A DNA stretch of 64,000 bases from contig VGDT01000012.1 in NCBI GenBank assembly GCA_016869595.1, positions 1 to 64,000 on the forward strand, written 5' to 3'. The notes below the pieces were generated by a model, which had not been told where the DNA came from, ran no database searches, and worked only from the letters and a program-made list of their open reading frames with translations. Source of the DNA: Alphaproteobacteria bacterium. GTDB lineage: Bacteria; Pseudomonadota; Alphaproteobacteria; Rhizobiales; Beijerinckiaceae. The first letter of the stretch is position 1, and each line of letters starts with the position of its first letter. Shown here piece by piece: positions 1-64,000 of the stretch. The translations under genes were made by a program, and so were the position numbers.

Positions 1-8
1 GCGGCAAC

Positions 9-1319
9 ATGCTGGCCACGGCTTTGAAAGACTCTCTGATCAAAGCCGTCCGCAACCATCCAGGCGACAACGCCTATTTTTATCCGCCGCTCGGCGATCT
101 GGTGGCGCTGATTAACCCGGCCGCCGAAGCCTCCAAATGGACTGACGTTCAGCGCGCAGTCTGGGAGAGGATCGCCTTCTTTGAAGGCGATGGGGACCTC
201 ATGGCGGGCCACCGCTTTTTTCCGGCTCACCAAAGTCCTGTCGTGATTTCTGTCACCTCCGCCTTTTCCTGGCCTCCCGGAGGGATCCGGCCGGAAGACT
301 GCGCCATAGCCATGCACGACAAATTGAGTTTGCTTGGCCAGGATGTGGCTTCGCCCGACGAGGTTTGCACGAGATACCAGCAGTTCCTGGAGACCAAAAA
401 GCCGGAGGAATTCATCTTCCATGATGAGACGCTAAGCCCCGACCGCGCTTGCGGGGCGCTGAGAACGCCGTTTAAGCTCGACCAAGCAGTGGAAGATATC
501 GATCGGAAAAAGAAGATCGGCATAAAATCGGACTTCGCGACCTATCTTGCCTTCCCGCTTTTTCGCGGCGACTTCCGACCTCTCGGCGCGATGATCGCCG
601 GCGTCGCGCGAGATTGGCGCGCAGCCTGCGAAAGCTTTGGGATGCCCGCAAATCGATTGGAGCAGCGGGCGCAGAACTTTTGGCGGAGGATGGGAGAATT
701 CGTGAGCGATCTTCCCTTCCAGAATACGGATATCGAGTCTTCGCGCACGATCGGCCATCTCGATCCGCCGCGATCGTCGGTGAGTCTCGTCGATACTTAT
801 CGCATGCCGGCGCGCCAGCTCGGCACGACGCATGAGGTTCGCAGCATTGGTTGGGCGCCGCCTAACCAGGCTGACTACAAAAATATCCCCGCCGATCCGT
901 CTTTGAACTGTCCCATCAGTCACGATTGGCTAACGCGAGCTCGAAGGAAGCAAATGAACGGCACTCAGTGGGATAGCGAGTTGCTGGCCCCGGCGCTGGA
1001 TCCAGACCCTGCTCAACCAGGGGACAGCGGCCGCAATCCAGCTGTCGAGATGACTCACGGCTTCAGGCTCGCAGGAATGCTCCCGATCACCCGCGCTAAC
1101 GATCCGTTCTGGAACATGCGCGCCTATGATGATGTGCTCATGAGCCATGGCGGCTTCATGTTCAGTTCGTTCATTTGCGCGATCAACCAATTCGTCATGG
1201 ACCGGCCGACACGATGGCCGTCGCCGCCGACGCCAGTCGAATTACAGCCTGCGCCTGCGCAACAAGAGCCGGCTCGCCCCACTGCGGGCGCCGTCAAAGT
1301 TCGTGGCCGATCGAGGTGA
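9..1319 (+). CDS. Hypothetical protein of 436 aa, possibly 5'-partial
   Basis: I do not recognise this protein and see no catalytic motif, signal peptide or membrane segment. The body is soluble-looking with mixed charged and aromatic residues. The last 35 or so residues are a low-complexity Pro/Ala/Gln tail ending in basic residues (VKVRGRSR). The ATG at 9 is the first in the window, but the frame is open to the left edge, so the true start may lie outside. Codon choice looks less GC-biased than in the flanking genes, which may indicate transfer. Its stop codon falls exactly where a truncated lpdA fragment on the other strand ends, so the gene probably belongs to DNA that joined this locus by insertion or rearrangement. 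Moderately sure it is coding because of its length and unbroken frame. Confidence 0.6.
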   Translation: MLATALKDSLIKAVRNHPGDNAYFYPPLGDLVALINPAAEASKWTDVQRAVWERIAFFEGDGDLMAGHRFFPAHQSPVVISVTSAFSWPPGGIRPEDCAIAMHDKLSLLGQDVASPDEVCTRYQQFLETKKPEEFIFHDETLSPDRACGALRTPFKLDQAVEDIDRKKKIGIKSDFATYLAFPLFRGDFRPLGAMIAGVARDWRAACESFGMPANRLEQRAQNFWRRMGEFVSDLPFQNTDIESSRTIGHLDPPRSSVSLVDTYRMPARQLGTTHEVRSIGWAPPNQADYKNIPADPSLNCPISHDWLTRARRKQMNGTQWDSELLAPALDPDPAQPGDSGRNPAVEMTHGFRLAGMLPITRANDPFWNMRAYDDVLMSHGGFMFSSFICAINQFVMDRPTRWPSPPTPVELQPAPAQQEPARPTAGAVKVRGRSR

Positions 1320-1371
1320 CATAGCCGCCAGGCCCGCCGCCAATGACGATAAGATCATATGCGTCGCTCAT
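1318..1371 (-). pseudogene. lpdA: Truncated 5' end of dihydrolipoamide dehydrogenase (lpdA)
   Basis: Reading the minus strand from 1371 gives MSDAYDLIVIGGGPGGYV, the N-terminal FAD-binding GxGxxG signature of dihydrolipoamide dehydrogenase. The frame then loses all resemblance and hits a TGA at 1294-1296, eight codons after the recognisable part. The ATG overlaps the stop of the upstream hydrolase gene (ATGA, 1368-1371), so the two were once translationally coupled. The remaining roughly 450 codons are missing. The breakpoint lies near 1300-1320. This is direct evidence of a rearrangement, an insertion or an assembly join at this point. Confidence 0.75.
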
Positions 1372-2300
1372 TGCGCGTCCCCGTCGCGGCCGCCGACGCG
1401 CCGCTCTTTCGTATCGTTCCCCATCGCGCGTTTCGCGTCGACGAACGCCATCACATCGTCAGCGACCGGCGCAAGAAAATGCAAGAGCGGCGAAAATGCG
1501 CCGATGATCTCGCGATGCGTAACGCCGGGATAATATATGGTGCGCGCTTCGCCGCCGGCGGCGTCTATGGCCGCAGCGAGCGCGCGGGTGTTTCTCGGCT
1601 TGACCGTCGTGTCGGCCTCGCCGGCAATAAGCAGCGCCGGCGGCGCGTCGCGCGTGACATAGCGCAGCGGCTGGCTCGCAGCGGCGTTGGCGGGAGCGCC
1701 GAAAACGCCGCGCAGCACGTCGCTGTCGATCGCGAAATCATAAGCGCCCGCGAGACCGATCAGGCCAGCAAGATCGCTCGACGGCGAGAGGCCGACGGCG
1801 GAGAGCCAGCGTTTGTCGAAGGCGAGCATCGCCGCGATGTGTCCGCCCGCCGAATGGCCCATGAGAAATATGCGCGAGCGCTCAGCGCCAAGCCGGTCCG
1901 CATTGTCGCGCGCCCATCGCAGCGCACGCGCCGCGTCTTCGAGAAAAACCGGAAAGCGGGCTTGCGGATAAAGGCTGTAATCGGGAATGACGGCGATCAC
2001 GCCACGCGCGGCGAGCGCCGCGCCGACGAAGCGATAGTTCGCCCTTTCGCCAGACGACCATCGGCCGCCGTAAAAGAAGACGATGAGCGGTCTCGGCGCC
2101 TCCGCATGATCGGGAAGATAGACGTCGAGCTTTTCGCGGGGCCCACCGCCGTAGGGGATATCGTCTAGGAGACGATAGGACTGAGCGCGCGCCAAAAGAT
2201 TGAGCGCGGCGCCGGGGTCGGCGACGGCCGCGCCGGCAAAAATGACAAGCGTCGCGACGAGCGCGCGGGCCGGCGTCACATGTCGCAGGAATCGTCGCAT
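1368..2300 (-). CDS. Alpha/beta hydrolase (BD-FAE/carboxylesterase-like), exported
   Basis: This 310 aa protein is an alpha/beta-fold hydrolase predicted to cleave carboxyl esters. The N-terminus (about residues 1-28) is a signal peptide or membrane anchor with basic residues then a hydrophobic stretch ending AVADP. The oxyanion-hole region appears as FFYGGRWSSG, corresponding to the HGGxW of this family with Tyr in place of His. The nucleophile elbow is GHSAGG around residue 148. An acid (GEADTTV) and a His (GVTHREI) complete a plausible triad. It lies downstream of rplT but behind a strong terminator, so it probably has its own promoter at about 2300-2340. Its stop overlaps the start of the truncated lpdA. 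The natural substrate cannot be read from sequence. Confidence 0.85.
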   Translation of the reverse strand: MRRFLRHVTPARALVATLVIFAGAAVADPGAALNLLARAQSYRLLDDIPYGGGPREKLDVYLPDHAEAPRPLIVFFYGGRWSSGERANYRFVGAALAARGVIAVIPDYSLYPQARFPVFLEDAARALRWARDNADRLGAERSRIFLMGHSAGGHIAAMLAFDKRWLSAVGLSPSSDLAGLIGLAGAYDFAIDSDVLRGVFGAPANAAASQPLRYVTRDAPPALLIAGEADTTVKPRNTRALAAAIDAAGGEARTIYYPGVTHREIIGAFSPLLHFLAPVADDVMAFVDAKRAMGNDTKERRVGGRDGDAQ

Positions 2301-2343
2301 CCAAGGAGACGATAGCCGAAGCCGGCGTCCCCTGCGACCGCGT

Positions 2344-2380
2344 ATGAAAGAAAAAGCGCCCGCGGCGCGGCGGGCGCTTT
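2344..2380 (-). terminator. Rho-independent terminator of rpmI-rplT
   Basis: An 11-bp perfect stem (2353-2363 with 2370-2380, core AAAGCGCCCGC) with a 6-nt loop is followed on the minus strand by TTTTTCTTTC. It sits 19 bases beyond the rplT stop, as expected for an intrinsic terminator. Confidence 0.85.
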
Positions 2381-2398
2381 ACATTAACGCCGCAGCCT

Positions 2399-2764
2399 TC
2401 AGGCGGCCTTCGGTAGCGCTGACTTCGCCTGCGCCACGATGGCTTTGAAAGCCTCAGGCTGATGGATGGCAAGTTCGGACAGGACCTTGCGATCGACCTC
2501 GACGCCCGCCTTGGCGAGCCCATCGATGAAGCGCGAATAGGTCAGGCCGTACTCGCGCACGGCGGCGTTGAGCCGCTGAATCCACAGCGCACGGAATACG
2601 CGCTTCTTCGCCTTGCGATCGCGAGTCGCATATTGCATCGAGCGATCGACCGCGGCCTTCGCGGCGCGAATCGTGTTCTTGCGGCGGCCGTAGAATCCTT
2701 TGGCGGCCTTGAAGGTCTTCTTGTGCTTGGCGTGAGCGGTGACGCCGCGCTTGACGCGAGCCAT
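2399..2764 (-). CDS. rplT: 50S ribosomal protein L20
   Basis: L20 is an early 23S rRNA-binding protein needed for assembly of the large ribosomal subunit. The 121 aa product has the standard start [16 protein letters not shown], the highly basic extended N-terminal arm, and the conserved globular C-terminal region (SRFIDGL, LSELAI). Length is normal for the family. A clear ribosome binding site (AAGGAG) precedes the ATG at 2764. It lies 35 bases downstream of rpmI in the usual rpmI-rplT operon. infC is not immediately upstream and pheST not downstream, so the larger cluster seen in many bacteria is split here. Confidence 0.98.
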
Positions 2765-2799
2765 GACGAAACTCCTTTGCGGAAAAATCTGCTGCGGGA

Positions 2800-3000
2800 T
2801 CAGCCGTTCGGCAGGAAGTATTTCTTGACGTTATCGCCGTCAGTTTTGAACAAGACGTTCGTGCCGCGCAGATTTCTGATCTGCTTGTTCGTCCGCTTGA
2901 TCATGCCGTGGCGCTTGCCCTGCTGGGCGTAGACCACTTTCCCGGTGCCGGTGATCTTGAAGCGCTTTTTCGCGCCCGATTTCGTCTTCAGCTTGGGCAT
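2800..3000 (-). CDS. rpmI: 50S ribosomal protein L35
   Basis: L35 is a small basic protein of the large ribosomal subunit. The 66 aa product begins [20 protein letters not shown] and ends KKYFLPNG, both typical. The open frame extends further upstream to 3102, but the ATG at 3000 matches the family start and has a ribosome binding site (AGGAG) 7-8 bases upstream. It is the first gene of the rpmI-rplT operon, with a leader of about 120 nt from the predicted promoter. Confidence 0.98.
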
Positions 3001-3128
3001 TTTGCTCTCCTGGCCTCGTGGCCTGTGTTGTTTGCGCTCAAATGGACGAGTCCATCGGCGCTTATTCGCGCGAGCGAAAGAACCGCCACGGCAGCCCATC
3101 ACTGGCCGGGCGGTTCTGTAGAGCGCGG

Positions 3129-3157
3129 TTTATTGCCTAATGCGGGGGAAAACGCAA
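3129..3157 (-). promoter_or_regulatory. rpmI: Predicted sigma-70-type promoter of rpmI-rplT
   Basis: On the minus strand TTGCGT (3152-3157) and AATAAA (3129-3134) are separated by exactly 17 bp and lie about 130 bases upstream of the rpmI start. The spacing is ideal; the boxes match the consensus only partly. Confidence 0.5.
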
Positions 3158-3364
3158 GTCGCCCAAGCTTTGGGAAGCGCCTGGAGTAGACTGCGCCCGT
3201 TCTTCGCGACATAGTCCGCCCGCCAAAGAAGGCTTCAATCGAGAAAAAAGCGAGTAAGACCGCCGCGATGCAAGGTTAACTCAAGAAACGTCGTCATTTT
3301 CGTTGGGTTTGATGAACAGTCGCCAAGCGCTAAGTCTCTCGCTGGAAACGATCCGGGGCGCATT
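3158..3364. other. Intergenic region upstream of amidinotransferase gene
   Basis: Together with the rpmI leader this leaves about 364 bases without a gene between rpmI and the amidinotransferase. Apart from the rpmI promoter I see no RNA gene, riboswitch or strong hairpin. It must also hold the promoter for the plus-strand gene at 3365. Confidence 0.4.
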
Positions 3365-4477
3365 ATGAATATGCATGCATCTATGGGGACCGCGATTGCC
3401 GCGGAATGTCCGGTCAATTCTCACAACGAATGGGATCCGTTGGAGGAGATCATCGTCGGGCGACTCGAAGGCTCGACAATTCCTTCCGACCATCCGGTCG
3501 TCACCTGCAACATCCCCGGCATGGCCGCGCGCGCCCAATCGCTCGCCGCCGGATTCCGTTTTCCGAAATTCATGATCGAGCCGGCGCAGCAGGAACTCGA
3601 CGGTTTTGTTGCTCTGCTCGAATCGCTGGACATTACGGTGACCAGGCCGGACGCCGTCAATCACAAGGCGAAGTTCTCGACGCCGAACTGGTCGTCGCGC
3701 GGCTTCTGCAATTCCTGTCCGCGCGATTCGATGCTGGTGTTCGGCGACGAAATTCTTGAAACGCCGATGGCCTGGCCATGCCGCTATTTCGAGACGCATT
3801 CCTATCGCGAAATCCTCAAAGACTATTTCCGGCGCGGCGCGCGCTGGACGTCGGCGCCGAAACCACAGCTCACCGACGAACTCTTCGACCCCGATTTCAA
3901 ATTGCCGGAGAAGGGCGAGGAAATTCGCTACATCCTCACCGAATTCGAGCCGGTGTTCGACGCCGCCGACTTCTTCCGCTGCGGCCGCGATATTTTCGTG
4001 ACCCGCTCCAACGTCACCAATGCGATGGGAATCGACTGGCTGCGCCGCCATCTCGGCGATGGTTATCGCATTCACGAGATCAAGAGCCGCTGCCCCAATC
4101 CCATGCATATCGACACGACGATCCTGCCTCTAGGGCCGGGCCGACTACTCATCAATCCGGAATATATCAATCCGGATGAGCTGCCCGACATTTTGAAGAA
4201 ATGGGACATTCTCGTCGCGCCCGAGCCCGATCCGATCAACGATCGCATTCTCGCGATCACCTCGATGTGCGGCAAATGGCTCAGCATGAACATTTTGATG
4301 ATCGACGAAAAGCGCGTCATCGTCGATCCGCATCACACAAACATGATGCGGCAGATGGAGAAATGGGGCTACGAGCCGATCCCCTGCTCTTTCCTGCACT
4401 ATGCGGCGTTCGGCGGCGCGTTCCACTGCGCGACGCTCGACGTGCGCCGGCGCGGAACGCTCGAAAGCTATTTCTGA
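3365..4477 (+). CDS. Amidinotransferase (glycine amidinotransferase/AGAT-like)
   Basis: Enzymes of this family move the amidino group of arginine to an amine, releasing ornithine; the animal member (AGAT) makes guanidinoacetate and the Streptomyces member StrB acts on an inosamine phosphate. The 370 aa protein has the complete catalytic set. The Asp is in FEPVFDAADF (about residue 200), the His in PMHIDTT (His248) and the nucleophilic Cys in GGAFHCATLDVRRRG (Cys355). The C-terminus (DVRRRGTLESYF) is strikingly like animal AGAT. No signal peptide, so probably cytosolic. The neighbour facing it is a guanidinium exporter, suggesting the product or a by-product is a guanidino compound. The acceptor substrate cannot be read from sequence. 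GTG/ATG alternatives are limited; the ATG at 3371 is an alternative start. Confidence 0.9.
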   Translation: MNMHASMGTAIAAECPVNSHNEWDPLEEIIVGRLEGSTIPSDHPVVTCNIPGMAARAQSLAAGFRFPKFMIEPAQQELDGFVALLESLDITVTRPDAVNHKAKFSTPNWSSRGFCNSCPRDSMLVFGDEILETPMAWPCRYFETHSYREILKDYFRRGARWTSAPKPQLTDELFDPDFKLPEKGEEIRYILTEFEPVFDAADFFRCGRDIFVTRSNVTNAMGIDWLRRHLGDGYRIHEIKSRCPNPMHIDTTILPLGPGRLLINPEYINPDELPDILKKWDILVAPEPDPINDRILAITSMCGKWLSMNILMIDEKRVIVDPHHTNMMRQMEKWGYEPIPCSFLHYAAFGGAFHCATLDVRRRGTLESYF

Positions 4478-4501
4478 TTGGCGTGCGGCCGCGATACGGT
4501 C

Positions 4502-4566
4502 TGTCATTCCCGACACGCTGTCGCCTCTGGATTCCCGGTCAGGCCTGCGGCCTGCCGGAAATGACA
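4502..4566. repeat. Dispersed palindromic repeat, copy 1
   Basis: This element is bounded by TGTCATTCCC (4502-4511) and its near-perfect complement GGAAATGACA (4557-4566), and contains TCTGGATTCCCGGTCAGG and an inner stem CCGGTCAGGC/GCCTGCCGG. A related copy is at 50469-50573. It fills the gap between the convergent amidinotransferase and exporter genes, where its hairpin could also end transcription. Confidence 0.75.
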
Positions 4567-4578
4567 TAGCGGTTGGGG

Positions 4579-4905
4579 CTATTTCATATCGACGCCGCCG
4601 AGCCGCAGGCCGATAATGCCTAAGACAATAAGCGCTATCGAGCCTAACCGCAGCACGGTCGTCGGTTCGTTGAAAAGATAAACGCCGACAAGTGTCGCCG
4701 CGGCGATGCTTGTGCCAGTCCATGCGGCGTAAGCCGTGCCTGCGGGAATGGTTTTTACCGCAAGGCCCAGGCATCCGACGCTCGCCGCCATGAAAAACAG
4801 CATGACGACCGAAGGCCAGAGACGCGTGAATCCGTCCGCATATTTCATCCCGACGAGCCAGCCGACTTCGCAGATGCTGCCGATAAAGAGGATGATCCAG
4901 TCCAT
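4579..4905 (-). CDS. sugE: SMR-family guanidinium exporter (Gdx/SugE type)
   Basis: Gdx/SugE proteins are dual-topology small multidrug resistance transporters that exchange guanidinium for protons. The 108 aa protein has four hydrophobic helices. It has the essential Glu13 in the first helix (SICEVGWLVGMKYADGF), the Gdx-like motif KTIPAGTAYAAWTGTSIAAA, and the usual C-terminal helix (ALIVLGIIGLRL). The Lys and Gly pattern after the glutamate resembles SugE/Gdx rather than the EmrE branch, so guanidinium or a related cation is the best substrate guess. The gene converges on the amidinotransferase. I looked for guanidine riboswitch features in its 138-nt upstream region and found only a plain hairpin at 4970-4988. 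Confidence 0.88.
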   Translation of the reverse strand: MDWIILFIGSICEVGWLVGMKYADGFTRLWPSVVMLFFMAASVGCLGLAVKTIPAGTAYAAWTGTSIAAATLVGVYLFNEPTTVLRLGSIALIVLGIIGLRLGGVDMK

Positions 4906-5044
4906 CTAACAATCCTTGCCTGCCGCCATCGTCGCCATTCGGGCGTCGCCGACTTGTGGATTTTGCAGCGCCGTCCGTCAAGGACGGCTCGACAATTTGC
5001 ATTTCGCTGGACGCCGCCCACATAGGCCGCAAGGAGAATTGCTT

Positions 5045-5923
5045 ATGAGAAAAATCATCGGCGTTTATCCCGCTCCCGACTCCGGGCATTGGGTCGGCGA
5101 CGGCTTTCCCGTACGTTCGCTTTTTTCGCACCACGCACATGGCGAGCGTGTCAGCCCTTTCCTGCTGTTCGACTACGCCGGGCCTTTTGACTTTCCTCCC
5201 ACCGCGAAGCGCCGCGGCGTCGGCGCTCATCCGCATCGCGGCTTTGAGACGGTGACGATCGTCTTGGACGGCGAAGTCGCGCATCGCGACTCGACCGGCG
5301 CCGGCGGACTTATCGGCCCCGGCGACGTGCAATGGATGCGCGCCGCCTCGGGAGTCGTTCATGAGGAATATCATTCCGAAAGCTTCGCCAAATCAGGCGG
5401 ACGCTTCGAGGTCGTGCAGCTTTGGGTCAATCTGCCGGCGCGCGAGAAGATGAGCCCGCCGCGCTATCAGACCCTCCTCGACAAGGATATCCCGCGCGTC
5501 GATCTGCCAGGCGACGCCGGGCTCGTCCGCGTCATCGCCGGCGAATTCGACGGCCATCGTGGCCCTGCGCAAACGGCGACGCCGATCGATCTTTGGGATG
5601 TGCGGATCGACGCTGGAAAGAGCGCCCGCTTTAGGCTCCCCGAGGGGCATACGATCGTTGCCGCGATTCTCGAAGGAACGGTCGAAGTCAATGGCGAAAG
5701 AATCGCGCGCGCGACGGACGTCGTCGTGTTCGGCGAGGAAGGCGGAGAAATCGTCTTTGAGGCGAACAATGACGCGAAGCTCATCATCATGAGCGGCGAA
5801 CCGATCGACGAGCCCGTGGCGCAACAAGGGCCCTTCGTGATGAACACGCAGGACGAATTGCGTCAGGCCTTCGTCGATTATCAATCGGGACGCTTCGGCG
5901 CTATTGCGCCGCAGGGCGGCTGA
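5045..5923 (+). CDS. Pirin family protein
   Basis: Pirins are bicupin proteins; some have quercetin dioxygenase activity and others act as redox-responsive cofactors. The 292 aa product has the N-terminal cupin with the metal-binding histidines (GAHPHRGFETVT and, later, GVVHEEYHSE; the Glu ligand follows in the second motif) and a second, degenerate C-terminal cupin (about residues 165-270). The open frame reaches back to 4916, but the ATG at 5045 has a strong ribosome binding site (AAGGAG) and matches the family N-terminus (GDGFPVRSLF). It stands alone, divergent from the exporter gene, with a 138-nt gap. The physiological substrate is unknown. Confidence 0.93.
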   Translation: MRKIIGVYPAPDSGHWVGDGFPVRSLFSHHAHGERVSPFLLFDYAGPFDFPPTAKRRGVGAHPHRGFETVTIVLDGEVAHRDSTGAGGLIGPGDVQWMRAASGVVHEEYHSESFAKSGGRFEVVQLWVNLPAREKMSPPRYQTLLDKDIPRVDLPGDAGLVRVIAGEFDGHRGPAQTATPIDLWDVRIDAGKSARFRLPEGHTIVAAILEGTVEVNGERIARATDVVVFGEEGGEIVFEANNDAKLIIMSGEPIDEPVAQQGPFVMNTQDELRQAFVDYQSGRFGAIAPQGG

Positions 5924-5941
5924 TAAGAAGCGCCGCGTTCG

Positions 5942-7645
5942 TTATGCCCTGCGCGACGCCAGTCTCAGCTCTTCGATCGTCGCCGCGAGAGAAGAGAACT
6001 CCACCGGCTTGGTGAGAAAAGCGTCGACTCCGGCGGCGCGGGCGGCGCGTTCGTCTTCCTCGCGCGCGCTCGCCGTCAGCACCAATATGGGCGTGCGCGG
6101 CGCGCCGGCGCGCGCCTCAGCCTCGCGAATCCGAAGGCTCGCCTCGCGCCCATCGAAATCCGGCATGAAGAGATCCATGACGATCACATCGTAAGGCGCG
6201 CCGGCGCCCTCGATCGCCTCGCGGGCGCGCTCAAGCGCCAGCGCGCCGCTTTCCGCCCGAGTCACCTTCGCGCCAAGCTTGGCGAGGTGACGCGTGAGAA
6301 TGAGCGCGTTGATCTCATTGTCTTCGGCGACAAGCGCGTTGACCCCGGCAAGGGCCTGCGAGGGCGCGCCCTTGGCAGGCGCCGGCGCCTTGTCGATCTC
6401 CTGCGAAAGCCGGGCAATGAGCGATGCGATCCGCACCGGCTTCACCAGCCAGCCGTCGAAGTCGCACAGAGCGTCTTCGCCGAAGGCCCGCCGTTCAAGC
6501 GGCGAGAAGAGAAGAAACAACCGTCTCGCATGCGCGGCGCGAGCGATTTTCGCGAGCTCGGCGGTCCGATGCGGCCCAAGGGCGCAATCGACGATGACAA
6601 CTTCGAAGGGTTTCTCGCAGCGACCCAGCAACGTTCGCGCCGCATCTTCGGCCGCAACGATCTCCGCCTGCGCGCCGGCATACTGCATGCTCTCCGCGAG
6701 ATAGGGCGCCTCAAATACGCTTTGAGCGACGATCAGCGCGGTAAGTCCGGAAAGGTGCGCCTGCGCGAGTTCTTCGCTTGTTGGGGGCGCGGGCAGCGTG
6801 AAGGCGAAAACCGATCCCTTGTCCGACGATTCCACAAGCGCGAGCGCGCCGCCCATCTTGGCGACGAGGCGTCTGGAGATGGCGAGGCCGAGGCCCGCGC
6901 CCGCCTGCGGGTGGTTCTCGGAAGGGTCGGCCTGTTCGAATTCCTCGAAGATCGCTTCGCGCGCGGCATCCGGCACGCCAGGCCCGGTGTCGCGCACGGC
7001 GAAGCGCAGCCTGGCGCCTTCGCGCATGACGCGCACGCCGACGCCGCCGCGCTCGGTAAATTTCATTGCATTGCCGATAAGATTGACGAGCACCTGCCGA
7101 AGGCGGGCGGGATCGCCCACGATTTCTCGGGGCGCATCAGGCGAGATGACGCTCGCGAGCTCGAGCCCCTTCGCCATGGCGCGCGGCGCCAGCAATTCGA
7201 CGACGCTTTCAACGAAGGGCGCCAGCGCAAAGGTCTCGCAGCGCAGCTCAAATTTGCCGGCTTCGATCTTTGAGAAATCGAGAATGTCGTCGATAAGCTG
7301 CGAGAGCGAGCGACTCGAATCTCCGATCGCTTCGACATAGCTCACTTGTTCGGCAGTGAGTCTGGTCATGGCGAGCAGTTGCGCGAGCCCCATAACGCCA
7401 TTAAGCGGCGTGCGGAACTCGTGGCTGACTGCGGCCAGAAAGCGGGACTTCGCTAAGCTTGCAGCCTCTGCTCGGTCGCGGGCGGCGGCGGCCGCGCGCA
7501 GCTCCCAGATTTCATCTCGCAGCGATTCAAGCTCGGCTTCGATCTGTTTTCGGCCACGCCGGCGCAAGGCAATAAAAATCGACGCGGCAAGCAGCAGGAG
7601 GGCAAGCTGCGCCGCAGCCAAAATCGCAATATGGTTTAAGGACAT
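5942..7645 (-). CDS. Hybrid sensor histidine kinase with two receiver domains
   Basis: This 567 aa membrane kinase has one N-terminal helix (about residues 3-27) and a coiled-coil (about 30-70). A HisKA domain follows with the phosphorylated His75 in AAVSHEFRTPLNG, then an HATPase domain (N box NLIGNAMKFTE; DTGPGV; AGLGLAISRRL). Two receiver domains come last. The first receiver has lost the acidic pair (ALIVAQS) but keeps the Asp in VIVDCALG. The second is complete (VAEDNEIN, VMDLFMPDFDG, Lys in FLTKPVE). It has no periplasmic sensor domain, so it may sense membrane or cytosolic cues. The ATG at 7645 follows the comM stop by 10 bases and is preferred over the upstream in-frame ATG at 7681, which would overlap comM. 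The output partner is not encoded nearby. Confidence 0.92.
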   Translation of the reverse strand: MSLNHIAILAAAQLALLLLAASIFIALRRRGRKQIEAELESLRDEIWELRAAAAARDRAEAASLAKSRFLAAVSHEFRTPLNGVMGLAQLLAMTRLTAEQVSYVEAIGDSSRSLSQLIDDILDFSKIEAGKFELRCETFALAPFVESVVELLAPRAMAKGLELASVISPDAPREIVGDPARLRQVLVNLIGNAMKFTERGGVGVRVMREGARLRFAVRDTGPGVPDAAREAIFEEFEQADPSENHPQAGAGLGLAISRRLVAKMGGALALVESSDKGSVFAFTLPAPPTSEELAQAHLSGLTALIVAQSVFEAPYLAESMQYAGAQAEIVAAEDAARTLLGRCEKPFEVVIVDCALGPHRTAELAKIARAAHARRLFLLFSPLERRAFGEDALCDFDGWLVKPVRIASLIARLSQEIDKAPAPAKGAPSQALAGVNALVAEDNEINALILTRHLAKLGAKVTRAESGALALERAREAIEGAGAPYDVIVMDLFMPDFDGREASLRIREAEARAGAPRTPILVLTASAREEDERAARAAGVDAFLTKPVEFSSLAATIEELRLASRRA

Positions 7646-7655
7646 GCGCCTTATA

Positions 7656-9197
7656 TCAGGCCGCAAGACGCCCCAATGCAAGCCCCGCGCGATAGGAAAG
7701 CGCCTCGGCGAGATGCGGCCTGCCGACAGAGTCGGCGCCGTCGAGATCGGCGATCGTGCGCGCGAGCTTCAAGACGCGGTGAAATCCACGCGCGGTAAGG
7801 CCAAAACGCTCTGACGCGTCGCGGATCAGCGCGGTCCCTGCGCTGTCGAGCTTCGCCACGCGCTCGATGACAGCCGCGGGCGCGGCGGCGTTAGCGGCGA
7901 CGCTTGGTAGAGAAAGGGCGTCATAGCGGGCGCGCTGAATCTCGCGGGCGCGCGCAACGCGGGTCGCGACCTGCCGCGAACCTTCACTCGGCGGCGGCAG
8001 CACGAGATCGGCGGCGGTCACGGCCGGCACTTCGATCTGCAAATCGAAACGGTCGAGCAGCGGACCCGAGAGCCTCGCCTGATATTGCGCGACACAGCGC
8101 TCATTAGGCTGGCGCCTGCACGCGTAGCCGGGGTCCATCGCGTGACCGCAGCGGCAAGGATTCATCGCCGCGACGAGCTGGAAGCGCGCCGGATAGACGG
8201 CGCGATGATTGGCGCGCGACACCGCGATCTCGCCGGTTTCGAGCGGCTGACGAAGGCTGTCGAGAACTTGCGGCTGGAACTCCGGCAGTTCATCGAGAAA
8301 GAGCACGCCGTGATGCGCGAGCGAAATTTCGCCGGGACGTGCATGAACGCCGCCGCCAACGAGCGCGGGCATCGAGGCGGAGTGGTGGGGCGCGCGAAAC
8401 GGCCGCCGGTCGGTGAGTTCGCCGCCAGCGATCTGTCCCGCGACCGAATGGATCATTGAGACTTCGAGCAATTCGCGCGGCGTCAGCGGCGGCAGAATCG
8501 AGGGCAGCCGCGCGGCGAGCATCGATTTTCCCGCGCCCGGAGGACCGCTCATGAGAAGATTGTGGCCGCCGGCGGCGGCGATTTCGAGCGCACGCTTGGC
8601 GCTCTCCTGACCCTTGATGTCTGAAAGATCGGGTTGATCGACGGCGAGCTTGCGCACCGCCGGCTGAGGCCGCGCCAGAACTTGCACGCCCTTGACGTGA
8701 TTGACCAATTGAATGAGCGAGCGCGGCGCGATCACCTCCATGTCGCTCGACGCCCAGGCCGCTTCAGGCCCGCATTCGCTCGGACAGATGAGCCCCAATC
8801 CACGCGCGTTGGCGGCGACGGCGGCCGGTAGGACGCCTGCGGTCGGCGTCAACGTTCCGTCGAGCGCAAGTTCGCCGAGCACGACGAATCCTTCGAGTGC
8901 GTCGGAAGGAATGGCGCCGATCGCCGCCATGACGCCGAGCGCGATCGGCACGTCGTAATGGCTGCCCTCTTTCGGCCTGTCGGCGGGCGCGAGATTGACG
9001 GTAATGCGCTTAGCGGGCAGCGCGAGACCTGAGGCGATCAGTGCGGCGCGCACACGCTCGCGCGATTCCGCTACGGCCTTGTCGGCGAGCCCAACGACAT
9101 TGAACACGACAGCGCCGCTTGAGATTTGCACCTGAACGTCGACGGGACGGGCCTCGACGCCTTCGAAAGCGACCGTCGCCACCCTCACCGCCATCAC
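7656..9197 (-). CDS. comM: ComM/YifB family AAA+ ATPase (Mg chelatase-like)
   Basis: ComM is a hexameric branch-migration helicase that extends heteroduplexes during natural transformation; YifB homologues occur widely in non-competent species. The 513 aa protein has the N-terminal Lon-S5-like ChlI domain (about 1-170), a Walker A (SGPPGAGKSMLA, about residue 215), a Walker B (GVLFLDELPE), and the Cys-rich segment MNPCRCGHAMDPGYACRR with the C-terminal Mg_chelatase_C domain. Length and order are normal. The hybrid kinase gene follows after 10 bases and is probably co-transcribed. Confidence 0.96.
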   Translation of the reverse strand: MMAVRVATVAFEGVEARPVDVQVQISSGAVVFNVVGLADKAVAESRERVRAALIASGLALPAKRITVNLAPADRPKEGSHYDVPIALGVMAAIGAIPSDALEGFVVLGELALDGTLTPTAGVLPAAVAANARGLGLICPSECGPEAAWASSDMEVIAPRSLIQLVNHVKGVQVLARPQPAVRKLAVDQPDLSDIKGQESAKRALEIAAAGGHNLLMSGPPGAGKSMLAARLPSILPPLTPRELLEVSMIHSVAGQIAGGELTDRRPFRAPHHSASMPALVGGGVHARPGEISLAHHGVLFLDELPEFQPQVLDSLRQPLETGEIAVSRANHRAVYPARFQLVAAMNPCRCGHAMDPGYACRRQPNERCVAQYQARLSGPLLDRFDLQIEVPAVTAADLVLPPPSEGSRQVATRVARAREIQRARYDALSLPSVAANAAAPAAVIERVAKLDSAGTALIRDASERFGLTARGFHRVLKLARTIADLDGADSVGRPHLAEALSYRAGLALGRLAA

Positions 9198-9400
9198 TCG
9201 CCCCCGAGCATTTCTTTCAAAGATATGCGGGAAAGCATAGCTGGCGCTATGGCGACAAGCAAGAACAATATGTGAACATTTCCGTCGCCAATAACCTAGT
9301 TTCAGGTTGGCAATTGTCAGGCCCAGGGTTGAACCCAGATATTGGGAGGCGCGAACCCCGCGGATATGCGTGGCGGCGCCAGGGAAGAAGGAGATCCGGA

Positions 9401-9661
9401 ATGAAATTGAGATCAGGTCTCGCGCTCATTTTTGCGGCGGCTTTGGCCGCCCCGGCCTATGCGGCCATGCCAGTGGCGCCAAATGGCTCGGCGGGCGCGC
9501 CGATCGTGCAGGTTTATGGCGGTTGCGGCCCTTATGGCCATCGCGGTCCGTATGGCGGCTGTCGCTGGGGCGGACAGTGGGGCGGCTACGGCGTTGGTCG
9601 CGCCTGCCCGCCAGGCTTCCACCTCGGCCCTTACGGCCGCCGCTGCTGGCCGAACTACTAA
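9401..9661 (+). CDS. Small secreted Gly/Cys-rich protein (GCG_CRPN type)
   Basis: An 86 aa protein with a clear Sec signal peptide (about residues 1-22, ending AYA-AM), followed by a short mature region rich in Gly, Tyr, Arg and Pro. It has the motifs GGCGPYGHRGPYGGC and CPPGFHLGPYGRRCWPNY, matching what is called the GCG_CRPN protein type in alphaproteobacteria. Four cysteines in the mature part could form two disulphides. A strong ribosome binding site (AAGGAG) sets the start at 9401 rather than at the upstream in-frame codon. Function is unknown; the protein is presumably periplasmic or extracellular. Confidence 0.8.
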   Translation: MKLRSGLALIFAAALAAPAYAAMPVAPNGSAGAPIVQVYGGCGPYGHRGPYGGCRWGGQWGGYGVGRACPPGFHLGPYGRRCWPNY

Positions 9662-9680
9662 AAGACGGCGTCAGAGAGAC

Positions 9681-9700
9681 CGGGACGGACCTCCGTCCCG
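9681..9700. terminator. Hairpin between convergent genes
   Basis: An 8-bp perfect stem (CGGGACGG / CCGTCCCG) with a 4-nt loop lies 20 bases after the small secreted protein and just beyond the end of the convergent arginine dihydrolase-like gene. There is no T tract, so a terminator role is only likely, not certain. Confidence 0.4.
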
Positions 9701-9730
9701 GCGCACCCTACAGTAATTCCCAAGACCCGC

Positions 9731-10681
9731 TTAGCCTCCCGTCCTGACCCTGGAGGTAGCGTGCGGCAACTGCAGCGTCAGACATTTCGCAGCGCCCCCT
9801 GCCTTCATGAATTCGGTAAGCGGCGTGACGACCGGCGTGAAGCCGGCGTCGATCAAACGCGGGCGAAGATCGTCGGAACAGGCGTTGAGGAAAACATGCC
9901 CGGCGACTTCGACAGCGTTGCAGGCGAATGCAAGCGCGTCTTTTTCGCCGACTTCGATCCGCTTCTGCGGCGGCACGATCGCGCGAATCGCCTCTTGTGA
10001 CGCGATGTCGAACGCCGCCGGATAATACATCGTCCAGCCGCCGCTCAGCGGACAGAAGCATGTATCGAGATGGTAGAAGCGCGCATCGACGAGCTCCAGC
10101 GCGATCACTGGCCGCCTGAACACTTTTTCCAGTTGCTTGGGCGCATCTTCGCCCGAGCGCCAGCCATAGCCGCACCAGACAATGCCCCGCGCGTGATCGA
10201 TGAGCGCGTCGCCGGCGCCTTCAAAAGGAACGTTCTCCGGCCAGTCAGCAATCGAATAGCCTTGCGCTTCGAACCATTCGCAAAACAGACGCTCTTCCGG
10301 CCGCCGCTCCTTGGCGCGAAATCGGCTCACCACAGCCTTGTCGCCAATCGCAAGCCCCGCATTGGCGGTGAAAACCATGTCCGGCAGGCCCGGCGTCGGC
10401 GCGACGAAAGCGATGTCGCTATGGGCCGCCAGATTGCGGCGCAAGTTTTCCCATTGCGCCTGAGCGCGTGGCAGCGTCGCTTGCCCGACTTGGTTCTCCA
10501 TCCAGGGATTGATGACGTAATCGACGCCGAAATGATCCGGCGCGCACATGAGGATAGCGCCGCGTGCGGGCCGCCGCGCCGCGTGATCTCGCGAGCGCTC
10601 TCGCGGCGCGTATTCCGCCACAGCGACGTCAGCGTCGAAGTCCGCCGGCGAATTTCCTTGTTCTAAACGATTGTCCATCAC
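9731..10681 (-). CDS. Arginine dihydrolase/DDAH-like guanidine-modifying enzyme
   Basis: This 316 aa protein belongs to the pentein (guanidine-group modifying) superfamily. It resembles the arginine dihydrolase domain of ArgZ/AgrE (arginine to ornithine, ammonia and CO2) and dimethylarginine dimethylaminohydrolases. Diagnostic segments are MCAPDHFGVDYVINPWME near residue 45, NAGLAIG, the catalytic His in FYHLDTCFCP, and the Cys in KAGGAAKCLTLQL near the C-terminus. There is no C-terminal ornithine cyclodeaminase domain, unlike AgrE. It is divergent from an Lrp/AsnC regulator, the usual arrangement for amino-acid-responsive catabolic genes, so arginine is a likely substrate. I cannot separate arginine dihydrolase from DDAH activity by eye. 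Confidence 0.85.
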   Translation of the reverse strand: MMDNRLEQGNSPADFDADVAVAEYAPRERSRDHAARRPARGAILMCAPDHFGVDYVINPWMENQVGQATLPRAQAQWENLRRNLAAHSDIAFVAPTPGLPDMVFTANAGLAIGDKAVVSRFRAKERRPEERLFCEWFEAQGYSIADWPENVPFEGAGDALIDHARGIVWCGYGWRSGEDAPKQLEKVFRRPVIALELVDARFYHLDTCFCPLSGGWTMYYPAAFDIASQEAIRAIVPPQKRIEVGEKDALAFACNAVEVAGHVFLNACSDDLRPRLIDAGFTPVVTPLTEFMKAGGAAKCLTLQLPHATSRVRTGG

Positions 10682-10834
10682 GCAGCCTGTCCAGCCTTTA
10701 CGAGAGTTGGAGAAGACCTAAGACGCGGCGACGCTAATCAAAATCTCCAGAAGTTATCAAAATGCCTGTAGTCTTGTGAGAATTGCCATAAATATTGATC
10801 ATTTCGCTAGAACGCCAAGCCATGAACCCAAGCC
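10682..10834. promoter_or_regulatory. Divergent promoter region, dihydrolase / Lrp regulator
   Basis: This 153-bp gap between divergent genes is distinctly AT-rich for this genome around 10735-10805, as expected for an Lrp/AsnC-controlled divergent promoter. No single convincing palindromic site is evident. Confidence 0.4.
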
Positions 10835-11251
10835 ATGGACGACCTTGACCATAGATTGATCGCCTTGCTGCGAACAGACGCGCGCGCCTCGCTCTCTCAG
10901 CTCGCCAAGGCGCTTGGCGTCTCGCGCGGAACAGTTCAGAACCGGCTCGACAAGCTGATCGCTTCCGACGTGATCCTGGGATTTACGGTTCGGCTGAAGA
11001 ATGCCGCCACGCCGGATCGAATCCGCGCGATCATGATGGTTGAAGTCTCCGGCAAGAACTCACGTCGCGTTGCGCATGAGTTGCGCGGGCTGCCTCAGAT
11101 CCATGCGCTATACAGCACCAATGGTCCTTTCGACCTCATCGCTGAAATCGAATGCGCCAATCTTGAGGAATTCGATCGTCTGCTGTCGAGCGTGAGAACG
11201 ATCGAAGGAATCGCTCGAAGCGAAACCAGCCTGCTGCTCGCTCCCGCCTGA
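10835..11251 (+). CDS. Lrp/AsnC family transcriptional regulator
   Basis: A 138 aa one-domain-plus-one regulator. Residues 1-60 are the AsnC-type winged HTH (LDHRLIALLRTDARAS, then LAKALGVSRGTVQNRLDKL). Residues 65-135 are the RAM/AsnC ligand-binding, oligomerisation domain (MVEVSGKNS, GPFDLIAEIE). It is slightly shorter than typical Lrp (about 150-165). It is divergent from the arginine dihydrolase-like gene, which it most likely controls in response to arginine or a related amino acid. The ribosome binding site before 10835 is weak. Confidence 0.93.
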   Translation: MDDLDHRLIALLRTDARASLSQLAKALGVSRGTVQNRLDKLIASDVILGFTVRLKNAATPDRIRAIMMVEVSGKNSRRVAHELRGLPQIHALYSTNGPFDLIAEIECANLEEFDRLLSSVRTIEGIARSETSLLLAPA

Positions 11252-11255
11252 ATTT

Positions 11256-12695
11256 TTAAAAATGCGTTGCAGCCGCCGCTTTGGACTCGGCCTGGCCAAG
11301 TTGTTCATCGCCTTCCGTCGCGCGCGGCAGCAAAACGCGCGCGATCAGGCCATGGGGTTCTCGATCAAGCAACGACACGGACCCGCCGTGGTTCTCAACA
11401 AGCGAGCGCACGATCGATAGCCCGAGTCCGAAGCCGCTGTGCTGGTCGAGCGTTCGTCCTGGCTGCCCGCGAACGAAAGGTTCAAAGGCGGATTTCTTAC
11501 TCTCCGCCGAAATCCCTGGCCCGTCGTCCACGACGTCGATCTGAAGAAGTTTCTCCGGACGTTCCGCCAAAAAAATGTCCGCGGTCTTCGCGTGATGCGT
11601 CGCGTTTTCGACAAGATTAGTGAAGATTCGCTGAATGTCGCTGAGCGACCCGAAAATCATTTTATGGCCGTCGCCATGGTAGGTGACATTGTGCCCAAGA
11701 TCACAAAACTCGTCCGCGACCGTTTGCAGAACGCTGTCCAGATCAATGAGCGAACAATCGGACTTGTCGTCTCCTTCAGCGCGCAAATATTGAAGATTCT
11801 TGAAAAGCATCCCGTCCATGAGATCGATGTCGCGCATCATGCGCTGCTGGAGGCTCTCATCAGAAACGAACTCCGTTTTCAGCTTCAGCCGCGTGATGAT
11901 CGTTCGCAAGTCATGGCTTACCGCCGCCAGCACATGAGCTCTCGCGGCGATCATCTTGCTGATGCGCGCCTGCATGCGGTTGAGCGAGCGCGTCAGCTCG
12001 CGAACTTCCTGCGGACCCCGTTCAGCGAGCGGCGTTTTTGTGTCGACGTCGTTTGGAATCTGCTCGGCGTATTTCGCAAGTCGTTGGAGCGGCGCCATGA
12101 TCGCGTTCAACGCCCAGAAAATGAAGATTGCAGTGAAGATGATGAAGGACAGCGCGGTTCGCGCGCCCTGAGTCAGGATGAAGGGTTCATCCTCCGCATG
12201 TTGCCAAAGCCACCGCCATATTGAGCCCGGAGATTTTTGATGCTGCGAAATTGAAATGGTCGCATAGCCGCCTTTGCGCAATTCGACAGCGAGGACACCG
12301 TAGTCTCCCGGGGCTGGACTGCCGACCTCGAACACGTCTGCGCCTTCCCACAACCGTGAATCGATGTGGCGGATTTCGTTGTCGAAGGCGACGTCCCGGC
12401 CAGACGAATCATTCGCCGCCGGAGGACGCGACTCTTGGATTGCGATATTGGCGTAGGGAACGGCATGAGAAAGCTCTGAAACGATAGTCGCTCGTTCCGA
12501 CAGTGGCGCGACATCCAACGCCAGGATTATGCCAGCAATAAAGTCGCCCTGGTCGACAATGTGGCGCCTGCCGAACACATGAAACATGCCGATAACGATC
12601 GTTTGAAACGCGACAATCGACACAAGAATGAGCAGCGTGATTTGCACGGCCAGCTTGTTGAGCGGGAAACGCCATCGTACGCTGCTGGGCTTCAT
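11256..12695 (-). CDS. Sensor histidine kinase (EnvZ-like)
   Basis: A 479 aa two-helix membrane kinase: TM1 about residues 15-38, a periplasmic domain of about 130 residues, TM2 about 183-203, HAMP, HisKA and HATPase. The N box is NLVENATHH, followed by DDGPGI and GFGLGLSIV. The H box reads AAVSHDLRTIITRLKLK. The proline that normally follows HDLRT in EnvZ-type kinases is Ile here, which in other kinases can change phosphatase behaviour. The start overlaps the response regulator stop by four bases, so the two are one operon. Divergence from the SulP/hydrogenase-related operon suggests it controls that operon. The ligand is unknown. Confidence 0.93.
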   Translation of the reverse strand: MKPSSVRWRFPLNKLAVQITLLILVSIVAFQTIVIGMFHVFGRRHIVDQGDFIAGIILALDVAPLSERATIVSELSHAVPYANIAIQESRPPAANDSSGRDVAFDNEIRHIDSRLWEGADVFEVGSPAPGDYGVLAVELRKGGYATISISQHQKSPGSIWRWLWQHAEDEPFILTQGARTALSFIIFTAIFIFWALNAIMAPLQRLAKYAEQIPNDVDTKTPLAERGPQEVRELTRSLNRMQARISKMIAARAHVLAAVSHDLRTIITRLKLKTEFVSDESLQQRMMRDIDLMDGMLFKNLQYLRAEGDDKSDCSLIDLDSVLQTVADEFCDLGHNVTYHGDGHKMIFGSLSDIQRIFTNLVENATHHAKTADIFLAERPEKLLQIDVVDDGPGISAESKKSAFEPFVRGQPGRTLDQHSGFGLGLSIVRSLVENHGGSVSLLDREPHGLIARVLLPRATEGDEQLGQAESKAAAATHF

Positions 12696-13411
12696 GCGCG
12701 CACCACCTGCGTCGAAAAGATATAGCCTTCGGAGCGCACCGTCTGAATCAACGCGGGCTTCTTCGGGTCCGCCTCTATCTTCTGCCGAAGCCGGCTGATC
12801 AGGACGTCGATGCTACGCTCGAAAGGACCGGATGTCGGGCCATGCGTCATGTTGATCAGCTGCTCGCGGGTCAACACCCGGTTCGGATTTTCGCATAACG
12901 CATGCAACAGATCGAATTCGGCGCCGGTCATTGCGACCTTCATTCCGCAAGGCGCGACGACTTCTCGGGCGAGCACGTCGACGCGCCAACCTGAGAAAAG
13001 ATAGGCCTGCCGAACCGTGCGCCCATCGACAGCGCTCGGGGCCTCGGTTCGCCTCAAGACGGCGCGGATGCGCGCCAGCAGCTCGCGCGAATTAAACGGC
13101 TTAACGATGTAATCGTCGGCCCCCAATTCGAGCCCCAAGATCTTATCGATATCCTCGGATTGCGCCGTCAGAATAATTATCGGAAGGCGTCGTTCGGAAC
13201 GCACGCGCCGACAGATCGAGAGACCGTCTTCGTCAGGCAGATTGAGATCAAGAATGAGCAGGTCATATGCGCCCGCGCCGAAAGCGGCGGCCATTTCCTG
13301 GGCGTTTGAAGCCACCTTTGTTTGGATATCGTGCGCCGCGAGATAGCGCGAGATGAACTCGCCGATTTCGGCATCGTCTTCGACGATCAGGATTGAAACG
13401 GGAGAAGTCAA
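12692..13411 (-). CDS. OmpR-family response regulator
   Basis: A 239 aa regulator. The receiver domain (1-120) has the acidic pair EDD near residue 11, the phospho-acceptor Asp in LILDLNLPDEDG, and Lys in YIVKPFNSRE. The C-terminal winged-helix domain (about 135-235) has the recognition-helix region ERSIDVLISRLRQKIE and the wing VRSEGYIF. It is the first gene of an operon with the EnvZ-like kinase (ATGA overlap). A direct repeat with 11-bp period (13460-13476) lies about 50 bases upstream of its start and is a candidate binding site. Confidence 0.95.
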   Translation of the reverse strand: MTSPVSILIVEDDAEIGEFISRYLAAHDIQTKVASNAQEMAAAFGAGAYDLLILDLNLPDEDGLSICRRVRSERRLPIIILTAQSEDIDKILGLELGADDYIVKPFNSRELLARIRAVLRRTEAPSAVDGRTVRQAYLFSGWRVDVLAREVVAPCGMKVAMTGAEFDLLHALCENPNRVLTREQLINMTHGPTSGPFERSIDVLISRLRQKIEADPKKPALIQTVRSEGYIFSTQVVRA

Positions 13412-13459
13412 AGGGCGCGCGATCGCTTTCGTTGAGATGGGCGGAAACTAATAATGTAA

Positions 13460-13476
13460 TGTTTCTAGAGTGTTTC
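13460..13476. promoter_or_regulatory. Candidate OmpR-type direct-repeat operator
   Basis: TGTTTC-TAGAG-TGTTTC has two identical hexamers at an 11-bp period, the layout OmpR/PhoB-class regulators usually bind. Inverse copies (GAAACA) occur at 13561-13566 and 13591-13596, 30 bp apart, in the same 280-bp divergent region between the response regulator and the SulP gene. No other feature is seen in this gap. Confidence 0.4.
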
Positions 13477-13691
13477 CATCAAAAAATCGGCCTCAGCGCG
13501 CGGAGTTTGAACGCCTTTTGGACTTATGACCGAGTGGCGTCCTGATTCAGAAAGGAGCCAGAAACAATCTGTGCGCTGCGAAAAGATGGAGAAACACCCG
13601 ATCGGATGACCTGTCCTATGGTGCGGCCGCGCCAAGAAACCCGCGCTAAATTCCCATCCTGCCTTAACCTCATCAGTTGCAAGGACGAAGC

Positions 13692-15527
13692 ATGAAGAGC
13701 AAGGCTCACGCTCTTACGGATGGCTTGGAAGCCGCGGTCGACGCGAATGGCTCCCATCTCTCCGGCTCTCCGGCGCACGCCGAATGGCGCGCTTCTTGTG
13801 GTGAAAACTCGGCCGATGCCGAACAGCTTTCCCTCCTGACGGGTCAAGGTCCAGCCCCCAAGATTGAGAGCCGACACGGCATGAGCAAGGCGATTTCAAC
13901 TCGCTTCATTCCAAAAAGCGGGATCGCCGGATTGGTCGAAAATTGGCGAACGGACATCTTGTCCGGCTTCCTGGTCTTTCTCATCGCCTTGCCGCTGTGC
14001 CTCGGCATTTCGATGGCGTCGGGCTTTCCCCCGCAGGCGGGCATCATCACTGCGATCATTGGGGGCCTGCTCGTCTCGCGCATCAACGGTTCCTTCGTGA
14101 CCATCACCGGTCCGGCGGCAGGCCTCATCGTGGTCATTCTCGACTCGGTGCAGGCGCTCGGCGGCGGCGACGCCAAGGCCGGCTACCACTACACCTTGGC
14201 CGCGATCGTGTGCGCCAGCGTCATCCAGACGCTGATGGGCCTGATGAAGGCCGGCAAGATGAGCGCCTTTTTCCCGTCCTCCGCCGTGCATGGCATGCTG
14301 GCGGCGATCGGCATCATCATCATGGCCAAGCAGATTCACGTCATGCTCGGCGTTAAGCCCGACGCGCAGAGTCTGTTTGCGACGATCGGCGCTATCCCGA
14401 CAAGCCTTCGCGACATGAATCCGGAGGTCGCGATCATTGGCGGCCTTGGATTGCTCATCCTGATCGCCTGGTCGGTCGTGAAGAACCGCCGCCTAAAAAT
14501 GATTCCGGCGCCGATCATCGTCGTGATCGTCGGCATGGCGCTCGCGCAATATTTCGATCTCGACGACGAGCATATCTATCTTTTCCTGCCGGACTATCCG
14601 TTCCTGCCGCATCACGAATTCACGATCGGGCCGAAATTTCTGGTCTCCATCCCGCAGAACTTTCTGTCCGGCTTCGCCTTCCCGGATTTCTTATTGATCG
14701 GCACAAGCGTGTTCTGGCGACAGGTCTTTGCCATTTGTCTCGTTGGAAGCCTGGAAAGCTTGCTCAGCGCGGCGGCGGTTGATAAGCTCGATCCCTACAA
14801 GCGGACTTCCGATCTCAACCGCGACATCGCCGCGGTGGGCGTCGGCAACATCATCTGCGGCTTGATTGGCGGTATGCCGATGATCGCCGAAATCGTTCGC
14901 AGCTCAGCGAACGTTAACAATGGCGCACGCACGGGATGGGCGAATTTCTTCCACGGATTGTTCCTGCTGATCTTCGTCGCGCTGTTCCCGAAGGTCATTC
15001 ACGAAATCCCGCTGGCCTCGCTCGCCGCGCTCCTGGTGTTTACCGGCTATCGTCTTGCGTCTCCGCTCGAGTTTAAGAAAACCTTGGCGATCGGCTGGGA
15101 CCAGCTCACAGTCTTCATGATCACTATCATCGGCGTGCTGGCGACCGATCTCTTGATCGGCGTGGCGATCGGCATCGTCGCCGAGTTCCTGTTCCACGTG
15201 TGGCGCAGCGTCAATTGGGGCGAGGTCTTCAGGCTGCATCACGACGTCGTAGAGACTGAGCCGGGCGTTTATCACGTCAAAATCGGCGGCGCCGCCTTCT
15301 TCGCCAATTACCTTGCGCTCAAGAGCGATCTTGCGAAGCTCCCCAAGGGCAAGACGATCATCTTCGATCTTTCTGAGTCCTCATGCATTGACCATACGGT
15401 GATGGACAACCTCCATCACTTCTGCGAGGATTATGAAGCCAACGGCGGGCGCGCAGAGATTCGCGGACTCGATCAACACGTCGCGACATCCAACCATCCT
15501 CTCGCGCCCCGCAAGCGCGCCGCTTAG
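13692..15527 (+). CDS. SulP-family inorganic anion transporter with STAS domain
   Basis: SulP proteins carry sulfate, bicarbonate or other anions across the inner membrane. The protein is 611 aa: a hydrophilic N-terminal region of about 90 residues, 10-14 membrane helices (IALPLCLGISMASGFPP in the first; FVTITGPAAGLIVVI next), and a short C-terminal STAS domain (FDLSESSCIDHTVMDNL). The ATG at 13692 has a ribosome binding site (AAGGA). The ATG at 13881, which would give a more usual N-terminus, has none convincing. The hydrogenase-related operon follows after 57 bases, and this linkage suggests the anion flux is coupled to that complex. Bicarbonate is my preferred substrate by analogy with NuoL-linked carbon uptake systems; sulfate cannot be excluded. 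Confidence 0.88.
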   Translation: MKSKAHALTDGLEAAVDANGSHLSGSPAHAEWRASCGENSADAEQLSLLTGQGPAPKIESRHGMSKAISTRFIPKSGIAGLVENWRTDILSGFLVFLIALPLCLGISMASGFPPQAGIITAIIGGLLVSRINGSFVTITGPAAGLIVVILDSVQALGGGDAKAGYHYTLAAIVCASVIQTLMGLMKAGKMSAFFPSSAVHGMLAAIGIIIMAKQIHVMLGVKPDAQSLFATIGAIPTSLRDMNPEVAIIGGLGLLILIAWSVVKNRRLKMIPAPIIVVIVGMALAQYFDLDDEHIYLFLPDYPFLPHHEFTIGPKFLVSIPQNFLSGFAFPDFLLIGTSVFWRQVFAICLVGSLESLLSAAAVDKLDPYKRTSDLNRDIAAVGVGNIICGLIGGMPMIAEIVRSSANVNNGARTGWANFFHGLFLLIFVALFPKVIHEIPLASLAALLVFTGYRLASPLEFKKTLAIGWDQLTVFMITIIGVLATDLLIGVAIGIVAEFLFHVWRSVNWGEVFRLHHDVVETEPGVYHVKIGGAAFFANYLALKSDLAKLPKGKTIIFDLSESSCIDHTVMDNLHHFCEDYEANGGRAEIRGLDQHVATSNHPLAPRKRAA

Positions 15528-15584
15528 TTCCTAAATTCGCGCACGCGTGTCCGACGACCATCACGTCGACTCGAAGGTGAAAGC

Positions 15585-17582
15585 ATGCCGCTCTACTTAG
15601 CGCTGATCTGCGTCGGCGCGCTGCTTGCCGTCAGCGTTTACGCCATCGTCCAAAGGCGAAACCCTGACATCAGCCGCAACGTCTACCGTCTGTGCATCGC
15701 TTTGTGCGGCATCCTTTTCCTCGCAGCGGTTATGCCGAGAGGCGCCCATGTGGTTTCGGCGACTCTGCCGCTCGGCCTGCCGTGGATCGGCATGCATTTT
15801 CGCATCGACGTATTGAGCGCCTTTTTTCTCGCCGTCGTCAATCTCGGCGGCGCGGCGGCAAGCGCCTATGCGATCGGCTATGGCGCGCACGAGAAAGATC
15901 CCATGCGCGTGCTGCCGTTCTATCCGGCGTTTCTCGCAGGCATGAACGTCGTCGTGCTTGCAGATGACGCCTTCGCCTTTCTCGTCGCTTGGGAGTTCAT
16001 GTCGCTTGCGTCATGGGCACTGGTGCTGACGCATCACCATGAAGCGGAAAACAGGCGCGCCGGTTTCATCTATCTGTTGATGGCGAGTTTTGGCGGTTTC
16101 GCGCTGCTGATGGCTTTTGGCGTCCTTGGAGGAGTCGACGGAGCCTACGACTTCGCGTCCATCCGCGAATCCACGAAAGAGGCCTGGAAAGCCGGCCTGG
16201 TTTTGGCGCTCGCAATCGTTGGCATGGGCTCCAAAGCCGGACTCGCGCCTCTCCATATCTGGCTGCCGCTCGCGCATCCTGCGGCGCCGAGCCACGTCTC
16301 GGCTCTGATGAGCGGCGTTATGACGAAGGTCGCCGTCTATGGCTTCATTCGCGTTATATTCGACTTGCTCGGGCCGCCGGCCTTCTGGTGGTCGGTGGAG
16401 CCGATGACCTTTGGCGCGGCGAGCGCGCTCATCGGCGTTCTTTTCGCGACGATCCAGAGCGATCTGAAAAAGCTTCTCGCTTACAGCACGATTGAAAATA
16501 TCGGAATCATCTTCATCGCGCTCGGACTGGCGTTAGCGTTCAAAGCGAACGGCCTCGCGTTGCCCGCCGCGCTCGCCTTCACGGCCGCGCTGTTGCACGT
16601 TTTCAATCACTCGCTGTTTAAGAGCCTCCTGTTCTTCGGCGCTGGCGCCGTATTGAGCGGGAGCGGCGAAAGAAGCATCGAGCGTCTCGGCGGCCTCATC
16701 CACTCCATGCCAAAAACAGCGTTTCTGTTTCTCGGCGGCTGCGTCGCCATTTCCGCCTTGCCGCCGCTGAACGGCTTCGTGTCCGAATGGCTGGTGTTTC
16801 AAGCGATCCTGCTCAGCCCGTCGCTGCCGCAATGGACCGTAAAGCTTCTCGTTCCCGCTATCGGCGTGGCGCTGGCGCTAAGTGCGGCGCTTGGCGCTGG
16901 TTGTTATATCCGCGTCTATGGCGTCGCTTTCCTTGGCCGCCCGCGCAGCGAAGCCGCGCGCGCTGCGCAAGACCCTGATCGCTGGTCTCTCGGAACGATG
17001 GCGGTCTTGCTGACGCTTTGCCTCATGGCCGGTTTGCTGCCCAGCCTTCTCATCGACACGATTTCACCGGCGGCGCGAGACTTTGTTGGCGGCCGCATGC
17101 CCACGCAGGCGGAGCTTGCGTGGCTCTCGATCGCGCCTGTCGCCCAAAGCCGCAGTTCCTATAACGGACTTCTGGTCTTCGTCTTCATTCTCTTCTCGGC
17201 CTATTCGGCGAAATGGGTCATCCACAAATTCGGTTCATCACGCTCGCGACGCGCCCCGGCTTGGGACTGCGGTTACATCGAGACGAGCCCCACCACGCAA
17301 TATACGGGCAGCAGCTTTGCGCAGCCGATCCGGCGCACCCTCGGCGTCCTCGCCTTCTCAGTGAGGGAGCGTCTCGACATGCCGGCGCCAGGAGATATGC
17401 GCGCCGCGCGCCTGAGCGTCGACATCAAGGACCGAATCTTCGACTATCTCTACGCGCCGCTCACGCGGGCGGTTGAAACCTGCGCCTCCGGATTGAACAT
17501 CCTCAGTCTCCTGACAATTCAGGAATATCTCGCGCTCGTTTTCGGCGCCCTCGTCTTCCTGCTGGTCCTGGTGGCCATATGA
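15585..17582 (+). CDS. hyfB: HyfB-like membrane subunit (NuoL/Mrp antiporter type)
   Basis: A 665 aa antiporter-like membrane subunit of a group 4 hydrogenase-related complex. It has about 14-16 helices and retains residues implicated in ion pumping: Glu in VAWEFMSLASW, Lys in GSKAGLAPLHIWLPLAHP, Lys in DLKKLLAYSTIENIG, and His in HVFNHSLFKSLLFF. The C-terminal part (about 560-665) holds the HyfB-type stretch AWDCGYIETSPTTQYT. This is the first gene of the six-gene complex, 57 bases after the SulP transporter. Its stop overlaps hyfC by four bases. Expected role is proton or sodium translocation driven by electron transfer in the hydrophilic arm. Confidence 0.92.
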   Translation: MPLYLALICVGALLAVSVYAIVQRRNPDISRNVYRLCIALCGILFLAAVMPRGAHVVSATLPLGLPWIGMHFRIDVLSAFFLAVVNLGGAAASAYAIGYGAHEKDPMRVLPFYPAFLAGMNVVVLADDAFAFLVAWEFMSLASWALVLTHHHEAENRRAGFIYLLMASFGGFALLMAFGVLGGVDGAYDFASIRESTKEAWKAGLVLALAIVGMGSKAGLAPLHIWLPLAHPAAPSHVSALMSGVMTKVAVYGFIRVIFDLLGPPAFWWSVEPMTFGAASALIGVLFATIQSDLKKLLAYSTIENIGIIFIALGLALAFKANGLALPAALAFTAALLHVFNHSLFKSLLFFGAGAVLSGSGERSIERLGGLIHSMPKTAFLFLGGCVAISALPPLNGFVSEWLVFQAILLSPSLPQWTVKLLVPAIGVALALSAALGAGCYIRVYGVAFLGRPRSEAARAAQDPDRWSLGTMAVLLTLCLMAGLLPSLLIDTISPAARDFVGGRMPTQAELAWLSIAPVAQSRSSYNGLLVFVFILFSAYSAKWVIHKFGSSRSRRAPAWDCGYIETSPTTQYTGSSFAQPIRRTLGVLAFSVRERLDMPAPGDMRAARLSVDIKDRIFDYLYAPLTRAVETCASGLNILSLLTIQEYLALVFGALVFLLVLVAI

Positions 17583-18515
17583 CCTTTCTCTTCGATCTCA
17601 TGGCGCAGGGCATCCAAATGCTTTTGGTCCTTGCGCTCGCGCCTCTGCTCATCGGCTTTATCAGAAAGCAGAAGGCGCGCCTTCTGCGTCGTAAAGGCCC
17701 GCCGATCATCCAGCCCTGGCGCGACCTCATTCGATTGCTGCGTAAGGAAGTTGTTCTCGCCGAAAATGCGTCGTGGCTCTACCGCTCCGCGCCCTATCTG
17801 ATTTTCGCGATGACCTGGGTCGCCGCGTCGCTGGTGCCGACGTTCGCGACGGGATTGATGTTCAGCTGGTCGGCCGATCTCATCGCTATTATCGCCTTGC
17901 TCGGCAGCGCTCGCTTTTTCCTTGCTCTCGCCGGCATGGACATTGGCACGAGTTTCGGCGGCATCGGCTCGAGTCGCGAGGCGATGTTCGGCTCGCTGGC
18001 GGAGCCGGCCACGATCATGATCGTCTTCACCGTCTCCTACATCGCCGGAACGACGCAGCTCTCCGAAATCGCGGCCTATATGGCCGGCAATTTGGGGTTG
18101 CGCGCCTCAGTCGGCATGGCGCTCGTCGCCCTCCTCATTGTCGCCATCGCCTGTCGACAATCCAGCAACCCATCTGGAGCTGACGATGGTGCATGAAGCG
18201 ATGGTTCTCGAATATTCGGGGCGCTATCTGGCGCTCATTGAACTCGCTTCAGCGCTCAAACTGCTCCTTTACTTCTCGCTGATCGCCTGCGTCTTCTTCC
18301 CCATTGGCCTTGCGTCACACGATGCGGGCGTCCAAGCGATGTTGATCGGCTTTGGCGCATACATCCTAAAGCTTGCGATCGGCGGCGTCGTTCTCGCGCT
18401 GTTCGAGACATCCACAGCCAAGATGCGCGTCTTCCGCGTGCCAGACTTTCTCGGCGCAGGGCTGATGCTCGGCCTCCTCGCGACGCTGCTCGTTTTTGTG
18501 ACACGGAGCCTCTGA
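17579..18515 (+). pseudogene. hyfC: HyfC/HycD-like (NuoH-type) subunit gene, frameshifted by internal deletion
   Basis: The NuoH-like subunit anchors the hydrophilic arm and forms the entry of the proton path. Frame 17579-18196 reads normally (GPPIIQPWRDLIRLLRKE, GGIGSSREAMFGSLAEP) to LIVAI at 18148, then turns to nonsense and stops. The family sequence resumes in another frame at 18150 (PVDNPATHLELTMVHEA) and runs to 18515. Related proteins have ETxRxPVDNP here, so about 17 bases coding AETARI are missing, including the conserved Glu and Arg. Without correction the gene makes two halves, neither expected to work. Overlaps with hyfB (ATGA) and hyfE (TGATGG) are intact, so the damage looks recent. 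An assembly or sequencing error is the main alternative. Confidence 0.82.
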
Positions 18516-19177
18516 TGGAGCATCTAACAATCGACATCGCCCATGTGCTCGCCGGCGCGCTCGTGCTGACGAGCTTCATGCTGCTCTACCAGGATCGACT
18601 ATCCGGGCTCATCAATATCTACACCCTGCACGCCGTCGTTCTGTCGCTGTCTGTCGCCTGGCAGGCATATTATCAGGATGCGCCGCACCTCTATGTAACG
18701 GCGGCGATTGCAGTGATTTTCAAGGCCGTAATTATCCCCTTCAGCCTTCGCCGCATCATCGAACGACTTCGCATCCATCGTACCGTTGAAGTCGTCGGCG
18801 GCGTCGGCGTCACCATGCTCATCGGCATATTCCTTATGGCGCTGTCTCTGGTCGTGATGCTGCCGGCGACGGCCTCTGCGGATCCGCTGGCGCGGGAAGA
18901 TATCGCATTCGCTCTGGCGATCGTGCTGCTGGGTCTGTTGATGATGGTGACGCGACGCAACGCGGTCAGCCAGATCATCGGCTTCATGTCGCTCGAAAAC
19001 GGGTTGATTCTTGCCGCCGCGGGCGCGAATGGCATGCCGCTCGTCGTCGAGATCAGCGTCGCTTTCTCGATCCTGATCGCTTTCATCGTGATCGGCATCT
19101 TCCTGTTCCGCATTCGCGAACGCTTTGACAACGTCGATCTTTTCGAACTCGATCGCGTGCGCGGAGGGCGCTCATGA
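18515..19177 (+). CDS. hyfE: HyfE-like membrane subunit (NuoK-type)
   Basis: A 220 aa, six-to-seven-helix subunit of the HyfE family, related at its C-terminal half to NuoK/MrpC. Typical segments are YTLHAVVLSLSVAWQAYY and FKAVIIPFSLRRIIERL in the first half, and GFMSLENGLILAAAGANGMP near residue 155 in the second, where the buried Glu of the NuoK-like half is kept. It begins at the last base of the hyfC frame and its stop overlaps hyfF by four bases, so translation is coupled along the operon. Confidence 0.93.
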   Translation: MEHLTIDIAHVLAGALVLTSFMLLYQDRLSGLINIYTLHAVVLSLSVAWQAYYQDAPHLYVTAAIAVIFKAVIIPFSLRRIIERLRIHRTVEVVGGVGVTMLIGIFLMALSLVVMLPATASADPLAREDIAFALAIVLLGLLMMVTRRNAVSQIIGFMSLENGLILAAAGANGMPLVVEISVAFSILIAFIVIGIFLFRIRERFDNVDLFELDRVRGGRS

Positions 19178-20616
19178 GCTCCGATCTCTTCATGGTCTCG
19201 AACGCGCTTATTGGCATCCCCGCCGCGGCGGCCATTGCGGTCGCGCTCGAACCGGAATATCGCCGCTCGGCGATCATCAATGTCTGCGCCTCCGGCGCGA
19301 CATTTCTTTTCGCGCTTGTTCTGCTAATCGTCGAGCCCGAGAGCGGTGGTTATCTCTTCGTTGACGATCTCAACATCGTCTTCATCGTGCTTTCGACTTT
19401 CATCGGCTTCACCACGAGCGTTTACAGCGCGACCTATATCGACCATGAGATCGAAACCGGTCGGCTGACTTCGGCGAATGTCCGCTTCTATCACGCAATG
19501 TATCAGGCGCTGATGTGCGCGATGAATCTGGCGCTGCTTGCAAGCAATATCGGCCTCATGTGGGTCGCGGTCGAAGTCGCGACGCTGACCACCGTATTGA
19601 TGGTTGGCATCTACCGCACGCCGCATGCGCTTGAAGCCGCCTGGAAATATTTCATCCTCGGCAGCGTTGGCATCGCGCTGGCGCTCTTCGGAACGATTCT
19701 CGTTTACATGGCGGCTGAGCCCGTGCTGGGACATGACGCCATGGTTTGGAAGACGCTGATGCAGCAGGCGTCGCGGTTCGATCCCCGCATGCTCAACGTC
19801 GCCTTTGTCTTCTTGATGCTCGGTTACGGCACGAAAGTTGGCTTGGCGCCGATGCACGCCTGGCTTCCAGATGCGCATGCGGAAGGCCCGACGCCAATCT
19901 CGGCAGTTTTGTCAGGCCTTCTCCTCAACGTCGCGCTTTATGCGGTGCTGCGGTTCAAGATGCTGCTGACCGCCAATGCGGCGGCGATCACGCCGGGGCC
20001 GCTGATGATCACCCTCGGCCTCGCCTCGCTCATCATGGCGGCTTTCATGCTCTACCGCCGTGACGACATCAAACGGCTCTTCGCCTACTCCTCCATCGAG
20101 CACATGGGCATCATCGCCTTCGCCTTCGGCATGGGCGGCCCCCTCGCCAATTTCGCCGGTCTGCTGCATATGACCATGCATAGCCTGACAAAGTCCGCGA
20201 TCTTTTTCTCGGTCGGCCACATCGCGCAGGCCAAGGGAACGCAGAAGATCGCTGAGATCAGGGGACTGACGCAGAGCCAGCCGGCGCTCGGCTGGAGCCT
20301 CGTTGCCGGCGTCGTGGCGATCATCGGCCTGCCGCCCCTCGGCATCTTCATGAGCGAATTTCTGGTCGTGAGTTCGACCTTCGCGCGCCAGCCGCTCCTC
20401 GCGATTCCCCTGGTTTTCGGTCTCCTTCTCGCCTTCGGCGCCTTGCTGCTGCGACTCATCGGAATGGCGTTCGGCGAGCCGAGCCGGGATGCAGGCGAAG
20501 TGAAGGCTTCGATGTTGCCGCTCTACGCGCATCTCTCGCTCGTGCTGCTCGCCGGTCTCTATCTGCCGTCTCACCTGGTGGCCTGGTTCCAGAACGTCGC
20601 GCGCCTCTTGGGTTGA
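19174..20616 (+). CDS. hyfF: HyfF-like membrane subunit (NuoM/NuoN antiporter type)
   Basis: A 480 aa antiporter-like subunit with about 14 helices. Ion-pumping residues are conserved: Glu in WVAVEVATLTTVLM, Lys in GYGTKVGLAPMHAWLPDAHAE, Lys in DDIKRLFAYSSIEHMG, and Lys in MHSLTKSAIFF. With HyfB this gives the complex two antiporter-like modules, as in E. coli hydrogenase 4. The gene overlaps hyfE by four bases and ends 17 bases before the large-subunit start at 20634. Confidence 0.94.
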   Translation: MSSDLFMVSNALIGIPAAAAIAVALEPEYRRSAIINVCASGATFLFALVLLIVEPESGGYLFVDDLNIVFIVLSTFIGFTTSVYSATYIDHEIETGRLTSANVRFYHAMYQALMCAMNLALLASNIGLMWVAVEVATLTTVLMVGIYRTPHALEAAWKYFILGSVGIALALFGTILVYMAAEPVLGHDAMVWKTLMQQASRFDPRMLNVAFVFLMLGYGTKVGLAPMHAWLPDAHAEGPTPISAVLSGLLLNVALYAVLRFKMLLTANAAAITPGPLMITLGLASLIMAAFMLYRRDDIKRLFAYSSIEHMGIIAFAFGMGGPLANFAGLLHMTMHSLTKSAIFFSVGHIAQAKGTQKIAEIRGLTQSQPALGWSLVAGVVAIIGLPPLGIFMSEFLVVSSTFARQPLLAIPLVFGLLLAFGALLLRLIGMAFGEPSRDAGEVKASMLPLYAHLSLVLLAGLYLPSHLVAWFQNVARLLG

Positions 20617-20633
20617 GCACGAAGGATGAAGAA

Positions 20634-22151
20634 ATGAACTTCGCCAGCAAACAAACGGCGCGTCGGTCGTCGCAGCCGACCTGCCTGCCCTGGCCGCGCG
20701 AGATTGTCGATAGAACGGGCTGGCTCGCCTTTGCAGAGAGTCTCGCGAAAGGCGAACGCGAACTGCTCAGTCTTTGGGGCGAAGGTTCGAGCGTTCATAT
20801 GGCCGTGCTCGAACAGCGAGAGCCGCGCCTGCGCATTGTCAGCTTGGAATGTCCGGACGGCGCTTTTCCTTCGGTCGCACGACTTCATATCCCGGCGTCG
20901 AGGCTAGAGCGCGCAATATGCGATCTCTATGGTTTAAAGTCCGTAGGCGCGCCCGACCATCGTCCCTGGCTCGACCACGGGCGCTGGGGAATTCGTCAAC
21001 CCTGCGGCGCGCGGAAAGAAATCGATTCCACCTGTGATCCTTACGAATTTCTTCCGGTAGAAGGCGAACCTTTTCACCAGATACCGGTCGGGCCCGTGCA
21101 CGCCGGCATTATCGAGCCGGGCCATTTCCGCTTCTCCGCGAACGGCGAAACTGTGATTCGTCTAGAGGAGCGGCTCGGCTTCGTGCACAAGGGCATAGAC
21201 CGGTTGACGAGCGGCGCCTCGATCGAGCGCGCTGCGCAGATCGCGGCGCGCGTTTCCGGCGACAGCACGGTCGCCTACAGCCTCGCCTTTGCACAAGCGG
21301 TCGAGGCCGCCTTTGACGTCAATGTTCCGCCGCGCGCCGCCTATCTGCGCGCCTTGATGGCTGAACTCGAACGGCTCGCCAATCATTTCGGCGATGTCGG
21401 CGCCATATGCAACGACGCGGCCTTCGCATTGATGCATGCGCAATGCGGTCTTGTGCGCGAACGCATTTTGAGGGAAGCCGCAACCTGTTTCGGACACCGG
21501 CTGATGATGGATCGCATCGCGCCTGGCGGCGTCGTCGTTGATTTGGAGCGAGAAAAAGTCTCGGGACTTTACACGCTCATCGACTGGATCGAGCTGATGA
21601 CTCCGCGGCTGATCGCGCTCTTCGGCGACACGACGTCGCTGCAGGATCGCACCGTCGGAACTGGCGTCGTCAGTGAGGCCCTCGCAAAACAATATGCCTG
21701 CGGCGGCTATGTCGGACGCGCCTCAGGCCGGGCGTTCGACGCGCGCAAAGCGATTGGTTACGCCCCCTATCCGCAGCTCGCGTTTGAGATCGGCGCCTCA
21801 AAGGAGTGCGATGTGGACGCTCGCGTTTGGGTCCGGTTCGACGAGATCAGAGCGTCACTGCAAATCGTCAGACAAATTCTCGACGCAGCTCCAGAAGGTC
21901 CGATCATCGCCGCCTGGACGCTTCCCGAAGACTGGACGCGCGAAGGCGCTGCTCTCGTCGAAGGATTCCGCGGCGAGATTTTTGTCTGGCTTCGCATCCG
22001 TGCAGATGGCGTGATTCAGCGCTGTCACATGCGCGATCCGTCGTGGTTTCAGTGGCCATTGCTCGAAGCGGCCATCAAGGACAACATCGTCGCCGACTTC
22101 CCGCTCTGCAACAAATCCTTCAACTGTTCCTACTCCGGGCACGACCTCTAG
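20634..22151 (+). CDS. hyfG: HyfG/HycE-like large subunit lacking all Ni-binding cysteines
   Basis: A 505 aa fusion of a NuoC-like domain (about 1-150) and a NuoD/NiFe-large-subunit-like domain (about 160-505), as in HycE/HyfG. Where hydrogenases have RVCGIC, this protein has RVSGDS (after HKGIDRL). Where they end in DPCYSC, it has NCSYSG within NKSFNCSYSGHDL. All four Ni,Fe ligands are therefore absent, and no C-terminal peptide follows for maturation cleavage. It cannot be a hydrogenase; it matches the energy-converting hydrogenase-related (Ehr) type. The ATG at 20634 has a ribosome binding site (GAAGGA) and is preferred to the TTG at 20613. The redox partner is unknown. Confidence 0.92.
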   Translation: MNFASKQTARRSSQPTCLPWPREIVDRTGWLAFAESLAKGERELLSLWGEGSSVHMAVLEQREPRLRIVSLECPDGAFPSVARLHIPASRLERAICDLYGLKSVGAPDHRPWLDHGRWGIRQPCGARKEIDSTCDPYEFLPVEGEPFHQIPVGPVHAGIIEPGHFRFSANGETVIRLEERLGFVHKGIDRLTSGASIERAAQIAARVSGDSTVAYSLAFAQAVEAAFDVNVPPRAAYLRALMAELERLANHFGDVGAICNDAAFALMHAQCGLVRERILREAATCFGHRLMMDRIAPGGVVVDLEREKVSGLYTLIDWIELMTPRLIALFGDTTSLQDRTVGTGVVSEALAKQYACGGYVGRASGRAFDARKAIGYAPYPQLAFEIGASKECDVDARVWVRFDEIRASLQIVRQILDAAPEGPIIAAWTLPEDWTREGAALVEGFRGEIFVWLRIRADGVIQRCHMRDPSWFQWPLLEAAIKDNIVADFPLCNKSFNCSYSGHDL

Positions 22152-22159
22152 GACGAGCG

Positions 22160-22675
22160 ATGCAGAAATTCATGCTCCAGGGCTTGCTACGACGCGCGTT
22201 GACCGAACAGGCTCCCGCACCGGATGCGACGTCGATGGCCGAGCTCGGCTACACGCTGGGGCGCACGGCGCGACAGAAACTCGGACGCAGCCTCTCCATT
22301 CGCGAGGTCGATGCGGGCTCCTGCAATGGTTGCGAGCTCGAAATTCACGCGCTCAACAATGCCTATTATGATCTCGAAAGATTTGGCATGCGTTTCGTGG
22401 CGTCGCCGCGTCATGCCGACGTTTTGCTTGTCACCGGGCCGGTGACGAAGAACATGCGCGAAGCGCTTGAACGAACCTACGCAGCGACGCCCGATCCGAA
22501 ATGGGTGATTGCAGTCGGCGATTGCGCTTTCGACGGCGGAGTTTTTTGTGAGAGCTACGCATGCGTTGGCGCGGTTGCGAGCGTCGTTCCAGTCGATCTC
22601 CATATCCGTGGGTGCCCGCCCGATCCGACGACGCTGCTGAAAGGGCTGATCGCCTTCGTTGAGAATATGGAATAA
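22160..22675 (+). CDS. hyfI: HyfI/HycG-like small subunit (NuoB type) with intact Fe-S ligands
   Basis: A 171 aa NuoB-like subunit that carries the proximal [4Fe-4S] cluster at the interface with the large subunit. Four ligand cysteines are present: CNGCELE (two), GDCAFDGG and RGCPPDP. The ATG at 22160 follows the large-subunit stop by eight bases with the sequence AGGACGAGCG ahead of it. The open frame upstream is only shadow. This is the last gene of the complex. No 2x[4Fe-4S] ferredoxin subunit (HyfH/HycF), formate dehydrogenase or maturation protease is nearby, so the electron donor must come from elsewhere. Confidence 0.95.
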   Translation: MQKFMLQGLLRRALTEQAPAPDATSMAELGYTLGRTARQKLGRSLSIREVDAGSCNGCELEIHALNNAYYDLERFGMRFVASPRHADVLLVTGPVTKNMREALERTYAATPDPKWVIAVGDCAFDGGVFCESYACVGAVASVVPVDLHIRGCPPDPTTLLKGLIAFVENME

Positions 22676-22741
22676 ATGATTCCGCGAGGACGGTAAGCAA
22701 ATATCGACGGCGCGCCGTTCGAACACAGCGCCGGCGCCGGC

Positions 22742-23432
22742 GCTCTGCCGGGATGGACGGTCGCTGCTGCCGCGCACTGCGTCAATAACGTCGAATCTTT
22801 CGGCGTATAACTCTCCGCGGCCCACGGACCATTCTCGCTGCAGGCGGAATATTTGGGTCAGCAGGTCAACCGCAACTCGACGAACATCGCGCTCGCGCGC
22901 CTCGCAGGCGTTTTCGCGCCGGGCGGCGCCTCGCATTATTTCGGCGGCTTTTACGTCTATGGCCACTGGTATTTGACCGGCGAGAAACGCGCGGCCGCAT
23001 ATGACGTGACGAACAAACTCGGAGCGAATTTCAGTCAGATCGCAATCAAAAATCCGGTAAGCACGGGGGGCTTCGGCGCCGTGGGCCTTGCGGCGCGCTA
23101 CAGCGCGCTCAATCTCAACAGTGGGCCTTATTCCGGCTCAGGCCTCTACAACATGCTCGCCTATACGACGCTCATCGCGCCTAATCCATTCGCCGCCTCT
23201 TACATCGCCAATGCGGGCGTCGTCGGCGGGCGCCAGCAGAACGTCACTTTGGGAATTAATTGGTATCCTGAAAATGGATTCCACTTTCAGTTCAATTGGA
23301 TCCATATGCTGCAAGCCTCTGCGCCGCTCAATGACTATGCGCTCTTCGCCGCCGGCGTTCCTGCGCGACAGGGCCCCTATTTCAATGGCGCTCATCCTGA
23401 TCTCTTCGAGGCGCGCGCAGGCCTTCTGGTAA
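22742..23432 (+). pseudogene. Remnant of an OprO/OprP-type porin
   Basis: The plus-strand frame reads as the C-terminal part of a phosphate-selective-type porin: GPFSLQAEYLGQQ, FGGFYVYGHWYLTGE, and VTLGINWYPENGFHFQFNW. It is broken three ways. The N-terminal half is missing. There is an in-frame TAA at 22808-22810 (probably GAA originally). A one-base loss near the end moves the natural terminus RAQAFW-stop (23430-23432) out of frame, so the reading frame runs on to 23530. The porin lies directly after the hydrogenase-related operon and may once have belonged with the SulP transporter as its outer-membrane channel. Confidence 0.8.
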
Positions 23433-23600
23433 GACATCACCAACCAACATGTGTCGCGCCGCACAGCAGCGGCGCGACAAATTTGCAACGCTTGCCGAAA
23501 TTCGTCGACGAAGATCGGAACAGAGCTTGATTTTACGTGTTGTTAGGATGACGCTTGAGACCGGTTGTTCGGTGGTCCGTCTCTAAAGAGGAGATTCAAA

Positions 23601-23780
23601 ATGACCACGAGAAAACTTCAGCGAAGAAGACACGCCATCAGGACGCTTCTTCAGAATCTCGACACCCGACCTTTCTGTGAGGATGCGCTGCCTTACTCTG
23701 GCGGCTGGTTGACCCATCCGCGTCCCAGACTCTCGCGCAACTCGGTCACCGCCGCCGTAAGCCAAGGCGAACGCCGGTAA
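23601..23780 (+). CDS. Small basic ORF of 59 aa, unknown
   Basis: The ORF begins MTTRKLQRRRHAIRTLLQNLD behind a very good ribosome binding site (AAAGAGGAG, spacing about 7) and ends SQGERR. It is Arg-rich at the N-terminus and has no recognisable domain. The strong translation signal argues for a real start, but the second half looks unstructured and the region around it holds remnants. It may be a small protein or the 5' end of a decayed gene. Confidence 0.35.
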   Translation: MTTRKLQRRRHAIRTLLQNLDTRPFCEDALPYSGGWLTHPRPRLSRNSVTAAVSQGERR

Positions 23781-24150
23781 CATACGAAAGCTGTAGCGCT
23801 TCGAGAAATTGCGCGGGCCCACACGAAGCGGGAGCCCGAGCCGGAACAGCAGCAGGCTACGCGTTCAGTCTGTCGAAGTTTACCTAAGCCGCGTAGGGCT
23901 CCGATGCGCATGGGGACTCTCGACGCCGTTCCGCGGTTCTGGAGAGCCGGCTCCCACGCGTTTCGGTTTCCAGTTCGGAACGTGCTTCTGCGACAATGTC
24001 TCCAATCGCTCCGCGAACGCCCGCATAGGCCTCGTCATAGAGTGCGATGCCGGTCTTGATGACTCCCTGGCGACAGGGCGCAGACCGCGTTAGCCTTAAC
24101 CGACCCGACGCGTTTCATCTGGCGTGTAGAAGTTCGATCGAGCCAGCCCA
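23781..24150. other. 370-bp gap without a recognised gene
   Basis: Short open stretches occur in several frames, but none has a family resemblance or translation signal. With the porin remnant just upstream, the interval is probably decayed coding sequence. It must hold the promoter of the methyltransferase gene. Confidence 0.4.
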
Positions 24151-24978
24151 ATGACCGAAATCCAAAAGGTGGTCGGCACCGCTTTTGTCGTCGCCGAGTT
24201 CCGCAACGATGAAAACAAGGAAGCCCATCCGCTCTATCGCGATCCTTTCGTTCCCCTGTTCCTTGATCTTGAATCGAAAAAAGCCGCGGATCGCATCTCC
24301 CGCTCATTTCCGCCGATTAGGAATAATGTGCGGCTGAGAACCCGCTATTTCGATGACCAGCTTCGTCTGCAGATCGAGCGAGGGCGTCGACAGATACTCA
24401 TTCTTGGCGCCGGCCTCGACACAAGGCCGCAACGTTTTCCTGACCGTGACGTCGCCTATTTCGAAATCGACGCGCCGACAACCCAAGCCTTCAAGAAAGC
24501 GAGACTTGAAGAAAACGATATCGACCCCAACACGACATATATCGGGGCCGATTATGTGGCGGATGGAATGCTCAATCTCCTAAGACGGAACGGATTTGAT
24601 TTTGGCCTTCCCACGCATGTCATATGGGAGGGAAATACGATGTATTTGGATGATGCGGCCGTCTGCCACATTCTGTCAGACCTCATGGGCGGGATCGCGA
24701 GCTGCTCGACGTCCTTCGATTATTTCGCTGAGGACGTGATCAACAACACAACTGGCGATCCAGAAATCACCGATGTCGTCGGAAGATTCGCCGCGATGGG
24801 TGCGCCTTGGACCTACGGGATCGACAATCTCGCAGAACTTGCCGCTCGATGCGGCGCTCAAGTGCTTGATTCCGTCACCATCGCCGATCTCCATCGAACC
24901 TTCTGGCCGGGTCAGCCGTTGGCGTCTCCTCTTTATGATTATTATTCGCTTTGCACGGTTCACAACGCCGCTTCGTAA
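24151..24978 (+). CDS. SAM-dependent methyltransferase, PF04072/LCMT-like family
   Basis: A 275 aa member of the leucine carboxyl methyltransferase-like family, common in actinobacteria and scattered in proteobacteria, where it acts on small-molecule or O-methyl acceptors mostly unknown. The SAM-binding motif I is LILGAGLDTRPQRF (about residue 88). An acidic residue follows in YFEIDAPTTQAFKK. A further motif is HVIWEGNTMYLDDAA (about residue 158). N-terminal RTRYFDDQL matches the family. No signal peptide. It stands alone beside a small zinc-ribbon protein. The isolated position next to degraded sequence suggests acquisition by transfer, but that is inference. Confidence 0.88.
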   Translation: MTEIQKVVGTAFVVAEFRNDENKEAHPLYRDPFVPLFLDLESKKAADRISRSFPPIRNNVRLRTRYFDDQLRLQIERGRRQILILGAGLDTRPQRFPDRDVAYFEIDAPTTQAFKKARLEENDIDPNTTYIGADYVADGMLNLLRRNGFDFGLPTHVIWEGNTMYLDDAAVCHILSDLMGGIASCSTSFDYFAEDVINNTTGDPEITDVVGRFAAMGAPWTYGIDNLAELAARCGAQVLDSVTIADLHRTFWPGQPLASPLYDYYSLCTVHNAAS

Positions 24979-25062
24979 TGCTGCCGCAGGAGGACAGCAG
25001 GGATCGTCGCGAAAGCTCCCAGCGCTACATCAATAACAAGCGCATTGGTTAGGAGACGCTCT

Positions 25063-25332
25063 ATGCCCCAAGGCATTCAATTCACTGGCGACTATAAAGT
25101 TACCGCGTTGCAGGCGCTTATTCCGGGAGGTTGGTATATTGGGTTCGCGTGCAAACGGTGCCGCCAGCACTTCGCTATTTTAAGCGACCCGACAGAGACA
25201 GGAGCTCTGGAATTATCTGGGGCCGCAACATTCAGCGTGACGTGCCCGAACTGCGAGACAAGAAGCCAATATTCGGCGCGGGAGCTCGTACAATTTCAGG
25301 CCGCCCAAGGCGGCCCTTCCTCAACTGCTTAA
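25063..25332 (+). CDS. Small zinc-ribbon-like protein, unknown
   Basis: An 89 aa protein with two Cys pairs, CKRC near residue 32 and CPNC near residue 66, about 34 residues apart. This is a four-Cys zinc ribbon layout similar to small rubredoxin-type proteins. Start at 25063 follows a ribosome binding site (TAGGAGA); the in-frame start at 25045 is less likely. No enzymatic motif. Function unknown; perhaps nucleic-acid or protein binding. Confidence 0.65.
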   Translation: MPQGIQFTGDYKVTALQALIPGGWYIGFACKRCRQHFAILSDPTETGALELSGAATFSVTCPNCETRSQYSARELVQFQAAQGGPSSTA

Positions 25333-25368
25333 AAGAGGCTGATTGACTTGCTCAGGCCTTTAGCTCGC

Positions 25369-26748
25369 TCAGGCCTTGGCCTCTTCGTAATGCGCGGTGA
25401 AATGTCTGAGAAACGGCGCTTGTTGAGTAATCCGATAGCCCTTGACTGAAGCGCGCTGGCGCCAAATGACGTCGAGCACTTCGATCAAATAGTCGAAATG
25501 GCTTTGCGTATAGACGCGCCGAGGGAACGCCAACCGCACCAATTCATGCGGCGCTGCGACTTCACTGCCGCCGTCCGGCGCAGGTCTTCCGAACATCACG
25601 CTGCCCAGCTCGACGGCGCGCACGCCACCCTCGAGATAAAGCGCGTTGACGATCCCGATGCCGGGATAGTCGCTTGCGCTGAGGTGCGGGCAGAATGCGG
25701 CCGCGTCGATGAATATGGCGTGACCACCCGCCGGACGGACAATGGGTATGCCACGAGCGATTAGCGCTGACGCCAAATATTCGACGGTCGCGTGACGATA
25801 GCGCTGATAGTCATGCTCCAACGCCTCCATAAGACCGACGGAGATCGCTTCGAGATCGCGGCCGGCGAGACCGCCGTAAGTGGGAAATCCTTCGGTCAAG
25901 ATAAGCAGGTTACGGAAGTCGTCAGCCCAACGGTCATTGTTGCAGGCGAGAAAGCCTCCGATATTCGCCAGACCATCCTTCTTCGCGCTCATCGTCGCGC
26001 CATCGGCGAATGAAAACATCTCCTGCGCAATTTCGAGGAGAGTGCGATCGGCGAAGCTTTGCTCGCGCTCCTTTATGAAGAACGCATTTTCCGCAAAACG
26101 GCATGCGTCGATGATCAGCGGAATATTATGGGCCTTCAGCAGTTCCTTGACGCGCCGAATATTTTCCATCGAGACCGGTTGGCCTCCACCGGTGTTGTTC
26201 GTCACGGTAATCATGCAAAACGGAATGTTCGCGGCGCCTTCGCCTTTGATCAATTGCGCCAGTCTGTCGAGGTCCATGTTCCCCTTGAACAGCTTCTCGG
26301 AATGCAGATCGCGCGCTGCGGTCGAGGGCAAATCCGTCGCAACGGCGCCGACATATTCGATGTTTGCCCGCGTCGTGTCGAAATGACCATTGTTCGGCAC
26401 GACGTTCCCCTTTTTCAGACGCGTCGCAGCCAAAATGCGCTCCGCCGCGCGGCCCTGATGCGTCGGAAAAATATGTTTGAAACCGGTGATCTCACGCACG
26501 GTCTGCTCGAAGCGGCGCCAGGAGCGACTGCCTGCATAGCTTTCGTCGCCAAGCATCAGAGCCGCCCATTGGCGGTCGGACATCGCGCCCGTGCCGCTGT
26601 CGGTCAGCAAGTCGATGGTGACGTGGTCGGCGTCGAGAAGGAAGACGTTGTTAAATGCTTTAGCGAGGAACTCTTCACGCGCGCCGCGCGTGGTGATCGG
26701 CAACGCCTCGGTCATCTTGATGCGAAACGGCTCGATAATCGTTCTCAC
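25369..26748 (-). CDS. tnaA: Tryptophanase (beta-eliminating lyase)
   Basis: PLP enzyme that splits tryptophan into indole, pyruvate and ammonia. The 459 aa protein has the family N-terminus (EPFRIKMTEALPITTR) and the PLP lysine in FADGATMSAKKDGLANIGG. The C-terminal region is GVRAVELGSVMFGR. At the position where tyrosine phenol-lyase has the substrate-selecting Arg (MERG), this protein has VELGS as in tryptophanase. The GTG at 26748 preserves the conserved N-terminus, so it is preferred over the internal ATG at 26715. It is a single gene without a linked tryptophan permease. Tyrosine phenol-lyase activity is less likely but not excluded. Confidence 0.88.
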   Translation of the reverse strand: MRTIIEPFRIKMTEALPITTRGAREEFLAKAFNNVFLLDADHVTIDLLTDSGTGAMSDRQWAALMLGDESYAGSRSWRRFEQTVREITGFKHIFPTHQGRAAERILAATRLKKGNVVPNNGHFDTTRANIEYVGAVATDLPSTAARDLHSEKLFKGNMDLDRLAQLIKGEGAANIPFCMITVTNNTGGGQPVSMENIRRVKELLKAHNIPLIIDACRFAENAFFIKEREQSFADRTLLEIAQEMFSFADGATMSAKKDGLANIGGFLACNNDRWADDFRNLLILTEGFPTYGGLAGRDLEAISVGLMEALEHDYQRYRHATVEYLASALIARGIPIVRPAGGHAIFIDAAAFCPHLSASDYPGIGIVNALYLEGGVRAVELGSVMFGRPAPDGGSEVAAPHELVRLAFPRRVYTQSHFDYLIEVLDVIWRQRASVKGYRITQQAPFLRHFTAHYEEAKA

Positions 26749-26905
26749 GGGAATGCTCGCATTGAGGCAGTGTGAAGGCCAGACGCTTACTCAAATGGGT
26801 AACGTCGCGCGACGGGTCCAATTGAGCCTTTGATGATTCATTTCGCGAGAGTCTGCGCGCCTCGCCTCTTCCACGAGTGATGGCTCTACATCAATGATTG
26901 AGAAT

Positions 26906-28072
26906 TTACTGCCCAAGCCGTCCGAAAAATCGGCGAACAGAATTTGCGGTTCGCTTCAGAAAAGCCGAAAAGCCATTAGCTTTTTGCGGAGGGTGACGGC
27001 CTGCGACGCCTTTCTCCTTCGATTTCTCGCCGACATTCGTTTGGACTGGCCGCGACTTTGAGTCAGGAGCGCTTTGCTCTTGCCCAGGGGGAAGCTGCCC
27101 GGTCGATTTTTCCGGGCCGACAGACGCAGGCGCCGCATTCTGATTTTTTTCTGACTTCGGCGGCGACGCCGGTTCTGCTGCAGTCGGTTGAACAGGCGCG
27201 GGCGCAGGAGCAGCGGGCGCAGCCTGATTTTGTTGGGGAGGCTTGCCCTGCTCAGGCGCGGGCGAACCAGTCTCACTTTGTTGCTGAACATTAGGCGCAG
27301 CGGCGTTCGGCTTAGAGACCTCCGATGGGACTTTCTGCCTTGTTTCGCCCTCGCCAGCCTTTACTGGCGCGCTCGGCGTATTTGTCCTCGAGTCCTTTTG
27401 TTTACGCACTGGCGGCGCGCCCGGCGCATCTCCTCGACCGATGGGCTTGGGGGCGCTCGCCGGGCTCCAAAGCGCAGTTTTCAGGCCGATAACGGAGAGG
27501 AGACCGCCAACGATAAGCAAAGCGGCGACGAGCACTATCCAAGCGCGGCTCGACCCTTTCTTCGGGGCCATCGCGCCGCTGCGACTGACGAGAGCAACTG
27601 AACTTAAAACCAAAGCGCCATTATGAGCGCTCGACGCTTCGCTTTCGTTCGTGCGTTCAGCGTCCTGGAATTTGCCGATTTGCTTGACGGCGTGATCATC
27701 CGGAGCAGAAATGATTTCGACGGCGAGCGCGCCGCCTTCGTCCGGTTTCGCGATGATTTCCTTTCGCCGCTCGTCTTCCTGGTGACGCTTGAATCCCTCG
27801 ATGAGCCAATTGTCGACGGGGGTCTCTTTGCTCGCCGAAGGCTTACGCTCGCCGCCGGCCGATTGTTGGCGCGCTCTTTTGCGCTCTTCGTCTTGTCGTC
27901 GCCTGAATGCCTCAGCAATCCAATTGTCGCCCGATAAGTCGCGAACGCCACGTGTTGCAGCGCCTTCGACGCCGCCTGGCGACGACGCGCGCTCGCGCCT
28001 TAGCCGCTCCTCCTCGCGACGTTTAACGGCGCCAAGCGTCCAATCGCTTTCGAGAATCTCTCCCAAACGCAT
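26906..28072 (-). CDS. Membrane protein with three Trp-centred charged repeats and Pro/Ala/Gln-rich tail
   Basis: 388 aa, unrecognised. The N-terminal cytoplasmic half has three copies of a short motif: SDWTLGAVKRREEER (Trp11), DNWIAEAFRRRQDEER (Trp51) and DNWLIEGFKRHQEDER (Trp89), at 38-40 residue spacing. They read as amphipathic helices each starting with a Trp. One membrane helix follows (WIVLVAALLIVGGLLSVIGL, about residue 180-200), then about 170 residues of Pro/Ala/Gln/Ser-rich sequence, presumably periplasmic, and a short basic end (RTANSVRRFFGRLGQ). The layout suggests a bitopic scaffold or envelope-spanning protein, but no function is known to me. The start could also be GTG at 28078. 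Confidence 0.75.
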   Translation of the reverse strand: MRLGEILESDWTLGAVKRREEERLRRERASSPGGVEGAATRGVRDLSGDNWIAEAFRRRQDEERKRARQQSAGGERKPSASKETPVDNWLIEGFKRHQEDERRKEIIAKPDEGGALAVEIISAPDDHAVKQIGKFQDAERTNESEASSAHNGALVLSSVALVSRSGAMAPKKGSSRAWIVLVAALLIVGGLLSVIGLKTALWSPASAPKPIGRGDAPGAPPVRKQKDSRTNTPSAPVKAGEGETRQKVPSEVSKPNAAAPNVQQQSETGSPAPEQGKPPQQNQAAPAAPAPAPVQPTAAEPASPPKSEKNQNAAPASVGPEKSTGQLPPGQEQSAPDSKSRPVQTNVGEKSKEKGVAGRHPPQKANGFSAFLKRTANSVRRFFGRLGQ

Positions 28073-28409
28073 CCCCACTTACCGGGTTCTTTCGTTCACG
28101 TATTGATGGCGCAGTTCCTCGCCGAAAACTCATGAGGTTTGAAACCGAAACGATGCTAGCCGACTGACGCCATTCGTCAACGACGGCCCAAAAATGAGAT
28201 TGGGAAACGACATGCGCGCCATGGCGCAACGCGGATGGGGGCGCTTGAGGCTTCACGCGATAGTGGCGCACAAACGCCGCTTCGGGGTAAGCTCTCGCTA
28301 AAGCGGATAGATGAGAAGATTTGAAGCGCCGCAAAGCCAAAGCCTGATCGAAGTCCCTCATTGGCGTGGGGCGGCGGCGCGTTCAAAAAATGAAAAAGGG
28401 AAAACAGCT
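28073..28409. other. Divergent intergenic region (about 337 bp)
   Basis: The gap lies between the minus-strand repeat protein and the plus-strand transglycosylase. ORFs across it are shadows with no family resemblance. I see no RNA gene or strong hairpin; it presumably holds both promoters. Confidence 0.4.
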
Positions 28410-29213
28410 ATGCGCATTGCCCTTAAAGTTTCGCTTTCGCTCGCGCTCGTTGGAATCACGCATGCGGCGATGGCCGCCCAATGCGGACGCTCGGCGGCGG
28501 GTTTTGAGAATTGGAAGCAGGAATTTGCACAAGAGGCGCGCGCCCAAGGCATAGGTCAGGCCGGCATCAGCGCCTTGATGGGCACGCATTACAACGCCCC
28601 GACAATTTCCGCCGATCGCGGCCAAAAAAGCTTCCATTTGTCGCTCGACCAGTTCTTGGCTAAACGCGGCGGCCCGGCCATCGTGGCGCGAGGCCGCACG
28701 CTCAAGCGGTCCTATGGGGGCCTCTTCGCCCAGATCGAGCAGCGCTACGGCGTGCCGCCGGGACCGCTGCTCGCGATTTGGGGCATGGAGACGGGCTTTG
28801 GCGCCGTGCATGGCAATCAGCACGCATTGTCGGCCGTGGCCACGCTCGCCTATGACTGTCGCCGCTCCGACTATTTCACCGATCAGCTTTATGCCGCGCT
28901 AACCTTGGTCGATCGCGGCGCGCTATTGCCGAACGCTCGCGGCTCGATGCATGGCGAAATCGGCCATACCCAGTTTCTGCCAAGAAATATCCTCAACTAC
29001 GGCGGCGGGGCCAATCTCGACAACTCGGCCGCGGCGCTCAACGCAACGGCGAACTTCCTTCACGCCCACGGCTGGCGCGCCGGCGGCGGCTATCAGCCGG
29101 GCGAAAGCAATTTTGGCGCGATCCAAGCGTGGAACGCCGCCACGGTTTATCAACGCGCGATCGCCCAGATTGGTCGCCAGATCGACGGCGGCGGCGCGGC
29201 GGCCGAGCAGTGA
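28410..29213 (+). CDS. Lytic murein transglycosylase (MltB/SLT_2 type)
   Basis: Cleaves the MurNAc-GlcNAc bond of peptidoglycan, forming 1,6-anhydroMurNAc. 267 aa: a signal peptide (residues 1-21, ending AMAAQ), then one catalytic SLT_2 domain. The catalytic Glu is in LAIWGMETGFGAVHGN (about residue 131), followed by the family segments DYFTDQLYAAL and GEIGHTQFLPRNIL. There is no C-terminal peptidoglycan-binding domain, so this is a short version. The ATG at 28410 with AAAAAGGG upstream is chosen because the signal peptide begins there. No lipobox, so it is probably soluble in the periplasm. Confidence 0.92.
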   Translation: MRIALKVSLSLALVGITHAAMAAQCGRSAAGFENWKQEFAQEARAQGIGQAGISALMGTHYNAPTISADRGQKSFHLSLDQFLAKRGGPAIVARGRTLKRSYGGLFAQIEQRYGVPPGPLLAIWGMETGFGAVHGNQHALSAVATLAYDCRRSDYFTDQLYAALTLVDRGALLPNARGSMHGEIGHTQFLPRNILNYGGGANLDNSAAALNATANFLHAHGWRAGGGYQPGESNFGAIQAWNAATVYQRAIAQIGRQIDGGGAAAEQ

Positions 29214-29274
29214 GAGCCGGCGCAACAAAAAAAACCGCCGGCGCATGATGTAAGCGGCGCGAAGCGCGCTCAGC

Positions 29275-30021
29275 CTATTCCGCCGGTGTCGCCTCCGGCC
29301 CGTGATCTTCGTCTGGCGTGGTCGGGGGCGGCGGCGGGGGCGGCTTGTGGGCTTTGACCGCGGCCGTCTCTCGACGGCGATGGACGAGATAGATCACGAA
29401 GGCGGCGACCGTCCCGAGCCCGAGCGTCAGATAAATCGGCAGGTCGCGCATGAAGCTCTTTCCCACCGAGAACGGAAAGCGCGAGACCCAGCGCTCGCCG
29501 TGATCTCCGGTGACCGTGACGATGCCGACGAAATAACCCGGTTCGTCGAAAGTATGCTCAAAGTTGATCGTGCCGGTTGGGTAGCTCTTGGGCTCTCGGT
29601 AAGCGACGGTGACAGCCTGGAGATTCTCGTTCTCCTTCTCTTCGCCCCCGATATCCTTGACGATGCGCAGTTCGATCTTCATGTCGCGCAGCTCGTCCTG
29701 CTCCGCGTCGAGCACCATAATCATGGGCCCCGTCGCAGGGATGTCCTCGCAGAACTCGTTTTTGGACGCCTCCGGCAGGTAGCCGGTGAAGTTCATGATA
29801 TCTGGGCCAATGAAGAGCCGGCATCGGCCTTCCGCCGCGCCCAGACGTCCATGCGCCTCGGCGGGAACGGGCGCGCCGACGGCGAAAGCCGCGATGACGA
29901 CCGCGGCAGAAAGCAGAGCAAGGCGAAAGCCTTTGGCCAAACGGCGAAAATCTCCCAAACCGAAGCGGTCTTCTCCCTCCCGCGGCGTGGGATGCGCGTC
30001 CGGGTTTCCACCATCACGCAT
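29275..30021 (-). CDS. Periplasmic membrane-anchored protein of unknown function
   Basis: 248 aa. It has an N-terminal cytosolic stretch of about 30 residues, an uncleaved or cleavable hydrophobic segment (LALLSAAVVIAAFAVGAPV, about 33-52), and a periplasmic region of about 140 residues. Two Cys (GRCRLFIGP, NEFCEDIP) could form a disulphide. A beta-rich stretch (YPTGTINFEHTFDEPGYF, GIVTVTG) resembles an Ig-like fold. One more helix (YLTLGLGTVAAFVIYLV) and a short poly-Pro tail (KPPPPPPPTTPDEDHG) follow. The ATG at 30021 has an excellent ribosome binding site (CAGGAGGTCATC); the longer open frame is not used. I do not recognise the family. Confidence 0.8.
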   Translation of the reverse strand: MRDGGNPDAHPTPREGEDRFGLGDFRRLAKGFRLALLSAAVVIAAFAVGAPVPAEAHGRLGAAEGRCRLFIGPDIMNFTGYLPEASKNEFCEDIPATGPMIMVLDAEQDELRDMKIELRIVKDIGGEEKENENLQAVTVAYREPKSYPTGTINFEHTFDEPGYFVGIVTVTGDHGERWVSRFPFSVGKSFMRDLPIYLTLGLGTVAAFVIYLVHRRRETAAVKAHKPPPPPPPTTPDEDHGPEATPAE

Positions 30022-30481
30022 GATGACCTCCTGGGTCTTCGTGTGACAAGAACACGCGACTCTCAGAATATTGCTTTGCGCCGCACAAAGCATACCAGTC
30101 AAGCTTACGCTTGAGAGAGACGTCTTGATGACGCTGAGACTTGATGTTAGCGGATTCCAATCGGTCAGCAAGGGTGCGACGATCAGTCGCTATGCCGCGC
30201 TGCGCAATATTGACGCGCGTCCTGAGCGCGGAAACTCTGAAGCGTCATAAGCCGCAAAAGCCTGGACGCCGGCGATGAGATTTTGCAGCGCGCAATAGAC
30301 TTGATCGAGATCAGAAAAAATGTCCTTCGATAGGACCGGATCGCCCCTGAGCTCACCTTAACAAGAGTTCATTCGCGGCAACTTGCCACCCAATTGAGGC
30401 GGAGCCATATTCACCGCGAGGCTGGAGAGCGCGCGGATTTATCTAAGGCGCGGGCCAGCCACCCAGACTTAAGAGGATCAC
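30022..30481. other. 460-bp divergent intergenic region
   Basis: The longest gap in the window. A minus-strand stretch of about 58 codons (roughly 30190-30365) is open but has no start codon. I see no tRNA, riboswitch or clear repeat. Promoters for both flanking genes should lie here. Confidence 0.4.
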
Positions 30482-31249
30482 ATGTCCAACTTCGACCGCA
30501 ACACCAGCTTCGGCTACGGGCGCGGGGTCGCGCGGCCGACAACGGCTGAGATCGACCAAGGCCTGCGCGCCTATATGCTTGGCGTCTACAATTATATGAC
30601 GCTTGGCCTGGGCGTGACGGGACTCGTCGCGCTCGGCACTTACATGCTCGCGGTGGCCAAGACGGCTCCGGGCGCCATCGCGCTGACCCCCTTCGGCCAG
30701 ATGCTCTACACGACGCCCCTGCGCTGGGTGGTGATTCTGTCGCCGCTGGCGTTCGTTTTCTTCATCGGCGCCCGCGCGAACACGATTTCGGCCGCGACCG
30801 CCCGCAATCTCTTCATCGCTTTTGCGGCGGTGATGGGCTTGTCGATGTCGTCGCTTCTGCTCGTCTTCACCGGCGTTTCAGTCGCGCGCATCTTCTTTAT
30901 CACGGCGGCCGCATTCGGCGGGCTGAGCCTCTATGGCTACATGACCCAGCGCGATCTTTCGGCCTTCGGCTCATTCCTCGTGATGGGCGTCTGGGGCCTG
31001 GTGATCGCCGGCCTCGTCAATCTGTTCCTGCAGTCGACCGGTCTGCAGTTCGCGCTGTCGATCATTGCGGTTCTGGTCTTCGCCGGCCTGACCGCCTGGG
31101 ACACGCAGAACATCAAGGACATGTATTACGCGGGCGACGGCTATGAAGTCGCCCAGAAGAAGAGCGTATTTGGCGCGCTCTCCCTCTATCTGGACTTCAT
31201 CAACATGTTCCAGTCGCTGCTGTTCCTCTTCGGCCAGCGCAACGACTAA
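30482..31249 (+). CDS. Bax inhibitor-1/YccA family membrane protein
   Basis: A 255 aa, seven-helix protein of the BI-1 (TMBIM) family; bacterial members are pH-sensitive calcium leak channels, or modulate FtsH as YccA does. A hydrophilic N-terminal stretch (1-25) is followed by helices typical of the family. The C-terminal signature DTQNIKDMY and the segment GALSLYLDFINMFQSLLFLFG are present. The two conserved Asp residues near the C-terminus (AWDTQ; YLDFIN) are kept. It is monocistronic, ending at a strong terminator. Confidence 0.94.
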   Translation: MSNFDRNTSFGYGRGVARPTTAEIDQGLRAYMLGVYNYMTLGLGVTGLVALGTYMLAVAKTAPGAIALTPFGQMLYTTPLRWVVILSPLAFVFFIGARANTISAATARNLFIAFAAVMGLSMSSLLLVFTGVSVARIFFITAAAFGGLSLYGYMTQRDLSAFGSFLVMGVWGLVIAGLVNLFLQSTGLQFALSIIAVLVFAGLTAWDTQNIKDMYYAGDGYEVAQKKSVFGALSLYLDFINMFQSLLFLFGQRND

Positions 31250-31267
31250 AAGTCTGCGAAACCCGAT

Positions 31268-31294
31268 AAAAGCCCCGCTGCGGCGGGGCTTTTT
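31268..31294 (+). terminator. Rho-independent terminator of the BI-1 gene
   Basis: An 11-bp perfect stem (AAAAGCCCCGC / GCGGGGCTTTT) with a TGCG loop and trailing T residues lies 18 bases after the stop codon. Confidence 0.9.
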
Positions 31295-31366
31295 CTTGTC
31301 CGCGAACCTTTGCGCGCCGGCTCGCCTGTGGCACAAGGCTGCAAGCGATACGGCAGAGGATCCTTA

Positions 31367-32095
31367 ATGGCGAATGTCACGTTCCCGGCGGCTGCGGCGG
31401 CGGGACTACTGTCTTTCCTTTCTCCCTGTGTGCTGCCTCTGGTGCCGCCCTATCTGACCTATCTCGCCGGCGTCAGCATGGAGGACCTCGAAATCGAAAC
31501 GCGCTCCGCGGCGCGGCGCGACATTCTCCTCTCATCCATCCTGTTCGTTTTCGGCTTCACGACGGTTTTCGTCGCGCTCGGCGCGACGGCCAGCGCCTTC
31601 GGCGCCGTGCTGCGCGCCAACCTTCACATTCTGTCCTGGGTCGCCGGCGCGATCATCATTTTGATGGGGTTGCACTTCATCGGCCTCTTAAAAGTCAGCC
31701 TGCTCTATCGAGAGAAGCGCGCCGAGATCACGAAGCCGATGGGGCTTTTCGGCTCCTATGTCATGGGGCTCGCTTTCGCCTTCGGCTGGACTCCGTGCAT
31801 CGGGCCGATCCTCGCGGCGATCCTTGCAGTCGCGGGAACGCAGGAGACCGTGCCGCTAGGGGCCGCCCTGCTCGCGACCTATTCGCTCGGATTGGGCCTT
31901 CCCTTCATCGGCGCCGGACTGGCGCTGGGCCGTTTCCTCGCCTTCGTCGCGCGTTTCAGGCGCCATTTCGGCAAAGTCGAAAAGGTCGTCGGCGCGCTGC
32001 TCGTCTTCACCGGCGTCGCATTCCTGACGGGCGGCGTGCAGGAGATGTCCTATTGGCTACTGGAGCTGTTTCCGGGCCTCGCCAAGCTCGGATAG
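31367..32095 (+). CDS. ccdA: Cytochrome c biogenesis protein CcdA
   Basis: CcdA passes reducing power from cytosolic thioredoxin across the membrane to periplasmic thiol proteins used in cytochrome c maturation. The 242 aa protein has six helices and the two redox cysteines, in SFLSPCVLPLVPPYL (about residue 21) and FGWTPCIGP (about residue 143). The ATG at 31367, behind GAGGA, matches the family N-terminus; the longer open frame is not supported. The membrane acyltransferase gene probably overlaps its 3' end. Confidence 0.95.
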   Translation: MANVTFPAAAAAGLLSFLSPCVLPLVPPYLTYLAGVSMEDLEIETRSAARRDILLSSILFVFGFTTVFVALGATASAFGAVLRANLHILSWVAGAIIILMGLHFIGLLKVSLLYREKRAEITKPMGLFGSYVMGLAFAFGWTPCIGPILAAILAVAGTQETVPLGAALLATYSLGLGLPFIGAGLALGRFLAFVARFRRHFGKVEKVVGALLVFTGVAFLTGGVQEMSYWLLELFPGLAKLG

Positions 32096-33270
32096 AAGCG
32101 CCGCAAAACCCGCTCTATGACGAGCATCGGCTGCCGGAGATCGACCGGCTGCGTGGACTCGTCATGGTTCTCATGGCGCTCGACCACATGCGCGATTTCT
32201 TCGACGCAGACGCCATACGCTTCTCGCCGACAGATCTCGATCACACCTATCCCTTTCTCTTCTTCACGCGCTTCATCACGCATTTTTGCGCGCCAACCTT
32301 CACCCTTCTCGCAGGCGTGGGCGCCTATCTCTATGGCGCGAAAGTCAAAGACGCCGCAGCGCTTTCGCGATTTCTCGCCGCTCGCGGCTTGTGGCTGATC
32401 TTTCTGGAAGCCGCCGTCATAAGTCCGATCTGGACCATGGGCTCCGGACGCATAGGACTTGGGACGCTCTGGGCGATCGGCTGCGGACTGTTGGCGCTCG
32501 CGGCGCTCTCGCGCTTTTCGCCGCGGACCGCGCTTTTATTCGGAGTCGCGATCGTCTTCGGCCACAACCTCCTCGATGGAATTCACGCCGCCGAACTTGG
32601 CGCATTCGGGCCCTGGTGGAGCCTGCTGCATGAGCCCGGCAAACTGCCGCTCGGCGTGCCAGGTGGCGTATACTATCCCGCGCTTCCGTGGATCGGCGTC
32701 GCGGCTATCGGCTACGGGATCGGTCCGCTGTTCGTTGAGCCGGCGCCGCGGCGCGATCGGACGCTTTATTTCGTCGGCGGCGCGGCGTTAGCGCTTTTTC
32801 TCGCGCTGCGCCTTTCGAACATTTATGGGGATCCGCATCCCTGGAACGGCCAGCGCGATGCGGTTTTCACCTTGCTCTCTTTCCTCAACGTCACAAAATA
32901 TCCGCCTTCGCTTCTTTATCTTCTGGTGACGCTTGGGGGCGCGGCGTTGGCGCTGCCCGCGCTGGAATGGGCGAAGGGTTGGGTCGGGTCCGCGTTAACG
33001 GTCTTCGGCCGCACGCCGCTTCTCTTTTATGTCCTGCATCTTTACGTCGGCGTCGCCGCGGCGCTGGCGTTCACCTTGGCGCGCGGCTATTCCCTGCAGG
33101 ACATCGCAGACTGGCCAAAGGCAGGCGGCCCTCCGCCAGACTTCGGCGCGGGACTCGCTGGGGCTTACATCGCGTGGATACTAGTAATTTTGGCGCTTTA
33201 CCCGGTGTGCCGCTGGTTTGCGGGCGTCAAGCGCCGACGACGCGATCTGTGGTGGCTGACCTATCTATGA
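32053..33270 (+). CDS. Membrane acyltransferase-like protein (HGSNAT/DUF1624 type)
   Basis: About 405 aa with 9-10 membrane helices. It begins with the family motif EIDRLRGLVMVLMALDHMRDFF, in which the Asp and His are characteristic of heparan-alpha-glucosaminide N-acetyltransferase-like proteins (PF07786). Bacterial members are thought to move acyl groups across the membrane onto sugars, with substrates unknown. No ATG precedes the conserved region; the best start I find is TTG at 32053 behind GGAG, overlapping ccdA by about 40 bases. An ATG at 32164 would cut into the motif. The start is therefore uncertain but the frame and stop are firm. Confidence 0.8.
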   Translation: MATGAVSGPRQARIEAPQNPLYDEHRLPEIDRLRGLVMVLMALDHMRDFFDADAIRFSPTDLDHTYPFLFFTRFITHFCAPTFTLLAGVGAYLYGAKVKDAAALSRFLAARGLWLIFLEAAVISPIWTMGSGRIGLGTLWAIGCGLLALAALSRFSPRTALLFGVAIVFGHNLLDGIHAAELGAFGPWWSLLHEPGKLPLGVPGGVYYPALPWIGVAAIGYGIGPLFVEPAPRRDRTLYFVGGAALALFLALRLSNIYGDPHPWNGQRDAVFTLLSFLNVTKYPPSLLYLLVTLGGAALALPALEWAKGWVGSALTVFGRTPLLFYVLHLYVGVAAALAFTLARGYSLQDIADWPKAGGPPPDFGAGLAGAYIAWILVILALYPVCRWFAGVKRRRRDLWWLTYL

Positions 33271-33425
33271 CCGCCGTCGCGTCATATTGCCGCACGAGGT
33301 CGCGATTAAGGTTTCAGCGTCAGCCGCCTTGGTGGTCGCGCGGCGCGCTTGTATAGAGGATGCCGACCGAAGAGCGCCGGTTCCCGCGCATGTGAGGTCT
33401 GTCGCCAAAAGGCGGGAAAAACGGA

Positions 33426-36044
33426 ATGCTCGAAAAGCTGGTCGCCCTGTGTCTCCGCTGGCCGTGGACAGTGGTTCTGCTCACTCTTGGTCTGACGGCG
33501 GGGGGCGTATATTTCACCGTCGAACGATTCGCGATCAACACCGAGACCGGCGATCTTTTCTCGCCAGACGTCGCCTGGCGCAAGAACGAGGCGGCGCTTT
33601 ACAAAGCTTTTCCTGAACTTCTCGACGTCATCGTCGTCGTCATCGACGCGAAGACCGGGGAAGAGGCGAACGACGCCGCCAACCGTCTTAATGACGCCTT
33701 GCAAGGCCAGCCGCTCTTCTCGCGCGTTTGGCGCCCGGACGAACACGAATATTTCCGCAAGAACGGCCTGCTGTTCCTGCCCGTCTCGGACATTGAAAAA
33801 CATGTCGGCGTGATGATCGGACAGCGCGACGTTTTGCAGCCGCTTGCCGAAGATCCAAGTTTGCGCGGACTGTCGAATGTGCTCGTCGGCAACTTCAAGT
33901 CGGCCTCCGGCAGCGAACGCGCCATGAAAATGTACATTGGCGGCGTCGAAGATTTTTCCGCGGCGATTGAGCAGGCGCTTGCGGGTAAAAAGGCGGAGAT
34001 CGACTGGGGCAAGCTGCTGGCCTCTGGCGGAAGCACGCCTGCGGCGCCGGAACTCGACAAACGCCGTATCGTTATCGCCAAGCCGATCGTCGACTATTCC
34101 GATCTGCAGCCAGGTGGCGATGCGATAAGGCTGGTACGGAAGACGGCCGCGGACCTGCATCTTGATGAAGAGCACGGAATCAAGCTGCGCCTGACCGGTC
34201 AGGTCCCGCTTGCCGACGACGAATTCGCCACCATCTCGGAAAACATGGCGTTGAACACCACGGGCACGCTCGCCGTGGTCACGCTCATTCTGTTTGCGGC
34301 GCTGCGTTCGCCAAAGCTCATTTTTGCCGTTCTCATCACGCTGCTCGCCGGTCTCGCCATTACGTCTGGGCTCGGCATTTTGATGATCGGCCGCTTCAAC
34401 CTGATCTCGGTCGCCTTCGCCGCGCTGTTCATTGGGCTCGGCGTGGACTTTGGCATTCAGTTCGCGACCCGCTATCGTGAAGAACGGCACAATGACGACG
34501 ACCTCGAGCGCTCGCTGCTCTCGGCGACCCGCGGCATCGGAAGTTCGCTTACTCTCGCCGCCGTGTCGCTGCTTGCAGGCTTCTTCTGCTTTCTGCCGAC
34601 GTCGTTCAGCGGCGTGTCCGAACTCGGATTGATCGCAGGCGTCGGCATGATCGTCGCCTATATCGCGACTCTCACTTTCCTTCCGGCTGCGATCAAATTG
34701 CTGCGCCCCCGCGCCGAACATATGCCGATCGCGACCGCCTCGCTCGCCTCAGTCGACCATTGGATCGCGCATCACCGCGTATTCGTGCTGATCACCACGG
34801 CAATCGTCGTGCTTGCCGGCATGCCTGCGCTGATGCATCTGACCTTCGATTCCAATCCGATGAATCTGCGCGATCAAAAGGTCGAATCGGTCGCGACCTT
34901 CCTCGATCTCTCCAAGGACCCGAAGACCGCGCCAAATAAGATCGAGGTGCTGGCGCCGTCTCTCGACGCTGCGCGCGAACTGGAAAAGAAGATCGCGTCG
35001 CTGCCGGAAGTCGATCACATCGATTCAATCGATTCGTTGATCCCCAAGGAACAGGACGACAAGCTTCCTCTTGTGGACATGGCCGTGTCGCAATTGCGCG
35101 GCGTAATAGACCCCAAAATGAAACCGCCGCCGAGCGACGCCGAGACCGTGAAAGCGCTGACCAATGCCGCTAAGGCGTTGCGCCGGGCGACGGCGAAGAA
35201 GCCAGTTCCGGCTGTGATGCGCTTCGCAAATGATCTGGACGCGCTTGCGAAAGCGAGCCCCGAGACGCGCGCAGAAGCCCGACAGGCGGTGTTCGGCGGC
35301 TTTGACAAAATGCTCGTCGAAATTCGTCAGGCGTTGCAGGCGCAGCGCGTGACGATCGACACTCTGCCGGCGGATTTGCGCCGTGACTGGATTTCCGACA
35401 CCGGCATGGTGCGAGTCGAGGTGACGCCGAAAGGCGACAGCAACGATCGCGTGATCATGACCAAATTCGCTGAGGCGATTCAGGCGATCGCGCCGGACGC
35501 AAGCGGTCCGCCGGTCATTGTGTCGGAAGCGCAAAAGACCATCACGCGCGCTTTTCTCGAGGCGGGACTTTACGCCTTCGTCGCCATCTTCATCATCTTG
35601 GCGGTGGCGCTGCGCAATCCGATCGACGTCGCCCTGACGCTGGGACCGCTCGTGCTCGCAGGCATCATGAGCCTTCAAGCGGCCGACTTGCTGGGCATGT
35701 CGCTCAATTTTGCGAACATCATTGCGCTGCCGCTGATGTTTGGCGTCGGCGTCGCCTTCCACATTTATTACGTCATCGCGTGGCGGAAGGGCGTCGTCGA
35801 CATGTTGGCGTCGAGTCTGACCCGCGCGATCTTTTTCAGTTCGCTGACGACGGGCACCGCCTTCGGCAGCTTGATTTTATCAAGTCATCCTGGAACGGCG
35901 AGCATGGGACAACTTCTCGCCATCTCTCTGTTCTTCACATTGCTCGCCGCGTTCATTATCGTGCCGGCGTTTCTTGGACCGCCGCGCGCGCCGGTAGAAG
36001 AAGATACGCGCGAACCGCTAGGGGACGCTCACGACATGGCTTGA
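33426..36044 (+). CDS. hpnN: Hopanoid transporter HpnN (RND/MMPL family)
   Basis: HpnN moves hopanoids from the inner to the outer membrane. The 872 aa protein has the RND layout of twelve helices with two large periplasmic loops (about 35-275 and 465-710). The first-helix region LRWPWTVVLLTLGLTAGGVY and the fourth-helix segment FIGLGVDFGIQFATRYREER fit the hopanoid-associated subfamily. The second half has FGVGVAFHIYYVIAWRKG. The other hopanoid genes are not in the window, so it is unlinked from the main hpn cluster. General MMPL lipid export is the alternative. Confidence 0.9.
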   Translation: MLEKLVALCLRWPWTVVLLTLGLTAGGVYFTVERFAINTETGDLFSPDVAWRKNEAALYKAFPELLDVIVVVIDAKTGEEANDAANRLNDALQGQPLFSRVWRPDEHEYFRKNGLLFLPVSDIEKHVGVMIGQRDVLQPLAEDPSLRGLSNVLVGNFKSASGSERAMKMYIGGVEDFSAAIEQALAGKKAEIDWGKLLASGGSTPAAPELDKRRIVIAKPIVDYSDLQPGGDAIRLVRKTAADLHLDEEHGIKLRLTGQVPLADDEFATISENMALNTTGTLAVVTLILFAALRSPKLIFAVLITLLAGLAITSGLGILMIGRFNLISVAFAALFIGLGVDFGIQFATRYREERHNDDDLERSLLSATRGIGSSLTLAAVSLLAGFFCFLPTSFSGVSELGLIAGVGMIVAYIATLTFLPAAIKLLRPRAEHMPIATASLASVDHWIAHHRVFVLITTAIVVLAGMPALMHLTFDSNPMNLRDQKVESVATFLDLSKDPKTAPNKIEVLAPSLDAARELEKKIASLPEVDHIDSIDSLIPKEQDDKLPLVDMAVSQLRGVIDPKMKPPPSDAETVKALTNAAKALRRATAKKPVPAVMRFANDLDALAKASPETRAEARQAVFGGFDKMLVEIRQALQAQRVTIDTLPADLRRDWISDTGMVRVEVTPKGDSNDRVIMTKFAEAIQAIAPDASGPPVIVSEAQKTITRAFLEAGLYAFVAIFIILAVALRNPIDVALTLGPLVLAGIMSLQAADLLGMSLNFANIIALPLMFGVGVAFHIYYVIAWRKGVVDMLASSLTRAIFFSSLTTGTAFGSLILSSHPGTASMGQLLAISLFFTLLAAFIIVPAFLGPPRAPVEEDTREPLGDAHDMA

Positions 36045-36115
36045 CGGAGTCGGCGTTCCGCCCTTCGCTAGCCTGAGCGAATCGCATCTATCGAACCGAA
36101 TAGAGGTCCGGCGTC

Positions 36116-36706
36116 ATGAGAAAAGCACTTCTACGCACCGCTATGGCGACGGCTCTCTTCGTCCCGACAGCGGCGAACGCCGTCGACGCCATTTACGGCG
36201 TATGGGTTCGCGAAGGGCATCCAGACGACAAGCTCGAATACTATGATTGCTCTGGCAAGCTTTGCGCCAAAGGAATCCTTCCGATGCCGGACGGCTCGCC
36301 GCCCCCGGAAGTCTTAAAGAACGCCGCCAAGACGACCAACAACAATTGGGAAGGCGAGATCATCGACCCGGAAAGCGGCAAATCCTATATCGGGAAGATC
36401 AAGCTTGATAATCCCACGTCTCTGACAATGACGGGCTGCCTCGTGGCCTTCCTGTGTCAAAGCGAGACCTGGACGAAGGTCTCCGGACCGACCAAACCTG
36501 CGGCTGACGCCAAGCCCCCGGTGCAAGAGCCCGCAACCAAGACGGCCGCCCCGCCGGCCAAGGAGCCCGCCGCTAAGACGGCGGCGCCAGAGACCAAAGA
36601 GCCCGCCGCCCATGAACCGGCCGCCAAGGAGGCGCCGAAGCCAGTCGCAAAGCCCGCTAAGCCGGCGAAAGCGAAGCCCGTCACGCCTCCTGCCGAGCCC
36701 GAGTAA
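36116..36706 (+). CDS. DUF2147 periplasmic protein with Ala/Lys/Pro tail
   Basis: 196 aa. A signal peptide (1-22, ending NAVDA) leads into a DUF2147-like beta-barrel domain (about 23-125: GVWVREG, WEGEIIDPESGKSYIGKIKL, MTGCLVAFLCQSETWTKV) with two Cys pairs. The last 70 residues are repeats of KEPAAKTAAP-type sequence rich in Ala, Lys and Pro, reminiscent of flexible envelope-spanning linkers. DUF2147 proteins are periplasmic with no established activity. The gene sits between hpnN and the efflux system with short gaps and may be independent. Confidence 0.82.
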   Translation: MRKALLRTAMATALFVPTAANAVDAIYGVWVREGHPDDKLEYYDCSGKLCAKGILPMPDGSPPPEVLKNAAKTTNNNWEGEIIDPESGKSYIGKIKLDNPTSLTMTGCLVAFLCQSETWTKVSGPTKPAADAKPPVQEPATKTAAPPAKEPAAKTAAPETKEPAAHEPAAKEAPKPVAKPAKPAKAKPVTPPAEPE

Positions 36707-36981
36707 AGGCAGCGATTCGCCTGACCTTGAACGCGGGCCTTAACGATACGTAACTTGACCCCCGCGCCGCTACGCGCGAGCTTGAATTCACAGCTTTTCG
36801 CGCGTTGACGGCCAGCGCGCGTCTCCCCGCTGCGCTCCGGAACGCCTGCGACTCCACGCTTTCGCGTCGGACGGGCTTCAATGGGCCGCAGAGACGCGGG
36901 CGACGGGCCTTCCAGGGCTCGCTCTCGGCGCTTAAGGAAGGGACGCTGGGGCCGTCGCGGCCCTCCGGAGACGTCCGCTAC

Positions 36982-38520
36982 TTGACCGCCGCTCTGCCTC
37001 GCTCTTCTCGCCCGGCGCTGGCGGCCGCGATGCTCGCGGCGGCGCTCGCCGGCTGCGACCTCGAGTGGGATAAGCCCAATCTATCGGCGCCGCCGCCAGC
37101 GCGCTTCATCGAGGCAAAACCTCATCCGCAGCCTCCTATTTCGGGGGGGCGGGACTTCGCCGTCAAATTCGGCTCCACGGAGCTGACCCAACTGGTCGAA
37201 CGAGCGCTCGACGACAACCAGGATCTTGCGGCCGCGATCGGCCGCATCACCGAGGCCGACGCCCAAGCGCGCATTTCGAGCTCGGCGCTCTTTCCAACAA
37301 TCAACATGACCGATATCGCCCGCTCGACGCGGGTTCCGGGCACGACGATCAACGTGGGGTCCTCGAGCACCGGCTTTAATCCTTCTACGTCCAATACGGG
37401 CTCTCAGCCCGTCTTCGACGCGCGCACTTTTGGTTTCTTCCAGCTTGCGCTAACAGCAAGCTACGAGATCGATTTTTGGGGCAAGAACGAGGACGCCTCA
37501 AAAGCGGCGCGCATACTCGCAAACGTTTCCCGCTTTGATCGAGACGTCGTCGAAATCTCGACCGTCGCCGCGGTAATGAATTCCTATTTTCAGGTGCTCA
37601 CGGCACAGGACCGGCTGCGCATCGCCCACCAGAACGTCGCGATCGCGCAGCAGGTCATGGACGCCATCAACGCGCGGCTGGAGGTGGGAACGGCCACCGT
37701 GCTCGACACGTCACAGCAGGAAACGATACTTGCTCAACAACGCGCGACAATTCCTCCGCTCGAACAAACCCTGCGCCAAACGCGCAATACGCTCGCGGTG
37801 CTTCTTGGCCAGACGCCGGAAAGCATGACCATAAAGGGCGGGTCGCTGACCCGTCTAACGTTTCCCCATATTGCCCCAGGCCTGCCGTCCGAAGTGCTTT
37901 TGCGGCGCCCGGACGTAGCCGAGGCGGAAGCGCGACTGGCGTCTCAGGAATTTTCGGTTTTGCAGGCGCGGGCGGCCTTCTTCCCGTCGATTACCTTGAC
38001 AGGGCTTTACGGCTTTCAAAGCGCGCTGCTGTCGACGCTTATTTTGAGGCCCGACGCCATCGCCTGGCAGATCGCCGGACAGCTCACGCAGCCGCTGTTC
38101 GACGGCTGGAACCTGCAAGGCCAGTATGACTGGCAGAAGGGCAGATATTCGGAACTCGCGGCGCTTTACCGCAAGCAGATCCTCACTGCTCTGTCCGATA
38201 CTGAGAACGCGCTGATTGCAATACGCGAAACGGACCGCCAAATGAAGCTCTTAGCCGTCGCCGTGTCCGCAGCTCGACGCGCCTTGGACGCTGCAGAGAT
38301 TCGTATGCGGGAAGGGACATTTGACATCGTGCAGCTGGCGCAGACGCAAACCAGTTATTTCCAGACGCAGGACCAGCTTGCCGTCGCGCGTCTCTCCCAT
38401 TTTCAGGCGGCGACGAGCCTTTATCAGGCGCTTGGCGGCGGCTGGTCGCCCACAACCCGTGAAATCGAGATCGCCCGCTCCAACGCCGCTTATGAAGCCG
38501 ACAGAGGACCATGGCCATGA
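36982..38520 (+). CDS. NodT-family outer-membrane efflux lipoprotein
   Basis: TolC-like outer-membrane channel of an RND tripartite pump. 512 aa from the TTG at 36982: a lipoprotein signal with lipobox LAGC (Cys about residue 24), then two OEP repeats. Family marks are YEIDFWGKN (about residue 170), LEVGTATVLDTSQQE and the second-repeat LLRRPDVAEAEARLASQ (about 310). The frame is open further upstream to 36805, but that region has no ATG and codes nothing lipoprotein-like. The stop overlaps the next gene (ATGA). It is the first gene of an outer membrane factor-MFP-RND-RND operon. Confidence 0.9.
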   Translation: MTAALPRSSRPALAAAMLAAALAGCDLEWDKPNLSAPPPARFIEAKPHPQPPISGGRDFAVKFGSTELTQLVERALDDNQDLAAAIGRITEADAQARISSSALFPTINMTDIARSTRVPGTTINVGSSSTGFNPSTSNTGSQPVFDARTFGFFQLALTASYEIDFWGKNEDASKAARILANVSRFDRDVVEISTVAAVMNSYFQVLTAQDRLRIAHQNVAIAQQVMDAINARLEVGTATVLDTSQQETILAQQRATIPPLEQTLRQTRNTLAVLLGQTPESMTIKGGSLTRLTFPHIAPGLPSEVLLRRPDVAEAEARLASQEFSVLQARAAFFPSITLTGLYGFQSALLSTLILRPDAIAWQIAGQLTQPLFDGWNLQGQYDWQKGRYSELAALYRKQILTALSDTENALIAIRETDRQMKLLAVAVSAARRALDAAEIRMREGTFDIVQLAQTQTSYFQTQDQLAVARLSHFQAATSLYQALGGGWSPTTREIEIARSNAAYEADRGPWP

Positions 38521-39770
38521 CCGGCGCCAACCGAAGAGTGGTTCTTGCAGTGGGCGCGCTCGCGCTTGTCGGCGCCTTGGCCTGGGCCTATCAGGCAGGC
38601 AAGATCCCTGGCTTTGCCGCCAAGAACCAGGGCCCTGGGGTAGCGCGTCCCAACGGACCGGGCGGCGGCCAGGCCGTTACGGTGACCGCGGCAAAGGTGC
38701 GCCTCGATGACGTGCCAGTGACCATCGACGCAGTCGGCACGGTTCAGGCGCTCAATACGGTGACGATCCGAACGCAGGTGGATGGGCGGCTGCTACGCCT
38801 CGCGTTCACCGAAGGCCAGGACGTTCGCAAGGGCGACATATTGGCTGAAATCGATCCGGCTCTCTATCAGGCGCAATATGATCAGGCCGTCGCAAAGAGG
38901 GCGCAGGACGAGGCCAATCTCGCTAACGCCCGCGTCGATCTTGCGCGCTATGAAAAACTCGTCATCGGCAACTTCGCTTCCAAGCAGCAGCACGCTACGC
39001 AGAAGGCGACTGTCGCTCAACTCGAAGCGCTTGTGCGCGCCGACCAGGCCGCGATTGAAAACACCAAGACGACGCTCGACTACGCGACCATCCGCTCGCC
39101 GATCGACGGCCGCGTCGGCATTCGTCTCGTAGATGTCGGGAACATTCTGCACACGTCGGATGCAACCGGCATTGTTGTCATTACGCAACTCAAGCCGATC
39201 TATGTGGTGTTCACCCTGCCCCAGCAGGCGCTGCCCGCGGTGCAGAAGGCGCAAGCTCAGGGAAAGGCTAAGGTCTCGGCGCTCGGTCCAGACAACGCCA
39301 CCCCGATTGAAACCGGAGAGCTAAGCGTTATCGACAACCAGATCGATCAGCAAACGGGCACGGTGCGTCTGAAGGCGACTTTTGCAAATCCCAAGCTGTC
39401 GCTTTGGCCAGGCCAATTCGTCAATGTGCGGCTGATGCTCGATACGCTGAAGAACGTTGTCGTTGCGCCGAGTCCCGCCGTCCAGCGCGGACCGAGCGGC
39501 GCATTCGTTTATGTGCTGGGGCCGGATGACATTGCAACAATGCGTGAGGTGACGACAGGCCGACAGGATGAGAAAATCGCTGTCATCACTTCGGGGCTCA
39601 AGCCTGGCGAAGTGGTCGTCACGAGCGGCTTCTCGCGTCTGTCGGAGGGCGCAAAGGCGAAAGTTATAAATACGCCGACTGCTACGGGCGCTGAGAATGC
39701 TGGCGCCAGCGGGGGCGAAGAAGAGCGTCGCGAACGCGGCGCGCGAAGCGGCGACGCGCGTGCGAGGTGA
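38517..39770 (+). CDS. mdtA: RND efflux membrane fusion protein (MdtA-like)
   Basis: Periplasmic adaptor joining the RND pumps to the outer-membrane channel. 417 aa: an N-terminal helix (about 8-28), a lipoyl half-motif (TVTIRTQVDGRLLRLAFTEG), a coiled-coil hairpin (about 105-165), the second lipoyl half (IRSPIDGRVGIRLVDVGNI), beta-barrel and membrane-proximal domains, and a charged low-complexity end. The ATG at 38517 (overlap with the previous stop, ribosome binding site AGAGGA at 8 bases) is preferred to 38511. It is followed by two different RND pumps, the MdtABC arrangement. Confidence 0.93.
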   Translation: MTGANRRVVLAVGALALVGALAWAYQAGKIPGFAAKNQGPGVARPNGPGGGQAVTVTAAKVRLDDVPVTIDAVGTVQALNTVTIRTQVDGRLLRLAFTEGQDVRKGDILAEIDPALYQAQYDQAVAKRAQDEANLANARVDLARYEKLVIGNFASKQQHATQKATVAQLEALVRADQAAIENTKTTLDYATIRSPIDGRVGIRLVDVGNILHTSDATGIVVITQLKPIYVVFTLPQQALPAVQKAQAQGKAKVSALGPDNATPIETGELSVIDNQIDQQTGTVRLKATFANPKLSLWPGQFVNVRLMLDTLKNVVVAPSPAVQRGPSGAFVYVLGPDDIATMREVTTGRQDEKIAVITSGLKPGEVVVTSGFSRLSEGAKAKVINTPTATGAENAGASGGEEERRERGARSGDARAR

Positions 39771-39782
39771 TCGAACGTAAAG

Positions 39783-42700
39783 ATGAACGTATCTGCGCCC
39801 TTTATCCGCCGGCCGGTGGCGACGTCGCTTTTGGCGTTCGCCGTACTGTTGTTTGGCGTGATGGGCTATTTGCGGCTTCCTGTCTCGCCGTTGCCGCAAG
39901 TTGATTTTCCGACCATCCAGGTGACGACGCAGCTCCCTGGCGCCAATCCGGATACAATCGCCTCGCTGGTGACGGCGTCGCTCGAACGGCAGTTCGGGCA
40001 AATTCCGTCGCTGACCAGCATGTCGTCGCAAAGCTCCTTCGGGCTATCGCAGATCACGCTGCAATTCGATCTCGACCGCGACATCGACGCGGCCGCACAG
40101 GACGTGCAGGCGGCGATCAACGCCGCAGCCTCGACGCTGCCGCGCAACCTTCCCTATCCGCCGGTCTACGCCAAGGTTAACCCCGCCGACACGCCGATCC
40201 TGACGCTGACGCTGCGTTCCAAGACCGCCACGCTGCGCGATCTGAGCGATCGCGCCGACACGCTGATCGCGCCGCAGCTCTCGCAAGTCTCTGGAGTGGG
40301 CCGCGTGTCGGTGCAAGGCGGCGTTCGCCCGGCCATTCGTATTCAGGCCGACCTCGCCCGGCTTGCGGCCAATCGCATCGGCATGGAGGATCTGCGTCTC
40401 GCGATCGCGTCGGCGAACATCGCCGGCGCAAAAGGCTCGCTCGACGGCAGGCGGCAGTCGTATACGCTTGACGCCAACGACCAGATTCTGCACGCCCGCC
40501 AATACAAGGACATTATCGTCGCCTGGCGCAATGGCGCGCCGGTGATGCTTCGCGATGTCGCCGAGGTCATCGACGGGCTTGAGAACGCCCGCGTCGGCGG
40601 CTGGCACGATGGCGAGCAAACTGTCGTTCTCGACGTTTTGCGCCAGCCCGGCGCAAACATCATCAACACCGTCGAACTGGTGAAGAACGAGCTGCCGCAG
40701 ATTCAGCGGGCGCTTCCCGCCGGCATGTCGCTCGAGATCGTCAATGACCGCACGGTAACGATCCGAGCCTCGATCTTCGAGGTGCAGTTGACGCTTGTCA
40801 TCGCCGCGGCGCTGGTCGTGCTCGTCGTGCTCATGTTCCTGCGCAGCTGGCGTGCGACCGTCATCGCCGGCGTCAGCCTGCCGCTCTCTATCATCGCCAC
40901 CTTCTCGACCATGTGGGCCGCGGGCTTTTCGCTCGATAACCTTTCGTTGATGGCGTTGACGATCGGCACGGGCTTCATCGTCGACGACGCAATCGTGATG
41001 ATCGAGAACATCGTGCGCAATATCGAAGACGGTAAAGCGCCGCGTCAGGCTGCGCTCGACGGCGCCCGACAAATCGGCTTCACCGTCGTGTCGCTGACCG
41101 TATCGCTCATCGCGGTGTTCATCCCGCTCTTGTTCATGACCGGCATCGTCGGACGCATGTTCCGCGAGTTCGCGCTGACGTTAACGATGGCCGTCGTTGT
41201 TTCGGCGGCGATCTCACTGACGCTAACGCCAATGCTTTGCGCCGTGCTGCTGAGGTTTGCGCCGCCGCGGGGACAATCGCGATGGGAGCAGTTTTCGCTC
41301 GCGATTGATCGCGCCTATCACGTCTCGCTCGATTGGGCCCTTAAGCGCGAGAGATTCATGCTGGCGCTGACGGTGGCGACGCTCGCGCTCACAATCGCCC
41401 TCTATATCGTCATCCCCAAGGGCTTCCTGCCTCGGCAGGACACTGGCGTGCTCTCGGTTGTGCTGGAGGCTTCTCCAGACGCGTCCTTCGACAAGATGAC
41501 GGCCCTCCAAGCGAAGATTTCCGAAGAGTTTCGCCGAGATCCGGACGTCAAAGGCGTGACGTCGGTGCTCGGCGTCGGGCCGCTCAACGCGACGACAAAT
41601 GTCGCGCGCCTCACCGTGATGCTGCGCCCGCACAGCGAGCGACGCGAGAACGCCGAAAGGATTGCCGACCGGCTGAAAGAGGCGGGGGAAAAAATCCCCG
41701 GCGTCACGCTTTACGTGCAGCCGATTCAAGACATCCAGATCACGACGCGGCCGAGCCGCTCGCAATATCAATATACGTTGACCGCCGCCGACGGCGGGGA
41801 ATTGCTCACCTGGTCCAACCGACTGCTCGATCGTCTGCGGACGACGCCAGGGTTGCGCAACGTCGCCGCCGAAACGCAGGACGGCGGTCTGCGCACGCTT
41901 ATGCATATTGACCGCGAGAAAATGGGACGGCTCGGCATCACGGCGCAGAATGTCGACGACGTGCTCAACGACGCCTTCGGGCAGCGGCAGATCTCGACGA
42001 TCTATACGCAGTCAAACCAGTATCGCGTCATTCTTGAAGCCGCCCCGCAATATCTGCGCGATCCGCAAGCTTTGGAAAAACTCTATGTCGCGCCGCTCGG
42101 CGGCGGACCTCAGACGCCGCTCGGGACTTTCGTGCGCCTCGAAAATCTCTCTGCGCCGCTGTCCGTCGCCCATCAGGATCAATTTCCGGCTTCGACAATC
42201 AGCTTCGATCTTGCCGAGGGATATTCGCTTGGAGATGCTGTCAAAATAATTGCCGACGCGGAGGCCGCGATCGGCATGCCGTCGTCGATAATGGGCGTAT
42301 TCAGCGCCGACGCCGCCGAATTCAACAAGTCGCTGGCGAGCGAACCCTGGCTCATTCTCGCGGCGATCGTGTCGATCTATATCGTGCTCGGCGTGCTCTA
42401 TGAGAGCTTCGCCCATCCGTTCACTGTGCTGACGACGCTGCCGTCGGCGGGCGTCGGCGCGCTGCTCGCGCTGCTCGCTCTCCACATCGAAATGTCGGTC
42501 ATCGCGCTGATCGGCATCGTTCTGCTGATGGGCATCGTCAAAAAGAATGCGATCATGATGATCGACTTCGCGCTGGACGCCGAACGCGATGACGGACTCT
42601 CGGCTCATGACGCAATCGTGCGCGCCTGCCATCTGCGTTTCCGCCCCATCATGATGACAACGCTCGCGGCGCTCTTCGGCGCACTGCCGCTCGCGCTCTC

Positions 42701-42914
42701 ACATGGGCCGGGAAGCGAACTGCGCATTCCGCTCGGCGTCGCGATCATCGGCGGACTGCTCCTCTCGCAGGCGCTGACCCTTTACACGACGCCGGTCATC
42801 TATCTCGCGGTGGAGCGACTCCGAGTCCGGCTGTCGCCGCCGGCCGAACCGCAGTTCCCAGAAGAAGAGATCGCCGAGCTGCCCAAGCCGCCGACGCGGG
42901 AAGCGGCCGAGTGA
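39783..42914 (+). CDS. mdtB: RND multidrug efflux pump subunit (MdtB-like)
   Basis: Inner-membrane proton-driven drug pump; in E. coli MdtB and MdtC form a heterotrimer exporting novobiocin, bile salts and similar compounds. 1043 aa, 12 helices, with two periplasmic pore domains. The first segment NVSAPFIRRPVATSLLAFAV and the helix-4 proton-relay acids (GFIVDDAIVMIENI, two adjacent Asp) are present. The second-half motif is GIVKKNAIMMIDFALDAE. It starts 12 bases after mdtA and its stop overlaps the GTG start of mdtC. Confidence 0.95.
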   Translation: MNVSAPFIRRPVATSLLAFAVLLFGVMGYLRLPVSPLPQVDFPTIQVTTQLPGANPDTIASLVTASLERQFGQIPSLTSMSSQSSFGLSQITLQFDLDRDIDAAAQDVQAAINAAASTLPRNLPYPPVYAKVNPADTPILTLTLRSKTATLRDLSDRADTLIAPQLSQVSGVGRVSVQGGVRPAIRIQADLARLAANRIGMEDLRLAIASANIAGAKGSLDGRRQSYTLDANDQILHARQYKDIIVAWRNGAPVMLRDVAEVIDGLENARVGGWHDGEQTVVLDVLRQPGANIINTVELVKNELPQIQRALPAGMSLEIVNDRTVTIRASIFEVQLTLVIAAALVVLVVLMFLRSWRATVIAGVSLPLSIIATFSTMWAAGFSLDNLSLMALTIGTGFIVDDAIVMIENIVRNIEDGKAPRQAALDGARQIGFTVVSLTVSLIAVFIPLLFMTGIVGRMFREFALTLTMAVVVSAAISLTLTPMLCAVLLRFAPPRGQSRWEQFSLAIDRAYHVSLDWALKRERFMLALTVATLALTIALYIVIPKGFLPRQDTGVLSVVLEASPDASFDKMTALQAKISEEFRRDPDVKGVTSVLGVGPLNATTNVARLTVMLRPHSERRENAERIADRLKEAGEKIPGVTLYVQPIQDIQITTRPSRSQYQYTLTAADGGELLTWSNRLLDRLRTTPGLRNVAAETQDGGLRTLMHIDREKMGRLGITAQNVDDVLNDAFGQRQISTIYTQSNQYRVILEAAPQYLRDPQALEKLYVAPLGGGPQTPLGTFVRLENLSAPLSVAHQDQFPASTISFDLAEGYSLGDAVKIIADAEAAIGMPSSIMGVFSADAAEFNKSLASEPWLILAAIVSIYIVLGVLYESFAHPFTVLTTLPSAGVGALLALLALHIEMSVIALIGIVLLMGIVKKNAIMMIDFALDAERDDGLSAHDAIVRACHLRFRPIMMTTLAALFGALPLALSHGPGSELRIPLGVAIIGGLLLSQALTLYTTPVIYLAVERLRVRLSPPAEPQFPEEEIAELPKPPTREAAE

Positions 42915-45900
42915 ACGTCTCCGCGCCCTTCATCAAGCGGCCGGTGGCGACGACGCTGCTTGCTGGCGCGCTGTTCCTCGTCGGCGCCGTCGCTTATTTT
43001 TTCCTGCCTGTGGCGAGTCTGCCGGCTGTCGACTTTCCGATTATCGGCATCTCCGCGTCGCGGCCAGGCGCCGATCCGCAGACGATGGCGGCGTCTGTCG
43101 CCGCGCCGCTCGAACGGCGCCTGTCCACCATCTCGGGCCTCAATGAGTTGACTTCAGCGAATTCGCTTGGTTCGACGCAGATGATCGCCCAGTTCGACAT
43201 CTCGCGGCCGCTCGACGCCGCGGCGCGCGACGTGCAGGCGGCGATCAACGCCTCCATCACCGACTTGCCGACCGATCTGCCGACGGCGCCGACCTATCGA
43301 AAGGCTAGCCAGTCGAGCATGCCTGTGCTCGTGCTGGCGCTCACCTCCGAAACTCTGCCGACGAGCGCGATTTTCGACGCGGCCGACTCCGTTATCGCGC
43401 AGCGCATTTCGCAGGTTTCCGGCGTAGCCGAAGCGCGCCTCGCGGGCGCAGAACAGCCGGCGATCCGCGTACAGGTCGATAGCGCGCATCTGGCCGCCAT
43501 GGGGCTCGGCGTCGACGCCGTCGCCAATGCGCTCAACGCCGCCAACGCCCATTCCGCCGTGGGCGCGCTCGGCGGCGATGCGAGGGAAATCACTCTAGCG
43601 ACAACCGATCAGCTTTCTACGCCCGAGGATTATCGCAACATCGTCATCGCGTCGCGCAACGGAGCGGTCGTCAAGCTCGGCGACGTCGCCAAGGTCGAAC
43701 TCGGCGTAAGAAACCGTAACTCCGCAGGCTGGTTCAACGGCAAGCCGGCCGTACTCATTATCGTCACGAAGCAGCCCAACGCCAATGTGATCGAAACCGT
43801 CGATCACATTAAGGCGCTGCTGCCGCGTCTGAAGGAATGGATTCCAAGCGGCGTCCAGATCCATGTGCTTGCCGACCGCACGCAAACGATCCGCGCCAGC
43901 ATTCACGACATTCAACGCACGCTGGCGATCTCCGTCTTGCTGGTGATGATCGTCGTTTTTGTTTTTTTGCGCCGCTCCACGCCTGTCATAGCGGCCGACA
44001 TTACGGTGCCCCTCTCTCTGGTCGGCACCTGCGCGGCGATGTGGGCCGCCGGTTTCTCGATCGACAATCTATCGTTGATGGCGTTGACGGTCTCGGTCGG
44101 CTTCGTTGTCGACGACGCAATCGTCATGATCGAGAACATTCAGAGCAACGCCGAACGCGGTCTGAGCCGCTTGGAAGCCGCGCTGGTGGGCTCAAAGCAA
44201 ATCGGCTTCACCGTCCTTTCGATCAGCCTGTCGCTCGTCGCGGTCTTCATTCCCCTTCTTTTCATGGAAGGCGTGATGGGCCGGCTGCTGCGCGAATTCG
44301 CCTGGACGCTAACCTTCGCCATCGCGATTTCGACGGTCATCTCGCTTACCGTGACGCCGATGATCTGCGCGCGCTTGCCTGCGCAACGCGAAAGGCCGCC
44401 ATCGCGCTTCGACCGGATTGTCGAAGGCGCTCTCGCCCGCGTCGTTGACTTCTACGCGCGCAGTCTGCGGCCGGTGATCGATCACCCATGGGCGACGCTC
44501 ATTGTCGTCGTCATCTCGATCGCCTGGACGGTCCATCTGTACCAGACGATCCCCAAGGGCACGCTGCCGCAAGACGATATCGGCCTGATTAATGGAACGA
44601 CCGAGGCGTCGGGCGACGTGTCTTTCACAGAGATGGCGCGGTTGCAGCGGCTCGCTTCTGAGACGCTGCTCGCCGATCCAGATGTGGTCAATGTCGGCTC
44701 GTTCATCGGCGCTTCAAACCTGACCGCCTCCATGAACCAGGGACGGCTATTCGTCGCCTTGAAGTCAGCGGACGAACGGCGCTCGTCAAGCAAGGAGGTG
44801 ATCGCGCGTCTGCGGCGCGAATTCGCGAAAATTCCGGGCCTTAGCGTGTTCATGGTGCCGTCTCAGGATTTGCGATCGGGCGGGCGGCTCAGCAAGGCGC
44901 AATATCAGTTCACTCTGGCGAGTCCGTCGATCGAAATTCTCGAGGCGTGGCGCGATAAGGTGCTGGAGCGCTTGAAGCAGGCTCCCGAACTCATCGACGT
45001 GACGTCGGACCAGGAGCGCGGCGGGCTTCGTGCCAATGTCGTCATCGATCGCAACGCCGCCTCACGCATGAATGTGCAGATCGCTGCCATCGACGCGGCG
45101 CTAAACAGCGCCTTCGGCCAACGCCAGGACGCGATCATCTATACTCAGCGCAACCAATATCGGGTGATCTATGAGACGCCGCCCGAACGGCAGCGCGACA
45201 TTCGCGACCTCGCCGGAATTTATGTCTCCTCATTGACCGGCGAACAGATTCCGCTGACTGCGCTTGCGCATATCGAGCGCAGCTCGACGCCCCTTGTCGT
45301 TCACCATCAGGGCGTGCTGCCGGCCACAACCATTTCCTACAATGTCGCGCCCGGCTACAGTCTCGACGCGACAGTCACGGCGATCGAAAAAGCAATCGCC
45401 GAACTTAATCCGCCTGGCGGACTGCGCGCGGAATTTGCTGGCGACGTGGCGGATTTCCGCAAGGTCGCGGCCGGAATGGCAGGGCTCATCCTCGCCGCTC
45501 TGCTCTCGGTATACATCATTCTCGGCATTCTCTACGAAAGCCTCATCCATCCAATCACGATCATTTCGACCCTGCCCTCCGCTGGGCTTGGCGCGCTGCT
45601 GTCGCTTGAGCTGTTTGGCGTCGAATTCACCATCATCGCATTCATCGGCATTTTGCTGCTGATCGGCATCGTCAAGAAGAACGGCATCATGCTCGTCGAC
45701 TTTGCTTTGCAGGCCGAAAGAGAAGGCGGCATGTCGGTGCATGACGCGGCGCTTGAGGCGGCGCGCGAACGCTTCCGGCCCATTCTGATGACGACGCTTG
45801 CGGCGATTTTCGGCGCGCTACCCCTCGCCTTCGCGACCGGCATCGGAGCCGAGTTGCGGCGACCGCTTGGCATCACCATCGTCGGTGGTTTGGTGCTCAG

Positions 45901-46021
45901 CCAGGCGCTGACGCTCTATACGACGCCAGTGATCTATTTGCTGATGAGCAAGCTCAGGCGCAAGAAGACCGCCGCGCCTTCGCACGAGCGGATCACGCCG
46001 TTAAAAGTCCGCGGCGCTTGA
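42911..46021 (+). CDS. mdtC: RND multidrug efflux pump subunit (MdtC-like)
   Basis: Second, non-identical RND pump of the operon. 1036 aa with GTG start in a GTGA overlap. It repeats the family plan: NVSAPFIKRPVATTLLAGAL at the N-terminus, VGFVVDDAIVMIENIQ in helix 4 (both Asp present), and GIVKKNGIMLVDFALQAERE in the second half. Because MdtB and MdtC both keep the helix-4 acids, either may be active in a heterotrimer. No TetR, MarR or two-component regulator is linked to the operon. Confidence 0.95.
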   Translation: MNVSAPFIKRPVATTLLAGALFLVGAVAYFFLPVASLPAVDFPIIGISASRPGADPQTMAASVAAPLERRLSTISGLNELTSANSLGSTQMIAQFDISRPLDAAARDVQAAINASITDLPTDLPTAPTYRKASQSSMPVLVLALTSETLPTSAIFDAADSVIAQRISQVSGVAEARLAGAEQPAIRVQVDSAHLAAMGLGVDAVANALNAANAHSAVGALGGDAREITLATTDQLSTPEDYRNIVIASRNGAVVKLGDVAKVELGVRNRNSAGWFNGKPAVLIIVTKQPNANVIETVDHIKALLPRLKEWIPSGVQIHVLADRTQTIRASIHDIQRTLAISVLLVMIVVFVFLRRSTPVIAADITVPLSLVGTCAAMWAAGFSIDNLSLMALTVSVGFVVDDAIVMIENIQSNAERGLSRLEAALVGSKQIGFTVLSISLSLVAVFIPLLFMEGVMGRLLREFAWTLTFAIAISTVISLTVTPMICARLPAQRERPPSRFDRIVEGALARVVDFYARSLRPVIDHPWATLIVVVISIAWTVHLYQTIPKGTLPQDDIGLINGTTEASGDVSFTEMARLQRLASETLLADPDVVNVGSFIGASNLTASMNQGRLFVALKSADERRSSSKEVIARLRREFAKIPGLSVFMVPSQDLRSGGRLSKAQYQFTLASPSIEILEAWRDKVLERLKQAPELIDVTSDQERGGLRANVVIDRNAASRMNVQIAAIDAALNSAFGQRQDAIIYTQRNQYRVIYETPPERQRDIRDLAGIYVSSLTGEQIPLTALAHIERSSTPLVVHHQGVLPATTISYNVAPGYSLDATVTAIEKAIAELNPPGGLRAEFAGDVADFRKVAAGMAGLILAALLSVYIILGILYESLIHPITIISTLPSAGLGALLSLELFGVEFTIIAFIGILLLIGIVKKNGIMLVDFALQAEREGGMSVHDAALEAARERFRPILMTTLAAIFGALPLAFATGIGAELRRPLGITIVGGLVLSQALTLYTTPVIYLLMSKLRRKKTAAPSHERITPLKVRGA

Positions 46022-46023
46022 GG

Positions 46024-46311
46024 TCAGTGGGCCTGCGTTCGCGGCGTCTCGAAGAAGAAGCGCAGCACCTGCGCCGCGCCGCAATCCTCGATCGGCACAT
46101 GCCAGAACTTTGAATCGAGATCGGGGAAGCGCTCCATCGGCAATTGGATTTGCGTGAGCCGCGCATGATTGTCGAAACCGCGCAGCATGGCGCGCTCAAA
46201 CAATTTCAGCAGCTGCTCTTCGCAGTCTGGCACTTCGGTAACGGTAAGAATGGTGTTGTTGGCGAGCGGGAAAACTTTCTCGAAGAGCTGTTCCAAATTG
46301 ACCGGCGCCAT
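46024..46311 (-). CDS. Hypothetical 95 aa protein
   Basis: No family recognised. The protein begins MAPVNLEQLFEKVFPL and ends FFFETPRTQAH; it is soluble-looking with two Cys (EVPDCEE, EDCGAAQ). The ATG at 46311 has GGAG nine bases upstream. The stop lies two bases from the end of the convergent mdtC gene, a tail-to-tail arrangement that supports it being real. The remaining 148 bases up to bluB hold no other candidate. Confidence 0.6.
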   Translation of the reverse strand: MAPVNLEQLFEKVFPLANNTILTVTEVPDCEEQLLKLFERAMLRGFDNHARLTQIQLPMERFPDLDSKFWHVPIEDCGAAQVLRFFFETPRTQAH

Positions 46312-46459
46312 GTTCGCGTCTCCGACGCCCCCAAATGGAGCTTCGATTATCCGGCGATTCCTAATGCTCCAACCTATCACGCCTACGCCTAAGAGGCTTG
46401 CACGCAAATGGGTTATTTCCAGGAGTCCACAGGAAAGCCGGGGCCAGCCTTTCAACTAT

Positions 46460-47176
46460 TTAAGGCGGAGTTGTGGACGCCGCCAGTTTTCCCCAACTGT
46501 CCTCGAAGATCAGATTTTCCAGGGGGAGACGCGACGCCCAGCGTTTGACCTCGAGTTCAGGCGCCTTGTAGGCCTGCGCGACATAGCCCACGCAAAGATA
46601 GGCGACTACGGCTATCTCTTTGGGAATATTGAATATGTTGCGCAATTCAGCTTCCTTAAGGATGCTCACCCATCCGACGCCGACGCCTTCGGCGCGGGCC
46701 GCGAGCCAAAGATTCTGAACCGCGCAAGCGGTGCTGAGAATGTCTGTGTCAGGTTGCTGGGTGCGCCCAAGCCCGGTCGCGCCAAACCGGGCGCGATCGC
46801 ATGTGACGCAAATATTGAGCGGCGCCTTTATGATGCCTTGCAGTTTCAAGCTCCGGTAGAGCGAACGCTGCTCCGGCTCCAGAGCCTGTTCCTCGGCCTC
46901 GCAGGCGCGCCGAAAGGCCGCGTAGGCGGCACGCCGCTTCTCAATGTCCCTGATGACAATAAAGTTCCACGGCTGCATGAAGCCGACGGAGGGCGCGTGA
47001 TGCGCCGCGTCGAGAATGCGCAGCAGGACCTCGCGCGGCACGTCGTCGGGCAGGAATTCGTCGCGAACGTCGCGGCGCGCGTGAATGACGCGATAGATCG
47101 CCGCTCGCTCGGCCTCGCCGAACGCCTCGGCAGGAGCCAGATGGTCCTCCCTTTTCTCTGACGCCTTAGCCGCCAT
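46460..47176 (-). CDS. bluB: 5,6-dimethylbenzimidazole synthase BluB
   Basis: BluB destroys FMNH2 with oxygen to form 5,6-dimethylbenzimidazole, the lower ligand of cobalamin. The 238 aa protein has the nitroreductase-like fold with RRDVRDEF (FMN phosphate contact), APSVGFMQPWNFIVI and GVGVGWVSI, typical of BluB. The Asp and Ser near the flavin are within this set. The start overlaps the cobC/D stop by 11 bases. It is the last gene of the cobK-cobQ-cobC/D-bluB run. It implies the cell makes true B12 under oxygen. Confidence 0.95.
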   Translation of the reverse strand: MAAKASEKREDHLAPAEAFGEAERAAIYRVIHARRDVRDEFLPDDVPREVLLRILDAAHHAPSVGFMQPWNFIVIRDIEKRRAAYAAFRRACEAEEQALEPEQRSLYRSLKLQGIIKAPLNICVTCDRARFGATGLGRTQQPDTDILSTACAVQNLWLAARAEGVGVGWVSILKEAELRNIFNIPKEIAVVAYLCVGYVAQAYKAPELEVKRWASRLPLENLIFEDSWGKLAASTTPP

Positions 47177-48194
47177 CGCAACCCTCTAACGCCTTGGCGA
47201 GCCGCCCCCAGGCATCGTTATTTCCCGGCAGGCCGAACCGCAACCGGTCCGGTTTTTCGGCGAACGCGCGCGTCAATAAGCCGCGAGAGGCGAGATGCGA
47301 ATGCCAGCGATCGGCCTGCGGATGCGCCGCCAGCCGAAACAGCGTCGTTCCGCCGAGGATCTGAAATCCAGCCCGCGTCAGCAGCGCGTCGAGACGCGCC
47401 GCGTCCTGCGCGCTGGCCTGTGCGGCGCTCGTCCGCCAAGCGTCGTCTGCCAGCGCACGGGCGCCAATCGCGAGCGCCGGCCCCGACACGGCCCATGGTC
47501 CGAGCGCGGCGCGAAGCTTCGCTGCGCATCTACGCGAGCAGAGCGCGAAGCCGAGCCGCACTCCGGGAAGCCCATAGGCCTTGCCAAAGGAGCGCAGCAC
47601 GATGAGGCTTTGGTCATGCACGAAACGCGCGACGCTGCGTTCGGGCGTAAAATCCATGAAAGATTCATCGACGATCAACAGACGATCACGCTGCGCCATC
47701 TGCCCGGCTGTCGTCAAAATTTGCGCGGGCTCGATGACCCGCCCATCAGGGTTGTTGGGGTTGACGATCACGCCGACGTCGGCGTCCGCAAGCCCGTCCA
47801 GAGTTTCGACAGCATCGACCTGCGCGCCCGATGCGGCCCAGCAAGCGGCGTGTTCCGCATAGGTGAAGCCGAGGATCGCGACGCGTCTTGCCGGAAAAAC
47901 TCGGGGAAGCATTTGAATGAAGGCTTGCACGCCGGCGCCTGCGACGATGTCGACCCCATCCGGCGCGCCATAGGCTTTACGCGCCGCGCTGTCGAGCGCG
48001 GCGAAAGCGTCATCGTCGGGGAGTCGCGTAAAAACCTCGTCTGCAAGCCTTGGCAACGGATAGGCGCGCGGATTGACGCCGGTCGACAAATCGATCCACG
48101 GCTGTGGCGCCTCGGGATAGAGTCGGCGCGCGGCGTCAAGCCGCCCGCCATGCGCCACAGACGGCGGCGCGCCGATGGCGGAATGCGCGGTCAT
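47166..48194 (-). CDS. cobD: Threonine-phosphate decarboxylase (CobC/CobD)
   Basis: PLP enzyme that makes (R)-1-amino-2-propanol phosphate, the arm linking the corrin ring to the nucleotide loop. 342 aa, class-I aminotransferase fold. [15 protein letters not shown] is at the N-terminus, NPNNPDGRV follows, and the PLP lysine is in [17 protein letters not shown]. The ATG at 48194 overlaps the cobQ stop (ATGA), so it is preferred to the upstream in-frame start at 48239. In alphaproteobacterial nomenclature it is often called cobC. Confidence 0.92.
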
Positions 48195-49648
48195 CGCGCC
48201 ATCTCCCACAGCGCGTCGAGATCGATATGGCGCGCGCAATGCGCCGCAAGCGCATCGAGCGTCTGTTCGATCGACTCCTCGTAGCGCAACGCCGACGGCG
48301 CTGCGCCGAGCGATCGCAGCAGCGACGCGCGCAAGGAATCGTCCGCGAAGATCCCATGCGCATAAGCGCCCGCCACGAGGCCGTCGCGCGCGGTCGCGCC
48401 ATCCGCGCGCCCATCGTCAAGTCGCAGCGCCGGCCGCGCGCAGTCGGGACCGAAAGTTTCTCCGACATGCATTTCGTAGCCACAGAAAGGCGCGTCGAAA
48501 ATCGGCGCTTGGCCGCTGACTGGCGTCAGCGTCTTTTCGCCGGTCAACGCGGTCTCAACGTCGAGAAGACCCAATCCCCGCGCTTCTCCTTCGGCGCCTT
48601 CAACGCCGAGCGGATCGCGAATGACGCGCCCGAGCATCTGATAGCCGCCGCAAACCCCAAACACGCGGCCGCCGCGGCGCACATGGGCGAGGATGTCGAT
48701 GTCCCAGCCATTGGCGCGCAACGCCGCGAGATCGGCGATGGTCGCTTTCGATCCCGGGAGGATCACCAATTGCGCCTCGGGCGGCAATGGCTCCCCATCT
48801 CTAAGGAAGATCACGCGCACGCCGGGTTCGGCCTTCAGCGGATCGAGATCGTCGAAATTAGCGATATGCGGCAAGAGCGGAACGGCGATCAGGACTCCGT
48901 CGCGCTGATCGTGGCCTCGCGCACGCAATCCGAAGGCGTCTTCGGCAGGAAGCCGCGCCGCAGCGTCGAAAAAAGGCACGAGGCCAAGCGAGCGCCAGCC
49001 CGTCTGAGCTTCGATGAAGCGCATGCCATCGTCGAAGAGCGATGCGTCGCCGCGAAATTTGTTGACGATGAAGCCTTCGATCATCGCCGCGTCCTCATCG
49101 TCGAGCGCCGCCTTGCAGCCGACGAGTTGGGCGATGACGCCGCCCCGGTCGATGTCGCCGACGAGCGCGACGGGCGCGTCGACCTCACGCGCGAAGCCCA
49201 TATTCGCAATGTCGTTCTTGCGCAGATTGATCTCGGCGGCGCTGCCGGCGCCTTCGACGATGATAATATCCGTTTCCGCTCTAAGGCGCGCGTAGCTCTC
49301 GAGCACAGGCTGCATCAGACGCGGCTTCAATTCCTGATAGTCGCGCGCCTTCGCCTGTCCGGCGACGCGACCCTGCACGATGATCTGCGCGCCAGACGCG
49401 CCTTGTGGTTTGAGGAGCACCGGATTCATGTCGATACGAGGCGTAAGCCGCGCGGCCCGCGCCTGCAAGGCCTGGGCGCGGCCGATCTCGCCGCCGTCGA
49501 CAGTCACCGCGGCGTTGTTCGACATGTTCTGCGGCTTGAAGGGCGCGACTCTGGCGCCGCGATTGGCGAAGGCGCGCGCGAGGCCCGCGACGAGCAGCGA
49601 TTTGCCGACATCGGAGCCTGTTCCCTGGATCATCAGCGTGCGGCTCAT
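48191..49648 (-). CDS. cobQ: Cobyric acid synthase CobQ
   Basis: Amidates side chains b, d, e and g of adenosyl-cobyrinic acid diamide using glutamine and ATP. 485 aa: an N-terminal dethiobiotin-synthetase-like P-loop domain ([20 protein letters not shown]), the segment [10 protein letters not shown] typical of CobQ, and a C-terminal class-I glutamine amidotransferase domain (about 260-450) with the nucleophile in [11 protein letters not shown]. Start overlaps the cobK stop by four bases. Confidence 0.96.
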
Positions 49649-50454
49649 GAAGCGAGGAAAGCCATCGCCGCGTCGATATCATGCGTCGTCGCGGCGTCGC
49701 CGCTCGCTGGACGCGCGATCATGACGACGCTGAGCCCGAGCGTCCGTGCAGCTTCGATCTTGGCGTAGGCGAGCGCGCCGCCGCTGTTTTTGGTGACGAC
49801 GATCTCGATGCGTCTGTCGCGTATCAGCGCGACTTCGTCCTCGAGCGCGAAGGGACCGCGGCCGAAGATCACCTCGCAGGATGGCGGCAGATCGTCGACG
49901 TTCGGCGGTTCGATCACGCGCAAGAGATAATCATGCTGCGGCGCGACGCGAAAATCGGAAACGCCCTGGCGGCCGATCGCAAGAAAGACCCGACGGGGCG
50001 CCACGCCAAGCGCGCGGGCCGCCGCGGCATTGTCCGCGACCTCCATCCAGCGGTCGCCTTGCGCAGGAGCCCATGGCGGACGCGTCAGCACAAGCAGCGG
50101 CACGCCGGCGGCTGCGCAAGCGGCGCGAGCGTTGGCGGAGATACGCGCCGCGAAGGGATGCGTCGCGTCAACGACATGAGTGATGCGCTCATCAAGGAGA
50201 TAGCGCGTCAGCCCTTCAATGCCGCCGAATCCGCCCACGCGAGTCGGCAGATCATACGCCTGCGGCGCGCTGGTGCGTCCGGCAAGCGAAATGACGCCTT
50301 CGAGACGCGGGTCGGCGGCGATGCACGCCGTAAGCATGCGCGCTTCGGTCGAGCCGCCGAGCACGAGCGCGCGGCGGCAGGGCGCTAGCGCGGCACACGA
50401 AAGAAGAGATGACGAAAGCGAATCTGTCACGCCAACTTCCACCGATCCTTTCAT
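49645..50454 (-). CDS. cobK: Precorrin-6A reductase CobK
   Basis: NADPH-dependent reduction of precorrin-6A in the aerobic cobalamin pathway. About 269 aa with the N-terminal [13 protein letters not shown] (nucleotide-binding), [22 protein letters not shown] and the C-terminal VVTKNSGG typical of CobK/CbiJ. The exact start is unsure: ATG 50454 is chosen because longer versions would be encoded by the palindromic repeat at 50469-50573. GTG codons slightly downstream are alternatives. It is the first gene of the cob run; no cobalamin riboswitch is visible upstream. Confidence 0.9.
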
Positions 50455-50468
50455 GATCGCTTCGCCCA

Positions 50469-50573
50469 TGTCATTCCCGACGCGCGGAGCGCGATCGGGA
50501 ATCCAGGGCAAATCCGAGCCTCGTCATGTAGCTCTGGATTCCCGATCAGGGCTTCGGCCTGCCGGGAATGACA
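50469..50573. repeat. Dispersed palindromic repeat, copy 2 (composite)
   Basis: Bounded by TGTCATTCCC (50469-50478) and its exact complement GGGAATGACA (50564-50573). Inside is a 14-bp perfect inverted repeat (GATCGGGAATCCAG at 50493-50506 with CTGGATTCCCGATC at 50534-50547). The right half matches copy 1 at 4502-4566. It lies 14 bases upstream of the chosen cobK start and probably separates it from the oxidoreductase transcript. Confidence 0.8.
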
Positions 50574-50622
50574 GCTTTAAGGCGCCGGCCAGTCGGATTT
50601 ATATCACGCCGTTGATCCGGAC

Positions 50623-53600
50623 TCACTCGGCGGCGAGTTTCACCGCGGCCGGGTGCCGATATTCGGCCATCAGCCGCTCGCGCTCGGCGTCTACGGCGGC
50701 GATATGGCGCGCCTTGATATGGCCGAAGCCGCGAATGTGCTCCGGTAGCCGCGCGAGCGCGACGGCGCTCGCGTGATTTTCCGGCGTGAGCGAAATGGAA
50801 AATTCATCGAGCAGCGCTTCGTAGTCCCCGAGCAATCTCCGCTCCACCACGCGGTCATGATCGAAGCGGAAGACATCGAGCCATGTGTTGCGCAAGCTCT
50901 TCATTTTCGCCAATACGCGCAGCACATTGAACATCCAAGGTCCAAATGTGAACTTGCGCGAACCGCCGAAGTCAGTCTTGCGCTGCAGCGAAGGAAGACT
51001 GGGCGCAAGATGCAACTCGAGACGCAGGTCGCCCTCGAAGGTTTCGTCGAGTTGGCGCTGAAAGGCGCCGTCCGTGTATAGCCGCGCGACCTCGTAATAG
51101 TCCTTCGCCGCCATCAGCTTGAAAAGATAGCGCGCGACCGCTTCGGTCACTTCGCGCGAACCCGGCGCGCGAAGGGCTTCGAGCTTGGCGATCTTCTCGA
51201 CATGGGCGCGGTAGCGGGCGGCGTAGGCTTCATTCTGGTAGTCCGCGAGAAAAGCCGCGCGACGTTCGATGATCTCTTCGAGAGTCTTGGATTTCTCTCG
51301 ATTGCGATTGGGCTGGCGCAGCGTCTCGACGACGGCGAGCACGCTATTCAGATCATGAGCGGCGCGTCTGCCCCAGAGAAAAGCCGAATGGTTCATCGGC
51401 ACGGATTCGCCGTTCAACTCAATGGCGCGCAGGATCGCCGCGTCCGATAAAGGCAAATAACCCTTCTGCCAGGCGTAGCCGAGGATGAAAATATTCGCGG
51501 CGATGGAATCGCCGAGCAACGCCTGCGCAAGCGCCGTGGTGTCGATGAAGGTCGACTCCGGGCCGCCCGCGCGGCGGATCGCCTGCTTGATCTCTTCAGA
51601 CGGCAAAATGAAATCGGGATTGCGCTCAATGTCGCCGGGAAAAACTTCGGCGCAGTTCACCAGCACCGCCGTCTTGCCTTGCTCGACGGCGGCGAGCACC
51701 TGCTTTGCGCCGGCGACGACAAGATCGCAGCCCAACATCAGATCGGCTTCGCCGGCCGCAATGCGGATGGCGTGAACGTCCGCCGGGGTTTGGCCGATCT
51801 TCACATGGCAATAAACCGCCCCGCCCTTCTGCGCGAGGCCGGCCATATCGATGACGCCGACCCCTTTGCCCTCGAGGTGCGCAGCCATGCCGAGAATGGC
51901 GGAGACGGTGACGACGCCGGTGCCGCCGAGTCCCGCGACGAGGACGCCATAGGGCAAGGCGCCGATCTCGGCGATGCGAGGCTCCGGCAGCGCAGGCTGG
52001 CCGCTGGCGTCTTTCTTCGAAGGCAGCGGCGCCTTCTTCATCCGCCCGCCGTGAACGGTGACGAAGCTCGGGCAGAAGCCTTCGAGGCATGAAAAGTCTT
52101 TGTTGCAGGCGGACTGATCGATGCGCCGCTTGCGGCCGAATTCCGTTTCGACAGGTTGCACGGCGACGCAGTTCGACGCCGTGCCGCAGTCGCCGCAGCC
52201 TTCGCAGACGAGTTCGTTGATGATGACGCGCGAATCCGGATCTGGCATCAGCCCGCGCTTGCGCAAACGACGTTTTTCGGTCGCGCAGGTCTGATCATAG
52301 ATGAGGACGGTTACGCCCTCGGTCTGCGTCAATTCGCGCTGCACCTCATTGAGAACATTGCGGTGATGAATCGTCAGGCCCGGCGGCCAGTCGACTGTCG
52401 ACGCATATTTGCCGGGTTCGTCCGTGACGAGCGCGATTTTCTTGACGCCTTCCGCGGCGACCTGTCGCGCAATCGTTTCGACCGTCACTTCGCCTTCATG
52501 CTTCTGGCCGCCAGTCATGGCGACGACGCCATTGAACAGAATCTTGAAGGTGATGTTGGTATTGGTCGCGACCGCAAAGCGGATGGCCAGCGAACCCGAA
52601 TGGTTGTAGGTGCCGTCGCCGAGGTTTTGGAACATATGCTTGCGCGTCGAGAACGGCGCCTCGCCGATCCAGTTCGCGCCTTCGCCGCCCATATGGGTGT
52701 AGCCTTCGGTCGAGCGGCCCATCCATTGCGCCATGTAATGACAACCGATGCCGGTATAGGCGCGCGAGCCCTCCGGCACATGGGTCGAGGTCGAATGCGG
52801 ACAGCCGGCGCAGAAATGCGGCACGCGAACGGTGACGTCGGTCATCGTCCGGCGGCGATCCTGCAGTTTTTCGAGCCGACGCACGCGCGCTTCAAGCTCC
52901 TCGAGCGGATGATATTTCAAAAGGCGGCGGCCGATGGCGATGGCGACGTCGTTGGCGTCAAGCGCGCCCTTGACAGGAAACAGCCACTCGCCACGCTCGT
53001 CCTTCTTGCCGATGCAGAGCGGCTGATGCGGCGCGCCGTATAATTCTTCGCGCAGCTGCACTTCGATCAGCGAACGTTTTTCTTCGACGACGATGATGAG
53101 GTCGAGTCCGCGTGCGAATTCGCGCAAGCCCTGCGGCTCTAGTGGCCAGGGCGCCGCGATCTTGTAGAGCCGCAGACCGAGATCATTCGCCTTGACTTCG
53201 TCGAGGCCGAGATCGTCCATCGCCTGACGCACGTCGAGGTATGATTTGCCGACCGTAATGACGCCGATCTTCGGATTGGCGCCGCCCGACGTAATGATGC
53301 GGTTCAAGCGATTGGCGCGAATGAAGGCGAGCATCGCGTCGCGCTTGCTCTCCTGCATACGCTCTTCCTGAGCGAGAACTGGATCGCCGGGACGAATATT
53401 GAGGCCGCCCGAAGGCATGAAGAAGTCCGGCGGCAGGGTCGGACGGATACGATCGGGCGAACCGTCAATCGAAGCCGTCGACTCAACCGTATCTTTGAGA
53501 AGCTTCAAGCCGACCCATACGCCCGCAAAGCGCGACAGGGCGAAACCATAGAGCCCGTAGTCGAGAATTTCCTGCACGCCGGCGGGCGACAGGATCGGAA

Positions 53601-54138
53601 TCATCACGTCGACGAAATGGTAGTCCGACTGATGCGCGGTGGTGGAGGATTCCGCCGTATGATCGTCGCCCATGAGCGCCAGCGCGCCGCCGTAGCGCGA
53701 AGTGCCGGCGAGATTGACGTGACGGAAGGCGTCGCCGCTGCGGTCGACGCCGGGACCTTTGCCATACCAGAGCGAAAAGACGCCGTCATATTTGCCTTCG
53801 CCCCGCATCTCAGCCTGCTGAGCGCCCCAGATGGCGGTCGCCGCGAGATCTTCGTTGAGTCCCGGCATGTATAGGATATCATTGGCGTCGAAGAGCGCCT
53901 TGGCCTTGTGCATTTGCGCGTCGACGCCGCCCAGCGGCGAGCCGCGATAGCCGGTGACGAAGCCCGCGGTGTTCAGCCCCGCGCGGCGGTCAGCCTCCTT
54001 CTGCATGAGGAGCAGACGCACGATCGCCTGAGTGCCGGTGATCAGCACGCGCGATTTATCGAGGTCAAATCGATCTGAGAGCGACGCCTCGGCGAAGGCG
54101 GAGCCGGTCACTGCGTCGCCGGCGGCAATTTCCGCCAT
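50623..54138 (-). CDS. Indolepyruvate ferredoxin oxidoreductase (fused, TPP-dependent)
   Basis: Oxidatively decarboxylates aryl pyruvates such as indolepyruvate to acyl-CoA, passing electrons to ferredoxin. 1171 aa, the long fused form common in proteobacteria. It has an N-terminal TPP-enzyme region (LITGTQAIVRLLLMQ), a TPP-binding domain (FCAGCPHSTSTHVPEG; GIGCHYMAQWMG) and two Fe-S cysteine groups (CEGCGDCGTASNC; CNKDFSCLEGFCPS). A gamma domain (AGLGGTGVVTVSA, about residue 745) precedes a C-terminal DUF6537-like tail. The ATG at 54138 has ribosome binding site AGGAG; the longer open frame is not used. Monocistronic. With tryptophanase elsewhere in the window it points to aromatic amino-acid breakdown. 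Confidence 0.94.
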   Translation of the reverse strand: MAEIAAGDAVTGSAFAEASLSDRFDLDKSRVLITGTQAIVRLLLMQKEADRRAGLNTAGFVTGYRGSPLGGVDAQMHKAKALFDANDILYMPGLNEDLAATAIWGAQQAEMRGEGKYDGVFSLWYGKGPGVDRSGDAFRHVNLAGTSRYGGALALMGDDHTAESSTTAHQSDYHFVDVMIPILSPAGVQEILDYGLYGFALSRFAGVWVGLKLLKDTVESTASIDGSPDRIRPTLPPDFFMPSGGLNIRPGDPVLAQEERMQESKRDAMLAFIRANRLNRIITSGGANPKIGVITVGKSYLDVRQAMDDLGLDEVKANDLGLRLYKIAAPWPLEPQGLREFARGLDLIIVVEEKRSLIEVQLREELYGAPHQPLCIGKKDERGEWLFPVKGALDANDVAIAIGRRLLKYHPLEELEARVRRLEKLQDRRRTMTDVTVRVPHFCAGCPHSTSTHVPEGSRAYTGIGCHYMAQWMGRSTEGYTHMGGEGANWIGEAPFSTRKHMFQNLGDGTYNHSGSLAIRFAVATNTNITFKILFNGVVAMTGGQKHEGEVTVETIARQVAAEGVKKIALVTDEPGKYASTVDWPPGLTIHHRNVLNEVQRELTQTEGVTVLIYDQTCATEKRRLRKRGLMPDPDSRVIINELVCEGCGDCGTASNCVAVQPVETEFGRKRRIDQSACNKDFSCLEGFCPSFVTVHGGRMKKAPLPSKKDASGQPALPEPRIAEIGALPYGVLVAGLGGTGVVTVSAILGMAAHLEGKGVGVIDMAGLAQKGGAVYCHVKIGQTPADVHAIRIAAGEADLMLGCDLVVAGAKQVLAAVEQGKTAVLVNCAEVFPGDIERNPDFILPSEEIKQAIRRAGGPESTFIDTTALAQALLGDSIAANIFILGYAWQKGYLPLSDAAILRAIELNGESVPMNHSAFLWGRRAAHDLNSVLAVVETLRQPNRNREKSKTLEEIIERRAAFLADYQNEAYAARYRAHVEKIAKLEALRAPGSREVTEAVARYLFKLMAAKDYYEVARLYTDGAFQRQLDETFEGDLRLELHLAPSLPSLQRKTDFGGSRKFTFGPWMFNVLRVLAKMKSLRNTWLDVFRFDHDRVVERRLLGDYEALLDEFSISLTPENHASAVALARLPEHIRGFGHIKARHIAAVDAERERLMAEYRHPAAVKLAAE

Positions 54139-54412
54139 TACTGCTCTCCTGCGCGAATTCGGCGAAGCGCGCTTGGGACTCTTGCGCTCACACGCTAAAA
54201 GACAAGGATCAACCCGTGAACGAATCCGGTTTAACGACCCAGCCGGTTGCGGCATCCCGCCGCGCAGCGCTCTGCCGGCGCCGACTCTGCATCCGCCACC
54301 TTATGCCACAGGAAAGCGCCTTTTCAAGGAGGGATCTCCTAGCATGCACAGGCTCAAAGGGCGAGCCTGCGCCGCGTTTTTGCCGCCTTCGCCGCCTAAG
54401 CGCGAGACTCGC

Positions 54413-55057
54413 ATGAATCTGAAAATCAACTCGATTCTTATCCTTTTCGCGACAGTGATGGGAATTGGGATGGCGTCCGCCCACCCCCATGTCTGGGTGG
54501 CGGTGCGCAGCGAGGTGGTGTTCGCGCCAGACGGCAAGATCGCAGGCGTTCAACACGCTTGGGAGTTCGACGAAATGTATTCGGCCTATGCCGTGCAGGG
54601 GCTCGGCAAGGACGGAAAGCCGCCTACCCGCGAAGAACTCGCGCCGCTCGCCAAAACGAACGTCGAGTCGTTGGCGGAATTCGATTTTTTCACCTTCGCC
54701 AAGCAGAACAACGCCAAGCTCGCGTTCAAGCAGCCCGAAAACGTGACGCTTGAAGCCAACGACAAGAAAATTGTCACAATGCGCTTTTTCCTGCCGCTGG
54801 AGACCCCGGTCGCGGCCAAAAAGCCCTTCTCCTTTCAAATTTATGACCCGACATATTTCGTATCCTTTGGACTCGAGAAAAAAGATCCTGTGACGCTCTC
54901 GGGAGCGCCCTCAGGGTGCTCGCTTAGTCTCGTCGAGCCCGCGCCGCTTATAGCGACGGACAATCAGAAGCTGAGCGAAGCCTTCTTTCAGAACATGTCG
55001 CCGGGGGCCGATTTCGGCGTGAAGCTGGCGACGCGCGCGATCGTGGCCTGTCCGTGA
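54413..55057 (+). CDS. DUF1007 family periplasmic protein
   Basis: 214 aa with a signal peptide (MNLKINSILILFATVMGIGMASA) followed at once by HPHVWVAV, the His-rich mature start typical of DUF1007 proteins. These are usually encoded beside NicO/RcnA-type metal transporters. The His residues at the new N-terminus may bind metal. A stronger Shine-Dalgarno (AAGGAGGG) precedes an in-frame ATG at 54344, which would add 23 residues before the signal peptide; I prefer 54413 but this is open. The stop overlaps the GTG of the next gene. Confidence 0.87.
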   Translation: MNLKINSILILFATVMGIGMASAHPHVWVAVRSEVVFAPDGKIAGVQHAWEFDEMYSAYAVQGLGKDGKPPTREELAPLAKTNVESLAEFDFFTFAKQNNAKLAFKQPENVTLEANDKKIVTMRFFLPLETPVAAKKPFSFQIYDPTYFVSFGLEKKDPVTLSGAPSGCSLSLVEPAPLIATDNQKLSEAFFQNMSPGADFGVKLATRAIVACP

Positions 55058-56058
55058 GGATTGGACAAAGGGTCTTCTGGGTCGGCGTAACTGCGGCGGC
55101 GATCGTCGCCATTGCGGCTTCATCTTCCTGGTGCGCGCCGCGCCATCCTTTTGCCGTCGGGGCGCAAGAATCCGTTGGCGCCGCAACGGGCTTCGCCGGG
55201 CTCATTTTGGCATGGCAAAGCAAGTTCCAAACTGAGCTGCAAGCAGCCGTGCGGGCGCTTAAGACCGATCCTTCGGCTTTCCTCGCGCTCGCAGCGGCGA
55301 GTTTCGCTTATGGCGCATTTCATGCCGCGGGGCCGGGTCACGGCAAGGCGGTGCTTGCATCTTATATGCTCGCCAATGAAACGGCGCTGAAGCGCGGCCT
55401 GCTGCTCGCGGCGCTCGCCGCTCTGCTGCAGGGATTGGTCGCTATCGCCATCGTCGGCGCCGCCGCGGCGGTTTTTCGCGCGACCGCGCGTGAGATGAGC
55501 GACGCGACGCGCCTGATCGAGCTCGTAAGCTACGCGGCCGTCACCGCGGTCGGCGCGCGTCTCGCCTGGGTGAAGGGACGCGCGCTGTCAGCCGCCCTTA
55601 GCGCGCCAGCGACCGCTTCCACGACGCGCGGCTTTGTCTGCGAGGCGATCGACGATCCGGCTCATGTACATGACGAGAACTGCCGCCACGCGCCGGACCC
55701 CTCGACATTAATCGGACCGAAGTTCCGCCTCGCCGACGCTGCGGCGACTGTGGTCGCCGCCGGCCTGCGTCCCTGCTCGGGGGCCATTCTCATTCTGGCC
55801 TTCACCCTGTCGCAAGGGCTGTTCTCCGCCGGAGCCGGAGCTGTCGTCGCCATGTCCGCTGGAACGGCGATTACGACCGGAGCCCTCGCAGCGACGGCCG
55901 TCTACGCGAAGAGCGCGGCGGTGCGGCTTGGCGCAAAGGATTCGCGACGCGCGGTCATCATCGCGCGCAGCGGCGAATTCATCGCCGCAATCCTCGTCCT
56001 CGCGCTCGGCGTTACGCTGCTTCTCGGCCTCGCGCCGGCCGCCACAGGCGCCGCGTGA
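55054..56058 (+). CDS. NicO-family nickel/cobalt (or zinc) transporter
   Basis: 334 aa membrane protein with six or more helices, GTG start in GTGA overlap with the DUF1007 gene. The metal-site motif is FHAAGPGHGKAVLASYML in an early helix (His, His), with a second conserved stretch GLRPCSGAILIL. A His/Cys/Asp-rich loop (DPAHVHDENCRHAPD) lies between. RcnA-type members export Ni and Co. The DUF1007 pairing makes efflux of a divalent metal the best guess; the exact ion is not readable. Confidence 0.9.
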   Translation: MRIGQRVFWVGVTAAAIVAIAASSSWCAPRHPFAVGAQESVGAATGFAGLILAWQSKFQTELQAAVRALKTDPSAFLALAAASFAYGAFHAAGPGHGKAVLASYMLANETALKRGLLLAALAALLQGLVAIAIVGAAAAVFRATAREMSDATRLIELVSYAAVTAVGARLAWVKGRALSAALSAPATASTTRGFVCEAIDDPAHVHDENCRHAPDPSTLIGPKFRLADAAATVVAAGLRPCSGAILILAFTLSQGLFSAGAGAVVAMSAGTAITTGALAATAVYAKSAAVRLGAKDSRRAVIIARSGEFIAAILVLALGVTLLLGLAPAATGAA

Positions 56059-56200
56059 CCAGTTGGCGATGCAACATAATGATTGTGAGGGGAAAAACCT
56101 CATTTCGTCCTAGACGCGCTATCTTGAACAGAAGCAGATAGGCGGAGCGGACGATTCGCGATGCGGATCGACGCCGACTCGCGGAGGTCCAAGGACGACA

Positions 56201-57958
56201 ATGACCAGCGTGGAACAACGAGAGGACCCCTACGCGAAGCGGCCCTGGCTTTCTTCCTATCCCGCAAGCGTTCCGGCGGATATAGATCCGTCGTCCTATT
56301 CGACGCTCGTCGACGTTTTCAACACGAGCGTTACTGAATTCGCCGACAGAACCGCAATGGAGAGTTTCGGCGCAACGCTCACCTTCGAAGAGCTCGGCCG
56401 CGCCTCCGTCGCCGTCGCCGCCTGGCTGCAAACCCGCGGACTGAGAAAGGGCGATCGGGTCGCGATCATGTCGCCGAACGTCCTGGCTTATCCCGCGATC
56501 CTCTTTGGCGTCTTGCTCGCCGGCGGCGTCGTTGTGAACGTCAATCCGCTGTATACGCCGCACGAGCTCGAACATCAGATGAATGATTCTAGCGCGCGCT
56601 TTTTGTTCGTGTTCGAAAACTTCGCGCATACCGCCGCCGCCGCCTGGTCCGAAATGAAACTCGAGCGGGCGATCATTGTGAAACCCGGCGATCTGATGGG
56701 GCTGCGCGGACTGATCGTCAATTTCGTTTCGCGCTGGATCAAGCGCATGGTCCCCGCCTATCGGCTGCCGGGCTGCGTCGGCTTCGCGCAAGTATTGCAG
56801 GCGGGCGCCGAGGAGCCGTTCAAGCCGCCGTCAGTCGGGCCGGACGATATCGCCTTTCTGCAATACACCGGCGGCACCACCGGCGTCGCCAAAGGCGCTA
56901 TGCTGCTGCATCGCAATGTCGCCGCCAATGTCGAGCAGTCCTGGGCATGGCTGAAGCCCTATCTTACAGATAAGCCGTTGATCATAGTGACGGCGTTGCC
57001 GCTCTATCACATCTTCGGTCTCACCGCCTGCCTGATGCTTATCGTGAAGACCGGCGGCTGCTGTCTGCTCATCGCCAATCCGCGCGACATCAAGGGCCTC
57101 ATCGCGACGTTGAAGAAATCGACGTTCACGTTGTTCTCCGGCGTCAACACGCTCTATGCGGCGATCGCCGATCATTCAACGGCGAAGTCGGTCGACTATT
57201 CCAATCTTCTTCTCACAATTTCAGGCGGCATGTCGACGCAGGAAGTGGTGGCGCAAAAGTGGAAGGCCTTGACCGGCAAGCCGATCGTCGAAGGCTATGG
57301 ACTGACCGAGACGTCGCCGATCGTCACGATCAACAAACTAACGATACCGGAATTCACCGGCGCGATCGGCTATCCGGTGCCGTCGACGGAAGTCTCGGTG
57401 CGCTCGCCTGAAGGCGAACCGGTTCCCATCGGCGAGCGGGGCGAACTTTGCGTCAAGGGACCGCAATTGATGGCAGGCTATTGGCGAAGGCCAGATGAAA
57501 CCGCAAAAGCCATGACGCCCGACGGATTTCTCAAGACAGGCGACGTCGCCGTGATGGCGCCGGACGGGCTGATCAAGATCGTCGATCGTTTGAAGGACAT
57601 GATCCTCGTTTCAGGCTTCAACGTCTATCCGAATGAAGTCGAATCCGTTCTGGTCGAACACCCCAAAGTGAAGGAAGTCGCGGTCATCGGCGTGCCGCAT
57701 GAACATTCCGGCGAGGCGCCGATGGCCTTTGTCGTTGCGCGCGATCCGAGCCTCACGCGAGAAGAGTTGCGCGCTTTCGCGCATGAGCAGCTGACGAGCT
57801 ACAAAATTCCGCGCTACTTCGAGTTTCGCGAGAGCCTGCCCAAGACCAATGTCGGCAAGATTTTGCGGCGCGCGCTGAAGGAAGAATTTCTCGCGCGCAA
57901 GAAAACCGTTCCAGATGAAGGACGCGGCCGGAGCGTGCGCACCGCGCTCGGGCGCTAG
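56201..57958 (+). CDS. fadD: Long-chain acyl-CoA synthetase (FadD-like)
   Basis: Activates fatty acids to acyl-CoA through an acyl-adenylate. 585 aa with the AMP-binding signature YTGGTTGVAKGAMLLHRN (about residue 225), GYGLTETSPIV (about 365), the adenylate-contact Asp in LKTGDVAVMAPDG, and the FACS motif DRLKDMILVSGFNVYPNEVE. The C-terminal Lys is in KTNVGKILRR. Length is a little above E. coli FadD. It is monocistronic and followed by a palindromic element that fills the gap to bioA. Confidence 0.94.
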   Translation: MTSVEQREDPYAKRPWLSSYPASVPADIDPSSYSTLVDVFNTSVTEFADRTAMESFGATLTFEELGRASVAVAAWLQTRGLRKGDRVAIMSPNVLAYPAILFGVLLAGGVVVNVNPLYTPHELEHQMNDSSARFLFVFENFAHTAAAAWSEMKLERAIIVKPGDLMGLRGLIVNFVSRWIKRMVPAYRLPGCVGFAQVLQAGAEEPFKPPSVGPDDIAFLQYTGGTTGVAKGAMLLHRNVAANVEQSWAWLKPYLTDKPLIIVTALPLYHIFGLTACLMLIVKTGGCCLLIANPRDIKGLIATLKKSTFTLFSGVNTLYAAIADHSTAKSVDYSNLLLTISGGMSTQEVVAQKWKALTGKPIVEGYGLTETSPIVTINKLTIPEFTGAIGYPVPSTEVSVRSPEGEPVPIGERGELCVKGPQLMAGYWRRPDETAKAMTPDGFLKTGDVAVMAPDGLIKIVDRLKDMILVSGFNVYPNEVESVLVEHPKVKEVAVIGVPHEHSGEAPMAFVVARDPSLTREELRAFAHEQLTSYKIPRYFEFRESLPKTNVGKILRRALKEEFLARKKTVPDEGRGRSVRTALGR

Positions 57959-58073
57959 AGCGCGGCTCGCGAAAAAGTGGAACCCGGTTTTTCGCATAGA
58001 GCGCGCTCTAAACTTTTAAGATCGATCAAATTATCTGCATTTGGGCGACTCCGCCCAAATGCAGCGTGATCTA
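57956..58073. repeat. Palindromic intergenic element with two hairpins
   Basis: Hairpin 1 is GCGAAAAA / TTTTTCGC (57969-57976 with 57988-57995). Hairpin 2 is a 13-bp perfect stem CTGCATTTGGGCG / CGCCCAAATGCAG (58035-58047 with 58052-58064). AGAGCGCG-type sequence recurs at 57958 and 57999-58006. The element exactly spans the two stop codons of convergent fadD and bioA and can end both transcripts. Its style matches interspersed repeats known from Hyphomicrobiales, but only one copy is in this window. Confidence 0.65.
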
Positions 58074-59339
58074 GCGCCCGCCGAAATGATCCGCCGCCTC
58101 GCCGATTGCTTCGTAAATGAGATCGAGTTCGGCCGCCTCGACGCAATAAGGCGGCAAGACATAGATCGTCGGGCCGAGCGGCCGCAGCAGCAGCCCGCGC
58201 TCGTTGAAGAAGCGCATCAGATCGAGCGCGATCGTCGCAAGGTAACCGCCCTGCCCGACATTGAGATCAAGCGCCGTTATAATTCCGATCTGACGGGCGT
58301 TGGAGAAACGCGCATCGTCCGCAAAGCGTGCGATGCGCGTCGCCTGCATCTCACCCAACTCCACAACGCGCGCGGCGGGAACGCCTGTCGCCCAGACGTC
58401 GAGATTGGCGAGCGCCGCCGCGCAGGCGATCGGATTGGCCGTGTAGGAGCTTGAGTGAAAAAAGGCGCGCGCGCGCTCCGGCGATAAATGCGCCTCGAAA
58501 ATCTCGCGCTTGCACATTGTGACGGCGAGCGGCAGCGCGCCGCCGGTAAGGCCCTTGGCGTAGCAGGCGATGTCCGGCACGACGTCCGCCTGCTCACACG
58601 CAAAAAGCGTTCCCGTGCGGCCAAAGCCCGTCATCACTTCATCGGCGATGAACAACACGCCATATTGCGCACAAATGCGCTTCATCTCTGCGAGCGTATC
58701 GGCGCCGTAGATGCGCATGCCGCCGGCGCCCAGAATGAGCGGCTCGACGAGGAAGGCCGCCGGCTTCTCGCGACAAGCGCGCTCCAGAGCGTCGAGCGAC
58801 TCCTGCTCGCGTCCGCGCGACGGGAAGGGAATGCGCGACACTTCATAGAGCAGCGGCTCGTAAGGCGCATTGAAGGGCGAGCGCGCGCCAGCCGACATCG
58901 CGCCAATCGTATCGCCGTGATAGCCGTGCTCGAGCGCAACGATGCGCGTGCGCGCTTCTCCGCGATTGCGCCAGAAGCCGAGCGCCATCTTGATGGCCAC
59001 TTCGACGCAAGTCGAGCCGCTGTCGGAATAAAAGACATAGTCGAGGCCTGGCGGCGTCAGCGTGACGAGACGCCGCGCGAGCGCTTCCGCCGGCTCATGA
59101 GTGAACCCCGCGAAAATGATCTGATCGAGCCGCTCGGTTTCTTCGCGGATGGCCTGCATGATCGCCGGATGGCGATGGCCATGGGTGATCACCCACCAGG
59201 ACGAAATGGCGTCGAGAAAGCGCTTGCCGTCTTCGGCTTCGAGCCAGGCGCCTTGGGCGCGTGCGATCTTGAAGGCGCCGGGCTGCAGCGCGTGCTGCGT
59301 GAACGGCCGCCAGATTGGAGAATCGGTGACGAAGCTCAC
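58071..59339 (-). CDS. bioA: Adenosylmethionine-8-amino-7-oxononanoate aminotransferase
   Basis: Converts KAPA to DAPA with S-adenosylmethionine as amino donor, in biotin synthesis. 422 aa class-III aminotransferase: WRPFTQHAL at the N-terminus, SISSWWVITHGH, SDSGSTCVEVAIKMAL (PLP phosphate), LFIADEVMTGFGRTG, and the PLP lysine in CYAKGLTGGALPLAVT. The start overlaps the bioD stop by four bases. Last gene of the bio operon. Confidence 0.97.
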   Translation of the reverse strand: MSFVTDSPIWRPFTQHALQPGAFKIARAQGAWLEAEDGKRFLDAISSWWVITHGHRHPAIMQAIREETERLDQIIFAGFTHEPAEALARRLVTLTPPGLDYVFYSDSGSTCVEVAIKMALGFWRNRGEARTRIVALEHGYHGDTIGAMSAGARSPFNAPYEPLLYEVSRIPFPSRGREQESLDALERACREKPAAFLVEPLILGAGGMRIYGADTLAEMKRICAQYGVLFIADEVMTGFGRTGTLFACEQADVVPDIACYAKGLTGGALPLAVTMCKREIFEAHLSPERARAFFHSSSYTANPIACAAALANLDVWATGVPAARVVELGEMQATRIARFADDARFSNARQIGIITALDLNVGQGGYLATIALDLMRFFNERGLLLRPLGPTIYVLPPYCVEAAELDLIYEAIGEAADHFGGR

Positions 59340-59971
59340 GCGCCGCTCCCGAAGGCGTCGCGCGCGATTGCGGCCCTGAACGCCGCGCTGAGCGTCTTCT
59401 GATTCAAAGGATCGAGTCTAGGGAGACGGCCGAGAATGCGCGCGCCCCCAATCGTCTCGATAGCGCGCTGAGCGTCGGGGTCGGCGTCGCCGACGAAAAT
59501 GATTCCCTTTATCGGGACGCCTCGTCTGCGCAGCGCTTCGAGCGCCAGCAGGCTGTGATTGATTGTGCCGAGGCTCGTGCGTGCGACAAGAATGACGGGC
59601 ATATGCCAGCGTTCAAGCACATCGATCGTCAGGGCGCGATCGCTGAGCGGCGTCATCGCGCCGCCGGCCGTCTCTAGGACGAGAGGACCGTCGCACGGCG
59701 GCGGGTTCAGCGCCGCGGCGTCGATTTCGACGCCTTCGTCACGTGCGGCGAGGTGCGGCGACGCCGCTCGACGCAGCCGCCAGGCCTCGGGAAGAATGTG
59801 ATCGGCCGGCGCGCCGGAAAGGCGCGCGACAGTCTGCGAATCGGTCTCGCCGTCAAGGCCCGCCTGCACCGGCTTCCAGTAATAGGCGTTAAGCGCGCCG
59901 ACGATCGCGGCGGAGACGACGGTCTTGCCGACGCCCGTATCCGTTCCAACGATCACGAATCGGCGGTTCAT
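59336..59971 (-). CDS. bioD: Dethiobiotin synthetase
   Basis: Closes the ureido ring of dethiobiotin using CO2 and ATP. 211 aa with the P-loop VGTDTGVGKTVVSAA at the N-terminus, YYWKPVQAG with the catalytic Lys, and VLETAGGAMTPL, where the usual VEGAGG Glu-Gly is ETAGG. The start overlaps the bioF stop by four bases. Confidence 0.95.
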   Translation of the reverse strand: MNRRFVIVGTDTGVGKTVVSAAIVGALNAYYWKPVQAGLDGETDSQTVARLSGAPADHILPEAWRLRRAASPHLAARDEGVEIDAAALNPPPCDGPLVLETAGGAMTPLSDRALTIDVLERWHMPVILVARTSLGTINHSLLALEALRRRGVPIKGIIFVGDADPDAQRAIETIGGARILGRLPRLDPLNQKTLSAAFRAAIARDAFGSGA

Positions 59972-61101
59972 GATTCGAGCCTCGCCAGCTCTTCGCCGAG
60001 ATGCCCGATCATGCGCGCAACATCTTCTTTGCTCGTATTGAGCGTCAGCGCGATGCGCAACCGGGCGGAACCGTCCGGCACTGTTGGTGGACGAATGGCG
60101 CGAATATCATAGCCATGCGCCTGCATGCGCGACGCAAGAGTCGTGGCGCGAACGTCAGAACCGACGATAATCGGTTGAATCTGAGTCCCGGAAGATTCGA
60201 GCGCGCAAAGCCGCCGTAGCTCCGCGCCGGCGAAGTCGATGCGCGACATAAGCTCGGCGCGCCGATCGTCGGCCGCCTCAATAATCTTGAGCGCCGCGCG
60301 CACGCAAGCGGCGATGATGGGTGAAGGCGCGGTCGCGAAGATGAACGGCCGGCAGCGGTTGATCATGAAGTCGCGCAAGACGCGCGGCAGACAGAGTAGA
60401 CCGCCCGCGACTCCCATCGCCTTGCCGCAGGTGTGCAAGGTAATGACGTTGTCATTGCCTTCAAAGCTCGCTGCGAGTCCACGGCCGCCGGGACCATAAA
60501 TGCCTGTGGCATGCGCTTCATCGATCAGCAGAAAGGCGTCATTTTCCGTGGCAAGCGCGAACAGATCGTCGAGCGGCGCCTTATCGCCATCCATGCTGTA
60601 AAGGCTCTCGACCACGATCCACGCCTTTCCGCGTCCGCCTTTCTCGCGCCAGGCGCGGATCGCCTCATCCGCCGCGCTAACGTCATTATGAGGAAACTTC
60701 GCATTCTGCGCGCGCGCCAATCGCATGCCCTCATGAGCGCTCGCATGTACGAGAGCGTCACAGAGAATGAAATCTTCACGCTGAGGCGCGGTGGAGAGCA
60801 GCGCCTCATTGGCGGTAAAGCCGGCGCTGAAGTAGAGCGCGCTTTCGGCGCCAAAGAATCGCGCCGCCTCCTCCTCCAAAGCTTCGTGCTCCGGATGATT
60901 GCCGCGCAAAAGCCTTGAACCGCCAGCGCCGACAGGAACGCCGCGCGCAAGCGCCGCGCTCACTGCCGCCGCCAGTTCCGGCGACTCGGCCAGCGCCAGA
61001 TAATCGTTAGAAGCGAAATCCAAGCCCACACGCGGCGCGAGCGCGCGTAACCTGCCATGGGCCGCGAGGCTTGCGAGATCGCGCGCGTAGCGCTCCAGCA
61101 T
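59968..61101 (-). CDS. bioF: 8-amino-7-oxononanoate synthase
   Basis: Condenses pimeloyl thioester with alanine to form KAPA, the first ring-assembly step of biotin synthesis. 377 aa alpha-oxoamine synthase: LDFASNDYLALAESPEL, GSRLLRGNHPEHEALE, DEAHATGIYGPGGRG, and the PLP lysine in HTCGKAMGVAGG. It begins 17 bases after the zinc-finger/HTH gene, so that gene leads the operon. bioB and bioC/bioH functions are not in the window. Confidence 0.96.
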   Translation of the reverse strand: MLERYARDLASLAAHGRLRALAPRVGLDFASNDYLALAESPELAAAVSAALARGVPVGAGGSRLLRGNHPEHEALEEEAARFFGAESALYFSAGFTANEALLSTAPQREDFILCDALVHASAHEGMRLARAQNAKFPHNDVSAADEAIRAWREKGGRGKAWIVVESLYSMDGDKAPLDDLFALATENDAFLLIDEAHATGIYGPGGRGLAASFEGNDNVITLHTCGKAMGVAGGLLCLPRVLRDFMINRCRPFIFATAPSPIIAACVRAALKIIEAADDRRAELMSRIDFAGAELRRLCALESSGTQIQPIIVGSDVRATTLASRMQAHGYDIRAIRPPTVPDGSARLRIALTLNTSKEDVARMIGHLGEELARLES

Positions 61102-61118
61102 GGATGGCCGATTTTGGA

Positions 61119-61463
61119 TCAGGAGAACCTCTCCCAGGCCGCTTGTCGGGATACCCCGAGGGCCTTGCCGATCGCGGTCCAGCTGACCTCGCGTTTGCGA
61201 AGCGCCGCGACTTGCGCGTGGATAAGAGAATGCAGAGCCGCGACGCTGGCCTCGCTCGCTTTGATCGAGCCCAGCAACTGCTCGTCGGTGAGATCGTCCC
61301 AGCTTTTGAATGGGGAGGGCGCGACGTCAAGGATCTTGTTGCAAACGCCGACACAGTCTTCGCAAATGTAACCGCCTGCGGCGCCGCCAATGAGCCGCGA
61401 GACCTGGGTCTCCGATTTTCTACAAAACGAGCAGCGCAGTTTACGTTTGGGCAAAGCGATCAT
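61119..61463 (-). CDS. ClpX-type C4 zinc finger plus helix-turn-helix protein, probable regulator of bio operon
   Basis: 114 aa. Residues 8-45 match the N-terminal zinc finger of ClpX (RCSFCRKSE, then [15 protein letters not shown]; four Cys). The AAA+ part is absent. The C-terminal 25 residues form a helix-turn-helix ([20 protein letters not shown]). The combination suggests a small DNA-binding regulator. The ATG at 61463 has GGAGG eight bases upstream; the longer open frame starts inside the operator repeats and is not used. It is the first gene of the bioFDA operon, with two inverted repeats directly upstream. I infer autoregulation and control of biotin genes; the signal is unknown. Confidence 0.8.
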
Positions 61464-61476
61464 CGCGAGCGCCTCC

Positions 61477-61526
61477 GTCAAGCCATTCTTGACAGACCGC
61501 CAGGCTGGCGTCAAGTCAGCCTTGAC
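61477..61526. promoter_or_regulatory. Two tandem inverted-repeat operators
   Basis: GTCAAG-CCATT-CTTGAC (61477-61493) and GTCAAG-TCAGC-CTTGAC (61510-61526) share identical 6-bp arms and 5-bp spacers, with centres 33 bp apart (about three helical turns). A further half-site CTTGA is at 61532-61536. They lie between the divergent zinc-finger/HTH gene and the gene at 61592, and their arms overlap TTGAC-type -35 elements in both directions. Confidence 0.75.
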
Positions 61527-61591
61527 ATCCACTTGAAACCGCTACGCTGAAATGCGATTTACATGTGAGAGCTTTCCACGGAGCAGCCGCA

Positions 61592-62077
61592 ATGAATGCG
61601 CCGACAAGCGCCCATGCGTCGCCTTCCCGCTATCCCTGGCCCCCGATCCTGATGGCGCTGACGCTCGCTGCCGGGCTTGCGCTCGACGCCGCGACGCGGG
61701 CTTCGCTCATCGATCGCGCTTCTTCCTCTCTGCCGCAGGTCGCCGGGGTAGCCATCGTCGTCCTAGCGCTCGCCAATGATGTCTGGTGCTTTCGCATTCT
61801 CTCGCGCCATCAAACAACGATCCTGCCACATCGCGCCGCGTCCTATCTCGTGACCGAGGGGCCGTTCCGCTTTTCGCGCAATCCGATCTATGTGTCTCAC
61901 GTCGCCCTGATTTTCGGACTAGGCCTGTTCCTTGGCTCGCCGTTTACGCTGTTGTTGACGCCCGTTCTGGCGTTTGGCCTGACAAAGCTCGCCATTGTGC
62001 CCGAAGAACGGCATCTTCTTGAGAAATTTGGCGGCGACTATCGGACCTATATGGCGCGCACTCGGCGGTGGCTCTAA
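61592..62077 (+). CDS. Isoprenylcysteine carboxyl methyltransferase-like membrane protein
   Basis: 161 aa with about four helices. The C-terminal half carries the SAM-binding signature of the ICMT/PEMT family: [24 protein letters not shown] and [26 protein letters not shown] (the conserved EE/FG..Y..Y pattern). Bacterial members methylate membrane or small lipid-like substrates, mostly unknown. It is divergent from the bio operon and shares its operator region, so it may be under the same control. The copper ATPase follows after 31 bases and may be co-transcribed. Confidence 0.88.
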
Positions 62078-62108
62078 ACTGCGCGGCGCGGAAAGAGGCG
62101 GCAAAAAA

Positions 62109-64000
62109 ATGGACGCGACTGCGGCGGGCGAGCGCATCGACTTCACCGTGCGAGGCATGACTTGCGCCTCCTGCGTATCGCATGTCGAGAAGGCCCTTGC
62201 GCACACGCCCGGCGTGAAATCGGCGCATGTGAATCTCGCCACTGAAAGGGCGGAAGTTTCGCTCGCGCCGGACACAAATCTTACGCAGCTCGTCAAATCC
62301 GTCTCCGATGCCGGCTATGAGCCAGTCGTCGAGACGATAGAGATGGGCGTCGGCGGCATGACCTGCGCCTCTTGCGTCGCGCATGTCGAGAAGGCGCTGA
62401 ACGCCGTTCCGGGCGTCATCGAGGCGAAAGTCAATCTCGCGACCGAGCGCGCATCCTTACGTGCGCTCGCCGGGCCTGGCCTCACTGACCGCCTGCGCCG
62501 CGCCATTTCGCAAGCCGGCTATGAACCTCGACAGATCGAGGCCGATTCAGGCGGCGCAGATCGCGAGCGGGCGCGGCGGGAAGAGGAAATGCGCGCGCTG
62601 CGCTTCCGACTCATCGTCGCCGCCATTCTGACGGCGCCGATCTTCGCGGTCGAGATGGGCGGCCATCTCATCCCAACGGTCCACCACTGGGCCATGACCA
62701 CGATCGGCGAGGCGAGGATCCGCGAGATTTCCTTCCTGCTCGCCAGCGTCGTGCTGTTCGGCCCTGGCCTCATTTTCTTCCTCAAGGGGATTCCGTCGCT
62801 GTTGCGACGACAGCCCGACATGAACGCGCTCGTCGCGACGGGCGCGCTCAGCGCCTATCTCTATTCGGTCGTCGCGACTTTTGCGCCAAGCACGCTGCCC
62901 GCCGGCTCGGTCCATGTCTATTACGAAGCGGCGGTCGTCATCGTTACCCTCATCCTGTTTGGCCGCTATCTCGAAGCGCGCGCCAAAGGCCGCACCTCGG
63001 AAGCGATCCGCGCGCTGGCGCGGCTCCAGCCGAAAACCGCGCGCGTCGAGCGCGACGGCGCGACTGTGGACGTCGACATCGACGACGTTCGCGTCGGCGA
63101 TATCGTTCTGGTGCGCCCAGGCGAACGCATCCCAACGGACGGCGTGGTCACGCAAGGCTCGTCCCACGTCGACGAATCGATGGTGACAGGCGAGCCGACG
63201 CCCGTCGCAAAAAGGCCTGGCGCCGCCGTCACCGGCGCGACCGTCAACGGCTCTGGCGCCTTCTCGTTTCGCGCGACCCGGGTCGGCGCGGATACGACGC
63301 TCGCCGGCATCATCCGCATGGTCGAGCAGGCGCAGGGGGCGAAACTCCCGATTCAGGCGATGGTCGATCGCGTCACGGCAGTTTTTGTTCCCGCTGTCTT
63401 TGCCGTCGCGACGCTGACCTTCGTTATCTGGATGCTGATCGGACCGGAGCCGCGCCTTACTTATGCGCTGGTCAACGCGGTCGCCGTGCTCATCATCGCC
63501 TGCCCCTGCGCCATGGGTCTCGCGACGCCGGCGGCGATCATGACCGGCACCGGCCGCGCGGCGGAGCTCGGCGTGCTGTTCCGCAAGGGCGAGGCGCTGC
63601 AGACGCTGCGCGACGTCACCCTCATCGCCTTCGACAAAACCGGCACGCTCACTTACGGCAAGCCGCGCCTCACCGATCTCGTCGCGACACGGGGCAAGAA
63701 GGAAATGGACATTCTGCGTCTCGCGGCGAGCGTCGAGGCGCAGTCGGAACATCCGGTGGGCGCCGCGCTCGTCGCCGCCGCCAAAGCCGCGGACCTCTCT
63801 CTTTCGCCCTGCGCGGACTTTAAGTCAGTCGCCGGCATGGGCGTCACCGGAACCGTTGACCGCAAGACCATCGCCGTCGGCGCCGAGCGCTTCATGGCGT
63901 CGCTCGGCGTCGACGCCGCGCCCTTCGCTCAGGACGCTCAGAGCCTCGCCGAGGACGGCAAGACGCCGCTGTATGTCGCGGTCGACGGCAAGCTCGCCGC
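62109..64000 (+). CDS. copA: Copper-translocating P-type ATPase (3'-partial)
   Basis: P1B-type ATPase exporting Cu(I). The open frame runs from the ATG at 62109 to the window edge (630 codons seen). Two heavy-metal-associated domains come first (GMTCASC at about residues 16-22 and 79-85). Membrane helices follow, then the phosphatase TGEP ([11 protein letters not shown]), the ion-site CPC (IIACPCAMG), the phosphorylation motif [11 protein letters not shown], and the SEHPVG of the nucleotide domain. The hinge and last helices lie outside the window. No CueR-like regulator is adjacent. The ribosome binding site is poor (AAAAAAA before the ATG). Confidence 0.96.

Follow-up and report, generated by a model that had tools for sequence, protein, structure and literature searches.

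Ehr complexes, which are related to complex I and to hydrogenases, are widespread and have no known reaction. Passages of PMC6349859 and PMC10284858 describe them as group 4 hydrogenase relatives that lack the Ni,Fe ligands, carry antiporter-like subunits and have an unknown function, and redox-driven ion pumping by the family is suspected. In DAB systems, as presented in part of PMC13144422, the NuoL-like protein DabB is tied to inorganic carbon uptake. No link of a SulP transporter to hyf or Ehr genes was found in the literature searched, which covered few subscription journals.

Here we describe a real, conserved and recurrent gene association of SulP transporters with complexes of the known Ehr class. 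The window, by which we mean the whole 64,000-nucleotide stretch of DNA that was analysed (contig VGDT01000012.1, positions 1 to 64,000), belongs to a 3.28 Mb genome in 152 contigs that encodes a particulate methane monooxygenase and has alphaproteobacterial relatives. The features of the locus are:

11256..12695, minus strand: sensor histidine kinase, partner of the response regulator (Pfam HAMP, HisKA, HATPase_c)
12692..13411, minus strand: response regulator, divergent, candidate regulator of the cluster (Pfam Response_reg, Trans_reg_C)
13677..15527, plus strand: SulP-family anion transporter with STAS domain (Pfam Sulfate_transp 200.8 bits, STAS 25 bits)
15585..17582, plus strand: HyfB-like antiporter-type membrane subunit, NuoL family (NCBIfam hydrogenase 4 subunit B 820.8 bits, cut-off 667)
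17579..18515, plus strand: HyfC-like membrane subunit, NuoH family, frameshifted (Pfam NADHdh in both pieces)
18515..19177, plus strand: HyfE-like membrane subunit with NuoK-like C-terminal part (NCBIfam hydrogenase 4 membrane subunit 85.8 bits, below the cut-off of 136)
19174..20616, plus strand: HyfF-like antiporter-type membrane subunit (NCBIfam hydrogenase 4 subunit F 831.8 bits, cut-off 533)
20613..22151, plus strand: HyfG-like large subunit, NuoC+NuoD fusion type, without Ni ligands (Pfam Complex1_49kDa, Complex1_30kDa)
22148..22675, plus strand: HyfI-like small subunit, NuoB family, with four Fe-S cysteines (Pfam Oxidored_q6 117.9 bits)

The SulP start codon is a TTG at 13677, with the next in-frame ATG at 13692, and 57 nt in which no terminator-like site was found separate the SulP stop from the hyfB start; neighbouring hyf genes overlap by 1-4 nt. 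The initial annotation had described a SulP gene followed by six overlapping hyf-like genes, and the 57-nt gap and gene order stand, but hyfC is not one open gene. This layout is more than chance, as it recurs in 27 genomes of the genus. The HyfE-like subunit also fell under the Pfam Oxidored_q2 cut-off (24.3 bits against 26.1). Between SulP and a porin gene fragment only the B, C, E, F, G and I types were found; hyfA, hyfD, hyfH and hyfJ, present in E. coli hyf, were all missing from the window cluster, and because HyfH and HyfA are among them the cluster encodes one Fe-S cluster site. The porin fragment (22853-23530) encodes 225 aa, its counterpart in locus L034 is 584 aa, and the window is about 1.2 kb shorter than L034 in the interval downstream of hyfI.

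Alignment of the window HyfG with E. coli HyfG and HycE agrees with the initial annotation that all four Ni,Fe ligands are gone from the large subunit: RVSGDS and NCSYSG (within SFNCSYSG) stand in place of RVCGIC and DPCYSC, all four ligand cysteines are absent, and the group 4 [NiFe] hydrogenase motifs RxCGxC and DPCxxC find no match. A complete CxxC pair occurs in none of 117 aligned family rows, mostly alphaproteobacterial with some beta- and gammaproteobacterial members (the window plus 30 genus-set, 80 named and 6 other loci, among which L046 and L064 have identical sequences from one genome). One Ni-ligand cysteine is retained in L085, and the L143 and L177 rows stop before the second motif. 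Among the reference rows both pairs were present in E. coli HyfG, HycE and two Azospirillum hydrogenases, and a second Variovorax protein did not have both. Homologues with intact CxxC pairs, which the initial annotation had listed as counter-evidence, were not found in close relatives, the nearest ones seen having at most about 30% identity. On an Azospirillum lipoferum plasmid (L185:2123-11317), an aldehyde ferredoxin oxidoreductase gene precedes a group 4 hydrogenase-like cluster whose CxxC pairs are intact.

Seven HyfG residues (Arg213, Ser215, Gly216, Asp217, Asn504, Gly509 and Asp511) are invariant in 41 diverse members, and HyfG dN/dS was 0.10-0.11 in three pairwise comparisons, indicating that the Ni-less subunit is under constraint. 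The replaced Ni site is thus constrained and not decayed, and the loss of Ni is old in this complex's family. We rejected a recent loss tied to SulP: the absence of a complete CxxC pair extends to all 117 rows, SulP-free members included, and since members outside the two SulP-linked groups are nearly all SulP-less, the supposed coupling of Ni loss to the SulP link is not supported. By sequence the best PDB match of HyfG was HycE of the E. coli FHL complex (7z0s, E 1e-49), and its predicted fold was likewise nearest to HycE 7z0s (Foldseek TMq 0.80), with complex I NuoCD next. In the AlphaFold model, pLDDT is below 50 at 145-192 and 489-512, spanning the region of the former Ni site, and for this reason we claim no pocket there.

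The other subunits retain the Fe-S cysteines and pumping residues that the initial annotation named. Of 114 HyfI rows, 112 have the four Fe-S cysteines (Cys59, 62, 126 and 156) and two are gapped there. Each pumping Glu or Lys residue is found in at least 136 of 140 rows for HyfB (Glu137, Lys217, Lys248, Lys346, Glu401) and in at least 151 of 153 for HyfF (Glu134, Lys221, Lys340, Glu395). Homology, motif loss and the antiporter-like subunits support the earlier reading of a Ni-less, hydrogenase-related complex, which is of Ehr type in a minimal six-subunit form that is usually free-standing.

A frameshift in hyfC may have left the complex inactive in the window's own genome. The open frame of hyfC runs from 17579 to 18196, the C-terminal part lies in a different frame (18138-18515), and the gene is 17 nt shorter than in three aligned relatives; each of the 30 other genus loci containing both halves has hyfC as a single stop-free frame. 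Either a true mutation or a fault of the assembly may account for the frameshift. That the operon is decaying and non-functional in this genome is possible, though we doubt it: the frameshift and the truncation of the downstream porin gene relative to L034 speak for decay, but dN/dS was 0.033-0.152 across all cluster genes in three pairwise comparisons, indicating purifying selection on all of them, and hyfC behind the frameshift showed no clear relaxation (0.138 against L034 and 0.098 against L035, with the L034-L035 pair at 0.116 as baseline). The possible assembly fault also weighs against decay.

Relatives of HyfG were found in at least 574 instances among named genomes, of which 80 were kept (Rhizobium, Mesorhizobium, Bradyrhizobium, Azospirillum and others), and in samples they occurred at E <=1e-60 in 62 of 398 genomes from the phylum and in 32 of 385 from the class. 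The hyf operon is usually free-standing, often with a helix-turn-helix gene in front. Because taking the longest ORF misses genes in GC-rich DNA, SulP was also sought by tblastn, and none was found beside hyf in 122 loci outside the two linked groups; 94 of these include both flanks, with 2 kb or more in front of hyfB and 1.5 kb or more behind hyfI, the others are cut by contig ends, and not all are distinct (the L093 and L238 HyfG rows are identical). Clustering of flanking ORFs for a conserved partner other than SulP returned mainly small helix-turn-helix genes and no shared enzyme. SulP was rejected as an obligate subunit, since each partner occurs alone in the genus and all 122 loci elsewhere are SulP-free. 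Two hyfB-like genes lie in tandem within the hyf operons of L208 and L209, and caspase-domain genes, maybe by coincidence, were seen several kb from hyf in L163:1-3972 (Rhizobium johnstonii 3841) and L211:12361-13974.

Within the window's genus of methanotrophs bearing particulate methane monooxygenase, HyfG was found in 31 of 37 genomes, the window's included (G029 held only a fragment), and the window-type SulP in 29 of 37. In 27 of these 29 the SulP gene immediately precedes hyfB in the same orientation, at a distance of 34-226 nt in the 26 loci read; on three of the 27 the contig is incomplete, holding only the SulP end in G001 and G033 and stopping after hyfE in G030. The partners also occur apart. 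SulP is present and hyf was not detected in G003 (99% complete) and G013; hyf occurs without a window-type SulP in G025, G034 and G035, and G015 is cut. Second hyf copies that are SulP-less or damaged were found in G007 and G018; one damaged copy has the start of hyfB fused into the end of hyfF (L058:10873-12795), and behind a SulP-less copy lies a SulP remnant in opposite orientation (L062:8724-9353). A free-standing second SulP occurs in five genus genomes; such copies of the window-type gene at a second genus locus (L171-L176, L178) are in some cases beside a TerB-domain gene.

The response regulator adjoins SulP in many, not all, genus loci, and the two-component pair was missing from the flanks searched in L048, L052, L056 and L061, where the SulP-hyfB link is kept. 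In a HyfG tree built by a quick method with SH-aLRT support only, the SulP-linked genus rows form one set, including L063 (upstream side cut), and the SulP-less genus copies are sister to it. By this grouping the genus link arose once. The 27 linked genomes are therefore not 27 independent events, SulP having been retained by common descent, and the link has persisted among copies whose HyfG identity falls to about 66%, while the flanks changed.

A second association came from the order of Competibacteraceae, whose members lie far from the methanotrophs in the HyfG tree. In L126, a Competibacteraceae contig, the start of a different SulP, 25% identical to the window's, overlaps the end of hyfI. 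HyfG was found in 29 of 40 genomes of the order, giving 30 loci, and at 14 of these a DauA-type SulP, 85-100% identical to that of L126, adjoins hyf on the same strand. Twelve lie downstream, at 51-289 nt in ten loci and at 1216 and 2839 nt in two, and two lie upstream, at 63 and 161 nt, so that 12 of the 14 linked loci are within 300 nt. Where both flanks could be seen, SulP was beside hyf in 12 of 17 loci and was not found in L261, L265, L270, L271 and L280. The upstream-SulP loci group apart from the downstream ones, and the link therefore outlived a rearrangement or arose again. This second link is independent of the first. The linkage proposed at the outset is thus conserved in the genus and recurs elsewhere with another SulP subfamily; a lack of any conserved linkage elsewhere had been named beforehand as an argument against it.

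The window SulP stayed under three NCBIfam cut-offs, with 191.6 of 614 bits for DauA (NF008660), 172.1 bits for sulP (cut-off 380.45) and 115.8 bits for BicA (NF050096, cut-off 880); its PDB relatives include SLC26Dg (5da0) and BicA (6ki1). Three proteins tested from the Competibacteraceae order exceeded the DauA cut-off of 614, at 755.6, 709.3 and 746.8 bits. A Glu in the TM8 of SulP proteins may mark H+ coupling, and the window SulP carries a Glu in the stretch aligned with TM8. The nearest plasmid-borne SulP, 55% identical to the window's, is on a Methylomagnum ishizawai plasmid (L162:9824-16629), downstream of genes annotated amoA, amoB, amoC, MFS transporter and glutathione S-transferase. 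Elsewhere in the window's genome (contig C22:30017-32903) a beta-type carbonic anhydrase gene lies 0.9 kb upstream of another SulP, 37% identical to the window's, and this pair is likely a bicarbonate module. No RuBisCO was found in the genome, nor any match to DabA (PF10070), for which a control search matched in 2 of 14 genomes.

We tentatively favour, at a little under even confidence, a redox-driven H+ pump serving SulP as an H+-coupled anion symporter. Gene content, conserved residues, the lack of Ni ligands, the conserved and recurrent linkage and purifying selection are the observations on which it builds. The membrane arm has two antiporter-like subunits, a NuoH-like and a HyfE-like subunit, and the cytosolic pair combines one Fe-S cluster site with the remodelled, Ni-free former active site. 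Electrons would most likely pass from a cytosolic donor via the single Fe-S cluster to an acceptor, most likely a quinone or small molecule and not protons, located where the Ni site was, and this flow would drive H+ pumping. In the genus the complex would be co-transcribed with SulP, which would most likely import its anion together with H+, using the proton-motive force; the pump may supply that force locally, or the imported anion may feed the same pathway. The recurrence of SulP beside the complex in unrelated bacteria hints that the two work together, and because two subfamilies are involved it argues for a link to SulP transport as such and not to one substrate. Such a recurrent partner in two unrelated lineages offers a handle on Ehr function, with a testable anion-uptake phenotype and candidate organisms.

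Several observations count against the favoured pump. Outside the two groups all 122 loci carry a free-standing complex, the partners are found apart in the genus (G025, G034 and G035; G003 and G013), SulP is lacking at 5 of 17 Competibacteraceae-order loci with both flanks, the cluster has no electron-input subunit (HyfA, HyfH), hyfC is broken in the window's genome, and the genus link was inherited by common descent. A serious rival, which we nevertheless consider unlikely, is a neutral or regulatory fusion in which SulP, with its promoter and two-component regulator, landed before hyf and replaced the XRE-type regulator present in other copies, the products not cooperating. A single origin would account for the genus link, each partner occurs without the other, and SulP-less copies, such as L060, have a helix-turn-helix gene before hyfB; however, a fusion of this kind sits poorly with a second lineage whose 14 linked loci all have a SulP of another subfamily in the orientation of the operon, in front of it in some and behind it in others, and with a link kept despite changing flanks. 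The stronger proposition, that the Ni-free Ehr complex and SulP form one machine in which the redox reaction of the remodelled large subunit drives anion import, through direct contact or through a local proton circuit common to both, and that this pairing evolved twice with different SulP subfamilies, strikes us as improbable when taken as a whole.

As to the anion, the initial annotation had envisaged ion- or redox-powered uptake, perhaps of bicarbonate. That reading is partly supported: the SulP link is conserved and recurrent, but bicarbonate is only one candidate. Serine-cycle methanotrophs require bicarbonate for PEP carboxylase, a need that would suit SulP importing bicarbonate for carboxylations with the complex powering import, in the manner of DAB or of the NDH-1 complexes for CO2 uptake in cyanobacteria. 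Some SulP proteins are bicarbonate transporters, and part of PMC11423575, which makes this anion plausible in methanotrophs, proposes a bicarbonate role for a carbonic anhydrase-SulP operon in Methylococcus capsulatus. Among the window genes examined, however, no carbonic anhydrase lies in or next to the cluster, and the window SulP is far under the BicA cut-off. The separate carbonic anhydrase-SulP pair on C22 and the failure to detect RuBisCO or DabA are why bicarbonate is not favoured over other anions; the DauA-type SulP of the second lineage also bears on it, and we hold inorganic carbon uptake to be quite improbable. About as doubtful is that SulP imports a dicarboxylate or other reduced organic anion whose oxidation gives the complex electrons: the three tested Competibacteraceae-order SulP proteins exceed the cut-off for DauA, a C4-dicarboxylic acid transporter, but the window SulP falls far below it and the cluster encodes no dehydrogenase.

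Compared with known systems, the locus is closest to Ehr complexes, sharing a large subunit related to group 4 hydrogenases, the missing Ni,Fe ligand cysteines and antiporter-like membrane subunits (HyfB and HyfF exceed their NCBIfam cut-offs), and differing in being limited to six subunits, in lacking cluster-encoded HyfH/NuoI and HyfA, and in having SulP in the operon. With E. coli hydrogenase 4 and formate hydrogenlyase (hyf, hyc) it has in common the families and order of hyfB, C, E, F, G and I, whereas the E. coli hyf cluster includes hyfA, D, H and J as well and has its Ni ligands intact. Respiratory complex I shares homologous subunits (NuoB, C, D, H, L/M/N) and pump residues, but its NADH module and NuoI have no counterpart in the cluster, and the window's NuoD-like subunit has its own conserved motif where complex I has its usual site; a separate NuoD is encoded on contig C9. 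DAB has a NuoL-like subunit in common with the window complex, which differs in having six complex I-like subunits instead of one and no DabA partner. The window SulP shares Sulfate_transp and STAS domains with the SulP transporters DauA, BicA and SLC26Dg. A functional pairing of SulP with the complex would tie redox-driven pumping to solute uptake in a new way, beside DAB and cyanobacterial NDH-1.
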